Assembly: GCA_017993775.1 (NCBI GenBank)
Contig: JAGOMA010000023.1
Location: 1 to 64,000 of the forward strand
Reading direction: 5' to 3'
Length of the DNA: 64,000 nucleotides
Origin: Chloroflexota bacterium
GTDB taxonomy: Bacteria > Chloroflexota > Anaerolineae > Promineifilales > Promineifilaceae
Notes under the pieces: model-generated
Databases searched by the model: none
What the model was told of the DNA's origin: nothing
Seen by the model: the letters and a program-made list of their open reading frames with translations, nothing else
Position numbers and translations under genes: made by a program
Shown here: positions 1-64,000 of the stretch, piece after piece
Numbering within the stretch: position 1 is the first letter of the stretch
How the letters are laid out: each line of letters opens with the position of its first letter

Positions 1-44
1 TGATTAACCGATCAATAATCCAAAGACAGCCCGGAGATCACTGC

Positions 45-2318
45 ATGGCAACTAACCGTGCTCGCTACGAAGAAGCGCTAAACAGAGGCCATACCTACGG
101 TTGGGATCAACGCTGGCCAGAGGCCATTGAGGCTTTTAACGAGGCTGCCCGCGATGAACCCACCGAACCAGCTCCTTTCGCCGGTCTGGGCATGGCCTAT
201 ATGGAGCTGAATCAGCTTGAAAAAGCGTTGGAAAATTACAAACTGGCGGCGCGTTACTCTCGCGGCGAAGTCATGCATTTGCAGCGCGTAGCCGAAGTTC
301 AGGAACTGCTGGGCATGGCCGATGAAGCAGGCAAAACATATATGGCCATCGGCGAAATCGAGCTAAACCGCAAGCGGTTGGACGACGCTATGACCAACTG
401 GCATCGCGCTGTGCGCTTAGAGCCGAATTTGCTGCGCGCTCACCAACGTCTGGCGTCGATTTACCAGCGACAAGGGGCTGTGCGAAATGCCATTCAGGAA
501 TATCTGGCCATTGCGCGTATTTTGCAAAGCCAGGGTGAAAAGAATAAAGCGCTGCAAGCATGTCAGCTTGCGCTGCAGTTGGACCCGCGTAATCCAGACG
601 TTCTCACGGCTTTGGAAATGGTTCGTCAGGGTGAAATGCTCTTTGCCAAGGAACGGGCGGCCGGACCGGTCGTCGCGTCTAAGAGCAGCGGACTGCTGCG
701 AATGGCGGTTGACCTGGAGAAAGATATCCAGGCCTGGGTGCCAGATAAGCGCGTGGTGGAAACGGCCGTGCCCGTTCAAGACGCCCGCCGCATGGCCATG
801 GAACAACTCGCTGTCGAACTTTTTGAAGACGACACCGAAGACGCCCAAAGCGCCAACAAAATTGAACGGGATTTCCTGATCAGCCAGGCCCTGGATTTCC
901 AGCGTCGCGGCCTGGTCAACGAAGCCATCAGCGCCTACGAACAAGCTCTCGCCGCCGGACTGTCTAGCACCGCTGCCCGATTCAACCTGGGCCTCCTCTA
1001 CCAGGACAAGCTCCGCTTTGAGGATGCCATCCGAGAATTTGAGTTTTCGGTCAAAGATCAGGAATATCGTCTGGCCAGCTACTTTGCTCTCGGCGAATCG
1101 TACCGCGCCCGCGGCCAGATCAACAAATCCATCGAAAGTTTTATCAACGTTCTCAAAATTGTTGATATGGGCACCGTCCGCCATGATCAGGCCGACAGAC
1201 TCATTGAACTGTATGAAAATCTGACCGACAGCCTGGTAACCCAGGGTGAATCAGAAAAAGCCACGGCTTTCGCCAATTCTCTGGTGGAATTTTTAGGCCA
1301 CAAGGGTTGGGAAGACAAAGTGAAAGAAGCGCGCCAACGTCTGGATGCATTCTCCGACACCGGCATGATGATTCTGGGCGATGTGCTGACATCCGGCACG
1401 GAAAAGGTGCTGGAATCTTTGTATCTCAGCCAGGAATATGCGCGGCGCGGCATGTACAACACGGCCATCGAAGAAACCTATCGGGCGATTCAACTGTCGC
1501 CGGATTATTTGCCGGCGCACATTCAATTGGGCGATGTGTTGGCCAGACAAGGTCGGCATGAAATGAGCGCGTCTAAATTCACCACCATCGCCGACACGTT
1601 TAAGGTACGCGGCGATGTCAACGGCGCAATCATGGCGTATGAGAAAGTCTTAGAACTGGCTCCGCTGGATTTGGCGGCGCGGGCACGGTTGATTGATTTG
1701 TTGAAGCAGCACGGCCGTATCGACCGCGCGCTAGAACATTACATGATCATGGGCGAAGGGTATTACCAACTGGCCCAGGTCGACAAAGCCCGCGAAATTT
1801 ACCAGGAAGCCCTCAAACTGGCTCCGCGCGGCGAACCGGAACGAAACTGGCCCAAACGTATGCTGCGCGCCATGGTCGACATCGACGTTCAGCGTTTCGA
1901 ATGGCGGCGCGCCCTGCCCGCCTTACGCGATTTGCGCGAACTACAACCAGATGATGAATGGACAGCCATGACGCTGGTAGACATGTATTTCAAAGTAGGC
2001 CAACCGCAAAATGCCGTGCGCTCGTTAGACCAATACTTGATGCAGTTGGTACGCACCGGCAAGGGCGTGAAGGTCGTGGGTATTTTGGAGGATATGGTCC
2101 AGCAACGGCCGTCCGACCCTAACCTTGTCGATCGTCTGACACGCCTCTACATCCAACAACGCCAAAACCAAGAGGCCGTAGCCATTTTAGACAAACTCGG
2201 CGAAGCGCAATTAGAGGCCGGCGACAAAGCGGCCGCCGTCATCACCATCGAAAAAATCTTAAAACTCAACCCGCCCAACGCCGCCAGTTACAAACAATTG
2301 TTATCCCAACTCAAATAA
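45..2318 (+). CDS. Tetratricopeptide-repeat protein
   Basis: This 757-residue soluble protein consists almost entirely of tetratricopeptide helices. TPR-type motifs with the usual small and aromatic residues (for example A-x-x-A-x-x-E-Y-x-x-A near residues 145-160) fill residues 10-190. A charged linker covers about 190-280, and further TPR blocks cover about 285-380 and 460-757. There is no signal peptide or membrane segment, so it is probably a cytoplasmic scaffold for protein-protein contacts. The ATG is preceded by a GGAG-type ribosome site about 8 nt upstream. A strong hairpin terminator follows the stop, so it is probably the last gene of its unit. The family is certain; the partner is unknown. 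Confidence 0.85.
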   Translation: MATNRARYEEALNRGHTYGWDQRWPEAIEAFNEAARDEPTEPAPFAGLGMAYMELNQLEKALENYKLAARYSRGEVMHLQRVAEVQELLGMADEAGKTYMAIGEIELNRKRLDDAMTNWHRAVRLEPNLLRAHQRLASIYQRQGAVRNAIQEYLAIARILQSQGEKNKALQACQLALQLDPRNPDVLTALEMVRQGEMLFAKERAAGPVVASKSSGLLRMAVDLEKDIQAWVPDKRVVETAVPVQDARRMAMEQLAVELFEDDTEDAQSANKIERDFLISQALDFQRRGLVNEAISAYEQALAAGLSSTAARFNLGLLYQDKLRFEDAIREFEFSVKDQEYRLASYFALGESYRARGQINKSIESFINVLKIVDMGTVRHDQADRLIELYENLTDSLVTQGESEKATAFANSLVEFLGHKGWEDKVKEARQRLDAFSDTGMMILGDVLTSGTEKVLESLYLSQEYARRGMYNTAIEETYRAIQLSPDYLPAHIQLGDVLARQGRHEMSASKFTTIADTFKVRGDVNGAIMAYEKVLELAPLDLAARARLIDLLKQHGRIDRALEHYMIMGEGYYQLAQVDKAREIYQEALKLAPRGEPERNWPKRMLRAMVDIDVQRFEWRRALPALRDLRELQPDDEWTAMTLVDMYFKVGQPQNAVRSLDQYLMQLVRTGKGVKVVGILEDMVQQRPSDPNLVDRLTRLYIQQRQNQEAVAILDKLGEAQLEAGDKAAAVITIEKILKLNPPNAASYKQLLSQLK

Positions 2319-2357
2319 TCACGGGCCGCTCCTCATCCAGCATTGCCATCAACCCCA

Positions 2358-2397
2358 AACCTGCGCACAGACCAGACCTCTGCCGCGCAGGTTTTTT
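2358..2397 (+). terminator. Rho-independent terminator after the TPR gene
   Basis: The arms AACCTGCGC (2358-2366) and GCGCAGGTT (2385-2393) are exact complements and are followed by a T run to 2397. The hairpin lies 40 nt after the TPR stop codon. Confidence 0.85.
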
Positions 2398-2490
2398 CGT
2401 CGTCTTTGCCTGATCCGAACAGCGCTGTTCGCTAATTTGCCCTTGCGCCATCAAGATCAAATGCCAACGGACGCTAATACCCGATTAGGG

Positions 2491-2517
2491 TATAATTTGG
2501 GGTGCAAATAGGGAGAA
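2491..2517 (+). promoter_or_regulatory. -10 element and ribosome site of cdaA
   Basis: A perfect TATAAT lies at 2491-2496, which puts the transcript start near 2503. A GGGAGAA ribosome site at 2511-2517 points to the GTG at 2523. The in-frame GTG at 2502 would lie at the transcript start itself and is therefore unlikely to be used. No clear -35 was found. Confidence 0.6.
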
Positions 2518-2522
2518 ACTTG

Positions 2523-3329
2523 GTGTTCGACAATATATTTAATTTTCATGGCGGGATAAGCGGATTGGATATCATCGATATCCTGCTGGTAACATTTATC
2601 ATCTACGGCATTTTTATGTTAATTCGCGGCACGCGCGCTGTGCAAGTGCTGCGAGGGTTCATTGTCCTGGCGCTTGTGTTCTGGCTGCTTGCCAGGTACG
2701 TCGATTTACCCGCTTTCAGCTCGCTGATCACCAATACAACCCTGCCGCTGCTGTTGGTGTCAATTCCGGTTATTTTTCAACCGGAAATACGCCGCGCCCT
2801 GGAACAGTTGGGCCGTACGGGCAGCGTGCTGCGCCTTTTCCGGCGCAACGAAGTACACCCCATCGTGATCGCCGTTAAAGATGCCTGCCTGCGCCTCTCC
2901 CAACGCCGCCACGGCGCGCTGATCATTTTTGAGCGCGACACAGGGCTGCAAGAATATATCGACACCGGCATCTTACTCGATTCAAAAGCATCGCCGGAAC
3001 TGCTGCTGACCATTTTTAATAAAAACACAGAACTGCACGACGGCGCGGTGATTATTCGCGGCGAGCGGTTGGCGGCGGCAGCTTGTGTGATGCCCTTATC
3101 GACCAGCAGCTTATCCGACAGGCAAATGGGGCTGCGCCACCGGGCTGCCTTGGGCATTAGCGAGGTCAGCGATGCCATTGCTTTGGTGGTTTCGGAGGAA
3201 ACGGGACAGGTGTCTATTGCCCATAACGGCCGTATCATTCGCCGTCAGGATCCTGCCCGTCTGGATGAAATCCTCAACGCCTTCCTGCAAAATCGACAAA
3301 ACCAACGGCGCGGAGGGTCAGCCAAATGA
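2523..3329 (+). CDS. cdaA: Diadenylate cyclase CdaA
   Basis: This membrane-bound enzyme condenses two ATP into the second messenger cyclic di-AMP. About three hydrophobic helices occupy the first 90 residues, followed by the DAC (DisA_N) domain. The domain shows the ELHDGAV motif (the DGA signature) and a GLRHRAALGISE stretch containing the RHR signature; both line the nucleotide site in this family. I place the start at GTG 2523 from the -10 and ribosome-site positions. The length of 268 residues is normal for CdaA. The stop overlaps the start of the YbbR-domain gene (ATGA), so the two are translationally coupled, as in the cdaA-cdaR pairs of Firmicutes. Confidence 0.93.
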   Translation: MFDNIFNFHGGISGLDIIDILLVTFIIYGIFMLIRGTRAVQVLRGFIVLALVFWLLARYVDLPAFSSLITNTTLPLLLVSIPVIFQPEIRRALEQLGRTGSVLRLFRRNEVHPIVIAVKDACLRLSQRRHGALIIFERDTGLQEYIDTGILLDSKASPELLLTIFNKNTELHDGAVIIRGERLAAAACVMPLSTSSLSDRQMGLRHRAALGISEVSDAIALVVSEETGQVSIAHNGRIIRRQDPARLDEILNAFLQNRQNQRRGGSAK

Positions 3330-4723
3330 AAATTTTTCGTGGCATCCTCTCCAACTTTCTCACCTTTCTCTTGTCACTCATGTTGGCCATCCTGATCTGG
3401 CTCAACGCCTCGCAGGCCAACGATCCCAGTCGTTTGCAATCTTACCAGATCCCCATTGATTTCATTGGCCAACCGGAAAACAGCACCCTGGTCACTTCCG
3501 ACGAGAACATGGTTTTTGTCGTCGAGGCGCGTTCATCTGTTTTGAACCAGCTAACTACAGATGATTTTACGGCCGTTGTCGATCTCAGCCAGATTCCCCT
3601 CAGCCAGGACACCATCGTCGACGTAAACCTTCAACCCAAAAAGTCAGGCGTCACCATCACCTCGCCTTCGCCGGATAAAGTAACCGTACGCCTGGAACAA
3701 CTCGTATCGCGTGATGTGCCTGTGGTGCTGGACATTCGCGGCAGTGTTGCCCGCGGGCACACGCAAGGCGATGCCCTGGTAGACCCCGAAGTCATCACCG
3801 TCGTCGGCACGGCCGCGCAGGTCGAAAGACTCGACTCAGCCCGCGTCACCGTCTTCCTCAACAACATAAGCCAGACCTTTGTCGCCACTCCTGTGCCGAT
3901 TTTTTATGATCGGCAAGGTCGCGTGGCCAGCACCAGCGGCCTCAAAAGCGTCAGCCGCGAAGACGTCAACGTCACCATCCCCGTTACCGAGTCGGCCGAT
4001 TTTGCCGAGAAATTCATCGAAGTCGATTGGAGCGGCGCGCCAGCGGATGGCTACCGCCTGCTCAGCATCAACGTCAATCCACCCAGCGTCCTGGTTCGAG
4101 GGCTGCCCACCAGCCTGAACCAACTCACCCAAATCAGCACCGAACCCATCGACATCACAGGGCTTACCGAAACATTTACCCAAACAGTCACCCTGGACCT
4201 CCCACCCGGCATTACTCTGGATGAAGTGCAGATTGTGGAGGTAACAATTGAGATCGAACCCATTTTAACCACTGGCGTGTATAATCGACCCGCTGAGGTA
4301 CAGGGATTGGATAAGGGATTAACGGCCGTTATCGACCCTGAAGAAGTGCGCGTTGTTGTGTTTGGTCCACTGCCCGTGCTGGATTCCCTGGCCGAAGACG
4401 AAGTCCGTGTCACCGTAGACGCATTCGGGCTGCTCACCGGAACCTACAGCCTGGAACCGGTCGTCAGCTTACCCGATCGGGGCATCGAATTACGCTCCGT
4501 TCAACCGCAACTAGTCACCGTTATCATCACCACGGCCGTCACCGACACCTTGACCCAAACAGTCAGGCCGACGCCAACTCCGACATCCTGGCGGCCGCTG
4601 CTGCCCACAAGACAGCACGCAGCCAAACAACTCACACCCAATCAAATAATATGGTCGGCGATGAACAACCCCCATCCCGCCCTTTTACCGGAAGAAGAAA
4701 ATTTATGCCTGCAAAATCCTTAG
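3326..4723 (+). CDS. cdaR: YbbR-domain regulator of diadenylate cyclase (CdaR-like)
   Basis: This is an extracytoplasmic protein anchored by one N-terminal membrane helix (about residues 8-26). It is followed by several YbbR-type beta domains of about 80-90 residues each across residues 30-400, and ends in a Thr/Pro-rich tail. In Firmicutes CdaR binds CdaA and tunes c-di-AMP synthesis; the overlapping position here supports the same role. The last 19 nt overlap the inferred start of der in another frame. The C-terminal tail after about residue 410 is low-complexity and probably not conserved. Confidence 0.88.
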   Translation: MKIFRGILSNFLTFLLSLMLAILIWLNASQANDPSRLQSYQIPIDFIGQPENSTLVTSDENMVFVVEARSSVLNQLTTDDFTAVVDLSQIPLSQDTIVDVNLQPKKSGVTITSPSPDKVTVRLEQLVSRDVPVVLDIRGSVARGHTQGDALVDPEVITVVGTAAQVERLDSARVTVFLNNISQTFVATPVPIFYDRQGRVASTSGLKSVSREDVNVTIPVTESADFAEKFIEVDWSGAPADGYRLLSINVNPPSVLVRGLPTSLNQLTQISTEPIDITGLTETFTQTVTLDLPPGITLDEVQIVEVTIEIEPILTTGVYNRPAEVQGLDKGLTAVIDPEEVRVVVFGPLPVLDSLAEDEVRVTVDAFGLLTGTYSLEPVVSLPDRGIELRSVQPQLVTVIITTAVTDTLTQTVRPTPTPTSWRPLLPTRQHAAKQLTPNQIIWSAMNNPHPALLPEEENLCLQNP

Positions 4724-6072
4724 TCGCCCTGGTTGGTCGCCCCAACGCGGGCAAATCAACCCTTTTTAATCGCATCGTCGGCCGACGCTTAGCTGTCGTT
4801 TCCGATGTACCCGGCACCACCCGCGACAGACTCTACGCCGACGCAGAATGGACCGGCATCAACTTCACCGTCATCGACACCGGCGGCATTGAAGTAACCG
4901 ACGGCTGGAACACCGAACCGCTCTCCGAAGACTCGGAACAATATCTGCCACTCATTCGCCGTCAAGCGGCCGTCGCCATTCAGGATGCCGATGTCATCGT
5001 CCAGGTCGTCGATGGGCAGAGCGGCATCACCGCCGCCGACCGTGAAGTGGCCGACATCTTACGCCAGTCGAATAAACCCATCATTATCGCCGCCAACAAA
5101 TTAGAATCCAGCAAATTATGGGACAACGCCTACGAATTTTATGAACTGGCTTTAGGCGAAGTCATCGCCATTTCCGCCTTACACGGCGCAGGCTCCGGCG
5201 ATTTGCTAGACGCCATCGTCGCCGCCTTACCGAACCCCAACGAAGAAGAGCCAGAAGACGACGAATCCATCAAAATCGCCATCCTCGGCAAACCCAACGC
5301 CGGTAAATCCACGCTGCTCAACAAAATGATTGGCGAGGAACGAGCCATTGTCAGCCCAATTGCCGGCACCACCCGCGACGCCATCGACGAACACATGGTT
5401 TGGCAAGGGCAAGAATTCACCTTAATCGATACGGCCGGCATCCGGCGGCGCGGCAAAATTGAACCTGGCGTGGAAAAATACAGCGTCCTGCGCTCCATCA
5501 AAGCCCTCAAACGGGCCGATGTAGCGCTTTTGCTGATTGACGCCGAAGCCGGTATCACCTCCCAAGACGCCCACATCGCCGGAATGCTGAAAGATGAAAT
5601 GAACGGCGTAATCATTTTGGTTAACAAATGGGACGCTATCGACAAAGACTCCTTCACCATCTACGAATATGAAAAAGTGCTGCGCGAAGAACTGAAGTTT
5701 CTTCCCTATGCGCCAATTATTTACATATCGGCCATGACCGGGCAGCGGGTAAACAAAATTTTGCCCAAAGTTGTAGAAGTGCAGGAAATGCGCCATCAAC
5801 GCATCCCCACGGCCGATTTAAATAAGTGGATGCGTGAAGTAACCATTCAACATCCACCGCCAAGCAGCGGCGGCAAACGGGTGAAATTCTTTTACACCAC
5901 GCAAGTTTCCGTGGCGCCGCCCACCATTGTGATGTTTGTCAACAAACCGGAGTGGGTTCACTTTAGTTATGAGCGCTACCTGGAAAACCGTTTGCGCGAA
6001 TTGTATCCCTTTGAGGGGACACCGGTGCGCCTTATTTATCGCGCCCGCAGCGAAGACCGGTTTGCCAAGTGA
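4705..6072 (+). CDS. der: GTPase Der (EngA), ribosome assembly
   Basis: Der has two tandem GTPase domains and a C-terminal KH-like domain and is needed for 50S subunit maturation. The first P-loop GRPNAGKST lies near residues 10-18 and the second, GKPNAGKST, near 185-193. Each is followed by a GTTRD switch, a DTxG motif and an NK-D type specificity motif (NKWD in the second domain). The C-terminal 115 residues form the KH-like domain. I chose the ATG at 4705 because the conserved N-terminus MPAKSLVALVGRPN begins there; an upstream in-frame ATG at 4651 would add 18 unconserved residues. The length of 455 residues is typical. The gene contains no copy of ACGGCCGT. Confidence 0.97.
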   Translation: MPAKSLVALVGRPNAGKSTLFNRIVGRRLAVVSDVPGTTRDRLYADAEWTGINFTVIDTGGIEVTDGWNTEPLSEDSEQYLPLIRRQAAVAIQDADVIVQVVDGQSGITAADREVADILRQSNKPIIIAANKLESSKLWDNAYEFYELALGEVIAISALHGAGSGDLLDAIVAALPNPNEEEPEDDESIKIAILGKPNAGKSTLLNKMIGEERAIVSPIAGTTRDAIDEHMVWQGQEFTLIDTAGIRRRGKIEPGVEKYSVLRSIKALKRADVALLLIDAEAGITSQDAHIAGMLKDEMNGVIILVNKWDAIDKDSFTIYEYEKVLREELKFLPYAPIIYISAMTGQRVNKILPKVVEVQEMRHQRIPTADLNKWMREVTIQHPPPSSGGKRVKFFYTTQVSVAPPTIVMFVNKPEWVHFSYERYLENRLRELYPFEGTPVRLIYRARSEDRFAK

Positions 6073-6378
6073 TGGGTGGGCTAACGACACTGGAAGATTG
6101 AAACCAACCGAAAAGAGCGTAGGAGTTTGCTCTTGAGGTGTTGGACCTTGGGAAATGCAAACCCCCAGGGTCCGTGCATCATTAACTTTCGAGTTTGCAG
6201 ATTGGTCCAATCTGGGAGATTGGACCAATCTTACCCGGTTAAAAACATACGGACCCTTAGTGCTTTGTAAGGTAAGTGTTTGAAATTTATGCCGCAGCTA
6301 CAAATTCCACAAACAAAACTTGAAATTATTTTTTTAACAAAGCACTTGGAGTCTTCCCAGAGAAAGAAAAGGTAATTT
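6073..6378. other. 306-bp intergenic region with a paired-palindrome hairpin
   Basis: No gene is seen. The region holds AGATTGGTCCAATCT (6199-6213) and its exact reverse complement (6217-6231), separated by GGG. Each arm is itself a 7-1-7 palindrome. An inverted pair AGTGCTTTGT / ACAAAGCACT lies about 80 nt apart (near 6259 and 6338). An A/T-rich stretch before 6379 may carry the promoter of the next gene. Confidence 0.7.
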
Positions 6379-7500
6379 GTGAGCAATCAACCATTTAATT
6401 ATTATGCCCAAACTGTACCGGGCGCAGAAGAAATCGCCTGGCTGGAAATTCGTTGGCGCTTGGCTGGCGTAAAATTTGGTGAATATCTGTTTGCCAAAGA
6501 GCAAAATGGCATTGTCACGTTCGAGTATCAGGGTGACATAGCCGACGTGCAACAGCTAGAATCGGTGGAAGATGTTTTTTTGCTGGCCTTGGATGTGCCC
6601 AAGTTGTCACGCGGCAAGCGTGATCTGACCCAGATTCGGGACATGGTGACCAAGGCGGAAAGCTTCGGACGGGCGGGCAATCAGTTGATGCGCTTTCGGC
6701 AGCTCAGCCGACCTCCTTCCTATCGTGTGGTGAGTCGTAAATTTGGCCGGCACGAATATCCATTGAAGGAACTGCAGAAAGCCGTTCTTCAAGGGATGCA
6801 AAGCCGGTATCCACGTTGGGCGCCGGTGGCGGATGGGGCACAGGTGGAGTTGGGCGTGGATTTGTTGGGGTCTCATTTGTTGTGTGGCTTTAACATTACC
6901 GACAAACAGGCACGGAAGACGCGTATCTTGCGACAAACGGATGGCGACGCGGTACGGCCGTCTCTCGCCGCCGCTCTGGTTCTGGTGACTGAGCCTGAAC
7001 CGGACGATGTGTTTCTGGATCCGTTGTGTGGCAACGGCCGTCTCCTCTTCACCCGCCGCCTGTTGGGCCGCTACGGCCGTTTGCTTGGCGCCGATCCCTC
7101 ACCCGACCAGCTAGAAATCGCCGCCGAAAATCTGTCCACGCGCCGCAAAGGGCGGCTGGCGGAAAACATCGACTTGCAGCCCTGGACAGACACTGGCCTG
7201 CCGCTGGCCGACGCATCTGTCGATAAAACAGCGGCCGTCTTGCCAGACAGCGCCCAGGTGGGCAGCGAGCAAGAGATGAAGAAGTTGTACACGGCCGTCT
7301 TCCAAGAAATCGCCCGTGTACTAAAGCCAGACGGCCGTGCCGCCATCCTCAGCCGTGAATACGACCAGGTTAAAGCCAGCCTCCGCGAACGCCCTATGTT
7401 GGAAATCCAGACTGGCTATTCGGTGAAAGCCGGGGCGCAGTGGGGACGTATCTACATCATCAAGCGCCTGGAAGACGCGGCGGCTACACCGGCGGCGTAA
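6379..7500 (+). CDS. THUMP/RlmL-type RNA methyltransferase-like protein
   Basis: This 373-residue protein has an N-terminal half resembling the ferredoxin-like plus THUMP module of RNA methylases. The C-terminal half is a Rossmann methyltransferase with the SAM-binding stretch DPLCGNGRLLFTRRLLG (about residues 214-230), like the UPF0020/Trm14/RlmL family. Family members normally carry an NPPY-type catalytic motif; at that position I read AVLPDSAQVG instead, so activity or target may differ. The start is a GTG with an AAGG ribosome site about 8 nt before it. Its 3' end overlaps the convergent lipoprotein gene by 17 nt. Confidence 0.7.
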   Translation: MSNQPFNYYAQTVPGAEEIAWLEIRWRLAGVKFGEYLFAKEQNGIVTFEYQGDIADVQQLESVEDVFLLALDVPKLSRGKRDLTQIRDMVTKAESFGRAGNQLMRFRQLSRPPSYRVVSRKFGRHEYPLKELQKAVLQGMQSRYPRWAPVADGAQVELGVDLLGSHLLCGFNITDKQARKTRILRQTDGDAVRPSLAAALVLVTEPEPDDVFLDPLCGNGRLLFTRRLLGRYGRLLGADPSPDQLEIAAENLSTRRKGRLAENIDLQPWTDTGLPLADASVDKTAAVLPDSAQVGSEQEMKKLYTAVFQEIARVLKPDGRAAILSREYDQVKASLRERPMLEIQTGYSVKAGAQWGRIYIIKRLEDAAATPAA

Positions 7501-8209
7501 TCGTCACAGCCTGATCGTAAGCGGAAAAATCAAGCTGCCACACGCTGGCGCCTTCTTCACTGTCCGGCTCCGGCTCGTTGACCACAATGCGGATGATGTC
7601 GTAGGTGTCCGGCGCAATCCACAGGGTCACCTCCACCGCCTGCGGGCCAATCAACCCACCGCTAATCGCCGCCAGACGCTCCCCGGCCACCTGCCCCGTG
7701 ATCACATACAACTCCTCACTCGGGCCGCCTTCTAATTTTTCCCGACCGGATAACGCGGCATTGGTTAAATCGGCTGTCAGAATGGCCGGCAGTCCGGCGG
7801 CGGCGTCAAACAACGCGCCGGGATTAAATCCCCAGTTGGGCGGCAGTTGTTCCCACTTTTTGGTCAGAATGTTGGTTTGCCACTGGTCCTGGCCAATGCT
7901 CACCACGCTAATATCGGTGATCAGACCAAAGGCGGCGGCGCGCACAGCCGCCTGAGCTTTATCCGGCGCGGCAAAATCGCCCACGGCCGTGCGGAAAGCA
8001 ATCGTTCCGGTGGGGTCCAGGGCCGCCGACGCGCCGCTCAAATTCACGCTAAAGTGGAATCCCGAGGTCGTCGTCAGACGCGCAACCGCCTGCTGGATGA
8101 TCTCTTCCGGCGTGGGTTCCGGCGGCGGCGGCTCCTGGCAGGCGGCGAGCAGCAGCAACAAGCCAAAAAGAATCAATAACCGTGATAAACAAACGTGTTT
8201 CGCTTTCAT
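7484..8209 (-). CDS. LppX/LprAFG-family lipoprotein
   Basis: This 241-residue exported lipoprotein has a signal peptide with a run of leucines and a lipobox ending LLAAC (cysteine about residue 24). A Pro/Glu linker and one compact domain follow. The pattern of TSGFHFSV, a threshold-type beta sheet and a late VTLWIAPDTYDIIRI strand fits the LppX_LprAFG family, whose mycobacterial members bind and carry lipids across the envelope. It probably sits on the outer face of the membrane. The gene is divergent from mtaB and convergent with the RNA-methylase gene. Confidence 0.75.
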   Translation of the reverse strand: MKAKHVCLSRLLILFGLLLLLAACQEPPPPEPTPEEIIQQAVARLTTTSGFHFSVNLSGASAALDPTGTIAFRTAVGDFAAPDKAQAAVRAAAFGLITDISVVSIGQDQWQTNILTKKWEQLPPNWGFNPGALFDAAAGLPAILTADLTNAALSGREKLEGGPSEELYVITGQVAGERLAAISGGLIGPQAVEVTLWIAPDTYDIIRIVVNEPEPDSEEGASVWQLDFSAYDQAVTITPPV

Positions 8210-8305
8210 ATCCCATTCCTTCCTTGTTATTCCTGATAATCATACTCGATTCTGGGGCAAACGGCCGTTTGGTTTACGCCATTCGCCCGACCCGCCACCC
8301 TGCGC

Positions 8306-8320
8306 TAAAATGGCTGCCCT
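8306..8320 (+). promoter_or_regulatory. -10 element of mtaB (near-leaderless transcript)
   Basis: TAAAAT lies at 8306-8311, only 10 nt before the mtaB ATG at 8321. There is no Shine-Dalgarno sequence between them. The transcript would start within about 4 nt of the start codon, as in leaderless mRNAs. Confidence 0.5.
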
Positions 8321-9613
8321 ATGAAAGTATATCTACACAGCATTGGCTGCCGCCTCAATCAGAGCGAAATCGAGACGATGGCCCGCCAGCTATTAGCGGC
8401 GGGACATGAGATAGTAGACAACACGGCCGTGGCCGACAAAGTCATCATCAACACCTGCGCCGTCACCGCCGAAGCAGCGCGCGACGGCCGTACCCTCACC
8501 CGCCGCATCCACCGCCAAAACGACGCCGCCGAAATCATCCTGACCGGCTGCTACGCCACCATCGCCCCGGCCGAATTAGGGCGCGTGCAGGGCGCTGGGC
8601 GCATCGTCACCAACCAGAACAAAGCCCAACTTGTCAGCTTGCTAGATCCACAGGCGCGGCTCGATTTGCCCGTCTTCGACCAGGAGCCGGTAATGCGCGA
8701 ATTTTTAGCCGGAACCACCGGCAACACCCGCGCCTTCATCAAAGTACAAGATGGCTGCAACAACAAATGCACCTTCTGCATCACCACCATCGCCCGCGGC
8801 GCAGGGCAAAGCCGCCACCTGGGTGACGTGGTGGCCGAAATTCAGGCGCTGGCCGCCGCCGGCTACCAGGAAGCGGTGCTGACCGGCGTACACCTGGGCA
8901 GCTACGGCCACGATTTTGGCAACAAAGCCGGTCTCGGCGAACTGGTCCGCGCCATTTTGCAGCACACCGACATCCCTCGCCTGCGCCTGTCATCCTTGGA
9001 ACCGTGGGACATCGCCCCAGATTTCTTCACACTGTGGGAAAATCCCCGCCTTCTGCCTCATCTGCACATGCCGCTGCAAGCAGGCAGCGACAAAACTTTA
9101 CGCCGCATGGCCCGCCGCACCTCTCAGGCTGCCTTCCGGCAGTTGACCGACACCGCCCGCGCCCACATCCCCGACCTGAACCTCAGCACCGATCTCATTG
9201 TCGGTTTCCCCGGCGAAACAGACGAAGACTTTGCCGAGAGCCTGGCATATGTGCGCGAAATTGGCTTTTCGCGGCTGCATGTGTTCAGCTACAGCCAGCG
9301 CCCCGGCACGGCCGCCGCCAACATGCCCGATCAAGTTTCCGGCCCCCTTAAAAAAGAGCGCGCCCGCCGCCTGATCGATCTGGGTCATGAAATGAGCCTG
9401 ACCTTTCACCGGCGCTTCCAGGGCGATACCCGCGCCGTATTATGGGAATCCACCGTCGGCGCCGACAAGGATGGTTTGCGCTGGGTAGGCTACACCGATA
9501 ATTACATGCGCGTTCAAGCCCACGGCCCTGTCGATTTGTTCAATCGCGTCACCCCCACCCGGCTAACAGAAGCGCAAACCGATGGATTAGCCGGGGTGAT
9601 CGAATCCGCGTGA
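8321..9613 (+). CDS. mtaB: tRNA t6A37 methylthiotransferase MtaB
   Basis: This radical-SAM enzyme inserts a methylthio group into threonylcarbamoyladenosine at tRNA position 37. The N-terminal UPF0004 domain starts KVYLHSIGCRLNQSE and binds one iron-sulfur cluster. The radical-SAM motif CNNKCTFC (near residues 146-153) binds the second. LSSLEPWDI and the C-terminal TRAM-like segment match MtaB rather than MiaB. The length of 430 residues is normal. The gene is preceded by a -10 hexamer but no ribosome site. Confidence 0.93.
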   Translation: MKVYLHSIGCRLNQSEIETMARQLLAAGHEIVDNTAVADKVIINTCAVTAEAARDGRTLTRRIHRQNDAAEIILTGCYATIAPAELGRVQGAGRIVTNQNKAQLVSLLDPQARLDLPVFDQEPVMREFLAGTTGNTRAFIKVQDGCNNKCTFCITTIARGAGQSRHLGDVVAEIQALAAAGYQEAVLTGVHLGSYGHDFGNKAGLGELVRAILQHTDIPRLRLSSLEPWDIAPDFFTLWENPRLLPHLHMPLQAGSDKTLRRMARRTSQAAFRQLTDTARAHIPDLNLSTDLIVGFPGETDEDFAESLAYVREIGFSRLHVFSYSQRPGTAAANMPDQVSGPLKKERARRLIDLGHEMSLTFHRRFQGDTRAVLWESTVGADKDGLRWVGYTDNYMRVQAHGPVDLFNRVTPTRLTEAQTDGLAGVIESA

Positions 9614-9673
9614 TTACGCCTTGTAAATTTTGGAAGAGAGACGTCATCAATGGTCCACCCACCACCATGAATG

Positions 9674-9745
9674 AATAGGACACGGATTTACGCGGATGAA
9701 CACGGCTAAGAATCCGTAAAAATCCGCGTTCATCCGTGTCCTATT
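9674..9745. repeat. Long imperfect hairpin (GGACACGGAT family)
   Basis: AATAGGACACGGAT (9674-9687) is the reverse complement of ATCCGTGTCCTATT (9732-9745), and the pairing continues inward with GGATTTACGCGG against CCGCG. A related element lies at 47599-47697, so this is a dispersed intergenic hairpin without coding capacity. Confidence 0.8.
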
Positions 9746-9760
9746 TTCGAAGGAACTGCG

Positions 9761-10222
9761 TTGCACTCACCAAACCCCGATTATCAAACCGTTGTCGCAA
9801 AGATTTTTCAGCAGGCGGCTTTTGTCCGCGAGCTGGGGCTGGAACTGGTAGGTTGCGGACCGGGCTGGTGCGAAAGCCGGCTGGTGGTGCAGCCGCGCCA
9901 CATGCAGCAGGATGATGTCGTCCATGCCGGAGTGCAAACCACCATCGCCGACCACACGGCCGGGGCAGCAGCCGGCACGATCATTCCGCCAGACGCTTAC
10001 GTGTTGTCGGTGGAATTCAAGATGAATTTATTACGGCCCGGCGTTGGGGAAATCTTGTTTTGCCGGGCAGACGTGTTGAAGCCGGGTCGCCAATTTAGCG
10101 TGGTTGAGTCTGAGGTGTTTGCCATCGCCGGCAATTCGCGCAAACTCATCAGCAAATTCATCGGCACAATGGTGACAATGCCCCGCACATCATCTTCCAA
10201 AAACGATCTGATGACGGGGTAG
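9761..10222 (+). CDS. PaaI-type hotdog thioesterase
   Basis: This 153-residue single-domain hotdog protein resembles the PaaI/YbgC acyl-CoA thioesterases. The segment DVVHAGVQTTIADHTAGAAA (about residues 49-68) carries the usual HxG and Asp positions of the 4HBT/PaaI active site. It probably hydrolyses a small acyl- or aryl-CoA in the cytoplasm. The start is a TTG with AAGGA at 9750-9754; the next in-frame ATG would remove the first conserved helix. It stands alone between two hairpin-rich gaps. Confidence 0.8.
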   Translation: MHSPNPDYQTVVAKIFQQAAFVRELGLELVGCGPGWCESRLVVQPRHMQQDDVVHAGVQTTIADHTAGAAAGTIIPPDAYVLSVEFKMNLLRPGVGEILFCRADVLKPGRQFSVVESEVFAIAGNSRKLISKFIGTMVTMPRTSSSKNDLMTG

Positions 10223-10364
10223 AAACGGCCGTTCCCCACCCCCTGCCTCTTGTTCCTGCGTCCGCCAGTCGCAAGCAGCCGTCAGTTTGTCCCCCACCTC
10301 GAAAAGCGGATAATGAGGGGTTAAGAAATACTTAGCAGCAACGGAGATCCTACAGGAGACTGGC

Positions 10365-12827
10365 ATGCAAAGACAACGGTTCCTTTTACTGGGCGTATTA
10401 TTAACCACCCTGGTTACATTGGCTCTGGAAATTGTGCTGACGCGCATTTTCTCTGTAACCATGTGGTACCATTTCGCCTTTTTGACTATTTCTATCGCCT
10501 TGATGGGCAGCGCGGCGGCGGGGGTCATGGTGTATCTACGACCGCAGATGCTGGCCGAAACGGCCGCGCGCCGCTGGATGGGCTACACAACCATCGCCCT
10601 AACCCTGGCAATCCCAATTTGCCTGCTGCTATATCTGCAAATCCCTTCTGTGACCATCATGATGAACCGCACCGAGTCGTTAACGGCCGTGCAAATCCTC
10701 TACCTGGCGCTCATTTACGTACTGCTCTCCATCCCGTTCTTCCTCTCCGGGGTGGTCATTTCGCTGGCGCTGGCCAGTTGGGTCAAAATCGCCGGGCGCA
10801 TCTACTGGGCCGATCTGACCGGCGCGGCCATTGGCTGCCTGGTGAGCGTGGCCTTGTTGCAGTTTCTGGGCGGCGTGAACGCCGTCCTGGCGTTGGGGGT
10901 GATGATGGGGGCGGCGGCGCTGGTATTTAATGGGGAACGGCCGTTCCGCCAACCGCGCTTTTTAGCCGCCATCGCTGCCTTACTCATCACCACAACCCTG
11001 CTGGCTACCAATCTGGCCGCGCCCTGGGTGCAAATCCGCGTCAGCAAAGGCGAAGCCGCCGAACCCAACATCATCTACGAACGCTGGAATGCCCACTCGC
11101 GGGTAACGGTCTACGAACCGGCCGCCTACCCCTTCTTTTGGGCCATCTCCGGGCAAAAATGGGAAGAAACCATCCAAAATGGCGGCCAATTCCACCATTC
11201 GCTGCTGCTCATCGACGCGGTTGCCGGGACGCCCATCCAGCAGTTCGACGGCGACTTTTATCAGGTGAGCTTTTTACGCAACGATTTAACCGCGCTGGCC
11301 TATCACCTGATCGCCCAGCCAACGACGCTGGTAATTGGACCGGGCGGCGGGCGCGATGTGCTGACGGCTTTGGTAAGCGGCGCGCCGATGGTAACGGCCG
11401 TTGAAGTCAATCCAGCCATCGTTGCCGCCGTCAAAGGCCAGTTCGCCGACTTCGCCGGTCACCTCTACGACCGGCCAGATGTCAACGTGCAGGTCGCCGA
11501 CGCGCGCGGCTTCGTCGAACGCAGTTCAGATCAGTACGATGTCATTCAGGCATCCTTGATCGACACCTGGGCGGCGGGCGGCTCCGGCGCTTTTGCCCTG
11601 TCCGAAAACAGCCTATACACCCGCGAAGCCTTCCAAACCTACTACGAACACCTTTCCGACCGGGGCATCACCACTGTGTCGCGCTGGTATTTGCCGGATC
11701 GGCCGGCGGAAACATTGCGCCTCGTGTCGACGGCGATGGCCGGCTGGCAAGCCGCCGGTGTCAGCGACCCCCGGCAGCACATCGCCGTCATCGCCCATCT
11801 AACCGCCATGGCCCAGACCGAAGGGCTGTCTACCACGCTGCTTAAGCGCACGCCGTTCACGCCGGAAGAAGTAGCCGACCTGCAAGAAGTCGCCGAATCA
11901 ATGGGTTACACAGTGCTGTACGCCCCCGGGCTGGCTCCGTTTGAGGAAGTCGGCCAATTTATCGCCCAGCCAGACCATGCCGCCTTCATCGCCAACTATC
12001 CGCTGGACATTTCCCCGGCCACCGATGACCGGCCATTTTTCTTCAATCTGGTGCTGTTTGGCGATTTACTGGACGCGTCGCTCAGCGGCAGCGGCGTCTA
12101 CCGTACGAGCATGGAATCCATTTTTATTTTGATGGCCGTGCTGGCGGTGAGCCTTGTGCTGGCGCTGGTGTTCATTTTGCTGCCTTTGGGCTTAAGTACG
12201 CGACGGAAACTGCTCAAACGGCCGTCATCCTGGCTGCTCGCTTACGTCGGCACACTCGGTCTGGCCTTCATGCTGGTGGAAATCCCCACCATCCAGCGGC
12301 TCACCGTTTACCTGGGCCGCCCGGTTTACTCCCTGACAGTCGTCTTGTTTTCCCTGCTTCTGTTTAGCGGACTGGGCAGCTTGTGGAGCAGCACCTGGGC
12401 CGCCAACGAGCACCGGATTCCAGGCCAGATGGGCCGCGTTTTGCCCGCGCTGCTGGTGGCGCTCATTTTCCACGCTATCGTCAGCAGTTGGATTTTGCAG
12501 GCGACCATCGGTTGGAGCCTGCCGCTGCGCATTGGCCTGGCCGTGACGCTGTTGGCGGTTCTCGGCTTTTTCATGGGCATCCCGTTCCCGGTGGGCATAC
12601 GCTGGGCCGGGCGGCAAGAATCCGGCGGCGTGCCCTGGCTGTGGGCCATCAACGGCGTCATGTCGGTGATGGGATCGGCGCTGGCGATGGCGTTGGCCAT
12701 TCATGTGGGTTTTCAGATGACGCTGGTGGTGGCTACGGCCGTTTACGGCCTGGCCGGTTTCTTCCTCTTGCGCGAATTTAGCCAGGCGGCGTCTGGCGGG
12801 TTCAGTGTCGAAGTGGCCGCATCTTAA
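10365..12827 (+). CDS. Membrane protein with spermidine-synthase-like domain
   Basis: This 820-residue protein has three parts. About six membrane helices occupy residues 1-225. A soluble Rossmann domain lies at about 310-450 with the motif GPGGGRDVLTAL and the acidic residue EVNP that normally holds the nucleoside. A second block of about six to seven helices covers 565-805. This layout matches the large membrane-bound spermidine/spermine-synthase-like proteins of many bacteria, whose substrates are mostly unknown. A hairpin terminator follows directly, so the gene is probably transcribed alone. Confidence 0.8.
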   Translation: MQRQRFLLLGVLLTTLVTLALEIVLTRIFSVTMWYHFAFLTISIALMGSAAAGVMVYLRPQMLAETAARRWMGYTTIALTLAIPICLLLYLQIPSVTIMMNRTESLTAVQILYLALIYVLLSIPFFLSGVVISLALASWVKIAGRIYWADLTGAAIGCLVSVALLQFLGGVNAVLALGVMMGAAALVFNGERPFRQPRFLAAIAALLITTTLLATNLAAPWVQIRVSKGEAAEPNIIYERWNAHSRVTVYEPAAYPFFWAISGQKWEETIQNGGQFHHSLLLIDAVAGTPIQQFDGDFYQVSFLRNDLTALAYHLIAQPTTLVIGPGGGRDVLTALVSGAPMVTAVEVNPAIVAAVKGQFADFAGHLYDRPDVNVQVADARGFVERSSDQYDVIQASLIDTWAAGGSGAFALSENSLYTREAFQTYYEHLSDRGITTVSRWYLPDRPAETLRLVSTAMAGWQAAGVSDPRQHIAVIAHLTAMAQTEGLSTTLLKRTPFTPEEVADLQEVAESMGYTVLYAPGLAPFEEVGQFIAQPDHAAFIANYPLDISPATDDRPFFFNLVLFGDLLDASLSGSGVYRTSMESIFILMAVLAVSLVLALVFILLPLGLSTRRKLLKRPSSWLLAYVGTLGLAFMLVEIPTIQRLTVYLGRPVYSLTVVLFSLLLFSGLGSLWSSTWAANEHRIPGQMGRVLPALLVALIFHAIVSSWILQATIGWSLPLRIGLAVTLLAVLGFFMGIPFPVGIRWAGRQESGGVPWLWAINGVMSVMGSALAMALAIHVGFQMTLVVATAVYGLAGFFLLREFSQAASGGFSVEVAAS

Positions 12828-12828
12828 C

Positions 12829-12869
12829 ATGAGGGGAGGGGAAACGGCCGTTTCTCCACCCCTCATTTT
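12829..12869 (+). terminator. Terminator hairpin with ACGGCCGT at its apex
   Basis: ATGAGGGG (12829-12836) pairs with CCCCTCAT (12859-12866), and the sequence between them continues to pair around a central ACGGCCGT (12842-12849). A TTTT run follows. The whole element is one long palindrome just after the stop codon of the membrane protein. Confidence 0.75.
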
Positions 12870-12870
12870 A

Positions 12871-12879
12871 TGCTAGAAT
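12871..12879 (+). promoter_or_regulatory. uvrB: Extended -10 promoter of uvrB
   Basis: TGCTAGAAT at 12871-12879 fits the extended -10 form (TGn-TAnAAT). The predicted transcript start is near 12886, leaving a leader of about 60 nt before the uvrB ATG. It begins immediately after the upstream terminator. Confidence 0.5.
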
Positions 12880-12947
12880 AGCGAACTGACGTTCTACCAC
12901 CACAATCAAAACATCCGTGTGTATCCGCATCTTAATCTGAGGTTTCC

Positions 12948-15023
12948 ATGCCCAAATTCGAACTTGTATCCGATTTCCAACCTACCGGCGACCAGCCCGT
13001 CGCCATCGAAAAACTGATAGAAAGCCTCGAAGCCGGTCACAAATACCAGACATTGCTCGGCGCCACCGGCACCGGCAAAACCTTTACCATCGCCAACATC
13101 ATCCAACAAACCCAACGTCCCGCGCTGGTACTGGCTCACAACAAAACCCTGGCCGCCCAGCTCTACAGCGAATTCCGCGACTTTTTCCCCAAAAACGCCG
13201 TCAGCTACTTCGTCAGCTACTACGATTATTACCAGCCCGAAGCCTACGTCCCCCGCCACGATCTCTACATCGAAAAAGAAACGCAAATCAACGACGAAAT
13301 CGACCGCCTGCGCCTGCTGGCCACCGCCAACCTCCTCAGCCGCGAAGACGTGATCATTGTCGCGTCCGTGTCCTGCATTTACGGCATCGGCAATCCTCAG
13401 GCCTGGGGCAAAGTCACCGTAGAAATCGAGCGCGGCAAGCAGTACCGCCGCGACACCATCCTGCGCCGTCTGGTAGACATCCAGTACGACCGCAACGACC
13501 TGGAACTACGGCGCGGCACCTTCCGCGTGCGCGGCGACACCTTGCAAATCTTCCCCGCCTACGCCGAAACCGCCTACATGATCGAATTCTGGGGCGACGA
13601 AGTCGAACGCTTAACCGAATTCGACTACCTGACGGGCGAAGTCCTGCGCGACCAGACCAGCATCCAAATTTTCCCTGCCCGCCAATTTATCACCGACGAA
13701 GACAAACTCAGTCAGGCCGTCAACGACATCGAAAACGAGCTATCGACGCGCATTGCCTATTTCAAAGAACGCAACATGCTGCTGGAAGCGCAGCGCATCG
13801 AGCAGCGCACCCAATATGACCTGGAAATGCTGCGCGAGGTGGGCTACACCTCCGGCATCGAGAATTACAGCCGCCACCTGGATCAGCGCGAGATAGGCGC
13901 GCCGCCCTGGACCCTGCTCGATTATTTCCCGGCCAACTACCTCGTCGTAGTAGACGAAAGCCACATGACCTTACCGCAAGTGCGCGGCATGTATGCCGGC
14001 GACCGCAGCCGCAAGCAAACCCTGGTGGATTATGGCTTCCGCTTGCCCAGCGCCCTGGACAACCGTCCGCTGAATTTTGAAGAATTTGAACAGCGCGTTA
14101 ATCAGGCCATTTTCACCAGCGCCACCCCCTCCGTTTTTGAACTCGAGAAATCGGGCAGCGTCGTACATCAGGTCATCCGGCCGACCGGCGTTCTGGACCC
14201 TGAAGTGGAAGTGCGGCCGGTCAAAGGCCAGGTAGACGATTTGTTAGGCGAAATCAACCGCCGCACCAGCATTGGGCAGCGAGTATTGGTGACCACCTTA
14301 ACCAAACGCATGGCCGAAGACCTGAGCGATTACCTGCTGGAAATGGGCGTCAAGGTCCACTACCTGCATTCCGAAGTCCACACCATCGAGCGCACGGAAA
14401 TTTTGCGCGACTTGCGCATGGGCGTTTACGACGTGGTGGTGGGCATCAACCTGCTGCGCGAAGGGTTGGATTTGCCGGAAGTGTCGCTGGTCGCCATTTT
14501 AGACGCCGACAAAGAAGGCTTTTTACGTTCCGAAACGGCGCTGACGCAGACCATTGGCCGAGCGGCGCGGCATGTAGACGGCCGTGTCATCATGTACGCC
14601 GACCGCATCACCGATTCGATGCAAAAAGCGCTCAACACCACCAACGAACGACGCGCAGTGCAGCAAGCTTACAACGAGGCGCACGGCATCGAGCCGCGCA
14701 GCATTATGAAGGCGGTGCATGATCTGACCGATGATATTGCCCAGGAACGGGAAATGGCGCTGGCGGATGGCAAAGGCAAATACACCACTGTGCGCGATCT
14801 GCCGAAGGCGGAATTGGCGCATATGGTTATCGACCTGGAGAAGCAGATGAAGCAGGCGGCGCAGAATTTGGAGTTTGAGCGCGCGGCCGTGCTGCGTGAC
14901 CAGATTGTGGAACTACGGCAAATCATGGCGTTGAAGGAGGCGGGCAGCGACAAAGATTTGCCCGCCTGGGAGCGGATGCGCCTGCTGGACGAGGCAGGCA
15001 TCGCTTACGATCCGGGGGATTAA
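12948..15023 (+). CDS. uvrB: Excinuclease ABC subunit B
   Basis: UvrB is the damage-verifying helicase-like subunit of UvrABC nucleotide excision repair. [10 protein letters not shown] (about residues 39-48) is the Walker A motif. The beta-hairpin that clamps DNA shows [16 protein letters not shown] is the DExH box, and IGRAAR is helicase motif VI. The C-terminal UVR domain ([11 protein letters not shown], about residues 640-665) contacts UvrC. The length of 691 residues is typical. A textbook terminator follows. Confidence 0.98.
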
Positions 15024-15030
15024 CCAACTA

Positions 15031-15066
15031 AAAGGAGGTCATGGAATCGCATGACCTCCTTTTTTA
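15031..15066 (+). terminator. Rho-independent terminator of uvrB
   Basis: AAAGGAGGTCATG (15031-15043) pairs perfectly with CATGACCTCCTTT (15050-15062) across a 6-nt loop, followed by T residues. It starts 8 nt after the uvrB stop codon. Confidence 0.95.
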
Positions 15067-15114
15067 TTCGCAGTCGTCGGCGAAAAATTCCGTGGCGAAA
15101 AATTTCCGTTTTCT

Positions 15115-15147
15115 AGATTGGAACCATCTTGGAGATGGGTCCAATCT
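15115..15147. repeat. Paired-palindrome element (AGATTGG / CCAATCT)
   Basis: AGATTGGAACCATCT, then TGG, then AGATGGGTCCAATCT: a diverged copy of the element at 6199-6231, also found at 25788-25821. It lies between the convergent ends of uvrB and the next lipoprotein gene. Confidence 0.75.
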
Positions 15148-15171
15148 ATGCCGCATCATTTTAAACAGTGC

Positions 15172-15963
15172 TCAATTTGTCTGCCTCAGTTCGTCATGAA
15201 GTCCATTTAGAACGCTCATTATTTCACTGATGGAAGGAACATACGTTGAACTTTGCCAACTGGATGTTTCTTTAATCTCTTGTCCAGCAGCTAAAGATTG
15301 TCGGCAGCCATCAGCCCACGGCTGGTTTAAAGCGGCAAATTTATCGATTTCCAGGCTAAAGCTGTTGTAAATGGCCTGCAACCACTCATCATTGGTTGAA
15401 AAGCCAGATGGAAGGCTGTTTATTGTTCCTTCGTAAGCACTTAAAAGGACCGTACAGTTGACATTGTTATCAGTTGAAAACCTCTTTACGTGAGGAGAGA
15501 TTTCAAAGACATATGAGTCGATATGCTCCAAAGCTAAGGCAAGGCTAGCTGCTAAGATCTCCCGCTCGGTGGCTGGATTGCTAACGGCCGTTGGTAAAGG
15601 CGGGTTAGCCGATATGGTAGTGGGAACGGCCGTTGCCGTGGCCGTTGGCGTTTCGGTGGGCGGCACGGCCGTTTCCGTTTCCGTTGCCGTTGCCGTTGCT
15701 GGCGGCGTGTACGTCGGCGGCGGCGTCAGCGAGGGATAGGGCGTGAACGTCGGGTACGGGGTAAAAGTCGCCTGGGGAGTGTAGGTCGGATACGGCGTGA
15801 ACGTACTCTGGGCGGTCGGCATAAGCCAGCCCGCCTGTGTCGCCGCTACCGCCGCAGACACCTGGCTTTCCACCGTCAGCAGCACATCTTGCTCATTCGG
15901 GCCACAGCCAACCAGGAACAAGACCCATACCACTATTAAAATGCTCCAATATGTGAGTCTCAT
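15172..15963 (-). CDS. Thr/Pro-repeat lipoprotein of unknown function
   Basis: This 263-residue exported lipoprotein has a signal peptide ending in LFLVGC (lipobox). A stalk of about 75 residues of T-F-T-P-Y-P-T type repeats follows, then a Thr/Ala/Pro stretch and a C-terminal domain of about 140 residues that I do not recognise. The domain has two or three cysteines. I chose the ATG at 15963 because GGAGGAA stands just upstream of it; a longer reading starts 13 codons earlier without a ribosome site. Such stalks lift a domain away from the membrane. The function is unknown. Confidence 0.75.
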   Translation of the reverse strand: MRLTYWSILIVVWVLFLVGCGPNEQDVLLTVESQVSAAVAATQAGWLMPTAQSTFTPYPTYTPQATFTPYPTFTPYPSLTPPPTYTPPATATATETETAVPPTETPTATATAVPTTISANPPLPTAVSNPATEREILAASLALALEHIDSYVFEISPHVKRFSTDNNVNCTVLLSAYEGTINSLPSGFSTNDEWLQAIYNSFSLEIDKFAALNQPWADGCRQSLAAGQEIKETSSWQSSTYVPSISEIMSVLNGLHDELRQTN

Positions 15964-16069
15964 GCAAATTCCTCCAAAAACTAGTTCAGCTCGTATCTTC
16001 AATCGCGATTAACAGCAATTTTCCCAAAAATTTGGCCGAGCGCAAAATGAGACGCTGCCGATCAGGCAG

Positions 16070-16097
16070 TTGCCACGCCGGTTGCCCATGTTATACT
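16070..16097 (+). promoter_or_regulatory. Promoter of the dynamin-like gene
   Basis: TTGCCA (16070-16075), a 16-nt spacer and TATACT (16092-16097) form a good sigma-70 type promoter. The transcript would start near 16104, only about 3 nt before the ATG at 16107, so the mRNA is probably leaderless. Confidence 0.6.
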
Positions 16098-16106
16098 CTC
16101 CCCACA

Positions 16107-17858
16107 ATGGATACAATTTTGAATCAGGAGCAGGAAGACCTGCTCAGACGTACGCGAGATGTGTTGGGGGAGCTGCGCGATGTGCTGGCGGAAACGGCCG
16201 TCAACAAAGAAGACCGCGCCGCCCTCATCGAATCAGTCCGCCAGCTAGACGATCTGTTTTTGCTGGTGATTGCCGGCGAGTTTAACGCCGGCAAATCCGC
16301 CTTCATCAACGCCCTCCTGGGCCAGAATTTGCTGCCGGAAGGCGTCACCCCGACCACCAGCCAGATTTATTTGCTGAAATATGGCGAACAGGTGGGGAAA
16401 CGGCCGTTAACCTCTGGCCTCTGGGAACAAACCGCCCCCGTAGACATCCTGCGCGAAATCGTCATCGTCGATACCCCCGGCACCAACGCCATCCAACGCG
16501 AACACGAAGCGCTGACGGCCGAATTCATCCCCCGCAGCGATCTCGTCCTCTTCATCACCTCCGCCGACCGCCCCTTCACCGAAAGCGAGCGCACCTTTCT
16601 GACCCAAATCCGCGCCTGGGGCAAAAAAGTCATTCTGGTGGTCAACAAGATCGACATCCTCACCGATCCGGCGGAAAAACAGCAAGTGATCACCTTTGTC
16701 ACCGACGCCGCCAACAAACTGGTGGGCGACGTGCAGGCGGTGTTTGCCACCTCGGCCAAACAAGCGCAAAAAGCAAAGGCCGGGCAGCCCCAATTCTGGG
16801 CGCCCAGCGGCTTTGAAGAATTAGAAACCTACATCCGCGAGACATTGGACGATGACGGCCGTTTCCGCCTCAAACTCCTCAACCCGCTGGGCGTCGGCCA
16901 AAAACTGGTCAAAAAACAGCTCAACGACGCCGAAGCCGACCTCGCCTCGCTGCAAGAAGACCGCGACCTCCTGGCCGACATCGATGGGCAAATGGTCTAT
17001 TACAACGAAGATATGCAGCGTAATTTCAAATCACGCCTGGGCGAAATCGATAACATTTTGCTGGGCATGGAAAAACGGGGCAACGACTTTTTTGACGAGA
17101 TGATGCGCTTTGGCCGCATTCCCGACCTGATCCGCAGCAAACGCGTCGAAGAAGCGTTTGAAGAAACCGTAGTCGCCGACGTGCCGCAGCAGATCGACAG
17201 CCGCGTTACCGAGTTGATCGATTGGTTGGTGGAGCAAGATTTACGCCAGTGGACGGCCGTTGCCGACCACCTCGCCAAACGCAAAGACGGCCAAAACGAC
17301 CGCATCGTCGGGCAAGCCGGGCCGCGCGAAGGCACGCTGGCCTACAACCGCCAGCACCTCATCGACTCCATCGGCAAGGCCACCCGGCTGGCTGTGGAAA
17401 CCTACGACGAAGAACGAGAAGCCGCCGACATGGCCGAAGGAGCGCGCACGGCCGTGGTCAACACCGGCCTGGCTGGCGTAGGCGTGGGCATTGGCGTGGC
17501 CATCGCCATCGCCGCCCACGTCGTTTGGATTGACGTAACAGGTATTTCTGCGGCCGTCATTGCCGCCGCCCTGGGCTTGTTGATCTTACCGGCGCGGCGG
17601 CGCAAGGGAAAACAAGAATTAGAAATCAAACTGAGCGAACTGCGCCAAAAACTCATTACCAGCCTGACAGAACAGTTTGATCGAGAAATGCGGCGCAGCA
17701 CGCAGCGCATCGAAGACACCGTGGCCCCCTTCGCCCGCTTCGTCCGCGCCGAAACCGACAAAATCACCCGCCAACACGACCAACTAGCCGCCATTGAGGC
17801 CCACATGCTCGGCCTGCAAAGCCAGCTAAAACAAGAGAGACTAGAGACTAGAGACTAG
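16107..17858 (+). CDS. Dynamin-like GTPase
   Basis: This 583-residue bacterial dynamin-family protein is likely to act on membranes. The GTPase domain shows the P-loop GEFNAGKSAF (about residues 54-63), a PTTSQ switch, DTPGTN (G3) and NKID (G4). A long coiled-coil middle part follows. Near residues 455-515 two hydrophobic stretches (GVGVGIGVAIAIAAHVVW and AAVIAAALGLLILPA) form a membrane hairpin, and a second coiled coil ends the protein. The ATG at 16107 fits the promoter position; 25 upstream in-frame codons would lie in the promoter. The last codons and the stop run into a heptanucleotide array. Confidence 0.85.
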   Translation: MDTILNQEQEDLLRRTRDVLGELRDVLAETAVNKEDRAALIESVRQLDDLFLLVIAGEFNAGKSAFINALLGQNLLPEGVTPTTSQIYLLKYGEQVGKRPLTSGLWEQTAPVDILREIVIVDTPGTNAIQREHEALTAEFIPRSDLVLFITSADRPFTESERTFLTQIRAWGKKVILVVNKIDILTDPAEKQQVITFVTDAANKLVGDVQAVFATSAKQAQKAKAGQPQFWAPSGFEELETYIRETLDDDGRFRLKLLNPLGVGQKLVKKQLNDAEADLASLQEDRDLLADIDGQMVYYNEDMQRNFKSRLGEIDNILLGMEKRGNDFFDEMMRFGRIPDLIRSKRVEEAFEETVVADVPQQIDSRVTELIDWLVEQDLRQWTAVADHLAKRKDGQNDRIVGQAGPREGTLAYNRQHLIDSIGKATRLAVETYDEEREAADMAEGARTAVVNTGLAGVGVGIGVAIAIAAHVVWIDVTGISAAVIAAALGLLILPARRRKGKQELEIKLSELRQKLITSLTEQFDREMRRSTQRIEDTVAPFARFVRAETDKITRQHDQLAAIEAHMLGLQSQLKQERLETRD

Positions 17859-17962
17859 AAGACTAGAGATTTGAGATTTGAGATTTGAGGCTAGAGACAA
17901 ATCCACTCCCCACTCCGCACTCCCCACTCCGCACTCCCCCACTCCCCACTCCCCCACTCCGG
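17834..17962. repeat. Heptanucleotide arrays at the dynamin/permease boundary
   Basis: Two blocks are seen. GAGACTA-type units then GAGATTT-type units fill 17834-17898 and contain the end of the dynamin gene. CCCACTC / CGCACTC units fill 17905-17962 and end 5 nt before the stop of the permease gene. The period is 7 nt in both. Confidence 0.85.
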
Positions 17963-17966
17963 CAAC

Positions 17967-19265
17967 TTACTCGTACTTCAGCGCCGTAATCGGCGATAAC
18001 GTGGCCGCCCGCAGCGCCGGATACAGGCCGGAAAGCAGCCCAATCACCGTGGCAAAAATCAGGGCAAAAAGCGGCAGCCAGGTCGGCGTGGCTACAGCCA
18101 CAGTCGGCGGCGGGCCACCCGTTTGCGCCGCCTGCCCCGCCAGATAGGCAATGGCGAACACGTTCACCACTTGCCCCAACCCCCAACCAACCGCCACGCC
18201 GCCCAATCCGCCGAGAAAGCCAATGCCCGCCGACTCGCCCAAAAAGACGCTCAAAACGTGCCGATTGGTCGCCCCCACGGCTTTCATTAAGCCGATTTCG
18301 CGTGTGCGCTCCAGAATCGCCATCGCCATCGTATTGGCAATGCCGATGGCCGCCACCAGCAGAGCGATAGCCCCAACGCCGCCAAACACCACCTGCAGCA
18401 CCACATAAAAGCCGTTAATGCCCTGCACAAACGACTGCGGCGTCCACGCCTGGAAACCCATCGCCGTAATCTGGTCGGCTATATCCAGCACCTGATCCAG
18501 GTCGGCGGCGCGCACGATGACCGTGTTGTAGCCCACCTTGTTACGGTCCAGGCGCTGGCCGGTAAACCAGACGTTCATCGCCTCCACTTCTTTCAGCGAC
18601 ATGTAGATGGAGTAATCGGCTTCATCGCGGGATTCGGCCAGCACGCCGGCCACGCGGGCGCGCACCGTTTTGCGGATTTCCGTGCCGTCTTCGCTGTATT
18701 TGATGAGCGTGAAAGTGAGTTGTTTGTTGAGTAGTTCGGGCGGCGGCGGCGGTTCCTGGCCGGGCCGGGCGCGCGGATCGTAAAAATTGTTGGGCATCTG
18801 AAAACCAACGATGACCGTGCCGGGCAGCAGTTCGGTCGTGCCCTGGTCGGCGCGCAGGCCCAATTCGCTCAGGTCAGTTGTGCCAACACCGAGGAGTTGG
18901 CCGCCGCCTTCCAGCCGGTCTATGGTCATTTGCGCCCAGCCTTGCAGGTAATCCTGGGGGATAACGGCCGTTACCCCCGCCATCCCACGAAAGGTTTCCA
19001 CGGCCGTATCATTCAGCGGCGCGTCGATGACGGGCTGGCCCGTCGTCGGATCAAACTCCGTAAAATTAGGCGACACATTGATTTTAGTCAGGTCACCGAT
19101 GCCGCCAAGCTGGCTGGCCGCGTTTTGCTGCAAGCCCGACCCCAGCGACACCAACAGCACCACCGCCGCCGTGCCAATGACCACGCCCACGGCCGTTAGC
19201 GCCACCCGCCCCTTGCGCCGCGCCAAATTCTCTACCACCAAGGCAATCAAATCAAAAACCGACAT
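17967..19265 (-). CDS. MacB/FtsX-type ABC transporter permease
   Basis: This 432-residue membrane subunit of an ABC-type exporter or mechanotransmitter has a first helix at about residues 20-42 with the family start NLARRKGRVALTAVGVVIGT. A large extracytoplasmic MacB-PCD-like domain covers about 45-300, and three C-terminal helices follow in an FtsX domain with the stretch TREIGLMKAVGATNRHV. It is the last gene of a minus-strand unit that also encodes a Yip1 protein, the ATPase and a TIG/CARDB surface protein, so the four probably work together. The substrate is unknown. Confidence 0.88.
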   Translation of the reverse strand: MSVFDLIALVVENLARRKGRVALTAVGVVIGTAAVVLLVSLGSGLQQNAASQLGGIGDLTKINVSPNFTEFDPTTGQPVIDAPLNDTAVETFRGMAGVTAVIPQDYLQGWAQMTIDRLEGGGQLLGVGTTDLSELGLRADQGTTELLPGTVIVGFQMPNNFYDPRARPGQEPPPPPELLNKQLTFTLIKYSEDGTEIRKTVRARVAGVLAESRDEADYSIYMSLKEVEAMNVWFTGQRLDRNKVGYNTVIVRAADLDQVLDIADQITAMGFQAWTPQSFVQGINGFYVVLQVVFGGVGAIALLVAAIGIANTMAMAILERTREIGLMKAVGATNRHVLSVFLGESAGIGFLGGLGGVAVGWGLGQVVNVFAIAYLAGQAAQTGGPPPTVAVATPTWLPLFALIFATVIGLLSGLYPALRAATLSPITALKYE

Positions 19266-19283
19266 CGTTGTTCACCCACAAAA

Positions 19284-19314
19284 GACCCGTCAGGTCTTGG
19301 AGACCTGTCCGGTC
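19284..19314. repeat. GACCnG hairpin between surface protein and permease genes
   Basis: GACCCGTCAGGTCT pairs imperfectly with AGACCTGTCCGGTC across a short loop (19284-19314). It lies in the 58-bp gap and may act as an intra-operon attenuator or mRNA stabiliser. Confidence 0.6.
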
Positions 19315-19323
19315 TACTCTTCA

Positions 19324-21159
19324 TTACGGCCCAAAATTCCCCGGCGCGCCAAAATCTGATGGCCCGTCCAAAGGCGCACTCTCCACCGGCGGCTGCTGCT
19401 CCGGCGCAGGCGCGCCGCTGCTCAGGCCCAGCAGGCCCAGAATAAAGCGCCAGATTTTCGCGCTCACTGTTTCCGGCTCCGCCTCCGCCACAGGCTCGTC
19501 AAGCCCGTCCGGCGGCATCACCGGCTCCTCGATGACCATCGCCTCCATCACTTCCAGCGTCAGCGTGCTGGTGAGTACCTGCGCCTGGTTAAAATCGTCG
19601 GTGTAGTCCACGCTCAGGCGCAGTTCCAGCGGCCCTGGCTGGTTGGCCGTGAGCAGCGCATCCAGCGGGAAGAAGCCGCCCGGCTCCAATGCGCCGACGA
19701 AGATCGAGTTGTTTTCCAGCGTGGCCTCATCGGCTGTAACCTTAAACGTGCCTAAGACGGCCGTGCTGCTGCCCACGTTCACAATTTGCAGCGGCAGGCT
19801 GGCTATTTCACCGGCAAAGACGGCCGGTTCTGGCGCGTAGAAGTTGAAGCTGACAGACGGCCGTTTATACACCAGCAGCGTAATCACCTGATCGTCCACA
19901 AAACTGCCGTTCTGGTCGTCGCTGTACACAAACGACACCTTCAGCGGGTAAGCTCCCGGCTTGGTGGTGGCGTTGACAATGAGCGATTGGCCCGTTTCCA
20001 GCGATTGGCCGCGCAGCAAATCGCCCAGCGAGCGCACATTGGAAGTGCCCACCGGCGCAAATTCGGTAAAACTGCCGCTGGCTCCGGCCAACCCGCCCGC
20101 CTGCGGTGTACCTTCGGCATTTACGCTGCTGCTGCCGCTGCCGCCGCCCACCACCATCGTCACACGGCGGGCGTCGGCGCTGCCCTGATTTTGCACCGCC
20201 AGGGTTAGTTCAAACACCGTCCCCGGTTCCAGGAGAGCCACATCCACCGCATAATTGGTGATGATAAGCTGGGGGCGCAGGCGCGGCGCGGCTGTGGCCG
20301 TTGGGGTAGCCGTGGGCGTCACCGTAGGCGAGGCCGCGCCGCCTACCGCCTGCGGCACGATGGGAAATGTGAGGGAAAAGGTGTCATTGTAAACCGTGCC
20401 GTTGAAATCGGTATACGCCACCTTTACATCCAGTGTGCCGATGGCCTGGCCGGCCAGATCTTTACCGGCGGCCAGCGGCTGCCAGAAACGAGATTTCTCG
20501 CCGGGGGATAGGCTGCCCAGCGCGCGTACGCCGCCAGTATTGCGGGCCACAAAGCTGCCGCTGACAAAGGTAACGATCACGTTGCTGGCCGGAATTTGCC
20601 CGGCGTTGGCCAGGGTCATTTCAAAATCCAGGTTGGATCCGGGGGTAATTTGCGCCGAACTTGCGCCGTAGCTGTCCACAACGAGCAACGGCCGTACAAA
20701 AGCGGTTGCTGCCGGGGTGTTGGTGGGCACGGGCGTGCCGGTTGGGCCGGGCATTTCGGTGACGGTGAGCGCATTGACCAGCGAGGCGGCCTGCGCGTCT
20801 GGGTTGACAACGGTGACGGTGTACGTGCGCGGCGGCGCGGCGGCCGGCAGCACGGCGCGCAGCAAGTTGGCGCTGACGGTTGTTGTGGCCAATGCGCCGT
20901 AACCTTCCAGCACCACCACAGCCCCACTGGCAAAATTACTGCCCGTAACCACCAATTCGGTATCGACGTTGTTGCTGATGACATTGGGCTGCACGGCCGT
21001 TGGCTGCGGCGCTGTTGATGGCGGATTGGTGGCCGTAGCGGTGGGCGTAGGTGTATCGGCCTGGGCAAAGGTTTGCGGCGCGGCGCTGAAAGCCAGGGCC
21101 AGCAGCAAAATGAGCAGGATGACGGGTAGGTATTTGTAATTAATAGGTGGTTGGTTCAT
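19324..21159 (-). CDS. Secreted TIG/CARDB-domain protein of an ABC cluster
   Basis: This 611-residue exported protein has a signal peptide (about residues 1-33, ending FAQA) followed by a Thr/Pro linker. An IPT/TIG-like immunoglobulin domain (about 58-135) has the stretch TGSNFASGAVVVLEG. A second linker leads to three CARDB/NEW3-like beta modules (about 160-270, 300-425 and 435-540), recognisable from the repeated pattern of 'L-A-N-x-G-x-I/S'. A short amphipathic segment near 570 and a Pro-rich tail end it. It lies between the ATPase and the permease genes, so it may be the extracellular adaptor of this transporter. That role is inferred from position. Confidence 0.7.
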   Translation of the reverse strand: MNQPPINYKYLPVILLILLLALAFSAAPQTFAQADTPTPTATATNPPSTAPQPTAVQPNVISNNVDTELVVTGSNFASGAVVVLEGYGALATTTVSANLLRAVLPAAAPPRTYTVTVVNPDAQAASLVNALTVTEMPGPTGTPVPTNTPAATAFVRPLLVVDSYGASSAQITPGSNLDFEMTLANAGQIPASNVIVTFVSGSFVARNTGGVRALGSLSPGEKSRFWQPLAAGKDLAGQAIGTLDVKVAYTDFNGTVYNDTFSLTFPIVPQAVGGAASPTVTPTATPTATAAPRLRPQLIITNYAVDVALLEPGTVFELTLAVQNQGSADARRVTMVVGGGSGSSSVNAEGTPQAGGLAGASGSFTEFAPVGTSNVRSLGDLLRGQSLETGQSLIVNATTKPGAYPLKVSFVYSDDQNGSFVDDQVITLLVYKRPSVSFNFYAPEPAVFAGEIASLPLQIVNVGSSTAVLGTFKVTADEATLENNSIFVGALEPGGFFPLDALLTANQPGPLELRLSVDYTDDFNQAQVLTSTLTLEVMEAMVIEEPVMPPDGLDEPVAEAEPETVSAKIWRFILGLLGLSSGAPAPEQQPPVESAPLDGPSDFGAPGNFGP

Positions 21160-21180
21160 AGGTCTTCGATCACAGATTAA

Positions 21181-21212
21181 GACCCCAAGGGTTTTCAGAA
21201 ACCCTTGGGGTC
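21181..21212. repeat. GACCCC-AAGGG hairpin forming the end of the ATPase gene
   Basis: GACCCCAAGGGTTT (21181-21194) and AAACCCTTGGGGTC (21199-21212) form a 14-bp stem. On the minus strand the stop codon of the ATPase gene lies inside the hairpin and its last residues (DPKGF) are encoded by the repeat arm. Related hairpins lie at 25705, 43634 and 59488. Confidence 0.85.
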
Positions 21213-21914
21213 TGTGTTGTCAAGAGCCGTTTCGTATTCACCTTTGGTGACGACACGGCCGTCGAGCATATACACGGTGTGGGTGGCGTATGCCTGCATA
21301 CGCGGGTCATGGGTAACGACAAGGACGGTACGGCCGTGTTGGTGCAAATCGGCCAATAACTGCATGATGGCGTGCCCGCTGGCCGTGTCCAGGTTGCCGG
21401 TTGGTTCGTCGGCCAGGATGAGCTGTGGGTCGTTGACCAGCGCGCGGGCCACGGCCACGCGCTGCTGCTGCCCGCCGGACAATTCGGCCGGTTTGTGGGT
21501 GAGCCGGTCGCCCAGGCCCACGCGCTGCAACAGGTCGCGGGCGATGGCCTGGCGACGGCGGCGGCTGACGCCGCTGAAGCGCAGCGGATAGGCCACGTTT
21601 TCCAAGGCCGATAGGCTGGTTATCAGGTTGAACGATTGAAAAATGAAGCCGATGGTGCGGCGGCGGTAAATCGCCAGGGCGTTTTCGTCCATCGCTTCCA
21701 GCGACGCGCCGCCGACGTGAATCTGGCCGCTGGTGGGGCGGTCCAGGCCGCCGAGCAGGTAGAGCAGCGTACTTTTACCGGAGCCAGATGGTCCCATCAC
21801 CGTGTAAAAGGTGTTGGCGGCTACGGTCAGGTCCACGTTGTCCAGAGCGTGGACTTTTTGGCGGCCCATCTGGAAGGTTTTACGCAGTTCGCGAGTGGTG
21901 ATCAGGGGAGACAT
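21195..21914 (-). CDS. MacB/LolD-type ABC transporter ATPase
   Basis: This 239-residue ATP-hydrolysing subunit pairs with the FtsX-type permease. Walker A is [10 protein letters not shown] (about residues 40-49). The signature [15 protein letters not shown] and Walker [13 protein letters not shown] follow, with the H-loop THD near residue 203. These match the LolD/MacB class used for export or extracytoplasmic mechanical work. The last five residues come from an intergenic hairpin repeat that has merged with the reading frame. Confidence 0.93.
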
Positions 21915-21994
21915 GGGAAATTGTCAATGGCTAATGGGCAATAATCAATTGTCAACGGTTGACCATTGGCTATTGATAATTGACCATTGGCTAT

Positions 21995-22780
21995 TTAGAA
22001 GAACGGCCGTACCACCGTTAATCCATCAAACTGAGCCGCGATCAGGGCGGGTAGAGCGCGAATGAGCAGGAAGGCGACGACGGTGAACAAGGCCACGCTC
22101 CATGCTTTGGCGCGGCTGATGGGTTCGGCGGCACGCACGCCAATCAACAGCAGGAGAATGTGCCACAGCAGATAAATATCCACAAAGCTGAGGAGCGCCG
22201 TGAGGTAAATGGGGGAAGTACCTTCACCCACAGGAGCGAAGCCGGAGAGGCCGAGGGCGGTGAGCGGCTGACCGGTGGTCCACATGGCCGCAATGCGCAC
22301 GACATCGCGGATGGCGAAGGGCAGCAAGGTCCAGGCGACGATATTGAGCGCCTGACGGCTGCTGCCGCGCCCGCCCATGAGGGTGAGGCCCAGGTGGATA
22401 ACCCAGCCCAAAATCAGCCAGCCCAGGTAAATACCGATGACGGCGACGACGGAGGGCAGCAGATAGGTGAAGACGGGGCCGCTGGTGGCGGCCATGGATT
22501 GCTGGAGTTGGGCTTGCTGTTCCGGGGTATAGAATTCAAAGCCGGGCGGGGGTGCGCCGCTGTTGGCGGCGGCCAGGTTGGCGGCGGCTTTGACGGAACC
22601 GTTGACCAGCGTGCGGATGAGACCGGTGAGGAGGAGGATGAGGATGGGGGTTTGCCAGACGGCCGTTTCCACCCCAGCAATGCGGGTGAAGGTGTGTCGG
22701 GGTCGGAAGAGGGTCGGCAGCAGCCAATCGAAGCGCCAACGGCCGTTTAATTCTTCAGAATTGAGCGAAAGATCGTTCAT
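21995..22780 (-). CDS. Yip1-family membrane protein
   Basis: This 261-residue integral membrane protein has five predicted helices after a soluble N-terminus (about residues 45, 105-135, 150-175, 190-215 and 225-250). The pattern W-x-x-P-x-x-x-F and the spacing of helices fit the Yip1 domain, a broad family of unclear function in bacteria. It is the first gene of the minus-strand unit with the ATPase, surface protein and permease, which makes it a likely accessory membrane subunit. That link is inferred from gene order. Confidence 0.7.
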   Translation of the reverse strand: MNDLSLNSEELNGRWRFDWLLPTLFRPRHTFTRIAGVETAVWQTPILILLLTGLIRTLVNGSVKAAANLAAANSGAPPPGFEFYTPEQQAQLQQSMAATSGPVFTYLLPSVVAVIGIYLGWLILGWVIHLGLTLMGGRGSSRQALNIVAWTLLPFAIRDVVRIAAMWTTGQPLTALGLSGFAPVGEGTSPIYLTALLSFVDIYLLWHILLLLIGVRAAEPISRAKAWSVALFTVVAFLLIRALPALIAAQFDGLTVVRPFF

Positions 22781-23000
22781 GCGATAAACATTCCTATTAG
22801 CAGCCTATTGTTACAACTTGGTCGGCAGCACGGCATTCAAGACGTGCATTTTAGCAGGAATGGCCACGATAATACAGAGATGAATTAAAGATTTGGGCTA
22901 CGATTTGCCGCCGAAGTAACAAATTGGCGCATTACCAGACAGGTTCGGCCGCGGCTCGCACTTTTTGCGTTTCCTTTATGCGGATGGTAAGAGAACACCG

Positions 23001-23006
23001 TATAAT
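23001..23006 (+). promoter_or_regulatory. -10 element of the histidine-kinase gene
   Basis: A perfect TATAAT at 23001-23006 predicts a transcript start near 23013 and supports the ATG at 23050 as the real start. A convincing -35 is not visible. Confidence 0.5.
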
Positions 23007-23049
23007 GGTCCTCGTCTACTATTCTCATCCTGATGATACCAACCAGCCC

Positions 23050-24831
23050 ATGAAACGACTTCTTATCGCCCTTAGCCTCATACTTCCAGCCGGATGGCTG
23101 CTCATTGCCTGGTTGTTCCCGCAGGTGGATGGGCTGTTTGAGGTTCCGCTTCTCCATTTTTATATTGTGACCTTTTTTACGTTTGCGTCGGCGGTGGTGA
23201 CGTTTTTTACGGCCGTTGCCCTGGGCCAAAACAGCGCGCCGCGCCACCAACTGCTGGCAACCGCGTTTGCGGTTATGGGCGTGCTGTTTTTTGTTCATGG
23301 CGTTACCACGCCCAACGCCCTGATTTTTGCTGCCAATCCGGGGATTCGCTGGGCGGCGTGGCTGACGCTATTTTTAGGCGGGTTGGTGTTTGCTTTGGCG
23401 GCGCTGGATCAGCCGGAACGGCCGTTGCCTCTGCAACGATTGGGGCTGGTCCATTGGTCGCTGGGCATTTTTTGTGGCGGATTTATCCTCATTGTGGGCT
23501 TTAGGCCGCAGTGGTTGGGCGCTATCGACGCGCAAGCCGCGCCCTGGCACCAGCAGACTGTCTTTGTCTTTACGCTGCTCATCTGGCTGTTTGCGGCGGT
23601 GCGTCTGTGGCGCATCTGGCGGCAAACGGCGCTGCCGGTTGATGGGGTGATGGCGCTTGTGGCCGCCTGGTTTTTCCTGGGAACCATCAGCTTGCATGGT
23701 TTTCCTGCCTGGCATTCGAGCTGGTGGGTTTATCATGGGCAGCTTTTGTTGGGTGTAGGAACGGCCGTGTGGGCCTTATCCCAAACCTATGAGCAACTGC
23801 GCCAATTTCGCCTGACCACTTACTATGCCGCTCTGGGACTCACCGTCACCGGCGGGCTGGCACTGCTGGCTTCCCATCTGGTATCTCAATTTGTGGAGCA
23901 GAATTTATTGGTTCCTCTGGGCGCGCAGCTGCCGGAATCGGCTGAACCGCTCATCGCGCCGGCAGCGATGACCGAAATGATTGTGCGGGCGCGGTTAAGC
24001 GGCTTGCTTATCGCCGGATTTGCCTTAGGCGCGCTTTTTCTGGTGCTGCTGGTGGTGGTGCGGCGCGCCGACCGTCTGATTACGGCGCGCAGCGATGAAT
24101 TGACGGCCGCGTATACCCATTTGCAGGCCGCCGAAGCGCTGCGCGACGACCTCACCGGCATGATTGTCCACGATTTGCGCAGCCCGCTCACGGCGATGCG
24201 CCTGTCGCTGGATTTATTGGAAAAGGTGTTGAGCGCCCCGGAGCAGGAGGTGTTTCGCCAGCAGCTGATGAAAAACGCCCAGGGATCCGTCGATCAGATG
24301 CTGGCGCTAATTAACCAAATGCTGGATGTGGCTAAACTGGAAGCCGGGCAGTTTAAATTATCGCGGCAGCCGTTGAATCTGGCGCATTTGCTGCAAGAGA
24401 AGGCGCGGTTGTACGCGCCGCAGGCAACCGCCGGCCAAAAATGCCTCAGCGTAGCTGTGGACGCTGGGCTGCCCCCAATATCCGCCGACCCGGATCTCAT
24501 TGGCCGGGTTATGGATAATCTGATCAGCAATGCGCTGAAATATACGCTGCCGGATGGGCAGATTCGTTTGGGCGCGCAGGTTGAGGGTACGGCCGTTCTG
24601 GTGCAGGTTACCGACAACGGCGAGGGCATTGCGCGGGAAGCCGCCGCGCACATTTTTGACAAGTTTTACCAGGTAACGGGGGCCGATGGTCAGCCGCTGC
24701 GCCGGGGGACCGGGCTGGGGTTGTCGTTTTGCAAGCTAGTGGTTGAGGCGCATAACGGCCGTATCTGGGTAGACAGCCAGCCAGGGAAGGGCAGTACATT
24801 CTCGTTTACCCTGCCCTTCCCTCAGGCATAA
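23050..24831 (+). CDS. Membrane-bound sensor histidine kinase
   Basis: This 593-residue two-component sensor has about eight membrane helices in residues 5-310, including a long hydrophobic input region. The kinase core follows. The H-box is MIVHDLRSPLTAMRLSL (phosphorylated histidine near residue 378), the N-box is DNLISNALKY, G1 is DNGEGI and G2 is GTGLGLSFCK. The input is unknown. No response regulator gene is adjacent; the nearest are at 47.0 kb and at the right edge. The longer reading from 22924 would begin upstream of the promoter and is rejected. Confidence 0.9.
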   Translation: MKRLLIALSLILPAGWLLIAWLFPQVDGLFEVPLLHFYIVTFFTFASAVVTFFTAVALGQNSAPRHQLLATAFAVMGVLFFVHGVTTPNALIFAANPGIRWAAWLTLFLGGLVFALAALDQPERPLPLQRLGLVHWSLGIFCGGFILIVGFRPQWLGAIDAQAAPWHQQTVFVFTLLIWLFAAVRLWRIWRQTALPVDGVMALVAAWFFLGTISLHGFPAWHSSWWVYHGQLLLGVGTAVWALSQTYEQLRQFRLTTYYAALGLTVTGGLALLASHLVSQFVEQNLLVPLGAQLPESAEPLIAPAAMTEMIVRARLSGLLIAGFALGALFLVLLVVVRRADRLITARSDELTAAYTHLQAAEALRDDLTGMIVHDLRSPLTAMRLSLDLLEKVLSAPEQEVFRQQLMKNAQGSVDQMLALINQMLDVAKLEAGQFKLSRQPLNLAHLLQEKARLYAPQATAGQKCLSVAVDAGLPPISADPDLIGRVMDNLISNALKYTLPDGQIRLGAQVEGTAVLVQVTDNGEGIAREAAAHIFDKFYQVTGADGQPLRRGTGLGLSFCKLVVEAHNGRIWVDSQPGKGSTFSFTLPFPQA

Positions 24832-24853
24832 AAAATCAAACGGGTTGCAAAAC

Positions 24854-24900
24854 TGAGATTAGAGATCAGAGATTGGTTCAATCTCCAATCTCTAATCTCC
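24854..24900. repeat. Heptad hairpin between kinase and DsbA genes
   Basis: GAGATTA / GAGATCA / GAGATTG heptads are followed by their reverse complement CAATCTC / CAATCTC / TAATCTC. The result is a hairpin of about 20 bp that could end transcription from both convergent genes. Confidence 0.85.
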
Positions 24901-24940
24901 TGTAGGGTATTTAATCCGCGTTTTTTAGACGGCCGTGTCC

Positions 24941-25666
24941 CTAACTCCCTGCCAGCGCAGCTTCAATGATGGGTTGGAACTGTTCAAACGGCAGCGCGCC
25001 GCGCACTTCCTGGCCATTGATGTAAAACATGGGGGTTGTGCTAACACCCCGAGCCGCCGCCGCATCGTGTTCAGCCTGAACAGACTCGCGGTACTTGTTG
25101 GAATCCAGACAACTGTTAAACGTGGTCTCATCCAAACCCAAATTCGTGGCCAAAGTTTTCAGGACACGATCATTAAAAGCGCCCTGATTTTCCCCTTTTT
25201 GGTTCAAAAACAAGGCATTGTGGTAAGCCCAAAACGCCCCCTGGTCGTTGGCGCATTCGGCTGCTTCGGCGGCGCGATAGGATTCAGCGCCCAGGAAAGC
25301 AAAATTGTTGTATTCAAAACGAACCTTGCCTGTGCCGCCGTAGACGGCCAAAATCCGTTCGCCAGCTTCACGGGCAAATTGGCCGCAGTAAGGGCATTGG
25401 TAATCGGCGTATTCCTCGATTAGTACCGGCGCAGCCGTCGGACCCCAGGCTTTGCCGTCGGCGTCCGGCGGCTGTTCGATGGATGTGGGGGTGACAATGC
25501 CTTGCGCGGCAATGTTGCTGGTAATTTGCCGTGTCCAAAACAACAGCCCGATCACGCCAACAACGGCCACGATACCGATGCCGATGGCGAGATTGCGCTG
25601 CCGTTTTTGCTTTTCTTGATGCTGCACGCGCCGAGAGCGCACAGATTGACTTTGTTTTTTGGTCAT
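24941..25666 (-). CDS. Membrane-anchored DsbA-family thiol oxidoreductase
   Basis: This 241-residue exported thioredoxin-fold protein has a basic N-terminus of about 25 residues and one membrane helix (about 26-45). The DsbA-like domain has the active site CPYC (about residues 93-96) in the stretch EYADYQCPYCGQFA, and a cis-Pro loop STTPMFYING. It probably forms or exchanges disulfides in secreted proteins, facing the outside. Two further cysteines (AAECAND and NSCLDS) are present, as in the BdbD-like group. It stands alone. Confidence 0.9.
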   Translation of the reverse strand: MTKKQSQSVRSRRVQHQEKQKRQRNLAIGIGIVAVVGVIGLLFWTRQITSNIAAQGIVTPTSIEQPPDADGKAWGPTAAPVLIEEYADYQCPYCGQFAREAGERILAVYGGTGKVRFEYNNFAFLGAESYRAAEAAECANDQGAFWAYHNALFLNQKGENQGAFNDRVLKTLATNLGLDETTFNSCLDSNKYRESVQAEHDAAAARGVSTTPMFYINGQEVRGALPFEQFQPIIEAALAGS

Positions 25667-25704
25667 GTGATTCCTCTGTTTTTGGTTATTGGTTTTGCTC
25701 GAAT

Positions 25705-25821
25705 GACCCTAAGGGTTTGAACAAGTGCCAAGTTGTATTCGTCGATACTAAACCCTTAGGCACGAGAATTGAATAATTTACACGTTTAGATTGGACCAAT
25801 CTCAGAAGATTGGTCCAATCT
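25705..25821. repeat. Composite intergenic hairpins
   Basis: GACCCTAAGGGTTT (from 25705) is matched by AAACCCTTAGG (25750-25760), forming a long-loop hairpin. It is followed by AGATTGGACCAATCT (25788-25802) and its exact reverse complement (25807-25821). Two dispersed families are joined in one gap. Confidence 0.8.
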
Positions 25822-25866
25822 TACGCATGTTATTTAATTTTCAAGCCTTAGGGTCTGATTTGGGGG

Positions 25867-26187
25867 CTAGAGGAATCGAGGGGGCGGGTTGGGCGGAGCG
25901 TTGACGGCCGTATGCGGCGCGTATATCAATACAGCCCAGGAATCGATCAGCAGGGAAACGGCCGTGTGCGTTTCGGAAGGCGGGGGAAACATGTCTGGGC
26001 AGGGGCAGGTGTGGCCAGACCGGGTGTTGGCATTGGCTTCCGCCAGACGGACGGTATCGTGGCAGGGGGTGGTAGGAACGGCCGTTTCCGCCGTGCGATC
26101 ACAGGCCGGATTGTCCATCAACATGACAGGCCGACCTAAAATCACCACAACCAAAACCACTGTTACCCATCGCCACATGGGCATCAT
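25867..26187 (-). CDS. Possible small exported protein, unknown
   Basis: This reading frame of 106 codons starts with a basic-hydrophobic segment (WVTVVLVVVILG) that could be a signal peptide or anchor. A Cys/Pro-rich tail with the stretch TCPCPDMFPPP follows. Three ACGGCCGT copies fall in the frame and are all read as Thr-Ala-Val. There is no visible ribosome site and no family was recognised, so it may not be expressed. Confidence 0.35.
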   Translation of the reverse strand: MMPMWRWVTVVLVVVILGRPVMLMDNPACDRTAETAVPTTPCHDTVRLAEANANTRSGHTCPCPDMFPPPSETHTAVSLLIDSWAVLIYAPHTAVNAPPNPPPRFL

Positions 26188-26261
26188 TGTAACAAGCAGG
26201 CAGGCAATCCCCTAAATGATTGCGAAATGATCTCACCCACTCTTAAGCAGGCACGCGCCTG

Positions 26262-27347
26262 TCAATCACGTTTCAGGCCAAAGAGCCTTAGCAGCCGGTC
26301 GCGCCCGGCTTGAATCTGCAATTTGCGCGCCTGCCACGTGCCCACAATGCCAAACGGCAAGAACATAACCAGCACAATATAAATCACGCCCAACAAAAAG
26401 GCGGCATTTTCGCTAAACCATTTGTCCAGATAAAACTCCAGCAGGCGAAAAACGGCCGCCCCAACCAACGCCCCGCTCAATGTGCCAATGCCGCCAATCA
26501 GAATGATGAGCAGCGCGGCCACCGTCCAGCCCAAACCGGCCACCGACGGGCTGACAATGGGCTGGTGGAGCGTATGGAAAAATCCGGCAAACGCGGCCGT
26601 AATCGACGACAAGATGAGCGCTGTCAGCTTGAAATAAAAGGTGTTATACCCCAACATCAGCGCCCGGTTCTCGTTTTCGCGGGTAGCAATGCACACACGG
26701 CCGGTGGGCGAATCGACAAAACGGCGGTAAACCAGATAGACAAAAAAGGTGAAGAACAACGTAATCAGGTAAAAGCGGAACCGTTCCACCGAGGTGTTGA
26801 TCCAGGCCGGGACGATAACGCCCTGGAGGCCGACATCTGCGCCGGTGTAGGCCACCAATTCGTTGGAACTGACGACAATTTCAAACACGGAAGCCAATCC
26901 CAGCGTAACCAGGGCAAAGGTGATGCCTTTGACGCGGGGCAGCACCAGACCAAACAGCAGCGCCTGGACAAATCCGGCCACAATCACGGCCAACACGGTG
27001 ACGCCCAGGTTCCAATGAAAGTTTTTCAGGGCAATGCCGGTGAGATACGCGCCGACGGCAAAAAACATGGCATGGCCGAAAGAGAGCAGGCCGGTAATGC
27101 CCAAAATCAAATCGTAGCTGATGGCGTAGATGGCCAGGATGAAAATTTCGATCATCAGGCCTTGCAAAAATTTGGCGCTGCCGTTTTCATTGTTGAGTAC
27201 GGCCGTTAGCGGCTGGCCATCAATCACTGCCACAATAAAGGGGAATAAAATCATCACAACCAGCGTCGCCAGCAGTCCCCAGTTCGTTTTGAACCAGGAA
27301 ACGAGGCCGGTTTGTTGGATTTCTGTTTGTTGTATCGTCGATTGCAT
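26262..27347 (-). CDS. livM: Branched-chain amino acid-type ABC permease LivM
   Basis: This 361-residue inner-membrane permease has about nine helices. The family stretch YDLILGITGLLSFGHAMFF lies near residues 80-98, and the ENENRALMLGYNTFYFKL region is the cytoplasmic loop that meets the ATPase. It pairs with LivH and with the LivG/LivF ATPases encoded upstream in the same direction. Substrates of this family include amino acids, urea and aromatic or short-chain acids, so leucine transport cannot be assumed. Confidence 0.92.
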   Translation of the reverse strand: MQSTIQQTEIQQTGLVSWFKTNWGLLATLVVMILFPFIVAVIDGQPLTAVLNNENGSAKFLQGLMIEIFILAIYAISYDLILGITGLLSFGHAMFFAVGAYLTGIALKNFHWNLGVTVLAVIVAGFVQALLFGLVLPRVKGITFALVTLGLASVFEIVVSSNELVAYTGADVGLQGVIVPAWINTSVERFRFYLITLFFTFFVYLVYRRFVDSPTGRVCIATRENENRALMLGYNTFYFKLTALILSSITAAFAGFFHTLHQPIVSPSVAGLGWTVAALLIILIGGIGTLSGALVGAAVFRLLEFYLDKWFSENAAFLLGVIYIVLVMFLPFGIVGTWQARKLQIQAGRDRLLRLFGLKRD

Positions 27348-27353
27348 GGTCGA

Positions 27354-28916
27354 TTAATCCTCCCGTCCAAACAAACCGTTGGGCAGCAGCAGCAAAATGA
27401 TCACCATGAGCAGCACCGTGGAAGCAGGCACCAGCGGCGGTGAGGGTTTGAAAGGTTCGGCCAAAAAGGGCAGGTTGATGCCGATCTGGCCGTATTTGAT
27501 GATGAACTGCTGCAAAACCCCTACCAGCACCGCTCCGGCAGCCGCGCCAGGGTAGCTGGTCAGCCCGCCGATGGCCAGGGCAATCAGGGCCAGCAGCAAA
27601 AACTGGGTTCCCATGGCGCTGGATAACCCCATGGAAGGCGCGGCTAAAACGCCGCCCAAAGCAGCCAGAGCCACGCCCAGAGCAAAGACCATCGTGAAAA
27701 CCTGACGCACGTTGATGCCCAGGGCTTCGACCATTTCGCTGTCTTGCACGCCGGCGCGGATGATCATGCCCAGGCGGGTGCGCTGCAGCAGCAGCCAGAC
27801 GGCCACCAGGACGATGAAGCCGATGATGATGATGAAGATTTCGTTATAGGTGCGAATGCGGCTGTCGAACAAAAAGATGGTTGAGCAGTTGTTGGCCAGT
27901 CGCTCGGCCAGGCTGGTAATTTCGCCGCCGCAGCCTGCGCCTGTTCCGGCGAAGATGTCAGGTTTGGGCATGGTAAATTCGGGGCGGCCCCAAACAGCGC
28001 GGACCAATTCGATGCCGATGAAGCTGATGCCCAGGGTAAGCATGATTTGGTAGATGGGGCGGTCGTATAACGGCCGTATCATCGTACTCTCAATCAAACC
28101 CCCTAAAACAGCGCCCGCCAGCGTCGCCGCCACAACGGCCACAAAAAAGAGGGCGGCGTTGTTCAGGCCAAACAACCAGGTTGTCAGGGCGTCGTTGGCA
28201 AAATAAACCATCAGGCCAACCAGCAAGAAAGTGCCGGCAATGATGAGTGGGGTTTTGGAGATGTAAGAGGGGGGAACGGCCGTTTCCCGCATCTGCTGCA
28301 GCCCTACAATCGCCGCCGCCAACAATACGCCGCCCAACAAAAGCCCTACCATCAACAGGAGCGGCGGCAGCCCTGCGGCTACAGCCGACGCCGGTATCTG
28401 CATCGTCCCCTGGCTCAAGGCCAGCGAAAACGTCGAAGGACTCTCGGCAAACACCTCAGGATCCCACTTCGCCAGCGGCCACTGCGACAATGCGCCATAC
28501 AAAAGCGCCAGCGCCACCACCAGACCCAACCAGGGCCAGATTTTTCCGCCCCACCCACTCACACGCCGCCGACCTAAAAACACCGCCAGCAGCGGCATCA
28601 ACACCAGACCGGCCGCCAATAAGGCTAAGGGCGTTATCCCGTCGACAAAGGTGTCTGGGCGCACATAAACTGTCCAACCAATGTACGCGCCCAGCATAAA
28701 CATCTCGCCGTGCGCCAGATTCAGCACATCCATCAGGCCCAAAATCAACGAGAAACCAGAGGCGACCAGAAATGTAATCGCCCCCACAGCCAGGCCGCGC
28801 AGCACGGTAATCACCCAATCCCCTGTCTCCATGCCCTGCGACGCCGATACAAACAAAAATGCCAAAACCGCCAGCACAATCACCCGCGTCCGATTCTTCT
28901 TCAAAGTCTCAACCAT
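27354..28916 (-). CDS. livH: LivH-type ABC permease with extra membrane insertion
   Basis: This is the second permease of the Liv-type transporter, 520 residues where about 290-300 is usual. The N-terminal hallmark GLMDVLNLAHGEMFMLGAY (about residues 60-78) and the C-terminal half (from about 260, with IESTMIRPLYDRPIYQ) are normal. Between them lies an insertion of about 150-170 residues with several hydrophobic segments (near 95-115, 127-145, 185-210 and 225-245). A further loop with two or three cysteines (GAGCGG, NNCS) appears near 335-355. The gap to livM is 6 nt, so they are co-transcribed. The insertion could dock a partner. Confidence 0.9.
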   Translation of the reverse strand: MVETLKKNRTRVIVLAVLAFLFVSASQGMETGDWVITVLRGLAVGAITFLVASGFSLILGLMDVLNLAHGEMFMLGAYIGWTVYVRPDTFVDGITPLALLAAGLVLMPLLAVFLGRRRVSGWGGKIWPWLGLVVALALLYGALSQWPLAKWDPEVFAESPSTFSLALSQGTMQIPASAVAAGLPPLLLMVGLLLGGVLLAAAIVGLQQMRETAVPPSYISKTPLIIAGTFLLVGLMVYFANDALTTWLFGLNNAALFFVAVVAATLAGAVLGGLIESTMIRPLYDRPIYQIMLTLGISFIGIELVRAVWGRPEFTMPKPDIFAGTGAGCGGEITSLAERLANNCSTIFLFDSRIRTYNEIFIIIIGFIVLVAVWLLLQRTRLGMIIRAGVQDSEMVEALGINVRQVFTMVFALGVALAALGGVLAAPSMGLSSAMGTQFLLLALIALAIGGLTSYPGAAAGAVLVGVLQQFIIKYGQIGINLPFLAEPFKPSPPLVPASTVLLMVIILLLLPNGLFGRED

Positions 28917-28934
28917 ACTGTCACCCGATCATAT

Positions 28935-29002
28935 TATCGATTTGCGATTTGCGATTTACGATTTGTCGCAATCGTCAATCGCAAATCGTCAATCGTCAAT
29001 TT
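28935..29002. repeat. Heptad array between livF and livH
   Basis: CGATTTG / CGATTTG / CGATTTA / CGATTTG units are followed by the complementary CAATCGC / AAATCGT / CAATCGT units. This gives a perfect 7-nt period and a hairpin inside a transporter operon. Confidence 0.85.
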
Positions 29003-29707
29003 CTATGCTGCTCCCAAATACCGGTGAATTGTCTCTTCGTCGTGTACCAGGTCGGTCATCAGGCCATGCTTCACCGATTGGCCTTCTTCGATAATGACAT
29101 ACCGTTCGGCTAGTTTGCTGGCTACGACAAAATTTTGTTCCACCAACAAAACAGTTGTATTCGCCGCCAATTTTTGAATCGCCGCAATCATTTGTTCGAT
29201 GATCACCGGGGCCAAACCTTCGCTCGGTTCGTCAATAAGCAGCAGTTTGTTGTCTGGAACCATAGCCCGCGCCACGGCCAGCATTTGCTGCTGCCCGCCG
29301 GATAGGTTGGTCCCAGGCAGTTTGATCAACCGCTTTAAATCGGGAAACAACCCAAAAATAAACTCTTCCTTGCGCGCCAGGTCCCCTTTCTCGCGTTCGG
29401 CTATCTTCAGGTTTTCGGCCACGCTTAAATCGCGAAATATCGCCCGATGTTCCGGCACAAAGCCGATGCCCATATTGGCGATGTCAAAACTGCGGCGGCC
29501 TTGAATCGCTTCACCATTGAAGATAATGTTGCCCTGGCTCGGCGGCGTCAGTCCAATAATCGACTTGAGCGTGGTTGTTTTGCCCGCGCCGTTACGGCCC
29601 AACAGCACCGTAATGCTGCCCTTGGGCACTTCCACGGACACGCCTTCCAAAATGTGGAACTGCCCGATGAAGGTGTGGATAGTTTGTACTTCGAGTAAAT
29701 TTGTCAT
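29003..29707 (-). CDS. livF: Liv-type ABC transporter ATPase LivF
   Basis: This 234-residue ATPase has Walker A GRNGAGKTTTLKS (about residues 36-48), signature LSGGQQQMLAVARAM, Walker B LLLIDEPSEGLAP and the HTH-loop region VLLVEQN typical of LivF. I start at ATG 29707, where MTNLLEVQTIHTFIG begins the conserved strand; a longer reading would translate a heptad-like spacer and the ACGGCCGT hairpin upstream. It follows livG in the same direction. Confidence 0.92.
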   Translation of the reverse strand: MTNLLEVQTIHTFIGQFHILEGVSVEVPKGSITVLLGRNGAGKTTTLKSIIGLTPPSQGNIIFNGEAIQGRRSFDIANMGIGFVPEHRAIFRDLSVAENLKIAEREKGDLARKEEFIFGLFPDLKRLIKLPGTNLSGGQQQMLAVARAMVPDNKLLLIDEPSEGLAPVIIEQMIAAIQKLAANTTVLLVEQNFVVASKLAERYVIIEEGQSVKHGLMTDLVHDEETIHRYLGAA

Positions 29708-29743
29708 GATAGTTTGCCAGTTTGTTTGTTGGTGTGTTGATGT

Positions 29744-29770
29744 GTGGGGCGGAAACGGCCGTTGCCCCAC
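29744..29770. repeat. Hairpin with central ACGGCCGT between livG and livF
   Basis: GTGGGGC (29744-29750) pairs with GCCCCAC (29764-29770) around GGAAACGGCCGTT. The octamer forms the apex, as in the terminator at 12829. It may reduce read-through within the operon. Confidence 0.65.
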
Positions 29771-29782
29771 CAACCCAACCAG

Positions 29783-30544
29783 CTACTGATACAACGCGCC
29801 CAGGTACGCCTTTTGCACCGTCTCATTGGCGCTAATTTCCTGTGGCGTCCCTTCAGCCAACACTTCACCATAATGCATGACGGTGATCATATCCGAGACG
29901 TTCATGACCACGTTCATGTTATGCTCCACCAACATAATGGTCTTATTACCGGCCGCCTGAATTTCACGAATAAGCGCCATCAATTCCGGCACCTGTTCGG
30001 AAGCCATACCGGCCGTCGGCTCATCCAACAACAGCAGCTCCGGGTCTGGAGCCAGGATCATGCCCAATTCCAGTTTACGCTGGTCGCCATGCGGCAGCGT
30101 GCGCGCCAATGACAATGCGCGCTCCCCCAGCCCTACCTGCTCGATAACCTGCCGAGCGCGTTCTTCATACTGGGGGAAAGCGCGATACGAACGAAAAAAT
30201 TTAAAGTTATCTCGACCCAACGACTGGCTGGCCAGACGGATATTTTCCATCACCGTCAGGTTTGGAAAAATATTGGTGATCTGGAAAGAACGGCCGATCC
30301 CCTGATGGACCGTCCGGTGAACTGGCAAACGGGTAATATCGTCACCTTTGTAAAAAACCTGACCGCTGGTAGGCTGCAAATTCCCACTGAGCAGGTTAAA
30401 GAAAGTCGTCTTGCCGGCCCCATTTGGCCCGATGATCGAGTGAAATGAGCCAGTCTTTACCTTCACGCTCACATCGGCCACAGCCACCAACGCGCCAAAC
30501 TCCCGGCGCAGGCTGCGTGTCTCTAGAATGATGTCGTTCGCCAT
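29783..30544 (-). CDS. livG: Liv-type ABC transporter ATPase LivG
   Basis: This 253-residue ATPase has Walker A GPNGAGKTTFFNLLSG, signature LPHGDQRKLELGMIL (the form typical of LivG), Walker B LLLLDEPTAGM and the H-loop VEHNMNVVM. The start is ATG 30544 with GGAG 6-7 nt upstream. The longer frame from 30610 would translate the heptad array (NVEHESRITEHG) and is not conserved sequence. It lies between the substrate-binding protein gene and livF. Confidence 0.93.
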   Translation of the reverse strand: MANDIILETRSLRREFGALVAVADVSVKVKTGSFHSIIGPNGAGKTTFFNLLSGNLQPTSGQVFYKGDDITRLPVHRTVHQGIGRSFQITNIFPNLTVMENIRLASQSLGRDNFKFFRSYRAFPQYEERARQVIEQVGLGERALSLARTLPHGDQRKLELGMILAPDPELLLLDEPTAGMASEQVPELMALIREIQAAGNKTIMLVEHNMNVVMNVSDMITVMHYGEVLAEGTPQEISANETVQKAYLGALYQ

Positions 30545-30548
30545 AGTT

Positions 30549-30658
30549 GCTCCGTGTTCCGTGATTCGTGATTCGTGTTCCACGTTCCTGAGCCGATTGT
30601 TGCGGCTCACGGACTACGGTTCCCGAATCACGAATCACGGTTTACGCTTTACGCTTTA
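30549..30658. repeat. Heptad array between the binding protein and livG
   Basis: Repeated GTGATTC / GTGTTCC units are answered by GAATCAC / GAATCAC / GGTTTAC / GCTTTAC units. The arms are imperfect complements across about 60 nt. The period is 7 nt. Confidence 0.8.
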
Positions 30659-33298
30659 TTCGCCGCTCAAGCTGCCATACGGCAACTCGCCGCAGCGGTC
30701 TTTCAGCTCTTCCGGCAGCAGGCAAGGAACGTCTGGCCGGGTGGTAGCCACGTAATCGAAGAACCGGAATTCCGGATCGTCGACATTGGTCAAAGTTACA
30801 ATGTACATATCCTGGATGGCTACGTGGTCTTCCGGGCGAATGTAGATAGTTCCCTTCGGTCCCTCAAACTCCATGCCTTCCATGGCCGCAATCATGGCCT
30901 CGGCGCTGATGTCGCCGCCGGTGGCGCGCAGCGCATTGGCAATGAGCAGCGAAGCGTTCATGGCGTCAGCGTCGAAGAGATCAGGCGGCACGCCCTGGTT
31001 TTCCATCGTCTTGGATACCAGCCAATCGTTGATCTCGTTGTTGGCGGCGGTGTAATGGTAAAGAATACCACTGGTCGTGCCGATGGCGTTGGCAAAGAAG
31101 GTCGGCAGGACCACGTTATCGACGAAAGCAGAAGCCATCACCATCTCATCCATCACGCCCAATTCTTGCGCCGCCTGCATCATGGGCACAAAACCGCCGC
31201 CGGCCCAGGTGACCAGGAAGGCTTGCGCGCCTGAATCCATCACCTGTTCCATGTAAGGCGTAAACTCGGTGGTGTCGGCCGGGGCAAAGATGTCGTCGGC
31301 CACGAATTCGCCGCCGTACAGCGTGCAGGCATCGCGGAAAGCGGCCGCGCCGCCGTACCCAAAGGAGTAATCCGGGGCGATCTGCACGAAGGTGCTGTAA
31401 TCATTGACCAGGTATTGGCAGATGTTGACGGCGTCCTGGTAGTTGTTGCGGCTGGTGCGGAAGGTGTACTCATTAAAGCTGACGCCAGTGATGTCGTTGG
31501 CGGCGGCCGGAGCCACAATCAACGGAATCTGGTTTTCGCGGGCCAGTTCTTGCAGGGTGGCCGTGGCGCCGGAGCTAACCGTGCCGACAAGGATATCGAC
31601 GCCAATGTCTTCGATGAGTTCGCGGGCGACGGTGGCTGTTGTGTCCGGGGTGCTTTGATCATCACGGACGTAGACTTCGATGGGGCAGTCGTCGAGTTGG
31701 AAGTTCCATTGGTTGTCGGAGACGACCTCAGCGGGCGCGCCGGTGGCGTATTCCAGGCCATAGGGGAAACTACGCAAGACGTGAGCGCCATAGATAGCCA
31801 GCGCGCCTGTGGCGTCGGTGATAAGGCCAACTTTGACAGGTTCGGTGCATACGGCCGTTCCCCCCATCGCCGCTTCTTCAGCCGGAGCCTGCGTCTGCGA
31901 AATGTCGCCCAACGCGCCTATCGGCAGCTCACCGCAGCGATCTTGCAGCCCTTCCGGCAGCAAACAAGGCACATTAGGCCGCGTGGTCTTCACCAGGTCG
32001 AAGAACTTAAATTCCGGATCATCGACATTGGTCAGGGTAACGATATACATATCCTGAATGGCCACATGGTCTTCGGCGCGAATATCAATCGTGCCCTTCG
32101 GCCCTTCAAACGACATGCCTTCCATCGCGCCAATCATGGCGTCAGCGCTGACATCGCCGCTTGTTTTCTTGACAGCTTCCACCAACATGATGGCCGCATT
32201 CATGCCATCGGCGTCAAACAAGTCCGGCGGCACGCCAAAGCGGGCTTTGGTCTGCTCGACCAGCCAATCGTTGATGGGGTTGTTGGGTGCGGTGTAATGG
32301 TAAAGAATACCACTGGTCGTGCCAATGGCGTTGGCGAAGAAGGTCGGCAAAACCACATTGTCGACAAAACCGGAAGCCATCGCCATCTGGTCGAAGACGC
32401 CCAATTCTTGCGCGGCCTGCATCATGGGCACAAAACCGCCGCCGGCCCAGGTGACCAGGAAGGCTTGCGCGCCCGAATCCATCACCTGTTCCATATAAGG
32501 CGTAAACTCGGTGGTGTCGGCCGGGGCAAAGATGTCGTCGGCCACAAATTCGCCGCCAAATAAGGTGCAGGCATCGCGGAAAGCGGCCGCGCCGCCGTAA
32601 CCAAAGGAGTAATCCGGGGCAATCTGGACGAACGTGCTGTACTCTTGAGTCAGGTATTCGCAGATGTTGACGGCGTCCTGGTAATTGTTGCGGCTGGTGC
32701 GGAAGGTGTATTCATTAAAGCTGACGCCAGTGATGTCGTTGGCGGCGGCCGGAGCCACAATCAACGGAATCTGGTTTTCGCGGGCCAGTTCTTGCAGGGT
32801 GGCCGTGGCGCCGGAGCTAACCGTGCCGACGAGGATGTTGACGCCCACGTCTTCGATGAGTTCGCGAGCTACCGTAGCGGTAATGTCCGGCGTGCTCTGG
32901 TCATCGCGGACGTAGACCTGGAATTCGCAGCCGTTTAGCGTGTAGCTGGTGTAGTCGCCGTTGTCAACGGCTTCGCTGCCGGTGGCGTATTCCATGCCCA
33001 GCGGGAAGCCGCGCATGATGTGCGCGCCGTAGATGGCTAACGCGCCGGTCTGGTCGGTGATGAGACCAATTTTTACCGGCTCGGCGCAGGCCAGATCGCC
33101 CATGGCATCGGCCGCAGGGGCTTCTGTCGGTTGTTCGACCGGGGCTTCGGTGGGGACGGCAGCCGGCGCTTCGGTTGGCTGTTCAGCCGGCGCTTCGGTG
33201 GCGGCCGGGGCTGTTTCGGTGGGTGTGCCGCCACAGGCAGCCAGGGCCAAAATCAGCAATAGAGACAACAAAGTGAACAAAGTGATGTGACGTTTCAT
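30656..33298 (-). CDS. Tandem-duplicated Liv-type substrate-binding lipoprotein
   Basis: This 880-residue exported lipoprotein has a signal peptide ending LALAAC (cysteine 22) and a Pro/Ala/Glu/Thr linker to about residue 70. Two Peripla_BP_6 domains follow, starting CAEPVKIGLITD (about 71) and CTEPVKVGLITD (about 484). Long stretches are identical in both (for example VGTVSSGATATLQELAREN) and the DNA copies lie about 1.24 kb apart, so this is a recent intragenic duplication. Normal family members have one domain and about 400 residues. GAGGAGG about 10 nt before the ATG supports the start. It probably feeds the Liv transporter encoded downstream. Confidence 0.9.
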   Translation of the reverse strand: MKRHITLFTLLSLLLILALAACGGTPTETAPAATEAPAEQPTEAPAAVPTEAPVEQPTEAPAADAMGDLACAEPVKIGLITDQTGALAIYGAHIMRGFPLGMEYATGSEAVDNGDYTSYTLNGCEFQVYVRDDQSTPDITATVARELIEDVGVNILVGTVSSGATATLQELARENQIPLIVAPAAANDITGVSFNEYTFRTSRNNYQDAVNICEYLTQEYSTFVQIAPDYSFGYGGAAAFRDACTLFGGEFVADDIFAPADTTEFTPYMEQVMDSGAQAFLVTWAGGGFVPMMQAAQELGVFDQMAMASGFVDNVVLPTFFANAIGTTSGILYHYTAPNNPINDWLVEQTKARFGVPPDLFDADGMNAAIMLVEAVKKTSGDVSADAMIGAMEGMSFEGPKGTIDIRAEDHVAIQDMYIVTLTNVDDPEFKFFDLVKTTRPNVPCLLPEGLQDRCGELPIGALGDISQTQAPAEEAAMGGTAVCTEPVKVGLITDATGALAIYGAHVLRSFPYGLEYATGAPAEVVSDNQWNFQLDDCPIEVYVRDDQSTPDTTATVARELIEDIGVDILVGTVSSGATATLQELARENQIPLIVAPAAANDITGVSFNEYTFRTSRNNYQDAVNICQYLVNDYSTFVQIAPDYSFGYGGAAAFRDACTLYGGEFVADDIFAPADTTEFTPYMEQVMDSGAQAFLVTWAGGGFVPMMQAAQELGVMDEMVMASAFVDNVVLPTFFANAIGTTSGILYHYTAANNEINDWLVSKTMENQGVPPDLFDADAMNASLLIANALRATGGDISAEAMIAAMEGMEFEGPKGTIYIRPEDHVAIQDMYIVTLTNVDDPEFRFFDYVATTRPDVPCLLPEELKDRCGELPYGSLSGE

Positions 33299-33389
33299 AT
33301 TCTCTTATCCTCCTCAAAAATCTAAAAATGTTGGATTTAAACCTGTCGAATCGTGAGTTGTGATTGGGTTTTTCACATAATGGCCTCCG

Positions 33390-33776
33390 TTAGATTTCCA
33401 GGTCTTTGACCAGGACCAGGGCTTCCCCTTCACAAACAATCGTACCGACCGGATTGGTGCAGGTGGTACGCAGGTTGACTAAATCTTTATCGGGGCGCAG
33501 GCGGGTGATTTCGACCACGGCCGTTATCACCTCTGCCACATTCGCCGCCGCTGGATAACTTAACTGCTGCTTGAGCCAGTTCGTGCCGCGCCCCGGCAGC
33601 CGTGTGCCCAGCAAATCGGAAATCATGCCGGCGAGTAGGGGGCCGGGCACGGCCGTTTCCGCCCGTTCGCCAAAATGCAGCCCATCGTCGCCAGTTAACC
33701 GGCGATAAGCCGCCACGTCCTCGGGCAAAAAAGTTCTCGTCGTGCTGGCCGATTGGCCGATGGTTAGTCCTTTCAT
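33390..33776 (-). CDS. MaoC-like hotdog dehydratase
   Basis: This 128-residue single hotdog domain is related to the (R)-specific enoyl-CoA hydratase/MaoC group. The pattern FLPEDVAAYRRLTGDDGLHF followed by GPLLAGMISDLLGTRLPG matches the usual DxxxYxxLTGDxNPxHxD and GxxxxxxxSxxLGxxLPG. The segment reads G-D-D-G-L-H-F, keeping Asp and His of the active pair in shifted form. It probably hydrates an enoyl-CoA or is a catalytically weak partner. It is the last gene of the acyl-CoA cluster on the minus strand. Confidence 0.75.
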   Translation of the reverse strand: MKGLTIGQSASTTRTFLPEDVAAYRRLTGDDGLHFGERAETAVPGPLLAGMISDLLGTRLPGRGTNWLKQQLSYPAAANVAEVITAVVEITRLRPDKDLVNLRTTCTNPVGTIVCEGEALVLVKDLEI

Positions 33777-33820
33777 GTGTCCTCAAGAGATAGAGTGTAG
33801 AATTAGAAGCGGGTGCCACC

Positions 33821-33860
33821 TCTCTATCTCTTCACTCTTCACTCTTCACTCTACACTTTC
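33821..33860. repeat. Heptad array at the 3' end of the enoyl-CoA hydratase gene
   Basis: ACTCTTC units repeat three times followed by ACTCTAC (7-nt period), overlapping the stop codon of the neighbouring hydratase gene by a few bases. Confidence 0.75.
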
Positions 33861-34633
33861 CGCTTGCGCCGCAGCTCGTCCACAAACGCTTGAAATCCGG
33901 CCATCGCCTCGCCGTGGGCCACTTCTTGCACAAACTGCTGGCGTTCCGCTTCCAGGCGACGGGCAATTTCATCGCGGTCCGGGTAGAGCAGGCGTTTGGT
34001 GCGGCGGATGCTGCCCTGTTTTTTGGCGGCGATGTCTTGGCCGATGGCCACGGCCGTTTCGCGCAGTTGGTCGGCCGGAACGAGGCGGTTGGCCAGGCCC
34101 CAGGCAACGGCCGTGGCCGCATCAATCTTGGCGTTGGTAAACAAGACCTCGGCGGCCCGCTGCCGCCCGATCACCTGGGGCAGCAGAGCCGTCCAGCCGC
34201 CGTCCGGGCTGGGGCCAACGACGCTGTAGTAAGGCGTGAAGCTGGCTTCCGGCGTCACCAAAACGATGTCGGCAGCCAGAGCCAGTCCGATGGAACCGCC
34301 GGTGGTTGTGCCGTTAACGGCCGTAATCACCGGTATGGGCAAATCTAACAGCGCCAAAATCACCCGGTTGAGCAGGCCAACGATTTCGCTGGCGTACAAT
34401 TCGGCCATGTGCTCGTGCTCTACAAAGCCGAGGGCGTCGCCGCCGGTGGAAAAGGAACGGCCGTTAGCCTGCAAAATGAGGGCGCGGGTGGTGGTGGGGG
34501 TGGCGGAAACGGCCGTGATCCCATCCAGCAGTTCCTCCAGAAAAATGGGAACCAGGCTGTTATGCCGCTGCGCCCGATTCAACGTCAGAATCGCCACCGG
34601 GCCGTTTGTCTCGTGTAAAACTAGGTCACTCAT
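33851..34633 (-). CDS. Enoyl-CoA hydratase/isomerase family protein
   Basis: This 260-residue crotonase-fold protein carries the first oxyanion-hole segment GRSFSTGGDALGF (about residues 53-65) and the second at AVNGTTTGGSIGLALAADIV (about 102-121). The usual catalytic Glu positions (Glu144/Glu164 in rat ECH) are not obvious: the sequence reads YYSVVGPSPDGGWTALLP, so isomerase or hydrolase activity is also possible. It lies between two MaoC-like genes in the acyl-CoA cluster. Confidence 0.85.
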   Translation of the reverse strand: MSDLVLHETNGPVAILTLNRAQRHNSLVPIFLEELLDGITAVSATPTTTRALILQANGRSFSTGGDALGFVEHEHMAELYASEIVGLLNRVILALLDLPIPVITAVNGTTTGGSIGLALAADIVLVTPEASFTPYYSVVGPSPDGGWTALLPQVIGRQRAAEVLFTNAKIDAATAVAWGLANRLVPADQLRETAVAIGQDIAAKKQGSIRRTKRLLYPDRDEIARRLEAERQQFVQEVAHGEAMAGFQAFVDELRRKRKV

Positions 34634-34645
34634 GGTTGTTTTAGA

Positions 34646-34683
34646 ATATGGTTTACGATTTACGATTTGCGATTTGCGAATTA
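34646..34683. repeat. Heptad array
   Basis: Units TTTACGA / TTTACGA / TTTGCGA / TTTGCGA lie between the MaoC-like and hydratase genes, overlapping the stop of the MaoC-like gene at 34681. Confidence 0.75.
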
Positions 34684-35067
34684 TGGGACGCGGATTATCG
34701 TTTCTCCATCACACGTCAACTGTCCTTGTGGGTTGCTGATGGTTGTGGTCAGGCGGAGCTGGCCGTCCGGCAGCAGGTCGGTAATGATCAGGCGAATGGT
34801 CATTTCTTCGTCGGCGTAGGTGGGCGCGGGGAAGGTGAAGCGCTGCTCAAGCTGCACCGCGCCGGGAAAATGGCGGCTCAACACGCCGCAAAGCGCGCCG
34901 TAGAGCAGCATCCCGTGCGCCACCGTCCGCCCAAACCGCGTCTGCGCCGCAAACGCCGGATCGACGTGAATCGGGTTGTCGTCGCCGCTCAACCGGGCGA
35001 ATTCGTCAAAATCGCCCTGGGTAAAGAGCCAGGTGGTGGTGATGGTGGTTCCGATTTGCCAGTTCAT
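34681..35067 (-). CDS. MaoC-like (R)-enoyl-CoA hydratase
   Basis: This 128-residue hotdog protein has the canonical hydratase-2 motif: DFDEFARLSGDDNPIHVDPAFA (residues 21-42) supplies the Asp-His pair, followed by GRTVAHGMLLYGALCGVLSRHFPG. It should add water to trans-2-enoyl-CoA. I use ATG 35067 (MNWQIGTTITTTW); the longer frame begins inside a heptad array and reads EIRDWRLEI, which is repeat translation. It belongs to the same unit as the CoA ligase upstream. Confidence 0.88.
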   Translation of the reverse strand: MNWQIGTTITTTWLFTQGDFDEFARLSGDDNPIHVDPAFAAQTRFGRTVAHGMLLYGALCGVLSRHFPGAVQLEQRFTFPAPTYADEEMTIRLIITDLLPDGQLRLTTTISNPQGQLTCDGETIIRVP

Positions 35068-35079
35068 ATCGTTTTGGGA

Positions 35080-35143
35080 GACTAGAGACTGGCAAATCTC
35101 CAATCTCCAATCTCTAATCTCCAATCTCCAATCTCTAATCCTT
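35080..35143. repeat. Heptad array between MaoC and CoA-ligase genes
   Basis: GACTAGA units and then CAATCTC / CAATCTC / TAATCTC units with a 7-nt period fill the whole gap and include the stop codon of the CoA ligase. Confidence 0.85.
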
Positions 35144-36673
35144 CACTTCCTCGCCATACATCTCGCGCAGTTCGCGCTTCAATACTTTCCCCGCAGCGGT
35201 ACGCGGCAGGGGCTGAGCCACGAAAAGCACCGACTTGGGAATCTTGTAGCGGGCCAGTTTGCCCTGGCAAAAGTCAATGATTTCCTGCGCGGTGGCCGAT
35301 TGGCCTGCCTTCAGGACGATAAGGGCGCGGCCTACTTCCTGCCATTTGGCGTGGGGCGCGCCAATGACGGCCACTTCGGAAACGGCCGTGTGCCCATAAA
35401 TCACGTTCTCCACCTCCGCCGGATACACATTCTCGCCGCCGGAAATGTACATATCCTTCCAGCGGTCCACAATCGTGTAAAACCCTTCGTCGTCAACCAC
35501 AGCCGCGTCGCCAGAGTGCAGCCAGCCGTCAATCAGCGCCTTAGCCGTCGCTTCCGGCCGGTTCCAGTAGCCGCTGGTCACATTGCCGCCGCGAATGCAC
35601 AACTCGCCCACCTCATTCGGACCAAGGACGTGGCCCTCGCGGTCGCGGATGGTCACGTCGGTGTGCAGCACCGGCTTGCCCACTGAACCGGCCTTGCGCA
35701 CCGCATCTTCGCGGGTGATGATAAACACGGTCGGCCCGGTTTCGGTCATGCCGAAGCCTTGCTGGATGATGATGCCCTTCTCGGCGAACAGGTGTACCAG
35801 ATTGGGCGGCAGCGACGAGCCGCCGCTGGCCCAATGGCGGATGCTGCTGAGTTTGGCCGGGTCAAACTCGGCGTACTGGCTCAGCATCAAATAAATAGCC
35901 GGGACGAGCAGCAGCACCGAAACCTGATATTGCTGCACCAGCCCCATAAACTGCGCCGGGTCGAAGGCGCGCATGACGACAAGCGTGCCGCCGGCGTGCA
36001 GCGTCGGGCCGGCATAGAGGCCCAGCCCGCCAATGTGGAAGGTGGGTAAGACGTTGAGATTCACGTCGTTGGCGGTTAGCTGAATGGCCTGTCCCATGCC
36101 GACGGCGTTGTAGAAGAAGTTGCCATAGGTGACCTGCGCCCCTTTGGGGTGGCCGGTGGTGCCGCTGGTGTAGATGATGGCCCAGATGTCGTCGTAGGTG
36201 AGGCGGGGGGAGGTGGGGGGAACGGCCGTTTCCCCATCAATCGCCGCTTCATACACCCATTCGCCTTCCGGAGCGCTCTCGCCCAGCGCCACAAACTGGT
36301 CACAGGTCAGATCGGGCCGCAGTTGATCTACCACCGGGGCAAACATCGCCTCATAAAACAGCGCCGACGGCGTGCAATCGGCCAGGATGTAGGCCAGTTC
36401 GGGCGCGGTCAGCCGCCAGTTGAGCGTGTTCAGGATGACCCCCAACCGCCCGCAGGCGAACAAAATCACAAAATAGTCACCGCTGTTTTGCGCCAATAAG
36501 GAGATGCGGTCGCCCTGGCGCAAGCCCAAACGGCCGTGCATGAAATTCGCCAGTTGGTTAATCCGCGCGTCCAGTTGGGCATAGGTCCACTCCTGGCCGC
36601 TGTGGGCGTCCACCAGCGCCAGCTTGCCCGGCGTACGCTCGGCGTGTCGTCTGATCCAATCGAAGTGATACAT
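35135..36673 (-). CDS. Acyl-CoA synthetase (AMP-forming)
   Basis: This 512-residue ANL-superfamily ligase activates a carboxylic acid to its CoA thioester through an acyl-adenylate. The P-loop-like AMP motif is YTSGTTGHPKGAQ (about residues 164-176). The A5 region reads GFGMTETGPTVF, the hinge is GGENVYPAEVEN and the catalytic lysine is in YKIPKSVLF near the end. The start is ATG 36673 with GAGGT just upstream; the 115 upstream in-frame codons only translate the heptad array and the antisense of the next gene. The substrate is unknown. Confidence 0.92.
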   Translation of the reverse strand: MYHFDWIRRHAERTPGKLALVDAHSGQEWTYAQLDARINQLANFMHGRLGLRQGDRISLLAQNSGDYFVILFACGRLGVILNTLNWRLTAPELAYILADCTPSALFYEAMFAPVVDQLRPDLTCDQFVALGESAPEGEWVYEAAIDGETAVPPTSPRLTYDDIWAIIYTSGTTGHPKGAQVTYGNFFYNAVGMGQAIQLTANDVNLNVLPTFHIGGLGLYAGPTLHAGGTLVVMRAFDPAQFMGLVQQYQVSVLLLVPAIYLMLSQYAEFDPAKLSSIRHWASGGSSLPPNLVHLFAEKGIIIQQGFGMTETGPTVFIITREDAVRKAGSVGKPVLHTDVTIRDREGHVLGPNEVGELCIRGGNVTSGYWNRPEATAKALIDGWLHSGDAAVVDDEGFYTIVDRWKDMYISGGENVYPAEVENVIYGHTAVSEVAVIGAPHAKWQEVGRALIVLKAGQSATAQEIIDFCQGKLARYKIPKSVLFVAQPLPRTAAGKVLKRELREMYGEEVKD

Positions 36674-36680
36674 ACTACCT

Positions 36681-36742
36681 CGGAGTGCGGAGTGCGGAGT
36701 GCGGAGTGCGGAATATTCCGCACTCCACACTCCGCACTCCAC
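36681..36742. repeat. AGTGCGG heptad hairpin
   Basis: Four AGTGCGG units, then GAATATTC, then CGCACTC / CACACTC / CGCACTC. The two blocks are reverse complements, forming a stem of roughly 25 bp between the DUF35 and CoA-ligase genes. The same unit appears inside two genes at 40571 and 51880. Confidence 0.9.
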
Positions 36743-36744
36743 GT

Positions 36745-37161
36745 TTAAATGGCCTGGAAGGCCAGCACAGTGCGCTGGGTTTCGCCTTCGCCGCGCTGGA
36801 TAAACTGCACGGTAAGCGGCGTGCCGATCACGTTGACGTCGGGATGAGCGACGTCTAGCCCCAGGATTTGGGCGCTGATCATCGGTCCTTCGGCCAACTG
36901 CACCACGCCGGACATGTAGGGTTTGGTGCGGTCGTAACCCGCCTCCACCATCGCCGTGGGGCCGATGAACACGGCCGTAAACGCCGCCAGCGCCCCCTCG
37001 CCCGACAACTGCACCCATTCCATGGCCTCGCTAAAGGTCTCGGGGTCCAACGGCCGTGGCGGCACATACACCTTGCCCGTCACCGTGCTGCGCGAACCCA
37101 TCAGCTTACCTTCGCTCAAAAACGCCTGAAAAGAACTTTCTGTGAATGGTCTTTCGTTCAT
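36745..37161 (-). CDS. DUF35 OB-fold protein lacking zinc-ribbon cysteines
   Basis: This 138-residue protein resembles the DUF35 partners of SCP2-type thiolases (ChsH2-like or acetyl-CoA acetyltransferase-associated proteins). The N-terminal helix FTESSFQAFLSEGKLMGSR is normal. The following rubredoxin-like ribbon, usually CxxCGxxYFPPR, reads STVTGKVYVPPRP here, so all four zinc-binding cysteines are missing. The C-terminal OB fold is intact. It lies directly upstream of the thiolase stop in the same direction and probably binds that thiolase. Confidence 0.82.
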   Translation of the reverse strand: MNERPFTESSFQAFLSEGKLMGSRSTVTGKVYVPPRPLDPETFSEAMEWVQLSGEGALAAFTAVFIGPTAMVEAGYDRTKPYMSGVVQLAEGPMISAQILGLDVAHPDVNVIGTPLTVQFIQRGEGETQRTVLAFQAI

Positions 37162-37165
37162 AGTC

Positions 37166-37232
37166 TTATTTCGGATTTAGGATTTCGGATTGCGGATTGG
37201 GTTGGTTATTCCGCAAACCGAAATCCGAAATG
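37166..37232. repeat. Heptad array between DUF35 and thiolase genes
   Basis: CGGATTT / AGGATTT / CGGATTG / CGGATTG units are followed by partly complementary TTCCGCAAACCGAAATCCG. The period is 7 nt. Confidence 0.8.
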
Positions 37233-37234
37233 GT

Positions 37235-38497
37235 TTATCTTCTCTCATACACGTGGACTACGGCCGTCTGCCCCGTGCCGCCCACGTTGTGGGTCAGGGC
37301 CAGATCAACATCGCGGTCCACCTGGCGCGCGCCGGCCTGGCCGCGCATCTGCTTAAACACCTCCACCGCCTGCCCCGCGCCCGACGCGCCCACCGGATGC
37401 CCCTTTGATTTGAGGCCGCCAGAGGTGTTGATTGGTTTCGGTCCTTGCCGGGCGGTCAGCCCTTCTTCGGCCGCTTCGTGGCCGGTTCCCGGCGCAAAGA
37501 AGCCCAGGTCTTCGGTCGCCAGGATTTCGGCGATGGTGAAGCAGTCGTGGACCTCGGCAATTTTCACGTCGGCGGGCGTGATGCCGGCCATGTCATAGGC
37601 CATCTGGCCGGCGGCCCGCGCCGCGCCGATGGTGGTCAGGTCGGCACGGCCGTGGAGCGCTCGATCACTCGCCTGCCCGCTGCCGATGATGTAGACCGGG
37701 TTGTCGGTAAACTGTTTGGCTATTTCTTCAGAGACGAGGAGAACGGCCGTAGCCCCATCGGTCACCGGCGAGCAGTCAAACAGGCGCAGCGGCCAGGCAA
37801 TCATCGGATTGGCCCGGTCATCCTGCAAAAAGGCCATCTCGTCGGCCCATTCGGGAACCGGCCGGCCCTTTTTCGCCGCGCTGATGCGCTTGCCTTCCAT
37901 AATTTGGGCGATGGTTTGGTTGAACTGCGCCTTGGGGTTCAACGCGCCGTTCTCGTGATTCTTAATGCCCACGCGCAGCAGCGCCGTCGCCGACGCGCCG
38001 TATTTGTGCATGTAGGCCGTCGCCATCGCCGCATAAAAGCCAGGGAAGGTGAACCCGGCCGGGATTTCGTACAACACGTCACCGGCCGTCGCCAGCGTAT
38101 CCGTCACTTCGGCGATGGGCAGGTTGCTCATCTTTTCGATGCCGCCCACCAGTACCATGTCGTGCAGGCCGGAGGCCACGGCCGTCAGGCCCTGGCGCAA
38201 GGCCACGCCGCTGCTGGCGCAGGCGTCTTCGATGCGCGTCGCCGGGCGCGGCGTCAGCCCCACCCAATCGGCCATAATGGGCGCGGTGTGTCCCTGCCCC
38301 TCAAACAATTCGCTGCTGTAATTGCCGATAAACAGCGCCTCGATGTCGGTGGGGTCCAGCCCTTTATCGACTGCGCCAACCATCTCCACAAACGCTTCCA
38401 CAAACAGGTCGCGCGTCGTCTTGCCGGGGAACGCGCCGAACTGGCTCATCCCCACCCCCACGACGGCCACCCCTCGGCCTAGTTTTCGTACTTTCAT
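37235..38497 (-). CDS. SCP2/acetyl-CoA acetyltransferase-type thiolase
   Basis: This 420-residue thiolase-fold enzyme has the nucleophilic Cys in EDACASSGVALRQG (about residue 87). The second and third active-site motifs are HDCFTIAEI and GHPVGASGAGQ. This pattern is that of the thiolase-like SCP2 group, which cleaves branched or bulky 3-ketoacyl-CoA and often needs a DUF35 partner, encoded next to it here. Start ATG 38497 is preceded by GGAGGAG. Degradation (thiolysis) or synthesis cannot be told apart from sequence alone. Confidence 0.9.
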   Translation of the reverse strand: MKVRKLGRGVAVVGVGMSQFGAFPGKTTRDLFVEAFVEMVGAVDKGLDPTDIEALFIGNYSSELFEGQGHTAPIMADWVGLTPRPATRIEDACASSGVALRQGLTAVASGLHDMVLVGGIEKMSNLPIAEVTDTLATAGDVLYEIPAGFTFPGFYAAMATAYMHKYGASATALLRVGIKNHENGALNPKAQFNQTIAQIMEGKRISAAKKGRPVPEWADEMAFLQDDRANPMIAWPLRLFDCSPVTDGATAVLLVSEEIAKQFTDNPVYIIGSGQASDRALHGRADLTTIGAARAAGQMAYDMAGITPADVKIAEVHDCFTIAEILATEDLGFFAPGTGHEAAEEGLTARQGPKPINTSGGLKSKGHPVGASGAGQAVEVFKQMRGQAGARQVDRDVDLALTHNVGGTGQTAVVHVYERR

Positions 38498-38511
38498 ATG
38501 CTCCTCCAAAT

Positions 38512-38588
38512 GGGAGATTAGAGATTAGAGATTGGAGATTTTGAGTCGGCACAATCTCCAATAACCAATCTCCAGTCCCTAATCTCCA
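38512..38588. repeat. Heptad array between thiolase and hydrolase genes
   Basis: GAGATTA / GAGATTA / GAGATTG / GAGATTT units, a short loop, then CAATCTC / CAATAAC / CAATCTC / CAGTCCC / TAATCTC. The stop codon of the alpha/beta hydrolase lies inside the last units. Confidence 0.85.
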
Positions 38589-39388
38589 GGCAAAAATTCA
38601 ACAATCACCCCATTCGCCTCATCCGGCGTTTCGATGGGGAAGAAGTGGCCGGCATTGGGCAAAATATGGACCGTGCTGTGCGGGATTTTAGCCGCGAGCA
38701 GGTCGGCGTTGCCGGGCGGCACCACTTTGTCGTGCGCGCCGAAGAGGACCAGCGTGGGCGCTTGAATCGCCGCCAGCCGGTGCTCGAAGCAGGCTGCTTC
38801 CGTCAGCAGGCCCAGGCCGATGCCCATTTGCGCCTGGTACGCAGCCGGGTTGATCGGATTGACGATGCGCCATTGCAGCCATTCGTCAATCATCGGGCCG
38901 TTGGCTTCGCTCCAGCCGGGCGCGGTGCTGACGGCCAGCCCATTTTTGAAGCGTGTCACCGGATCGCTGGTCATGTCGCTGAGGACGGCCATGGCTTCGG
39001 CGGTGATGGGCAGGTGGCGCGGCCCGCCGAAGTTGGTCGAGGCCAAAATCAGCCTGTCTACCCTGTCCGGGTAGCTCAGGGCCATTTCCTGAGCGATGAA
39101 ACCGCCCATGCTGTGCCCCATCACGTGGGCCTTTGCCAGCCCCAATTGGCGCAGCAGACCGGCAGTGTCCGCGGCCAGCATGGCGGCCGTGTACGGGCCG
39201 GGCGGGGCGTCCGTCTGCCCCACGCCGCGATTGTCGAAGGTGATGACCTGGAAATGTTCGGCCAGCCCCGGAACCAGTTTGTGCCACTGCCACTGGTTGT
39301 AGCCCAGGCCGGAAATCAATATTAGCGGCTTGCCAGAACCATGAACTTCATAATAAATGTTGATGCCGTTAGCGGTTAGTGTTGACAT
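38579..39388 (-). CDS. Alpha/beta hydrolase
   Basis: This 269-residue hydrolase has the nucleophile elbow GHSMGG (serine about residue 93), the oxyanion segment GSGKPLILISGLGYNQWQW, the acid near LVLFGAHDKVVPP and the catalytic His in LPNAGHFFPIE. The closest general group is the 3-oxoadipate-enol-lactonase/MhpC-like hydrolases. In this cluster it could open a ring product or remove CoA or an ester. The exact substrate is unknown. Confidence 0.85.
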   Translation of the reverse strand: MSTLTANGINIYYEVHGSGKPLILISGLGYNQWQWHKLVPGLAEHFQVITFDNRGVGQTDAPPGPYTAAMLAADTAGLLRQLGLAKAHVMGHSMGGFIAQEMALSYPDRVDRLILASTNFGGPRHLPITAEAMAVLSDMTSDPVTRFKNGLAVSTAPGWSEANGPMIDEWLQWRIVNPINPAAYQAQMGIGLGLLTEAACFEHRLAAIQAPTLVLFGAHDKVVPPGNADLLAAKIPHSTVHILPNAGHFFPIETPDEANGVIVEFLPGD

Positions 39389-39411
39389 ATTGCCCTCTAT
39401 GCAAAAAGCGC

Positions 39412-39499
39412 GTCATTCTGAGCGGAGTCTGCGGAGCGAAGAATCCCCTCGCTCTGGTGATACCAGGTAAAGGGGATGCTTCGGGGACCTCAGCATGAC
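39412..39499. repeat. GTCATTCTGAGCG-type intergenic hairpin
   Basis: GTCATTCTGAGCGGAG (from 39412) and GAAGAATCCC are matched by GGGATGCTTC and CTCAGCATGAC (to 39499). Similar GTCATTCTGAGCG hairpins are known from many environmental genomes as non-coding dispersed elements. Confidence 0.75.
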
Positions 39500-39511
39500 A
39501 CGGCCTGCACC

Positions 39512-41056
39512 TCACCGAACCTCGGTATATTGTTGTTTTAGTTTAATCTTCTCCACCTTGCCATAAGGCGAGTAAGGCAGTTCGCCCACGAAGATGACTT
39601 CTTTGGGGACTTTGTAGCGGGCGAGACGGGTGCGGCAGAAGGTTTGCAGTTCTTCGGCGGTGGCGGTGCAGCCGGGTTTAAGGACGGTGATCATCAGGCC
39701 GACTTCGCCCCATTGTTCATCGGGTTGGCCAATGAGGGCGGCTTCGGAAACGGCCGTATGCTCCCGAAACACCGCCTCCACTTCCGCCGCGTACACATTC
39801 TCGCCGCCAGAAATAATCATGTCCTTGAAACGGCCGACGATGGTGTAAAAGCCGTCCGCATCCATGCGGACCATGTCGCCGGTGTGGAACCAGCCGTCGA
39901 TGAGTGATTCGGCCGTGGCTTTTGGATTATGCCAGTAACCAGTGGTGACGTGCGGCCCCTTGATGCACAATTCGCCGGTGGCGCCGGTGGCGACAAGCTG
40001 CCCGTTTTCATCCACCAGCTTCATGTCGCTGTGGAAAACGGGTTTGCCCACGCTGCCGGTCTTCGGCACGCTCTCCGCGTCGGTCATGGAGAAGCAGTTC
40101 GTGCCCACTTCGGTCAGGCCGTAGCCCTGGCGGAAGACGACGCCTTTCTCGGTGCGCCACTGGTTGATGAGTTCCGGCGGGCAAGGCGCGCCGCCGCTGA
40201 TGAAGAAATGGACGTGGCTGAAATCGGCGCTGGGGTAGAGGGGCGATTTTTGCCACATCTGGTACAGCGTGGGCACGCCCAAAATGACGGTGCATTTTTC
40301 TGCCAGAATCACGCGCAGCGATTCGTCGGGGTCGAATTCTTTGGCCAGGACGATGCGCCCGCCGACGTAGAAGATGGGCGTGAGGAAGGCGAACAGGCCA
40401 CCGGCGTGGAACATGGGGGTGAGGACTGGGCTGACGTCGTGTTCGGTGAGGCCCCAGGAAACGGCCGTGTTCACACAATTCCACATTACCATGCGCTGCG
40501 GAATCATCGCGCCCTTGGGCCGGCCAGTTGTGCCGGATGTGTAGAGAATGCAGTGAGTCGATTCGCCGGTGAGTGCGGAGTGCGGAGTGCGGAGTGCGGA
40601 GTGTGGTTCGGTGGCGGAGGCTTTTGCCAGGCCGGATTCGTAGCTGTTGGTGTTGGAAGTTGGTGCAGCAAGGCGGATCACGTGAGGCACAGTGACTTGT
40701 GGCTCGATATCGGCCCATAAGCTGGCGAATTCCGGACCAACAATCATCACCTCAGGCATGCAATCATTGATGATATAAACCAATTCCGGGGCCGCCAGTC
40801 GCCAATTCATCGGGGCGAGAACCGCGCCAATTTTCGCCAGGCCGTAAAGCAGATCCAGGTAAACGACACTGTTATGGGCCAAAATTGAAACACGGTCGCC
40901 GTGGCCAATGCCCAGGTTTAACATCCAGTTTGCCAACCGGTTGGCACGGCCGTTTAATTCCCCGTAAGTGTAGCGAACGCCCGTTTCCAGTTCCAGCAGC
41001 GCCTCTCGCTCCGGCGTCAGCCGCGCCCGGCTTGTTAACAAGTTTGCAGCGTCCAT
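39512..41056 (-). CDS. Acyl-CoA synthetase with heptad-repeat insertion
   Basis: This 514-residue ANL-superfamily ligase has the AMP motif YTSGTTGRPKGAM, A5 GYGLTEVGTNCF, GGENVYAAEVEA and the C-terminal lysine in YKVPKEVIF. Between about residues 151 and 163 it contains EPHSALRTPHSALT, the translation of an AGTGCGG heptad array, just before the AMP motif. This stretch is unlikely to belong to the ancestral fold and probably forms a surface loop. It is the second CoA ligase of the cluster, so two different acids or two steps may be activated. Confidence 0.92.
   Translation of the reverse strand: MDAANLLTSRARLTPEREALLELETGVRYTYGELNGRANRLANWMLNLGIGHGDRVSILAHNSVVYLDLLYGLAKIGAVLAPMNWRLAAPELVYIINDCMPEVMIVGPEFASLWADIEPQVTVPHVIRLAAPTSNTNSYESGLAKASATEPHSALRTPHSALTGESTHCILYTSGTTGRPKGAMIPQRMVMWNCVNTAVSWGLTEHDVSPVLTPMFHAGGLFAFLTPIFYVGGRIVLAKEFDPDESLRVILAEKCTVILGVPTLYQMWQKSPLYPSADFSHVHFFISGGAPCPPELINQWRTEKGVVFRQGYGLTEVGTNCFSMTDAESVPKTGSVGKPVFHSDMKLVDENGQLVATGATGELCIKGPHVTTGYWHNPKATAESLIDGWFHTGDMVRMDADGFYTIVGRFKDMIISGGENVYAAEVEAVFREHTAVSEAALIGQPDEQWGEVGLMITVLKPGCTATAEELQTFCRTRLARYKVPKEVIFVGELPYSPYGKVEKIKLKQQYTEVR
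40571..40606. repeat. AGTGCGG heptad array inside a CoA-ligase gene
   Basis: Five AGTGCGG-type units fill 36 nt in frame with the ligase. Its length is a multiple of three, so the frame is kept. The peptide HSALRTPHSAL also appears in the frame at 51880. Confidence 0.9.
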
Positions 41057-41114
41057 GTGTCTGCCTTTTGCGTAATCCGCGTTCAGTTACAGATCACGCA
41101 TTACGAATCACGGT

Positions 41115-41873
41115 TCACGTTCCAACAACGATGCCGCCATCGACGCGCAGGGTCTCGCCAGAGATGAAACTGGCTTCGTCCGACGCCAGGAAAAGGTAGG
41201 CGTTGGCAATGTCGCGGGTTTCGCCCATGCGGCGCAGGGGGGTGCGGGCGATCATGCCGTCGAGGACTTTTTGCGGCATTTGCTGCACCATCTCAGTGAG
41301 GGTGAAGCCGGGGGCAACGGCGTTGACGCGCACGCCATACCGGCCGAGTTCGCGCGCCCACACTTTGGTCATGCCGATCACGGCCGATTTCGTCGCCACA
41401 TAATTCGTCTGGCCAAAGTTGCCGTCCAGCCCGACGATGGAGGAGGCGTTGAGGATGACGCCGCTGCCTTGCTTGATCATCACCGGGGCGACGGCCTGGG
41501 TGCAGTTGAAGACGCCTTTGAGGTTGACGCTGATGACCAGGTCGAAGTCGGCTTCGGACATGAAGCCGGTGAGTTCGCCGTCTTTGACTTTGACGAGCTG
41601 CCCATCGCGCAGCACGCCGGCGTTGTTGACGAGGATGTCGATACGGCCGTATGCCCCCACCACCGCATCCACCCACTTTTGTACGTCCTGCCGGTCGGCC
41701 ACGTTCACTTTGTAGAACGTCGCGCCGATTTCGGCCGCCGTGGCTTGCCCAGCCGCCTCGTTCACGTCGCAAATGATGACTTTAGCGCCTTCTTCAACGA
41801 AGCGAACGGCCGTGGCCTTGCCAATGCCTGCCGCCCCGCCGGTAACCAGTGCTACTCTGTTTTGTAATCGCAT
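41115..41873 (-). CDS. Short-chain dehydrogenase/reductase (FabG-like)
   Basis: This 252-residue SDR has the NAD(P) motif [12 protein letters not shown] (residues 10-21), NNAGVL, and the catalytic Tyr-Lys pair in NYVATKSAV with an upstream serine in NASSIVG. C-terminal [10 protein letters not shown] is typical of FabG-type 3-hydroxyacyl dehydrogenases. It probably oxidises or reduces a 3-hydroxyacyl-CoA in this cluster. ATG 41873 with AAAGGGAG upstream is chosen over a 13-codon longer frame. Confidence 0.9.
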
Positions 41874-41988
41874 GGTTTTCTCCCTTTCAAAGAATTTATG
41901 ACAAAGGAACAAAGGGACTTAAGGGACAAAGAGGTCTGCTGGCCGTCTCTGTACCGCTACTTCCCAGGATTCATAATACCCTTCTTAA

Positions 41989-42027
41989 CTCCGCACTCCG
42001 CACTCCGCATTCCGCACTCCGCACTCA
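41989..42027. repeat. Heptad array at the stop of the KAS III gene
   Basis: CCGCACT units repeat five times (one is CCGCATT). The stop codon of the KAS III-like gene (42025-42027) falls at the array edge. Confidence 0.85.
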
Positions 42028-43083
42028 TTCGCCCCAGCGCACGATGCCGGCTGCCCAGACGTAGCCAATGCCCGCCGCCACAATCGCCATCAGATCGCCG
42101 TCTTGGAGACGGCCGTGTTTCAGCCCTTCGCGGATGCCAAACATGGCGTCTTGCTCGCCGGTGTGGCCGATGTCGTGCAGGTAAACAGACTGCTCGTCGG
42201 TCAGGCCGAGGCGATCCAGCATTTCTTTGTGGCCGGAGGGCTTGATGAGGACCATGTTCAGGAAGTCCAGGTCGGCTTTGCTGTAGGGCGCGCCATCGGG
42301 CCGGGGGCCGCTTTTGCGCAGCGCCTCGTCGACGCACTTCACCCAGTTGTCCATGCTGACGGCGTTGAGGCGGTCCTTCATCAAGTCCGGTTCCACCAGA
42401 TCGAAGTAAAAATCAGTTTCCGTGACGCCCTGCGGCGCGGCCATGGCCTGCGGATTGGGGAACCGCGCCGTGCCGCTGGCGGGCACGATGACGTGTTTGC
42501 TCATGTAGCCATCGGCGATGAGGTGACTGCCTAAAACGTGGTTGCGCGGGTGGTTTTTGCGCAGCAGCATCGCCCCGCCGCCGCTGCCGATGTTCCACAA
42601 AAAGGTAGTGCGCGGATTTTGGAAGTTGATGAAGTCGGACACGCGGTAGCCGCCAGCAATGAGGACAGTGTTGATTTCCGGGTCGGCGATCATCATGTCT
42701 TTGGCCATTTTCATGGCCCCGACGGTGGTGGCGCAGCGGGTATGCACATCCATCGCCCAGGCGTTGGTCGCGCCGATTTCATAGGCCAGATGAATGCCGC
42801 TGGTCCAGAGGGTGTATTCGCGCCACTCCTCCGTGGTGCAGAGGACGACGTCAATCTCTTCCGGCTGGATGTCGGTCTGGCTGAGGCAGTCGAGGGCGGC
42901 TTTAATGCCCATTTCGTTGGGCTGATCGTCTGGCCCGGCGACGTGTTTTTGGCTGATGCCAAATTTGTCGCGGATGACCCATTCCGGGTAACCGCTGCGG
43001 GCGGCGATGTCGGCGGCGGTAAGCACGCCTTGCGGCGAGTAGGTGCCAATGCTGGCAATTCCGACAGTGGGTGGTTGGTTCAT
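42025..43083 (-). CDS. Atypical KAS III-family thiolase-fold protein
   Basis: This 352-residue enzyme is similar to 3-oxoacyl-ACP synthase III. It starts VGIASIGTYSPQG and has the catalytic Cys in DVHTRCATTVGAM (about residue 116). A His lies in IKPSGHKEML. The third catalytic position, usually Asn in a GNTSAAS-type motif, reads DIGHTGEQD, so His replaces Asn. Related enzymes with altered triads include HMG-CoA synthase-like and OleA-like proteins. The start ATG overlaps the stop of the 71-residue gene (ATGA), so the two are coupled. It may condense or cleave an acyl-CoA of this cluster. Confidence 0.85.
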   Translation of the reverse strand: MNQPPTVGIASIGTYSPQGVLTAADIAARSGYPEWVIRDKFGISQKHVAGPDDQPNEMGIKAALDCLSQTDIQPEEIDVVLCTTEEWREYTLWTSGIHLAYEIGATNAWAMDVHTRCATTVGAMKMAKDMMIADPEINTVLIAGGYRVSDFINFQNPRTTFLWNIGSGGGAMLLRKNHPRNHVLGSHLIADGYMSKHVIVPASGTARFPNPQAMAAPQGVTETDFYFDLVEPDLMKDRLNAVSMDNWVKCVDEALRKSGPRPDGAPYSKADLDFLNMVLIKPSGHKEMLDRLGLTDEQSVYLHDIGHTGEQDAMFGIREGLKHGRLQDGDLMAIVAAGIGYVWAAGIVRWGE

Positions 43084-43295
43084 AAGGTTTCGGGAGGTTG
43101 GTTTCGTGCTTGTTGTCTGGCTTCTGGCTCGATGGCCACATAATTTGCCATAAACTTCAGCGCGTCGGTCATGTTGGTGAAGCGGATTTCTTCGCTGGTC
43201 TGGACGTGGCGGATGAGGCCGCGCCAACCGGCGTCGTGTTCGTCTTGCTCCTGGATGAAGCGGATAATGAAGGAGGTAACGGCCGTTTCGGACAT
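43080..43295 (-). CDS. Small conserved-type protein coupled to KAS III
   Basis: This 71-residue acidic protein has no signal peptide. The core GWRGLIRHVQTSEEIRFTN followed by a short helix (ALKFMANYV) resembles small uncharacterised proteins with a G-W-R-G-x-I-x-H-V pattern. Start ATG 43295 has AAAGGA 7 nt upstream; a longer frame would run through the regulatory region. The stop overlaps the KAS III start, so both come from one mRNA. A role as partner or regulator of the KAS III protein is a guess from coupling. Confidence 0.7.
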   Translation of the reverse strand: MSETAVTSFIIRFIQEQDEHDAGWRGLIRHVQTSEEIRFTNMTDALKFMANYVAIEPEARQQARNQPPETL

Positions 43296-43315
43296 GACAT
43301 TTCCTTTGGTGGTTT

Positions 43316-43361
43316 GTACAACACCCGCAGGGTAACACAGGCCGGTTACACAAAGGTTACA
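43316..43361 (-). promoter_or_regulatory. Direct-repeat operator and promoter of the KAS III operon
   Basis: On the plus strand GGTAACA, GGTTACA and GGTTACA start at 43331, 43344 and 43355. On the minus strand they read TGTTACC / TGTAACC / TGTAACC. The downstream repeat ends 9 nt before a weak -10-like hexamer (43316-43321). The same layout occurs at 44833-44866 and 63612-63667. Confidence 0.5.
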
Positions 43362-43379
43362 AACGGAGCGAGTTGGGGG

Positions 43380-43396
43380 TTGGGCAGGTTGCCCAA
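43380..43396. promoter_or_regulatory. 7-3-7 palindrome, possible operator
   Basis: TTGGGCA (43380-43386), GGT, TGCCCAA (43390-43396) is a perfect palindrome between the direct repeats and the TTTCTG array upstream of the KAS III operon. Confidence 0.45.
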
Positions 43397-43411
43397 ATGG
43401 GGACAAATCTG

Positions 43412-43630
43412 ATTTCTGAGGCACAGAAATAGTTTCTGGCCGTGATGATCTCGTTTCTGACAGCGCAGATCTCGTTTCTGAGCCGTAGAAATGGTTTCTG
43501 GCATTGTGGAAATGATTTCTGGCGGCGCAGACATGGTTTCTGGCGTTATAGAAATGGTTTCTGAGCCGCAGAAATGGTTTCTGGCACTGTAGAAATGGTT
43601 TCTGAGCCGCAGAAATGGTTTCTGGCGGCC
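43412..43630. repeat. Array of 11 TTTCTG elements at 20-21 nt spacing
   Basis: The copies of (G/A)TTTCTG start at 43412, 43432, 43453, 43474, 43494, 43515, 43536, 43557, 43577, 43598 and 43618. Between neighbours the usual sequence is a variable 6-7 nt block and then AGAAATG. The repeating CAGAAATGGTTTCTG is a 6-3-6 palindrome. The mean spacing of 20.6 nt is two helical turns, so all sites face the same side of DNA. The array lies between a hairpin terminator and the KAS III operon promoter. No open frame or CRISPR feature explains it. Confidence 0.9.
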
Positions 43631-43633
43631 ATT

Positions 43634-43666
43634 AGACCCTAAGGGTTTTTGAAACCCTTAGGGTCT
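43634..43666. terminator. GACCCT-AAGGG hairpin, likely terminator
   Basis: GACCCTAAGGGTTT pairs with AAACCCTTAGGGTC across a loop of three to four nt. It lies downstream of the hydrolase gene at 43705-44748 (minus strand) and separates it from the KAS III operon. Confidence 0.7.
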
Positions 43667-43704
43667 ACAAAAGATGTGGGTGAGGGGAAAAGGGGAAACG
43701 GCCG

Positions 43705-44748
43705 TTACCCCAAATGCGCGTGAAACACCGCGTTAAACTCCGCCGGTTTCTCCAGGTACGGCGAATGCCCCGCGTCGGCAATCGCCACTTCCTCATACAC
43801 CCCGCCCTGCGCCTGATACGCCTCCAACACCGCCCGCGTCTGCGCCAACATCGGCTGCGGCGGGCATTCCTCCACGCCGGGGTAGCCGGGCACTGCGCCC
43901 ATCGCCCCCAACGCCGCCAGATCAAACAGCGCCATGTCGCCCACAATCAAATCATCCGCGCCGCGAACCCACAGGATGGGCGGCTTCGGTTCAATCGACG
44001 GCAGGGCGCTGGCGTTAAAGTATTTGCGGTTAAAAGCCGGCAGCACCCCTTTATCGCCAGGAGCCGCCCCCGGCCAGTTGGTGGAAGGGACAGAATTGCC
44101 CGGATACCAATCATCGCCAATGCGCGTGGTCAGCATGGAACCGATCAGCGCCTCTTCCCGTTCGGGAATAAACGGCGGTTTCACGTAAAACTGCCGGAAC
44201 ACATTGCGCGGCGACATCGGATTTTCCAATCCGCGATCCCCATCGGCCAGCGCCTGCACAAAATCGGGGTTGATGCCTGTCGGCGCGCCATCGTCATAAG
44301 TCATGGCCCCGTCTGTGCCCTTGCTGCCGCCGTAGCCATAAGGCGACATCGGGTCCGCCAGCGTAATGGTCAGCAGCTCGGCGGCGTGGGCGATGGCGTA
44401 TTTCATGACAATACCGCCGCCCATGCTGTGCCCGATAATGTGATACCGACTCAAACCCAGCGCCTGCGCCAGGCTGTGAATATCGGCCACCATGTCGCTC
44501 AGGCCCAGGGTGGCATCGATAGGCAGCGTTTCCGTGTCGCCGTAACCGCGCAAATCCACGGCAACGCCGCGAAAACCGGCCGGCAGCGCCAGCATGGTTT
44601 CTTCCCAATACGTGGCCGACGAGACGTTGCCGTGCACAAAAAGCACCGGCACGCCATCTTCCGGCCCGCTCAACAAAACATGAATAGTCAGGCGGTCCGT
44701 CTGGACCATTTGTGAAGTAATTCCGGGTAAAGTTGGGACAGTAGGCAT
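43705..44748 (-). CDS. Alpha/beta hydrolase
   Basis: This 347-residue hydrolase is larger than the one at 38.6 kb because of a cap insertion (about residues 140-245). It has the oxyanion segment VLFVHGNVSSATYW, nucleophile elbow GHSMGGG (about residue 115), an acidic position in LWVRGADDLIVGD and the catalytic His in AGHSPYLEKPAEF. The promoter has two 11-nt direct repeats and a TATAGT -10. It probably belongs to the acyl-CoA cluster and may hydrolyse an ester or thioester. No precise substrate can be named. Confidence 0.85.
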   Translation of the reverse strand: MPTVPTLPGITSQMVQTDRLTIHVLLSGPEDGVPVLFVHGNVSSATYWEETMLALPAGFRGVAVDLRGYGDTETLPIDATLGLSDMVADIHSLAQALGLSRYHIIGHSMGGGIVMKYAIAHAAELLTITLADPMSPYGYGGSKGTDGAMTYDDGAPTGINPDFVQALADGDRGLENPMSPRNVFRQFYVKPPFIPEREEALIGSMLTTRIGDDWYPGNSVPSTNWPGAAPGDKGVLPAFNRKYFNASALPSIEPKPPILWVRGADDLIVGDMALFDLAALGAMGAVPGYPGVEECPPQPMLAQTRAVLEAYQAQGGVYEEVAIADAGHSPYLEKPAEFNAVFHAHLG

Positions 44749-44832
44749 ATGGCTTTTCTCCTTTGGGAAAATTTAAGGCAAAGATGCAGAGGCGCAGAGA
44801 AAAATCTGCGTCATCGGCGAAGTCTTGTTTTG

Positions 44833-44866
44833 ACTATACCGCCACCAGGTAACAGCCTGGTTACAA
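44833..44866 (-). promoter_or_regulatory. Direct-repeat operator and -10 of the hydrolase gene
   Basis: GGTAACA (44848) and GGTTACA (44859) on the plus strand read TGTAACC and TGTTACC on the minus strand, exactly 11 nt apart. Nine nt downstream stands TATAGT (plus-strand ACTATA, 44833-44838). There is no -35, as in PhoB-type activated promoters. Confidence 0.6.
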
Positions 44867-44902
44867 TGTCATCGTTCATCGCTCACCGTCCCCCGTTGCT
44901 TG

Positions 44903-45694
44903 CTACTTTCCTTGCCACTGCGGCGGCCGTTTCATCATAAACGCCTGCGCCCCTTCCATCAAATCGGCCGAGGCAAACAACTGACTCTGCGCCCAGCCTT
45001 CTAATTGCAGGCCGCGGTCAATATCGCTCAAACCATCAATGACCCGCTTGGCCATGCCCACGGCCAGCGGCGCGGCCAGGCAAATCTCGGCCGTCAGCTC
45101 TTCGGCTTTGGCCATGAGATCGATTTCTGCCACCACGTAATTGACGATGCCCCACGCTTCCGCCTGCGCCGCCTCGATTTGCCGCCCGGTGAAGATGAGT
45201 TCCTTAGCCCGCGCCGGTCCGACCAGCCGCATCAGCCGCGTCGTGCCGCCCACGTCTGGGATCATGCCCAGGCGCGATTCTGGCAGTCCCAACAATGTGC
45301 CTTCCGCCGCGATGCGGATGTCGCAGGCCAGCGCCAGTTCCATGGCCATGCCCAGGCAGTAGCTATGCAGCAAGGCGATGGTGGGCAGTTCCAACCGCTC
45401 CAGCCGCGTCAGCACTCCCTGGAAATCGTCGGTGATGCGCCGCATGCGCTGCTGCCAGTGTGGCCCGTATTCACCGGCCAACCCCAGCAAATTACTCACG
45501 TCGATGCCCGCCGAGAAAGCTTTACCCTCGCCGCGAATGAGCACGGCGCGCAGGCCGGGGGTGCGGTTGGCCTGGGTAACGGCCGTGTCAAACTGGGCAA
45601 ACATGTCCATGTTGATGGCATTTCGTTTATCCGGCCGGTTGAGAATAATTTCAAAAATGTGGTCGCGCTGCTGTGTGAGAATAAGTTGGGTCAT
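44903..45694 (-). CDS. Enoyl-CoA hydratase/isomerase family protein
   Basis: This 263-residue crotonase-fold protein has GKAFSAGIDVSNLLG (first oxyanion segment, about residues 53-67) and LHSYCLGMAMELALACDIRI (second, about 107-126). The stretch LPESRLGMIPDVGGTTRLMRLVG supplies a Glu at the second catalytic position, as in hydratases and delta-isomerases. It is the 5'-most acyl-CoA gene on this strand. Side-chain shortening of a fatty or branched acid is the likely context. Confidence 0.88.
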   Translation of the reverse strand: MTQLILTQQRDHIFEIILNRPDKRNAINMDMFAQFDTAVTQANRTPGLRAVLIRGEGKAFSAGIDVSNLLGLAGEYGPHWQQRMRRITDDFQGVLTRLERLELPTIALLHSYCLGMAMELALACDIRIAAEGTLLGLPESRLGMIPDVGGTTRLMRLVGPARAKELIFTGRQIEAAQAEAWGIVNYVVAEIDLMAKAEELTAEICLAAPLAVGMAKRVIDGLSDIDRGLQLEGWAQSQLFASADLMEGAQAFMMKRPPQWQGK

Positions 45695-45751
45695 CTGGCT
45701 GCCTCCGGTTTGTGCAAATTTGCCCGAAGGGTAGCAAGAGATGGGGAAATG

Positions 45752-45794
45752 GTCAATTGAGGATTGTCAACTGCTAACTATCAACTATCAACTA
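45752..45794. repeat. Heptad array between hydratase and threonine-synthase genes
   Basis: TATCAAC units in tandem, preceded by TCAACTG / CTAAC segments (7-nt period), end at the threonine-synthase stop. Confidence 0.75.
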
Positions 45795-46958
45795 CATTAA
45801 CAACAGCCGGTATTTCAGGCCGCTGCCGGTATTGAAGATGAGCACGCGCTCGTGGGGGTGAATCCAGCCGCTTTGTACCAGCTTTTCCAGAGCGGCTACC
45901 GTGGCCGCCGCTTCCAGCGAGACAAACATGCCTTCGCTGCTGGCCAATCGCTGCTGGGCGTCCAGGATGTGGTTGTCGGAGACGGCGACGCCGGTTCCGC
46001 CGCTTTCGCGCAAGGCGGTCAGCATGAGCCGCCCGCCGATAACGACGGGCACGCGCAGGCCCCCGGCTAAAGTGGCGGCGTTTTCCCAGGGAACGGCCGT
46101 TTCCATTCCCTCCGCAAACGCCTTCACCACCGGCGCGCAGCCGCTGGACTGCGCCGCCACCATGCGCGGGCGATGGCTGCCAATCCAGCCCAGTTCTTCC
46201 ATCTCGGCAAATGCCTTCCACATGCCAATCAGCCCCGTGCCGCCGCCGGTGGGATAAATGATCACGTCGGGAAGCTGCCAATCGAAGGCCATGGCCAGCT
46301 CGTAGCCCATGATCTTTTTGCCTTCCACGCGGTACGGCTCCTTCAGGGTGGACACATCAAACCAGCCGCCAGCCGCCGCGGCAATGGCCGCTTCACGCCC
46401 GGCGTCGTTGATCAGGCCGTTGACCAGATGCAGGTCGGCCCCGGTCATTTGCACTTCGGTGATGTTGACCAGCGGCGCGTCGCCGGGCATGTAGACGTGG
46501 GCCTTGGCCCCGGCGCGAGCGGCGTAAGCGGCCAGCGCCCCACCGGCGTTACCGGCCGTGGGGATGACAAACTCGGTGACGCCCAATTCGATGGCCCGGC
46601 TAACGGCCGTGGCCAGCCCCAATGCCTTAAAACTGCCGGTTGGGTTTTGCCCTTCGTCTTTGATGGTGAGGTGCTTCAGCCCCAGGCTTGCGCCCAGACG
46701 GTCCAGCGTTAGCACCGGCTTGCCGCCTTCGCCCAGCGTGACGATGTGGGCGGGGTCGCGCACGGGCAGCAGCTCATGAAAGCGCCACATGGAGGCCGGG
46801 CGGCAGGGCAGCGCGTCGCGGTCTACTTCGGCGGCGGCTTTGGCCAAATCATAGCGGGCCAGCAGCGGCAGTTCGCAGTCCGGGCAGACGCGGATCAGCT
46901 GGTCGGCATCAAAGATGCGGTTGCAGTGGGAGCATTGCAGGTGGGAGAGATAGCTCAT
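45792..46958 (-). CDS. thrC: Threonine synthase
   Basis: This 388-residue PLP enzyme converts O-phosphohomoserine to threonine. A rubredoxin-like zinc ribbon stands at the N-terminus (CSHCNR and CPDC, about residues 9-33), as in the short bacterial threonine synthases. The PLP lysine is in NPTGSFKALG (about residue 88), and PTGGGTGLIG binds the cofactor phosphate. The related cysteate or threonine-dehydratase-like branches cannot be fully excluded, because many Chloroflexota have two copies. Confidence 0.88.
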   Translation of the reverse strand: MSYLSHLQCSHCNRIFDADQLIRVCPDCELPLLARYDLAKAAAEVDRDALPCRPASMWRFHELLPVRDPAHIVTLGEGGKPVLTLDRLGASLGLKHLTIKDEGQNPTGSFKALGLATAVSRAIELGVTEFVIPTAGNAGGALAAYAARAGAKAHVYMPGDAPLVNITEVQMTGADLHLVNGLINDAGREAAIAAAAGGWFDVSTLKEPYRVEGKKIMGYELAMAFDWQLPDVIIYPTGGGTGLIGMWKAFAEMEELGWIGSHRPRMVAAQSSGCAPVVKAFAEGMETAVPWENAATLAGGLRVPVVIGGRLMLTALRESGGTGVAVSDNHILDAQQRLASSEGMFVSLEAAATVAALEKLVQSGWIHPHERVLIFNTGSGLKYRLLLM

Positions 46959-46965
46959 GGGTTGG

Positions 46966-47033
46966 GAATTGTGAATTGTGAATTGTGAACGGGGCGGTTA
47001 TTCACTGTTCACTGTTGATTGTTGATTGTTAGA
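46966..47033. repeat. Heptad arrays between response regulator and thrC
   Basis: AATTGTG units (three copies) and then ATTCACTGTTCACTG / TTGATTG units fill the gap of about 70 nt and reach the response-regulator stop. Confidence 0.8.
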
Positions 47034-47448
47034 TAAAGGCATAGTGGAGGACGGCCGTGCCCCAATTTTCTTCGGGTTCCGGCTCAAAAAACTGGCGCAG
47101 GGTGGCGCGAATCTGGCGGATGTCGGCCGGTTTGGTGAGGAAGGCGTCGCAGCCGGCGGCGCGGGCCTTGTCTTCGGCTTCGCCGCTGCCGTAGGCGGTC
47201 AGGGCGACGATGGGGATGTGGCGCAAATCGGGGTGCTGCTTCAGGCGGCGGGTTAGCTCGAAGCCGGTCAGTTCACCGGGCAGGCGCAGGTCCATGAGGA
47301 TGAGATCGGGGTGGTGGGCGACGGCCGTTTCCCAGCCTATTTCGCCGTCTGCGGCCTGTAATAACTCGTGGCCTTCGGCTTCCAGAATGCGCTGCACCAG
47401 CAGCATATTGCGCGGATTGTCTTCAACATAGAGGATGCGTTTGCACAT
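47029..47448 (-). CDS. Single-domain response regulator (CheY-like)
   Basis: This 139-residue receiver domain has no output domain. The acidic pair VEDNP (about residue 9-10), the phospho-acceptor Asp in LILMDLRLPG (about 55), Thr in ALTAYG and Lys in LTKPADI are all present. It should be phosphorylated by a separate histidine kinase and pass the signal by protein contact. The nearest kinase in the window is at 23.0 kb, too far to be assumed the partner. Confidence 0.92.
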   Translation of the reverse strand: MCKRILYVEDNPRNMLLVQRILEAEGHELLQAADGEIGWETAVAHHPDLILMDLRLPGELTGFELTRRLKQHPDLRHIPIVALTAYGSGEAEDKARAAGCDAFLTKPADIRQIRATLRQFFEPEPEENWGTAVLHYAFI

Positions 47449-47598
47449 AAAAGGCTTACTCCTTGCCAGTCTTCGCTGACTGTGTGCAGGATAACACGTC
47501 CCTTAGTGCGCCTCAAGCCAATGTTAACTATACTTTTGATAGATGTTTTCTATCATGATTATACAAAATGCTTACGACTACTATTCGGAAGAGCAAGA

Positions 47599-47697
47599 AA
47601 TGGGACGCAGATAGACACCGATACAGCGGATTTTCACGGATTATTTTATGAGCTATCCGCCAGAATCCGTCCAATCCGCGTTTATCCGCGTCCCATT
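47599..47697. repeat. Long hairpin (GGACGCGGAT family, second copy)
   Basis: AATGGGACGC (47599-47608) pairs with GCGTCCCATT (47688-47697), with further inner pairing (for example CGGATT against AATCCG). It is a relative of 9674-9745 and lies between a response regulator and an MFS gene. Confidence 0.8.
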
Positions 47698-47705
47698 CTC
47701 TTCCT

Positions 47706-48995
47706 CTATTTCCGCGCCTGCACCCGGGTCATCGTGATCCAGGCAAAGGCCATAAAGACCGTGCTAAAAATGAACAGCCAGCGATACTGGTCGCCCAATG
47801 TATCGACCATTACGCCGCCCAGCGTTGGCCCCAACACGGCCGCCAACTGCGAGGAGAAGTAATACAGCCCGGTGTACGCGCCAATTTTGCGCTCGTCGCC
47901 GTAGTCGTAGACCAGGGGCAGGCTGTTGACGTTGACGCAGGCCCAAAAGCCGCCAATCAGCACCAGGATGAGGATGAAGGTGACGACCCCCTGAATCACA
48001 AAATAACCGGCCAGCAGCAAAACAACCAGTCCGCTTAACCCGATGAGGATGATGATGCGACGGCCGTATTTCGTCCCCAAATAGCCTGCCGGAATGGCAA
48101 ACAAAATAAAGGAAATGGTAATCGACCCGGCGTAAATGGAGGCTGTGCCCGGCGACATGCCCAGCGTGAACACGGCAAACGACGACAGCCCGGCCTCCAG
48201 GGCGTTAAACGCCATGAACCAAAACAGAATACTCACCAATACAAACACGCCGCTTTTGTCGGGATTGCTGAACAGCAGTGTGAGATTGGCGATAACCCCG
48301 CTGCCCCGGTCTTCCTCGTCCAGAGCAATTTGCTGCGGCTCCTTCACCTTCCAAACGGCGACCAGCGCGGCGGCGATCAGCACAACGGCCCCGGCGATGA
48401 ACGGCGCGGCGCGGCCAAACGCTTCATACAGATACCCACCGGCGAAAAAGGCCAGCAGCCCGCCAATGCCGCCCATCAAGTTGATGATGCCGTTGGCCTT
48501 GCTGCGATCGTCGGTTTCGAACAGATCGCCCAGCCAGGCCACCGTGGGCGAGCGGAACAGGGCCATGCCAAAGTTGGTGATGAGAATGAAGGCGGCAATC
48601 GCCAAAGCAGATTGGGCAAAGGGGATCAGCAGAAAACCGGCGACGGCGATGGGCATGCCCAGCAAAATCCACGGTTTACGCCGCCCAAACCGGTTCCAGG
48701 TGCGGTCGCTTTTGGCTCCCACCCAGGGCTGGACAAAGACGTTGATCAGGTTGTCCCAGGTCATGATGAACAAGGCCAGCGAAGGGGCCAGGCCAAAGCC
48801 CACCACGTTCGGGATTTCGCGGCCGGCTTCCAGAAGCTGCCGTTCAAATTCTGGGTTGCCGGCCTGCAAGAAGATGGGGATATACTGGTTAAAAATGGGC
48901 CAGATGATGCTGATGCCCAAAAACCCAAAACCGACGATGAATGTTTTGCTGTAGGTGAAACGCTTAGGGTTCGACTGTTCTGCTGCGGTGGTCAT
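47706..48995 (-). CDS. MFS transporter (GPH/SLC45-like)
   Basis: This 429-residue protein has twelve predicted helices. The loop 2-3 motif GAKSDRTWNRFGRRKPW is typical of the GPH/SLC45 sugar:cation symporter-like branch. The first helix stretch FIVGFGFLGISIIWPIFNQY and the loop before the twelfth helix fit as well. The substrate may be a sugar or a small glycoside, but this is not settled by sequence. The gene is transcribed away from a LysR gene, 180 nt apart, the usual arrangement for a LysR-controlled target. Confidence 0.85.
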   Translation of the reverse strand: MTTAAEQSNPKRFTYSKTFIVGFGFLGISIIWPIFNQYIPIFLQAGNPEFERQLLEAGREIPNVVGFGLAPSLALFIMTWDNLINVFVQPWVGAKSDRTWNRFGRRKPWILLGMPIAVAGFLLIPFAQSALAIAAFILITNFGMALFRSPTVAWLGDLFETDDRSKANGIINLMGGIGGLLAFFAGGYLYEAFGRAAPFIAGAVVLIAAALVAVWKVKEPQQIALDEEDRGSGVIANLTLLFSNPDKSGVFVLVSILFWFMAFNALEAGLSSFAVFTLGMSPGTASIYAGSITISFILFAIPAGYLGTKYGRRIIILIGLSGLVVLLLAGYFVIQGVVTFILILVLIGGFWACVNVNSLPLVYDYGDERKIGAYTGLYYFSSQLAAVLGPTLGGVMVDTLGDQYRWLFIFSTVFMAFAWITMTRVQARK

Positions 48996-49006
48996 AGGTC
49001 CTCCTG

Positions 49007-49086
49007 GGAGACTAGGGACTTGGGATTGGGGGTTAGGGATTGGGGATTGGAGACTCGCCCAATCCCTAACCCCTAACCCTGAACCC
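49007..49086. repeat. Heptad hairpin in the MFS/LysR intergenic region
   Basis: GGGACTT / GGGATTG / GGGGTTA / GGGATTG / GGGATTG units, then CCAATCC / CTAACCC / CTAACCC as complement. It is placed between divergent promoters. Confidence 0.8.
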
Positions 49087-49175
49087 CTTTTTATGAGAGA
49101 TTAACAGTTGCTAATGGTCAACGGCCGTTTCCGCCATCCTTTGGCACAATGTTAACCTGATGTGGAGAATGTGGC

Positions 49176-50057
49176 ATGGAAATCAGTCAAATTGAAGCCT
49201 TTTTAGCCGTGGTGCGCGAAGGTAGTTTTACCAAAGCCGCCGAGCGCCTGAACTTACGCCAGCCCTCGCTCAGCGCGCGCATCCAGCAGCTAGAGCAAAG
49301 CCTGGGCGGCGAGCTGTTTCAGCGCAGCAAACGGCCGGTGCAGCTTACGCCTATCGGCGAAATTTTTGTCGATTATGCCGAGCGGGCGCTGGGCATTTTG
49401 GATGCCGGGTATGAGGCGGTACGCTCGGCGCAGTTGGGCATGAACGGCCGTGTCACTGTCTGCTGCCCCTTCTCCCTGGCCACGTACCTCATGCCCGAAG
49501 TAGTCAACCGCTTCAGCCAGGCATATCCGCAGGCGGAATTGTTTGTCGAAGCCGGCCACTCCGATTTTGCCGTGAGCCAATTGGTGGATGGGCTGGTGAA
49601 TTTTGCCCTGGCCGCCGCTTTCCCGCGTTACGCCGCGCAGACCCACACGCTGCTGCGCCTGCACGACGAGATGGTGATTGCCGCCGCGCCGGCGCATGAG
49701 CTGGCGGGCGCAGAAACGTTGGACGTAACGGCCGTCTGGCAATGCCAGAAATTGGTCATCCACTGGGGGCGCGCCTTCGACGCCTATCTGGAAAGCTTGC
49801 AGCAAATGCACCCCGTTTCCGGCCCCACCATTCGCGTGCCGCTGGCCGCCGCCCTGACCATGGCCCGCCAGCCCAACACCATCACCTTTTTACCACGACG
49901 GTTAACGGCCGTTTCCAATCTCATCGAACTGCCCGTCATAGACTTCAGCTACGACTGGGACGCCGTCTTGCTCACCCGCCCCGGCCGCATCCTCAGCGTC
50001 TTGGAACAGGCGTTTGTGGATATTGTGGCGGCCGTTTGGAACAAGAACAGATCGTAG
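49176..50057 (+). CDS. LysR-family transcriptional regulator
   Basis: This 293-residue regulator has an N-terminal winged helix (residues 1-60) showing EAFLAVVREGSFTKAAERLN and the recognition helix RQPSLSARIQQLEQ, followed by a LysR substrate-binding domain to the C-terminus. It stands divergent from the MFS gene at 48995 and probably controls it or its own promoter. The inducer is unknown. The start ATG 49176 has a GGAG-type ribosome site about 9 nt upstream. Confidence 0.93.
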   Translation: MEISQIEAFLAVVREGSFTKAAERLNLRQPSLSARIQQLEQSLGGELFQRSKRPVQLTPIGEIFVDYAERALGILDAGYEAVRSAQLGMNGRVTVCCPFSLATYLMPEVVNRFSQAYPQAELFVEAGHSDFAVSQLVDGLVNFALAAAFPRYAAQTHTLLRLHDEMVIAAAPAHELAGAETLDVTAVWQCQKLVIHWGRAFDAYLESLQQMHPVSGPTIRVPLAAALTMARQPNTITFLPRRLTAVSNLIELPVIDFSYDWDAVLLTRPGRILSVLEQAFVDIVAAVWNKNRS

Positions 50058-50156
50058 GAGTTGGATGGTTTGATGGTTGGTCAGTTTGTCGAAACCAACC
50101 CATCCGACAAACCAACTCCCAAACCAATAAACCCATCCAACCAAAAGGATTGCACC

Positions 50157-50654
50157 ATGTTCAAACCGAAATCTATTCCCCCTCAACCCGGCCAGGAATC
50201 CGTCTGGGATTATCCGCGCCCGCCGCGCCTGGAGCGGACCGAAAAGCATATCCAGATTGTGTTCAATGGCGTTGTGATTGCCGATACGCACCGCGCCTAC
50301 CGCGTGCTGGAGACGAGCCATCCGCCCGTCTACTACATCCCGCCGGAAGACATTCAGATGCAGCATTTGGCAAAGGCCGACGGCCGTTCCTTCTGCGAAT
50401 GGAAAGGGCAGGCCAGCTACTACACCGTCCACGTGGGCGGCAAACGGGCCGTGAAGGTTGGCTGGACCTATCCCCGGCCAACGCCGCCCTTCGCGCCCAT
50501 CCAAGATCACGTCGCCTTCTACGCCGGTCCGATGGACGCCTGCACAGTAGACGGCGAGCGCGTGACCCCGCAGCCGGGCGATTTTTACGGCGGCTGGATC
50601 ACCGCAGACATTGTCGGCCCCTTCAAAGGCGAGCCGGGCACGATGGGTTGGTGA
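50157..50654 (+). CDS. DUF427-family protein
   Basis: This 165-residue single-domain protein matches the DUF427 family by the core VVIADTHRAYRVLETSHPPVYYIP and the later FCEWKGQASYYTV. No enzymatic function is established for this family. Start ATG 50157 follows AAAAGGA by 7-8 nt; the longer frame from 50061 translates a repeat-rich spacer. It is transcribed with the CDP-alcohol transferase gene, whose start is 6 nt after its stop. Confidence 0.88.
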   Translation: MFKPKSIPPQPGQESVWDYPRPPRLERTEKHIQIVFNGVVIADTHRAYRVLETSHPPVYYIPPEDIQMQHLAKADGRSFCEWKGQASYYTVHVGGKRAVKVGWTYPRPTPPFAPIQDHVAFYAGPMDACTVDGERVTPQPGDFYGGWITADIVGPFKGEPGTMGW

Positions 50655-50660
50655 TGCCTG

Positions 50661-51857
50661 ATGAATGACGGCCAGCGAACGACGGATGACAGATTACAAC
50701 GACAAGGGCGGACGGCCATTTTCCTTTCTATTGGCCTCTGGCTGCTGGCGGCGATCGGTTTATGGCAGGTCTGGCCGGATTATTGGCAGCGCTGGGCGCT
50801 GCTGTCCGGGCTGATGCTGGCCTACGTGCTGGCGCTGTTCTGGCGCAATTTACCCACCAACCACCGGCAAGGGGAAACGGCCGTGCTGCCCACCCTCGGC
50901 CTGGGCAACAGCCTGACCCTTTATCGTGGTTTGGCGACGGCGCTGCTGACCGGTTTTATCTTCTCGCCGTGGCCCGGCGGCTTGCTGGCCTGGATTCCGG
51001 CCATCCTCTACATGACCGCCGACATCGCCGATTACCTCGATGGCTACGCCGCCCGCGTCGCCCATCACGCCACCCGCCTGGGCGAAATTTTAGACATGGA
51101 ATACGACGGCCTGAGCGTGTTGATTGTCACCCTGCTGGCGGTCTGGTTGGGGCAACTGCCAGTGTGGTATCTGCCGCTGGGATTGGCCCGTTACCTGTTT
51201 GTCTTTGGGCTGTGGCTGCGGGCGCGGCGCGGCCTGCCTATTTACGACATGCCGCCCAGCGTGCATCGGCGTATTTTCGCCGGTTTCCAGATGGGCTTTC
51301 TCAGCGCGGTGTTGTGGCCCATTGTGCCGCCTGCCGGAGCAACGATTGCCGGGACGGTGTTTGGCGCGGCTACGGCCGTTAGCTTTTTGCGCGATTGGCT
51401 GACGGCCGTTGGCTGGCTGGACCCGCAGAGCGCAGGGTACAAACAGCGGCAGCGGCAGGTGGTTGTGGCCACGACCCACTGGCTGCCGCTGTTCTTGCGC
51501 TTGCTGCTGGCCGAAAGTCTGGCGGTTGTGGTTCTGGCCATGCCCTCGTGGTGGCCGCCGCTGGAGTGGGTAGAACTGATGACTGCCTGGGGGCTGCCGG
51601 GCGTGGTGGCGCTGGCCGATTTGTCGCTGCTGCTGCTGGTGGTTGGCGGCACGGCCGTCGCTCTCGGCATTCTGGGACGCACCATTTCCTTCTTGCTCGT
51701 TTTCCCCGTAGGCTTCGACATGCTCACCCACGGCCTCACCTGGGCCAATGGCACGGCCCTGGCCTGCGCCGCCGCGATTATGCTGCTAGGAACCGGCGTC
51801 TGGTCGCTCTGGCAGCCGGAAGAACGGTGGATGGTAAAACGTGCGGGGGAGAGGTGA
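50661..51857 (+). CDS. CDP-alcohol phosphatidyltransferase-family protein
   Basis: This 398-residue membrane protein carries a full CDP-alcohol phosphotransferase motif. Reading from residue 122, DG-x2-AR-x8-G-x3-D-x3-D is seen as DGYAAR...GEILDMEYD. This domain joins a CDP-activated lipid or alcohol to a second alcohol, as in phosphatidylglycerol or inositol lipid synthesis. Two helices precede it and about six follow, so it is longer than the usual 200-residue enzyme. The C-terminal 200 residues are an unassigned membrane domain. It is followed at once by an LPG-synthase-type membrane gene. Confidence 0.85.
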   Translation: MNDGQRTTDDRLQRQGRTAIFLSIGLWLLAAIGLWQVWPDYWQRWALLSGLMLAYVLALFWRNLPTNHRQGETAVLPTLGLGNSLTLYRGLATALLTGFIFSPWPGGLLAWIPAILYMTADIADYLDGYAARVAHHATRLGEILDMEYDGLSVLIVTLLAVWLGQLPVWYLPLGLARYLFVFGLWLRARRGLPIYDMPPSVHRRIFAGFQMGFLSAVLWPIVPPAGATIAGTVFGAATAVSFLRDWLTAVGWLDPQSAGYKQRQRQVVVATTHWLPLFLRLLLAESLAVVVLAMPSWWPPLEWVELMTAWGLPGVVALADLSLLLLVVGGTAVALGILGRTISFLLVFPVGFDMLTHGLTWANGTALACAAAIMLLGTGVWSLWQPEERWMVKRAGER

Positions 51858-51861
51858 CAGG

Positions 51862-52899
51862 GTGGTTGGGCGATTGAAATCCGCACGCCGCATTCCGCAC
51901 TCCGCACTCCGCACTCTGCCCTGGATCGTGGCGGCGGCGCTGTTGGTCCTGCTGCTGCGTTATGTGCCGCTGGCGGCGGTGTGGGCCACTTTGCAGCGGC
52001 TGACGCCTGGCAGCCTGGCGATCTTGGCAGCGCTGAATGGGCTGGTGCTGCTGGCGCTGAACGGCCGTTGGTGGCTTATTTTGCGCGCTCAGGGCCATCC
52101 TGTCCCGTTTTTTAAGCTGCTGGGCTACCGGTTGGCGGCGTTTGGCGTCACTTACTTTACGCCCGGCCCGCAGTTTGGCGGCGAGCCGGTGCAGGTGCTG
52201 CTGGTAGAACGGCGACACGCCGTCCCACGGCCCACGGCCGTCGCCGCCGTCGCTCTGGACAAATCGCTGGAACTGCTGGTGAATTTTCTTTTTTTGGCTG
52301 TGGGCGTGGGCGTGATCTTGCAGCAGCGTTTGTTTGGCGCGATGGTAGGCGGCGAAACGGCCGTGCTGGTCATCCTCTTGTTTGCGTTTCCCTTCCTGTT
52401 TTTGGCGGCGACATGGGCCGGGTGGTATCCGGTGACACGCGGGCTGCGCTTGATGAGCCGCCTGCCGCTCTGGCCCGGGCGCGCCCGCTGGCAGCCCCGG
52501 TTGGAGCGGCTGCTGGCCGGGCTGCAAGCCAGCGAAGCCCAAGCGACCCATTTTTGCCAATCGCGCCCGGCGGCGCTGGCGACGGCTTTGTTCGTTTCGC
52601 TGTTGAGCTGGCTGCTGCTGATTGCCGAGTACAGCCTGATGCTGCGTTTTTTGGGCCTGGAACTGACGGCCGTGCAAACCATCGCCCTGCTGACGGCCGC
52701 GCGCATGGCCTTTTTGCTGCCGCTGCCCGGCGGCCTGGGCACGCTGGAGGCCAGCCAGGCGCTGACGCTGACACTGTTGGGTCTCGACCCGGCCGCCGGT
52801 CTCAGCGCCAGCCTGCTTATCCGCGCCCGCGATGTGAGTCTGGCCTCCTTTGGCCTGTGGTTAACCGCGCACAAGCAGCGGTTAACTGCCAACCGTTAA
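51862..52899 (+). CDS. Lysylphosphatidylglycerol synthase TM-region-like protein
   Basis: This 345-residue integral membrane protein of the LPG_synthase_TM (UPF0104) family has about eight helices, the family pattern YFTPGPQFGGEPVQVLLV (about residues 98-115) and a C-terminal LPLPGGLGTLEASQALTL. It has no lysyltransferase domain, so it resembles the flippase or glycolipid-export part alone. GTG 51862 has GAGAGG about 7 nt upstream; the frame could also begin at 51841. The first codons translate a CGCACTC heptad array (RIPHSALRTLP), which is not part of the fold. Confidence 0.82.
   Translation: MVGRLKSARRIPHSALRTLPWIVAAALLVLLLRYVPLAAVWATLQRLTPGSLAILAALNGLVLLALNGRWWLILRAQGHPVPFFKLLGYRLAAFGVTYFTPGPQFGGEPVQVLLVERRHAVPRPTAVAAVALDKSLELLVNFLFLAVGVGVILQQRLFGAMVGGETAVLVILLFAFPFLFLAATWAGWYPVTRGLRLMSRLPLWPGRARWQPRLERLLAGLQASEAQATHFCQSRPAALATALFVSLLSWLLLIAEYSLMLRFLGLELTAVQTIALLTAARMAFLLPLPGGLGTLEASQALTLTLLGLDPAAGLSASLLIRARDVSLASFGLWLTAHKQRLTANR
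51880..51919. repeat. CGCACTC heptad array inside a membrane-protein gene
   Basis: CGCACGC / CGCATTC / CGCACTC / CGCACTC / CGCACTC units in the N-terminal coding part of the LPG-like gene. This is the same unit, inverted, as at 36681 and 40571. Confidence 0.85.
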
Positions 52900-53006
52900 A
52901 CGGCGGCTGCCGGGCGAGGTTGGGCAGAAACGGCCGTTGCCGCTAAACTTTCGTCACGCAATCCCACACTATCGGCCCCAACTCGCATTTCCCCTGAGGT
53001 GAAATC

Positions 53007-54623
53007 ATGTCCACTGACCAGATCAAACAAAGCTACGAAGCCATCCCCTACCCTGACCTGTGCTACACCCAGACCCACCCAGACCGGCTGGCGACGCTGG
53101 CGACGCTGTTGGGGCTGAAACCGGCGCCGGTGACGCGCTGCCGGGTGCTGGAATTGGGCTGCGCCATTGGCGGCAACCTGATTCCGATGGCCTATGGGCT
53201 GCCGGACAGTGAATTTGTGGGCATCGATCTGTCGCCGCGCCAGATAGACATTGGGCAAACGGCCGTGCGCGATCTGGCCCTGAGTAACATCAGCCTGCAC
53301 GCCGCCGACATCATGGACATTGGGCCGGAATGGGGGGAGTTCGATTACATCATCGCGCATGGGCTGTATTCGTGGGCGCCGCCGGAGGTGAATGACAAAT
53401 TGTTGGCCATATGCCGCCGCCATCTCGCGCCGCAGGGCGTGGCCTACATCAGTTACAACGTTTATCCCGGCTGGCACATGATGGGCGCGCTGCGCGACAT
53501 GATGCTGTACCGCATCAAAGACATCCACGAGCCGCAGGCGCGGGCGGCCACGGCCCGCGAGTTTCTCGATTTTTTGGCCGAGGCGATTGAACCCGACGAC
53601 CCGTATGGCACGTTGGGCGAAACTTATCAGAAGCTGCTGCACAGTTACATGGAGTTTGTCACCCGCGAGCGGCAGCAGGATAAGGATGGCGACCAGCTTT
53701 TGCTGCATGATGAATTGGCGGCGGTGAACACGGCCGTTTACTTTCACGAATTTGTCGCCCACGCCGCGCAGCATGGCCTGCAATACCTCAGCGAAGCTGA
53801 TTTTGCCCGTGTCATGCCCACCAACCTGCCGCCCCACGTCATGACGCAGATCAACCAGATGGCCGGCAGCGTGATTGAAGTGGAGCAGTACATGGACTTT
53901 GTGCGCAACCGGACCTTTCGCCAGACACTGCTTTGCCACGCCGATACACCTGTCCGCCGGGCTATTGGCGGCGATTTGTCGGCTTTTTACGTCGCCAGTT
54001 ATGCCCAACCCCTGGAAGAGGGCCTGGATGTGCGAGATACGGCCGTGGCCCAATTCCAAAGCCCCGATGGCGCAGTGCTGACCAGCGATCACCCCGTCAC
54101 CAAAGCCGCCATGCTGCGCCTGGCCGAAATCGCGCCGGTTGCCGTGCCCTTTACCGACCTGCTGGAAACGGCGCGGGAGCAGGTTTACGGCACGGCGGCG
54201 GCCCGGATTCCCATCGATCAAGACGCCCGTCTGCTGGCGATGAACATCTTGCAAGCCTACAGTTACAGCGCCCGTCTGGTGGAACTGCATGTTCACCGGC
54301 CTCCTTTTGTGCGGCATGTCAGCCAGAAACCAGCGGCCAGTTCGCTGGCCCGCCGCCAGCTGAGCCAGGGACAGACCAAAGTGACCAATTTGCGCCACGA
54401 GCGGGTAAATCTGGATCCCATCAGCCAGGCGCTGCTGCCTCACCTGGATGGAACCCACGACCGAACCGCACTGCTGCGCCAACTGGCGGCCCATGTGGCC
54501 GCCGGCGACCTGGCATTGGCCGATGTTGAAGTGGTCGAGGAGGCCGAATTGCCAGAGAAACTTTCCCGCGAAATGTTTTTCAGCCTGCAATTGCTGGCCT
54601 GGGCGGCGTTGTTGGTGGGGTAG
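53007..54623 (+). CDS. Class I SAM methyltransferase with MethyTransf_Reg domain
   Basis: This 538-residue cytoplasmic protein has a SAM-binding motif I ELGCAIGGNLIPMAYGLP (about residues 48-65) and acidic residue D in FVGIDLSPRQ. The region GVAYISYNVYPGWHMMGALRDMM followed by helices to about residue 320 is the predicted methyltransferase regulatory domain (PF10119). A C-terminal winged-helix-like part is present. ATG 53007 has GAGGTGA about 6 nt upstream. The methyl acceptor is unknown; proteins of this type are found near surface-polysaccharide and lipid genes. Confidence 0.88.
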   Translation: MSTDQIKQSYEAIPYPDLCYTQTHPDRLATLATLLGLKPAPVTRCRVLELGCAIGGNLIPMAYGLPDSEFVGIDLSPRQIDIGQTAVRDLALSNISLHAADIMDIGPEWGEFDYIIAHGLYSWAPPEVNDKLLAICRRHLAPQGVAYISYNVYPGWHMMGALRDMMLYRIKDIHEPQARAATAREFLDFLAEAIEPDDPYGTLGETYQKLLHSYMEFVTRERQQDKDGDQLLLHDELAAVNTAVYFHEFVAHAAQHGLQYLSEADFARVMPTNLPPHVMTQINQMAGSVIEVEQYMDFVRNRTFRQTLLCHADTPVRRAIGGDLSAFYVASYAQPLEEGLDVRDTAVAQFQSPDGAVLTSDHPVTKAAMLRLAEIAPVAVPFTDLLETAREQVYGTAAARIPIDQDARLLAMNILQAYSYSARLVELHVHRPPFVRHVSQKPAASSLARRQLSQGQTKVTNLRHERVNLDPISQALLPHLDGTHDRTALLRQLAAHVAAGDLALADVEVVEEAELPEKLSREMFFSLQLLAWAALLVG

Positions 54624-54691
54624 GAGGGGGGAGTGGAGGCTGGAGATTGGAGATTGGGGAGAAATCAGTCTCCAGTCTCCAGTCTCCCATC
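54622..54691. repeat. Heptad hairpin between methyltransferase and glycosyltransferase genes
   Basis: GGAGATT units followed by CAGTCTC / CAGTCTC / CAGTCTC complements (7-nt period). The stops of both convergent genes lie at the array edges. Confidence 0.85.
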
Positions 54692-55846
54692 TTTATAAAC
54701 GCATTCCAGCCGGTCGGCGAGGCGCGACCAGGCGAAGGTTTCGGCGTAGTGGCGACGGCCGTTGCCCGCCATGCGCGCCCTTTCTTCCGGTTCCGATAGC
54801 AGATGGATCAGGTCGGCGGTCAGGCCGGCGGTGTCGCCGCTGGGGCGCAACAGGCCTGTTTGCCCGTGGCGGACGTACTCGCCCACCTGCCCCACCGCCT
54901 CCCCCACAACCGGAATACCCAGAGCCAGCATGTCGGCCAGCTTGACGGGGCATTTGGCCCGGTTGAGCAGCGTGTCTTCCATAAGGTAGAGGCCCACGTC
55001 GGCGCGGCTGAGCAGGGCCGGCAGCTCTGCTTCATCGACCCACCCGGCATCGACGACGGCGTCCAGCAACTCGGCCTCGGCCAACTGCTGGCGGAATTGG
55101 GCGGCGTCGGCGGCATAAAGTCCTGCGCCGACGGCGAGGATGCGGAGAGTGGGCACGGCCGTTTTCACCCCGCGCAGCGCCGTCACCAACCGCCCCGTCT
55201 CAAACTCGAACAACCGGCTGTACAGCAAAACCGTCGGCGCCGCTTCTCCGTCGCTGCCCGAGCCGCGTTCGTGGGTATCGGCAAGTTGTGTCCTGATCCC
55301 CGTCCCGTTGGGCACATACGCCACCCGGTCCGGCGGCACGCCATGTCCCCAGGCCAGCGTTTGCAAGGCGCGGCTGGCCACAGTAAGGGCATGGCAGTGG
55401 GTCATCCCCCAACGTTCCTGCCAGGCAAAGAAATGTTTTTGCGCGGCGGAATAAGGAGCCAGATCATTCCAGCCGCCCCAGCCCTCCCAATCGTCGCTGT
55501 CGACCACCAGGCGCACATCCCGACGGTGAAACTGCCACAACCACCAGGCGGCCAAGCCACTGTAGGCTTTGGGCTTGAAGCAGTGTACCACGTCTGGCTG
55601 CCAGTCCAACACCTCGCGCAGCAGGCGGCGGGTGATGCCCGGCAGCCCGCCAGCCAGGGAGACGTTGCGCACCAGCACGCCATCTTCTTGCCAGCATTTG
55701 TCGGCTTCGGCGGGGGTTTGCCAGGGGGGCATGACGATTTGCACCTGATGGCCGCGGGCGGCTAACGGCCGTGCCAGACCCAGCGCCCGGCTGCGCATCG
55801 TTTTGTTGGGATGAAAGCCAAACGGCCCGACCATGGCAATTCGCAT
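54665..55846 (-). CDS. Glycosyltransferase family 4
   Basis: This 393-residue GT-B protein has an N-terminal start MRIAMVGPFGFHPNKTMRSRALGLARPL, which is the first Rossmann strand and acceptor loop. The C-terminal half has the nucleotide-sugar part: YLMEDTLLNRAKCPVKLADMLA and EAVGQVGEYV, then GQTGLL. It transfers a sugar from a nucleotide donor to a lipid or glycan acceptor. Donor and acceptor cannot be read from sequence. Confidence 0.87.
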   Translation of the reverse strand: MRIAMVGPFGFHPNKTMRSRALGLARPLAARGHQVQIVMPPWQTPAEADKCWQEDGVLVRNVSLAGGLPGITRRLLREVLDWQPDVVHCFKPKAYSGLAAWWLWQFHRRDVRLVVDSDDWEGWGGWNDLAPYSAAQKHFFAWQERWGMTHCHALTVASRALQTLAWGHGVPPDRVAYVPNGTGIRTQLADTHERGSGSDGEAAPTVLLYSRLFEFETGRLVTALRGVKTAVPTLRILAVGAGLYAADAAQFRQQLAEAELLDAVVDAGWVDEAELPALLSRADVGLYLMEDTLLNRAKCPVKLADMLALGIPVVGEAVGQVGEYVRHGQTGLLRPSGDTAGLTADLIHLLSEPEERARMAGNGRRHYAETFAWSRLADRLECVYKDGRLETGD

Positions 55847-55871
55847 GGAATATCTTTATCACGAATGCGGT

Positions 55872-55978
55872 AAATTGGCGAATTGGCAGATTGGCGAATT
55901 GGCGCGGGTTGGTTACAGTTGAGGAGTGAATGCTGCGCAAATCGTAAATCGTAAATCGCAACTCGCAACTCATCACGC
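55872..55978. repeat. Repeat-rich gap upstream of glycosyltransferase
   Basis: GGCGAAT / TGGCAGAT / TGGCGAAT units, and later AAATCGT / AAATCGT / AAATCGC / AACTCGC / AACTCAT units, in a 150-bp divergent gap. Confidence 0.75.
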
Positions 55979-55995
55979 AGTAAAAAGGTTTCCCT

Positions 55996-56886
55996 ATGAC
56001 TAGCTTTCAATTTCAGGCCATTTTGCAGCTTTTACAATCCAGTCCGTTGCCGGAAACCATTTCGATTGCCGACCGGCGGGCGGGCGAGGAGGCCCTGGCC
56101 GGGCAGTCGCCGCTGCCGGCGAATGTGTACGTGGAGGAAGTTACGGCCGTTACCGTGCCCGCCCTCCTCATCGCCGCCGCCGGAACCCGCGACGAGCGGG
56201 TGATTTTGTATTTTCACGGCGGCGGCTACTGCGTCGGCTCGCCAACCACGCACCGCGATTTTGCCTGGCGGCTGTCGGCGGCCAGCGCGGCGCGAGTGCT
56301 GCTGCCGCATTACCGGCGCGCGCCAGAGCATCCATTCCCAACGGCCGTCGACGACGCCGTCACCACCTACCGCTGGCTGCTCGAACAGGGCATCCACCCA
56401 GACAATCTGGTAATTGGCGGGGATTCGGCCGGGGGCGGGCTGGTCCTGGCAACCATGGCCCGCCTGCGCGATGAGGGCGAGCGGCTGCCGGCGGCGGCCG
56501 TGCTGCTCTCGCCCTGGGTCGATCTGGCCCTGACCGGCGATTCGCTGTCCGGCAAAGCGGCGGAAGACCCGATTCTCAGCCGGGCGCAGTTGCAAGAATT
56601 TGCCGACCTGTATCTGGGGGATGCAGACCCGCGCACGCCGCTGGCATCGCCGCTGTATGCGGACTTGTCTGGTCTGCCGCCGCTGCTGATTCAGGCGGGC
56701 ACGGCCGAAATTTTGCTAGACGACGCGGTTCGCCTGGCGGAACGGGCCGGCGATGCGGGCGTGGATGTGACGCTGGACATCTGGCCGGAGATGATTCACG
56801 TCTGGCAGGGGTTTGCGGGATTTTTACCGGAAGGGCAAACGGCCGTGACGCAAATTGGCGCGTTTGTTCGGGCGCGGGTCGGTTAG
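55996..56886 (+). CDS. HSL-type alpha/beta hydrolase (esterase)
   Basis: This 296-residue esterase of the hormone-sensitive-lipase group has the oxyanion motif HGGGYCVGSP (about residues 75-84) and nucleophile elbow GDSAGGG (serine about 146). Asp lies in EILLDDAV and His in MIHVWQGF. It should cleave short acyl esters. It ends 1 bp before the convergent PlsC stop, so 3' transcripts may interfere. Confidence 0.9.
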   Translation: MTSFQFQAILQLLQSSPLPETISIADRRAGEEALAGQSPLPANVYVEEVTAVTVPALLIAAAGTRDERVILYFHGGGYCVGSPTTHRDFAWRLSAASAARVLLPHYRRAPEHPFPTAVDDAVTTYRWLLEQGIHPDNLVIGGDSAGGGLVLATMARLRDEGERLPAAAVLLSPWVDLALTGDSLSGKAAEDPILSRAQLQEFADLYLGDADPRTPLASPLYADLSGLPPLLIQAGTAEILLDDAVRLAERAGDAGVDVTLDIWPEMIHVWQGFAGFLPEGQTAVTQIGAFVRARVG

Positions 56887-56887
56887 G

Positions 56888-57631
56888 TCAGGCCGGGCTT
56901 TCGCCAGAGAGGCCCTGATAATCCTGGAACGATGAGGGGGAAACGGCCGTGTCTCCTCCCTGTGCCGCCAGCAAAGTCCGCAGTTGGGGATGGTTGGCAT
57001 AAAAGCCGCGATATTTTGCCGGGAGCATAACCGCAATTCGGCACATCACCTGATCGGTTTGCGCGCGTAAGAACAGCTCGCGATTTTTGCCGCGCGGCAT
57101 GGGCGGCAGCACGTATGGCTCACCAATGCGCACATGAATGGTCAACCGCCGCAGCTGCTTGATCCTGGATATGACCAGACGATCTTCCGTGCCCCAAATA
57201 GCGATAGGAATCACCGGCGCGCCCGTTTTCGCCGCCAGAAACGCAACCCCTTCTTTCGCTTCCATCAACGCTTCGGTCTTGCTGCGAGTGCCCTCTGGAG
57301 CCATCGCCAGAATCTGACCTTGCTTGATGCGTTTGATCACTTCACGCAAGGTTTCAAAATCGGCCTCGTAACGGTTTAGCCACAACGCATCCAACTGCTT
57401 CATCACCCACCGCCAGAAAAAGTATTTTTGGTATTTTTCGGCGATCATGAGGACAAAATCTTCGCGGTCGGAAACGATGACAGCCAGCGCCGCATCCATG
57501 CGCCCCAAATGATTGGAGGCGACAATGGCGCTGCCCGTAGGAGGGATGTGTTCCAGTCCGGTCACATCAATTTCAGCCGCTACTCGCAAAATGGGGCGAG
57601 TGACGTTGCGCATGAGGTGAATAAATTTCAT
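56888..57631 (-). CDS. plsC: 1-acyl-sn-glycerol-3-phosphate acyltransferase (PlsC)
   Basis: This 247-residue acyltransferase has the NHxxxxD motif in NHLGRMDAAL (about residues 40-49) and the second motif APEGTRSK (about 114-121). VIPIAIWGTE follows the third motif. The protein adds the second acyl chain to lysophosphatidic acid at the inner membrane. One membrane-associated N-terminal helix is weakly hydrophobic. Other PlsC-like roles (ornithine lipid, glycolipid) are possible. Confidence 0.88.
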   Translation of the reverse strand: MKFIHLMRNVTRPILRVAAEIDVTGLEHIPPTGSAIVASNHLGRMDAALAVIVSDREDFVLMIAEKYQKYFFWRWVMKQLDALWLNRYEADFETLREVIKRIKQGQILAMAPEGTRSKTEALMEAKEGVAFLAAKTGAPVIPIAIWGTEDRLVISRIKQLRRLTIHVRIGEPYVLPPMPRGKNRELFLRAQTDQVMCRIAVMLPAKYRGFYANHPQLRTLLAAQGGDTAVSPSSFQDYQGLSGESPA

Positions 57632-57778
57632 AGGTCATCCTGAAAACTAGGCTTTCTAACTGGCGGTGCAGCGGATAGTCACAGCTCCCTGGTTGTCCGT
57701 GTTGGCAGCGCCACCCAGTTCATTATACCCGCTGACACGGCCCGATGCCATTTTCAGCCGCGCCGGACCGGGCACGGC

Positions 57779-58675
57779 TCAATCTAATCCGGCAGCGATC
57801 TGGATGGTTTGCAGTTGGACGGCGACCGTTTCGGGCAGGGAACGGCCGTATCCCCCCGCCATCGTTACGGCCACCGGCAGCCCGGCGGCCCGGCACAATC
57901 CCAACACCAACCGGTCGCGCTCGCCAACCCCGGCCTTGGTCAGGCACAGGCGGCCCAGGCGGTCCTGTTCATGCACGTCGGCCCCGGCCAGGTAGATGAC
58001 CAGATCGGCGCGGGCGCGAGTAACGGCCGTGCGCAAGGCCGGTTCCAGCGCCGCCAGGTAGTCGGCGTCGCCGGTATCGTCTGGCAAGCCCACGTCCAGG
58101 TCGCCGGGGATTTTGCGAAAAGGGAAGTTTTTCTCGCCGTGAATGGAAAAAGTGAAGATGGTGTCGTCGCCCTGGGTGATTTGGGCGGTGCCGTTGCCCT
58201 GGTGAACGTCGCAGTCCACTACCAGCACGCGGCGGGCGCGCCCTTCGGCCTGCATGGCGCGGGCGGCGGCGACGGTGTCGTTGTAGATGCAGAAGCCCTG
58301 GCCTTCGTCCCAGCAGGCGTGATGGGTGCCGCCGCCGAGGGTGGCGCTACGGCCGTTTTGCAGCGCGGTACGGCAGGCGGCAATGGTCGCCCCCACGGAA
58401 TGTTGGCAGCGCACGACCAGTTCGGGCGACCAGGGCAGGCCAATGCGGCGGATTTCCTGGGGAGAGAGACGGCCGTTAGCCACTTTGCTCAGGTATTCTT
58501 CGCTGTGCGCCCGGCGAAGCTGGTTGTCGGTCGCCGGGGTGGGGGTGATCAGGTTTTCGGGCGGCACGACCCGCGCCGTCTCGACCGCTTCCCGCAGCAG
58601 GCGGTACTTCTCGGCCGGAAAACGATGGCCTTCGGGCAAGGGAAAGGTAAACGAGTCGTAAGTGAAGATGTTCAT
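57779..58675 (-). CDS. HDAC/AcuC-family zinc deacylase
   Basis: This 298-residue protein has the histone-deacetylase fold. The catalytic His pair is in GGTHHACWDEG (about 128-138). Zinc ligands are seen in VVDCDVHQGNG (Asp and His) and in YLAGADVHEQD (Asp). The late GGYG loop is conserved. Bacterial relatives deacetylate acetyl-polyamines, acetoin-related enzymes or proteins. It is encoded after pstB on the same strand, but no phosphate-related role is known. Confidence 0.9.
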   Translation of the reverse strand: MNIFTYDSFTFPLPEGHRFPAEKYRLLREAVETARVVPPENLITPTPATDNQLRRAHSEEYLSKVANGRLSPQEIRRIGLPWSPELVVRCQHSVGATIAACRTALQNGRSATLGGGTHHACWDEGQGFCIYNDTVAAARAMQAEGRARRVLVVDCDVHQGNGTAQITQGDDTIFTFSIHGEKNFPFRKIPGDLDVGLPDDTGDADYLAALEPALRTAVTRARADLVIYLAGADVHEQDRLGRLCLTKAGVGERDRLVLGLCRAAGLPVAVTMAGGYGRSLPETVAVQLQTIQIAAGLD

Positions 58676-58719
58676 CCGGGCTGATTATGCCCAGAGAAGG
58701 GGGAACAATCAAGCCTCCG

Positions 58720-59469
58720 TCAGCCGATGCGCCGGGCCAGATAAGCCTGGGTGAGTTCCTGGCGGGGCTGCTCAAAAAAGGCAGCGGCAGGGCCGTGTTC
58801 CACCAATTCGCCCAGCCACATAAAGATGACGTGGTCGGCCAGCCGCCGCGCCTGGTCGATGTCGTGGGTCACCATGACCAGCGTGTACGCTTCTTTCAGA
58901 CCGCTGAGCAGGTCTTCGATGGCGCGGGCGGAGATGGGGTCCAGCGAGGCAGTGGATTCGTCGCAGAGCAAAATTTCCGGCGCCACGGCCAGAGTGCGCG
59001 CCAGGCACAGCCGCTGCTGCTGCCCGCCGGACAGCCCGACGGCCGGTGTTTTGAGGCGGTCCTTCACCTCGTCCCAGAGGCCCACGGCCGTTAACTGCGC
59101 CGTCACCAATTGGTCGAGACGGCCGTTGGCCAACCCGTGAATGCGCGGGCCGTAGGCCACGTTGTCAAAAATCGACATGGGCAGCGGAAAGGGCTTTTGC
59201 GCCAGCAAACCAATGCGCGTGCGGATTTCGGTCACGTCCACGCCGGGATCGTAGATGTTACGGCCGTCGAAAAACACCTGTCCGGTCACCCGCACCTGCT
59301 CGTTCAGGTCCAACAGGCGGTTGAGGCTTTTCAGCAGCGTCGATTTGCCGCAGCCGGATGGCCCAATGATGGCCGTGATCTGCCGCCGGGGAATATCGAC
59401 GGTAATGTCGGTGAGCGCCCGCTGTTTGCCATACCAGACGTTGAGTTTGCGAATAGAAAGTGGTTGCAT
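58720..59469 (-). CDS. pstB: Phosphate ABC transporter ATPase PstB
   Basis: This 249-residue ATPase has Walker [20 protein letters not shown] (the long PstB form with NR), signature [14 protein letters not shown], Walker [14 protein letters not shown] and [15 protein letters not shown]. It powers high-affinity phosphate import with PstS, PstC and PstA. It is the last gene in the order pstS-pstC-pstA-pstB. No phoU is present after it in this window. AAGGA precedes the ATG. Confidence 0.96.
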
Positions 59470-59487
59470 GGGAATCCTTATCTGGAA

Positions 59488-59545
59488 GACCCCAAGGGTT
59501 TTGCCTCGTTTGGAACAAAAAACTGAAGGTCAAACCCTTGGGGTC
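59488..59545. repeat. GACCCC-AAGGG hairpin between pstA and pstB
   Basis: GACCCCAAGGGTTTT (59488-59502) pairs with AAACCCTTGGGGTC (59532-59545) across a 29-nt loop. It belongs to the family at 21181 and 43634, placed inside an operon. Confidence 0.8.
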
Positions 59546-59551
59546 TAACTA

Positions 59552-60406
59552 CTATCTAATCACATTGCGGCCCAGGCGGGCGCTGGACAGATGAGCCAGC
59601 AAGCTGACAACCAGGACAAGCAGGGTCAGAACCAGGGCAGACGCATAGGCGCGGGCCTGGACTTCCGGGAAGGGCGTGCTGAGCTGGTAAAAGACGGCCA
59701 ACGGCAGCGACGCGACCGGGCGCAGCAGCGATTCGGGCATGTTGTCGGTGTAACCGGCGGTAAAGAGGACCGAGGCGGCGTCGCCAATGCCCCGACCAAA
59801 CGCCAGGAGTACGGCCGTTAACAACCCCGGTATCGTCTGGCGCAGCAGCACGCCCATCAATTCCAGGCGCGTGGCGCCCAGCGCCAGCGCCGTCTCGCGC
59901 AGCTGCGGCGGGGCCATGTGCAGCACTTCGTCGAAGGTGCGGGCCAGAATAGGCAGCACGACCAGGGCCAGGGTGAGGATGCCGGCCAGCAGCGAGGCGC
60001 GTAAACCCAGGAAAATCATCAGCGAAAAGCCAAAGGCGCCGTAAACGATGCTGGGGATGCCCCACATGATGTCTAATGTCAGGCGAACGGTGTGGGCGAA
60101 ACGGCCGTTTCGCCCATACACATGGCTGTACAACACCACCGGCACGGCAATCACCGCCGCCAGCAGCGTCGCGCCCAGCGCCAGATACAACGAGCCGACG
60201 ATGGCGTTGAGGATGCCGCCGCCCTTGCCCAGGTAAAACCCGCCCTGCGGCGACTGCGACACCATCTCCCAACTCAGCGCCCTCACGCCGCGCCAGACAA
60301 TCACCCACAAAATCAAGCCCAGCGCCAGCGCCGCCGCCGCCAGCGACAAACGCATCAACCAGACAAAAAATAGTTCTTCCAGCTTCCTGATGGTCCTGCG
60401 TTTCAT
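59552..60406 (-). CDS. pstA: Phosphate ABC transporter permease PstA
   Basis: This 284-residue inner-membrane permease has six helices. The loop REGIGDAA-type motif reads [17 protein letters not shown] (about residues 202-218), and [22 protein letters not shown] is the cytoplasmic loop that contacts PstB. GGAGGAAT precedes the ATG. It follows pstC in the same direction. Confidence 0.95.
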
Positions 60407-60415
60407 GATTCCTCC

Positions 60416-60476
60416 GGAGAGATTGGCGATTGGCGATTAGAGATTGGCGATTGCGCAATCTCTAATCGCCAATCGC
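60416..60476. repeat. Heptad hairpin between pstC and pstA
   Basis: GATTGGC / GATTGGC / GATTAGA / GATTGGC units followed by the reverse-complement CAATCTC / TAATCGC / CAATCGC. Perfect 7-nt period. Confidence 0.85.
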
Positions 60477-61454
60477 TTACTTCTTTGTCAGTCGCCCAAT
60501 CACCAGCCGGGCAAGGATGTTAAAGGCCATGACCACGACCAATAAGACCAGCGCCGCGCCCATCAGGGCCGATTCGTACAGCGGGACGGACATGATTTCG
60601 CCGTAATTGTTGGCGATGAGCGCCGGCAGCGGATAAGCGGCGTCGAAGAGGGAACCGGGGATTTTGACGGTATTGCCGACGAGCATCATCACGGCCAGCG
60701 TTTCGCCGAAGGCGCGGGAGAAACCCAGAACAACGGCCGCCAAAATACCGGCCAGCCCGGCATGGCGCACGACGCATTTGGTCGCTTCCCAGCGTGTTGT
60801 GCCCAAGGCCAGCAGCGTCTCGCGCATTTCACGCGGCGCGCTGCGCAGCACTTCCTCCGTAACGGCCACCATGAGCGGGAAGGCCATCAGGGCCAGCACA
60901 AAACCAGCCGACAGCAGCCCGTAGCCGCTGGGGTTGGTGCGGGCAAAAAGGGGCAAATACTGCCCCAGGGTGCGGTCGGACCAGGGGCCAATCACGTCGC
61001 GGACCAGCGGGATGATGAAAAGGATGCCCCACAAGCCATAGACGACAGACGGAATGCCTACGAGCAAATCAATCAGGGGCTTGAGGGTGGCGCGGGCGCG
61101 GCTGGAGGTGTACTCGGCCAGGTAGATGCCGCTGAAGATGGCCGGGACGACGGCGATGGTCATGGCTACCAGGGTGACGGCGATGCTGCCGGCGATGAAC
61201 GGCGCAAAGCCGAACAGCCCGCGCAGCGGCTGCCAGGTTTGCCCGGTGAGCAAATCGGTCAGGGGGTAGGCTTGCAGGATGGGCCAGGCGCGAACGACCA
61301 GGGCGGCGGCGATGACGACGACCAGCAGGCAAACGGCCGTTGCCGTTCCCCCAAACCCAATACGGGCGCTCTCGTCCTTCAGGCTGCGCCAGCGAGCTTG
61401 CCAACGCGGCGCGGGTCGGGCCGGGCGGACAGGTGTATCGCGGATGATTTCCAT
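60477..61454 (-). CDS. pstC: Phosphate ABC transporter permease PstC
   Basis: This 325-residue inner-membrane permease has a basic N-terminus of about 35 residues and six helices. [15 protein letters not shown] (about residues 245-259) is the PstC hallmark, and the loop [20 protein letters not shown] contacts PstB. AAGGAGG stands 5 nt before the ATG. It is the second gene of the pst unit. Confidence 0.95.
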
Positions 61455-61469
61455 CGTGCCTCCTTGAAT

Positions 61470-61560
61470 GGGCGATTTTCGATTGACGATTTGCGATTTT
61501 CGATTTTCGATTGGCGATTGGGTCTATCTCCAGTCTCTAATCTCTAATCTCTAATCGCCC
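61470..61560. repeat. Heptad array between pstS and pstC
   Basis: CGATTTT / CGATTGA / CGATTTG / CGATTTT / CGATTTT / CGATTGG units, then CAGTCTC / TAATCTC / TAATCTC / TAATCGC. The pstS stop codon at 61551 lies inside the last units. Confidence 0.85.
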
Positions 61561-62516
61561 AACAGTCTCAGCGCTTCTTGCAGGCGTTCGGCCGTTAGCG
61601 GCACATAGCCCGCATCGGCCACATATGCCTGGCCGTCGGTGAGTACCCAGCGGTAGAAGGCGGCGATGGCCGGGCTGGGCGGGCCTTTGGTGACGAGGTA
61701 GAGGGTGCGGGCGGGCGGGAAGGGATAACGGCCGTCGGCTACCGCCGCCGTGAACTCTTTCCGGGTGGCGTAGAAATCCTCGTCGGGGTCGATACGGCCG
61801 TTCCCGTTCAGGTCCAGCGGCAAGATGCGCAGCCCGGCAATAGGCTCGCCGGTGGTCTGATCATAGGCAAACCCGACGTTGTTGTAGCCGATGCCCAGCG
61901 GATCCTGCCGCACTGCTTCTGCCAGACCGGGGTCCGCGTTAACGGCCGTGCCCACCAAATCTTCCTGCGCTTCCCCCAGGCTAAACAACGCCCACATCTC
62001 CGCCGCCCCCGCCGAATCGGCGCGGGTGTAGACATTGAGGGGATCGGCCGAGCCATCGCCCAAAAGCTGGCCCCAGGTGGCAATTTCGCCGCTGATCCAG
62101 ATGGCGTGGGCTTCTTGCGGCGTGATGCCGCGCGCCAGAATGTCATCCAGGTGCGGGTTGTCGGCGTTGATCGTGCCGACGACGGAATCAATGGTTACCG
62201 GAATGAGGAAGGAACCCTGGTTCAGCTCTTCCTGGCGCGGCTCGCGGGAGAGCATGGCGATGTCGGCCACGCCGGAGAGCATGTCGGTCATGCCTTTGCC
62301 CGCGCCGCCGGCCTGCACGTCGAAGCGCACGTCGGGATGGGCGGTCTGGTAAGCGTCGGTCCAAACGGTCATGAGCGGAAAGAGAGCGAACGCGCCCGAT
62401 ACGCTGATGGTGGTGGGTTGGGCAGCGGAGGAAACGGCCGTCTCCCCACCCCCTCCGCACCCCGCCAGCGTCAGCGCCGTCAATAAAACCAATGCCAGAA
62501 TGTGTTTAAGGCTCAT
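61551..62516 (-). CDS. pstS: Phosphate-binding lipoprotein PstS
   Basis: This 321-residue exported lipoprotein has a signal peptide ending LTLAGC (cysteine about 20). The PstS pattern [20 protein letters not shown] with ADIAMLSR and late [11 protein letters not shown] fits the PBP-like fold of the phosphate-binding family. Relatives can bind other oxyanions. It is the first gene of the pst unit; AAAGGAA precedes its ATG. No sequence resembling the repeats at 63.6 kb was seen before it. Confidence 0.9.
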
Positions 62517-62544
62517 CGTTGTTGTTCCTTTTAGGTTTTGGGAG

Positions 62545-62600
62545 GTGATGCGTGATACGTGACCCGTTTCCAGTACGCATCACGCATCACGCATCACATT
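62545..62600. repeat. Heptad array upstream of pstS
   Basis: GATGCGT / GATACGT / GACCCGT units answered by ACGCATC / ACGCATC / ACGCATC. Period 7 nt. Confidence 0.8.
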
Positions 62601-62644
62601 TCACCCCACAACCCTATCAATCCCCAGAATTCCAGAAGCGCACA

Positions 62645-63586
62645 TTAGACAACAGGCGTCGGTGGTTTGAGGATGAAGATGGGCCGTTGGGCGTGCAGGT
62701 CGTGGGTTTCCACGGCCGTGATCAACCGCGTCACAAAGTCGCCCTCGGCTTCGGCGGCCACAACGAGCAAGTCGTACTGCTCCTGGGCCAGTTCATCGGT
62801 GATCTGCTGCACGGGCTGGCCCTGACGAAACTTGAGGCTGGCCTGGATGCCGCTCTTTTGCAGTTGGCGCAGGCATTGTTCCAAATGCTCGCCGGTGGCC
62901 AGGTCGGCGGGGTGGCTGGGAGTGGATTTTGTCAGCGGGCCGCCGGTCAGCGGCAGGATGGTGACGTGTTCGCCGGGCAGCAAGGCAAAAGGTTCCATCC
63001 AGCTGAGGGTCTGGCTGTCGGAGGCGAAGCCGCGCAGGGCGACCAGGATGCGGCGCAGGGGGCAGTGTTCGCCGCGCACCAACAGGATGGGCGTGGCGGA
63101 TTGGCGCAGCACGGCCGTTAGCAATTCATGCTCCGGCAGATGCAGCACAGTGAGGCCATAGCCATTTTGTTGGCTCAGGACCAGCGCCTCCGCCAGGGGC
63201 GTGCCCGTGGCCAGACAGTGGACCGGGGTTTCCAGCACACAGCTAAAGGCGCCCGCAGTCATGATCACGGCCGTGTCCCACTCCGGCGAATCGCTCCAGG
63301 CCAAAATTTTGGGCGCAACCGGCGGCGCGGCCGGGTAAATGCGGGCCAATACGGCCTGGATAGCCTCGGCGGAACTGTGCAGAGGCACGATTTCCGCCTT
63401 TAGCAGCCGGGAAAGGGTGCGGATAGCCGCCACGTTTTCGGGATGCGCCATGACGACGCTGGCACGGCCGTTTTCGCGGGCCAGCGGCAGCGCCAGATAA
63501 TAGGCGGCCAGCGCCGGCGACACATAAGCCGTCAGGCTGTCATCGATGATGATGTGATTGGGATCGAGATCATAATGCAGAACCAT
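62645..63586 (-). CDS. Tandem universal-stress-protein (UspA-like)
   Basis: This 313-residue protein has two Usp-like parts, about 5-140 and 150-310. The first shows DPNHIIIDDSLTAYVSP and VMAHPENVAAIRTL. The second shows PLRRILVALRGFASDSQ and a C-terminal YDLLVVAAEAEGDFVTRLI. The ATP motif G-x2-G-x9-G is not clear, so nucleotide binding is uncertain. Its promoter has the direct-repeat operator at 63627-63667. It may be a stress or phosphate-regulated protein. Confidence 0.75.
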   Translation of the reverse strand: MVLHYDLDPNHIIIDDSLTAYVSPALAAYYLALPLARENGRASVVMAHPENVAAIRTLSRLLKAEIVPLHSSAEAIQAVLARIYPAAPPVAPKILAWSDSPEWDTAVIMTAGAFSCVLETPVHCLATGTPLAEALVLSQQNGYGLTVLHLPEHELLTAVLRQSATPILLVRGEHCPLRRILVALRGFASDSQTLSWMEPFALLPGEHVTILPLTGGPLTKSTPSHPADLATGEHLEQCLRQLQKSGIQASLKFRQGQPVQQITDELAQEQYDLLVVAAEAEGDFVTRLITAVETHDLHAQRPIFILKPPTPVV

Positions 63587-63611
63587 ACGCCATCCTTTTG
63601 CTGATGGCTTT

Positions 63612-63667
63612 AGGATAAGGGGCGATGGTAACGGGGGTGGTTATAAGGCGGTAACAGAATGGTCACA
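63612..63667 (-). promoter_or_regulatory. Four 11-nt direct repeats and -10 of the Usp gene
   Basis: On the plus strand GGTAACG, GGTTATA, GGTAACA and GGTCACA start at 63627, 63639, 63650 and 63661. On the minus strand this is TGTGACC / TGTTACC / TATAACC / CGTTACC at 11-12 nt spacing. Nine nt downstream stands TATCCT (63612-63617). Such repeats are the usual sites of OmpR/PhoB-family regulators, one of which is encoded right next to it. Confidence 0.6.
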
Positions 63668-63764
63668 AACAATGAACGGTAAACGGGCTGAAAACGATGG
63701 TCCGACAGGTGAAAACGACGATCCGACGGCCCTACCCGGGCGCGGCCTGTGGACTGGCGGATGG

Positions 63765-64000
63765 CTATCTTTCTTGCCGCAAGGCGTACCCCACGCCGGG
63801 GATGGTTTCCAAGTAGGTGGGCTGCGAGGGGTCGGGTTCGATTTTGGCGCGCAGGCGGTAGACAAGCTGCTTCAGCATGGCGCGGTCGCCGCCCTCCGCG
63901 CCCCAGATGGCCGAGATGAGCGTTTCGGCGGTGAGCACTTGCCCGGCGTTGTGCATGAGGGTTTCCAGCAGGCGGCTTTCCAGCGGGGTCAGGCGGATGG
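63765..64000 (-). CDS. OmpR/PhoB-family response regulator, partial (C-terminal)
   Basis: Only the C-terminal winged helix is inside the window; the receiver domain lies to the right. The visible part reads [14 protein letters not shown], then [15 protein letters not shown] and the wing [16 protein letters not shown], the hallmarks of Trans_Reg_C. It probably binds 11-nt direct repeats. Its position beside the pst unit suggests a PhoB-like role, but this is an inference. Confidence 0.9.

What the first reader, a model, noticed from the sequence alone, without database searches (positions are those of the whole stretch)
43412..43630. Array of 11 palindrome-forming TTTCTG elements spaced two helical turns, upstream of the KAS III operon
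Eleven (G/A)TTTCTG copies at 20-21 nt spacing (mean 20.6) alternate with AGAAATG blocks and create repeated 6-3-6 palindromes. Two helical turns put every site on the same side of the helix, ideal for cooperative binding of one protein. The array stands exactly between a terminator hairpin and the direct-repeat promoter of the KAS III operon. It is not a CRISPR (no spacers of 30 nt) and has no convincing open frame. It may be a multi-site operator for an acyl-responsive repressor or a nucleoid-type filament. I do not know a described example.
Basis: partly seen in the sequence, partly recalled or inferred. Interest (0 to 1): 0.82.

Follow-up and report, generated by a model that had tools for sequence, protein, structure and literature searches.

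The report
Orphan 21-bp array of PQLLE-gene system
The repeat array is a stray copy of a DNA element, about ten sites spaced two turns of the helix apart, that in its home setting sits just in front of genes for an unstudied two-domain protein family (PQLLE), so it probably marks binding sites of an undescribed bacterial DNA-binding system rather than a switch for the neighbouring fatty-acid genes.

Summary
The array is real: eleven TTTCTG copies at 43413-43619, spacings only 20 or 21. It is not private to the KAS III operon. The same genome carries at least nine further TTTCT arrays of 20/21 bp, mostly beside unrelated housekeeping genes, several between convergent genes. Following them led to a gene family: all three copies of NCBIfam NF052641 ("PQLLE family", function unknown) in this genome have a 21-bp array just upstream. 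Across Chloroflexota, 42 of 54 PQLLE-type genes, and 6 of 7 in a later test genome from another class, have such an array upstream, against 8 of 377 control genes (one of them a PQLLE gene). The period is 21 in sequences otherwise unrelated. Units share only a weak code, two GYAAC-like half-sites about 10 bp apart; the protein is itself a duplicated domain. The window array matches one home array, that of a PQLLE gene in a sister species (score 185, null 17). I read it as an orphan array: trans sites for a PQLLE-type protein. Association and phasing are shown; DNA binding by PQLLE and the purpose are inferred. No description was found in the papers searched. The KAS III operator idea is not supported.

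The parts
43411..43626 (+). Orphan 20/21-bp tandem array, 11 TTTCTG units (type GGTTTCTGAGCCGCAGAAAT, 20 nt, and GGTTTCTGGCACTGTAGAAAT, 21 nt), oriented as the home array on the coding strand of the PQLLE gene G001:C235
   Evidence: class assignment by local alignment score 185 against null 16.8 and 78% identity over 199 nt
43633..43667 (.). Perfect hairpin TAGACCCTAAGGGTTT-TTG-AAACCCTTAGGGTCTA at the right edge; a dispersed palindrome of this genome, not specific to the array
   Evidence: sequence; more than ten further copies
43080..43295 (-). 71-aa ORF (MSETAVTSF...), first ORF left of the array; neighbour, not part of the system
   Evidence: no Pfam match
42025..43083 (-). KAS III-like gene (ACP_syn_III domains); neighbour, not shown to be controlled by the array
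   Evidence: relatives lack the array
43705..44748 (-). Alpha/beta-hydrolase-like gene whose 3' end faces the array; neighbour
   Evidence: function by reading the sequence only

Best explanation
The array is an orphan copy of the cis element of a two-part system: a gene for a PQLLE-family protein (two homologous halves of about 105 aa) and, just upstream of it, a tandem array of about ten 21-bp units, each unit holding two half-sites about one helical turn apart. Most likely each PQLLE protein (or a complex containing it) binds the units of its own array side by side on one face of the DNA, probably one protein per 21-bp unit and one half per turn, giving a phased nucleoprotein stretch that controls its own gene. 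Orphan arrays elsewhere, such as this one, are further sites for the same protein in trans. Shown here: the association, the 21-bp phase, locus-specific units with a weak common half-site code, noncoding nature, the internal duplication of the protein, purifying selection on one orthologous pair, orphan arrays at the same sites in two species. Inferred: that PQLLE is the binder, the one-half-per-turn fit, autoregulation, and the role of the orphans (anchoring or bridging of DNA, or local regulation). I put membership of the window array in this array class at about 0.9 and the binding mechanism at about 0.5.
For: Own-genome pattern search: 81 matches against 2 for the reversed control, about ten arrays. 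All three PQLLE genes of the genome have an array just upstream. 42 of 54 PQLLE-type genes have a 21-family array within 700 nt upstream against 8 of 377 control genes, and no upstream array has another period. Separate test in another class of the phylum: 6 of 7. Lag spectrum: identity 0.63 at 21, 0.38 at 20, 0.35 at 22, 0.62 at 42. Common half-site code 7.12 bits against 5.35 +/- 0.13, column similarity at offset 10 with z 3.8. Protein halves homologous, HHalign 99%, E 3.3e-18. Units similar only between close homologues and on the same strand. No RNA-structure signal, no consistent open frame. Window array matches the home array of G001:C235 (score 185, null 16.8, next best 25 on the same strand).
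Against: No DNA-binding domain is recognised in PQLLE, and the proteins of this genus are acidic (pI 4.6-5.2), although many others have pI above 9. The home gene of the window's class is not found in the assembled host genome, so this particular array may be a relic. Three intact-looking PQLLE genes lack a detectable array (G180:C361, G180:C404, G379:C427). Some home arrays end only 15-38 nt before the start codon, which is awkward for an operator upstream of a promoter.
Confidence: 0.5

Rival explanations
1. The arrays are bound by some other protein (a host regulator or nucleoid protein) and PQLLE is only the regulated product, with no DNA-binding role.
For: PQLLE has no known DNA-binding domain and is acidic in this genus. 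A weak code common to all units could reflect one conserved binder.
Against: Paralogs in one genome have clearly different units, and units track the close homologues, as expected for locus-specific recognition. Family and arrays were found together in several orders.
Confidence: 0.22
2. Neutral or selfish minisatellite: arrays expand by slippage and spread as noncoding repeats, with no binding function; orphans are copies of gene-linked arrays.
For: Unit turnover by whole units between species, and shared flanks between gene-linked and orphan arrays of the CCC class.
Against: The 21-bp step is constant while sequence is not; 48 of 61 family genes carry it at the same place; no other period occurs upstream. 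Slippage alone predicts varied periods.
Confidence: 0.12
3. The array works as RNA: a transcribed leader with repeated motifs bound by a protein or processed to small RNAs.
For: Home arrays lie on the 5' side of the gene in a fixed orientation between close homologues; some end 15-38 nt before the start codon. The window array itself folds strongly.
Against: Folding of 35 home arrays does not differ from unit-permuted controls (z -0.01). Orphans lie between convergent genes. A sharp 21-nt step has no evident reason in RNA.
Confidence: 0.08
4. One reading: multi-site operator of an acyl-responsive repressor for the KAS III operon.
For: The array lies about 115 nt upstream of the operon's first ORF.
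Against: Sister arrays stand at unrelated genes and between convergent genes. KAS III relatives lack the array. The array's nearest match is upstream of a PQLLE gene, with the opposite orientation relative to the downstream gene.
Confidence: 0.04

Closest known systems
NCBIfam NF052641 PQLLE family protein
   Same: The genes with home arrays belong to it, or to a sister group just below its cut-off.
   Different: The family is defined by protein sequence only; no function was shown in the output and no paper naming it was found. The window holds only the array, not the gene.
Iteron arrays upstream of plasmid rep genes (RepE/RepA type; own knowledge)
   Same: Direct repeats of about two helical turns just upstream of the gene for a protein made of two homologous halves; locus-specific repeat sequence.
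   Different: PQLLE does not match Rep or winged-helix families; no plasmid relative; orphan arrays on the chromosome; no replication genes seen next to the arrays that were read.
ParR/parC-type centromere repeats (own knowledge)
   Same: Helically phased direct repeats upstream of the gene for a partition component.
   Different: No ParM/TubZ-like partner was noticed next to the PQLLE genes; the genes mostly look like single genes; several dispersed arrays per genome.
Dispersed noncoding prokaryotic satellites (PMC6749651)
   Same: Noncoding tandem repeats of one family at several places in a genome.
   Different: The survey finds such families rare (Leptospira, Methanocella) and, in the parts read, links none to a protein gene.

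Membership tests
PQLLE-linked 21-bp array class (defined here) | Noncoding tandem units at 20-21 bp, several copies | tested here: met
   11 units, spacings 20/21 only
PQLLE-linked 21-bp array class (defined here) | Unit class shared with a gene-linked home array | tested here: met
   score 185 to G001:C235 against null 16.8
PQLLE-linked 21-bp array class (defined here) | PQLLE gene directly downstream (home array) | tested here: not met
   no PQLLE gene beside the array; three elsewhere in the genome: hence 'orphan'
Iteron / Rep replicon | Rep initiator encoded next to the repeats | tested here: not met
   PQLLE has no Rep or winged-helix match in Pfam or PDB
Iteron / Rep replicon | Located on a plasmid or other replicon | tested here: inconclusive
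   no plasmid match of the protein; host contigs carry housekeeping genes, but replicon identity was not tested
ParR/parC partition system | ParR-type adaptor and filament-forming NTPase in one operon | not tested
   no such neighbour was noticed by reading ORFs near the arrays; not searched systematically
CRISPR array | Conserved repeats with unique spacers of about 30 nt | tested here: not met
   continuous 20-21 bp units, no spacers
Acyl-responsive (FadR/FabT/TetR-like) operator | Array kept with the fatty-acid operon in relatives | tested here: not met
   KAS III loci of relatives lack it; sister arrays at unrelated genes
Heptameric short tandem repeats (3 x 7) | 7-bp submotif inside the unit | tested here: not met
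   TRF reports no 7- or 14-bp period in the array, though many elsewhere in the window

The most novel reading that the evidence does not exclude
PQLLE proteins are a new class of two-domain DNA-binding proteins that read DNA one half-site per helical turn and assemble as a phased filament on self-specific 21-bp arrays. Each paralog diverges to its own array sequence, and orphan arrays scattered over the chromosome serve as anchoring or bridging points of a chromosome-organising or self-recognition system.
Probability: 0.35. Interest if true: 0.9.

Novelty: categorically new. Interest (0 to 1): 0.8.

Why it matters
A protein family with no assigned function is tied, in at least two classes of one bacterial phylum, to an upstream DNA array whose sequence is free to change but whose 21-bp step is not. 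That is a strong sign of a protein assembly read along one face of the helix, and it gives an unknown family a concrete testable partner. If each paralog reads only its own array, the system offers many natural orthogonal protein-DNA pairs. It also suggests that at least some dispersed satellites in bacteria derive from such a gene-linked element.

Tried and rejected
KAS III operator: rejected because sister arrays lie at unrelated loci and KAS III relatives lack the array. RNA hairpin array: the window array folds well, but 35 home arrays show no excess over unit-permuted controls. Palindrome as the defining feature: absent from most sister arrays. Coding heptad repeats: no consistent open frame in 42 home arrays; the G022:C96 array (L115) was dropped because, by reading, it lies in a coding heptad stretch. 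Heptamer origin (3 x 7): no 7-bp period inside the units. Retron or RT link: the G001 home array stands near an RT-AlbA_2 gene, but no RT was noticed at the other PQLLE loci read. Plasmid or phage origin: no plasmid match, no IMG/VR relative. One common regulator site: units are mostly unrelated below about 60% protein identity, apart from the weak half-site code. Structure prediction of PQLLE was not run, since the tool does not list genome-search loci among the proteins it takes.

Full report
OBSERVATION. The palindromes exist (three perfect 6-3-6, others 5-3-5). The flanking hairpin (43633-43667) is a dispersed palindrome of this genome.

THE ARRAY IS ONE OF A FAMILY. In the host genome (Chloroflexota, going by the organisms of the closest KAS III relatives; 6.0 Mb in 113 contigs) the pattern TTTCT-15/16-TTTCT-15/16-TTTCT occurs 81 times, against 2 for the reversed control. 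The matches fall into ten arrays plus one chance hit in a hairpin. Spacing is always 20 or 21. Units fall in classes (CCATTTCTCCCGGTGAAGCAR with CCATTTCTCCCGCGTCGGAA; TCATTTCTGGCAGCGGATGAC; GGTTTCTGAGCCGCAGAAAT). Neighbours are unrelated genes, and four arrays lie between convergent genes. Two orphan sites (DnaJ-like / 191-aa gene; MFS-like / 665-aa gene) are kept in the sister species G001; the aligned arrays differ by a whole 21-nt unit at one site and by about one unit at the other. In a 659-kb sample of the genome not chosen for these repeats (apart from the window itself), noncoding 21-bp arrays of ten or more units appear three times: the window, one with unit CGTTTGTACGCGGTTGGATGG, and one of 2 x 21 bp. 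Most other long-period arrays are coding or built from heptamers or hairpin repeats.

THE HOME OF THE ARRAYS. Three arrays stood just upstream of homologous 216-241 aa ORFs. These are NCBIfam NF052641, PQLLE family (E 1e-58 to 1e-69), with no significant Pfam, PHROG or PDB relative and no relevant PADLOC match. The genome has three such genes; all three have an array 80-150 nt upstream of the start. Searching 98 relatives and then 396 genomes of the class gave a patchy distribution, 8 and 19 genomes, often with several paralogs. Of 54 gene hits, 42 have a 21-family array in the 700 nt upstream. Control genes of the same genome: 8 of 377, one of them itself a PQLLE gene. Nine of the 12 exceptions are hits missing their N-terminal part or with a short upstream contig; three (G180:C361, G180:C404, G379:C427) remain unexplained. 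Two of 54 downstream regions also passed the period filter, with 84- and 43-bp palindromic repeats of another kind. A sister subfamily below the NF052641 cut-off behaves alike. A later phylum-wide scan gave one new PQLLE-rich genome from another class, G687; 6 of its 7 genes have 21-bp arrays of 6-17 units upstream. None of 14 well-known control genomes has the family. A 200-kb sample of a relative without PQLLE shows no noncoding 21-bp array, and a 185-kb sample of G168 shows only the gene-linked one.

WHAT IS CONSTANT AND WHAT IS NOT. Mean windowed self-identity over 51 upstream regions is 0.63 at lag 21, 0.38 at 20, 0.35 at 22, 0.62 at 42, 0.58 at 63. Unit sequences match only between close homologues and on the same strand; paralogs about 90% identical within G111 already differ clearly. 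Rotating 26 non-redundant units against each other leaves a weak common code on the coding strand, roughly G-A/T-G-Y-A-A-C ... A-G-C-A-A-C: 7.12 bits against 5.35 +/- 0.13 for column-permuted controls. Columns resemble those 10 positions away (z 3.8), so a unit looks like two half-sites one turn apart. The protein is likewise a duplicated domain (HHalign 99%, E 3.3e-18, 107 columns). One orthologous pair shows dN/dS of about 0.23 (0.035/0.155). Arrays are not coding and not structured as RNA beyond controls.

THE WINDOW ARRAY. Among 42 home arrays it matches one clearly, G001:C235 (score 185, null mean 16.8, max 22; the rest at most 25 on the same strand, 44 on the opposite strand for the CCC class), which lies about 130 nt upstream of a PQLLE gene. 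That gene and its locus are not found in the assembled host genome. The window array is therefore an orphan of a class whose home gene is seen only in the sister species, or lies in the missing part of this assembly.

MECHANISM. Best supported: arrays are one-face binding platforms read about every 10.5 bp, most simply by the PQLLE protein encoded next to them, with orphan arrays as trans sites. Shown: association, phase, code, duplication, conservation. Inferred: the binder, autoregulation, purpose. The acidic charge of this genus' proteins speaks against direct binding and is the main reason for the moderate confidence.

KNOWN OR NEW. The anatomy works like iterons or ParR/parC (own knowledge), but it cannot be filed there: the protein is not a Rep by family search, and no plasmid relative was found. 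Literature searches for PQLLE and for 21-bp arrays found no description; the prokaryotic satellite survey calls dispersed noncoding families rare (PMC6749651). The held library is open-access only, so an earlier description elsewhere cannot be excluded.

Noticed in passing
window 43633-43667 and many contigs (L003-L006, L008, L153): Palindrome AGACCCTAAGGGTTT-n-AAACCCTTAGGGTCT is dispersed over the genome, also in variants (GACCCGAAGGGTTT, GACCCCAAGGGTTT) arranged as tandem blocks of 45-157 bp.
   Followed up: no
window 44755-44826: About 70-bp dispersed repeat between the hydrolase and the next gene; dozens of 76-95% identical copies in the sister genome G001.
   Followed up: no
window, e.g. 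35095-35140, 36681-36742, 61471-61556: Many intergenic heptameric tandem repeats, a different class from the 21-bp arrays.
   Followed up: partly
L080:5296-6879: Reverse transcriptase (best PADLOC models RT-Protease_XI / RT-TIR_XII) with a C-terminal AlbA_2 domain, 470 nt from the home array of G001:C235 on the other side from the PQLLE gene.
   Followed up: partly
L164:1-1500: A second PQLLE gene of G028 lacks its N-terminal third and is preceded by an ORF that reads like a REP-associated (Y1-type) transposase (not family-searched).
   Followed up: no
G000:C18:132559-132807 (L222): Remnant of the sister PQLLE subfamily in the host genome, C-terminal 81 residues only.
   Followed up: no
G028 whole genome: The reversed control pattern (TCTTT at 20-21 bp) has 17 matches in G028, which also has PQLLE genes: possibly orphan arrays of another unit class.
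   Followed up: no
L117:9230-9420 (G071): Decayed 21-bp array between a DnaE-like gene and a PIN-like gene (names by reading) in a genome without a detected PQLLE gene.
   Followed up: partly
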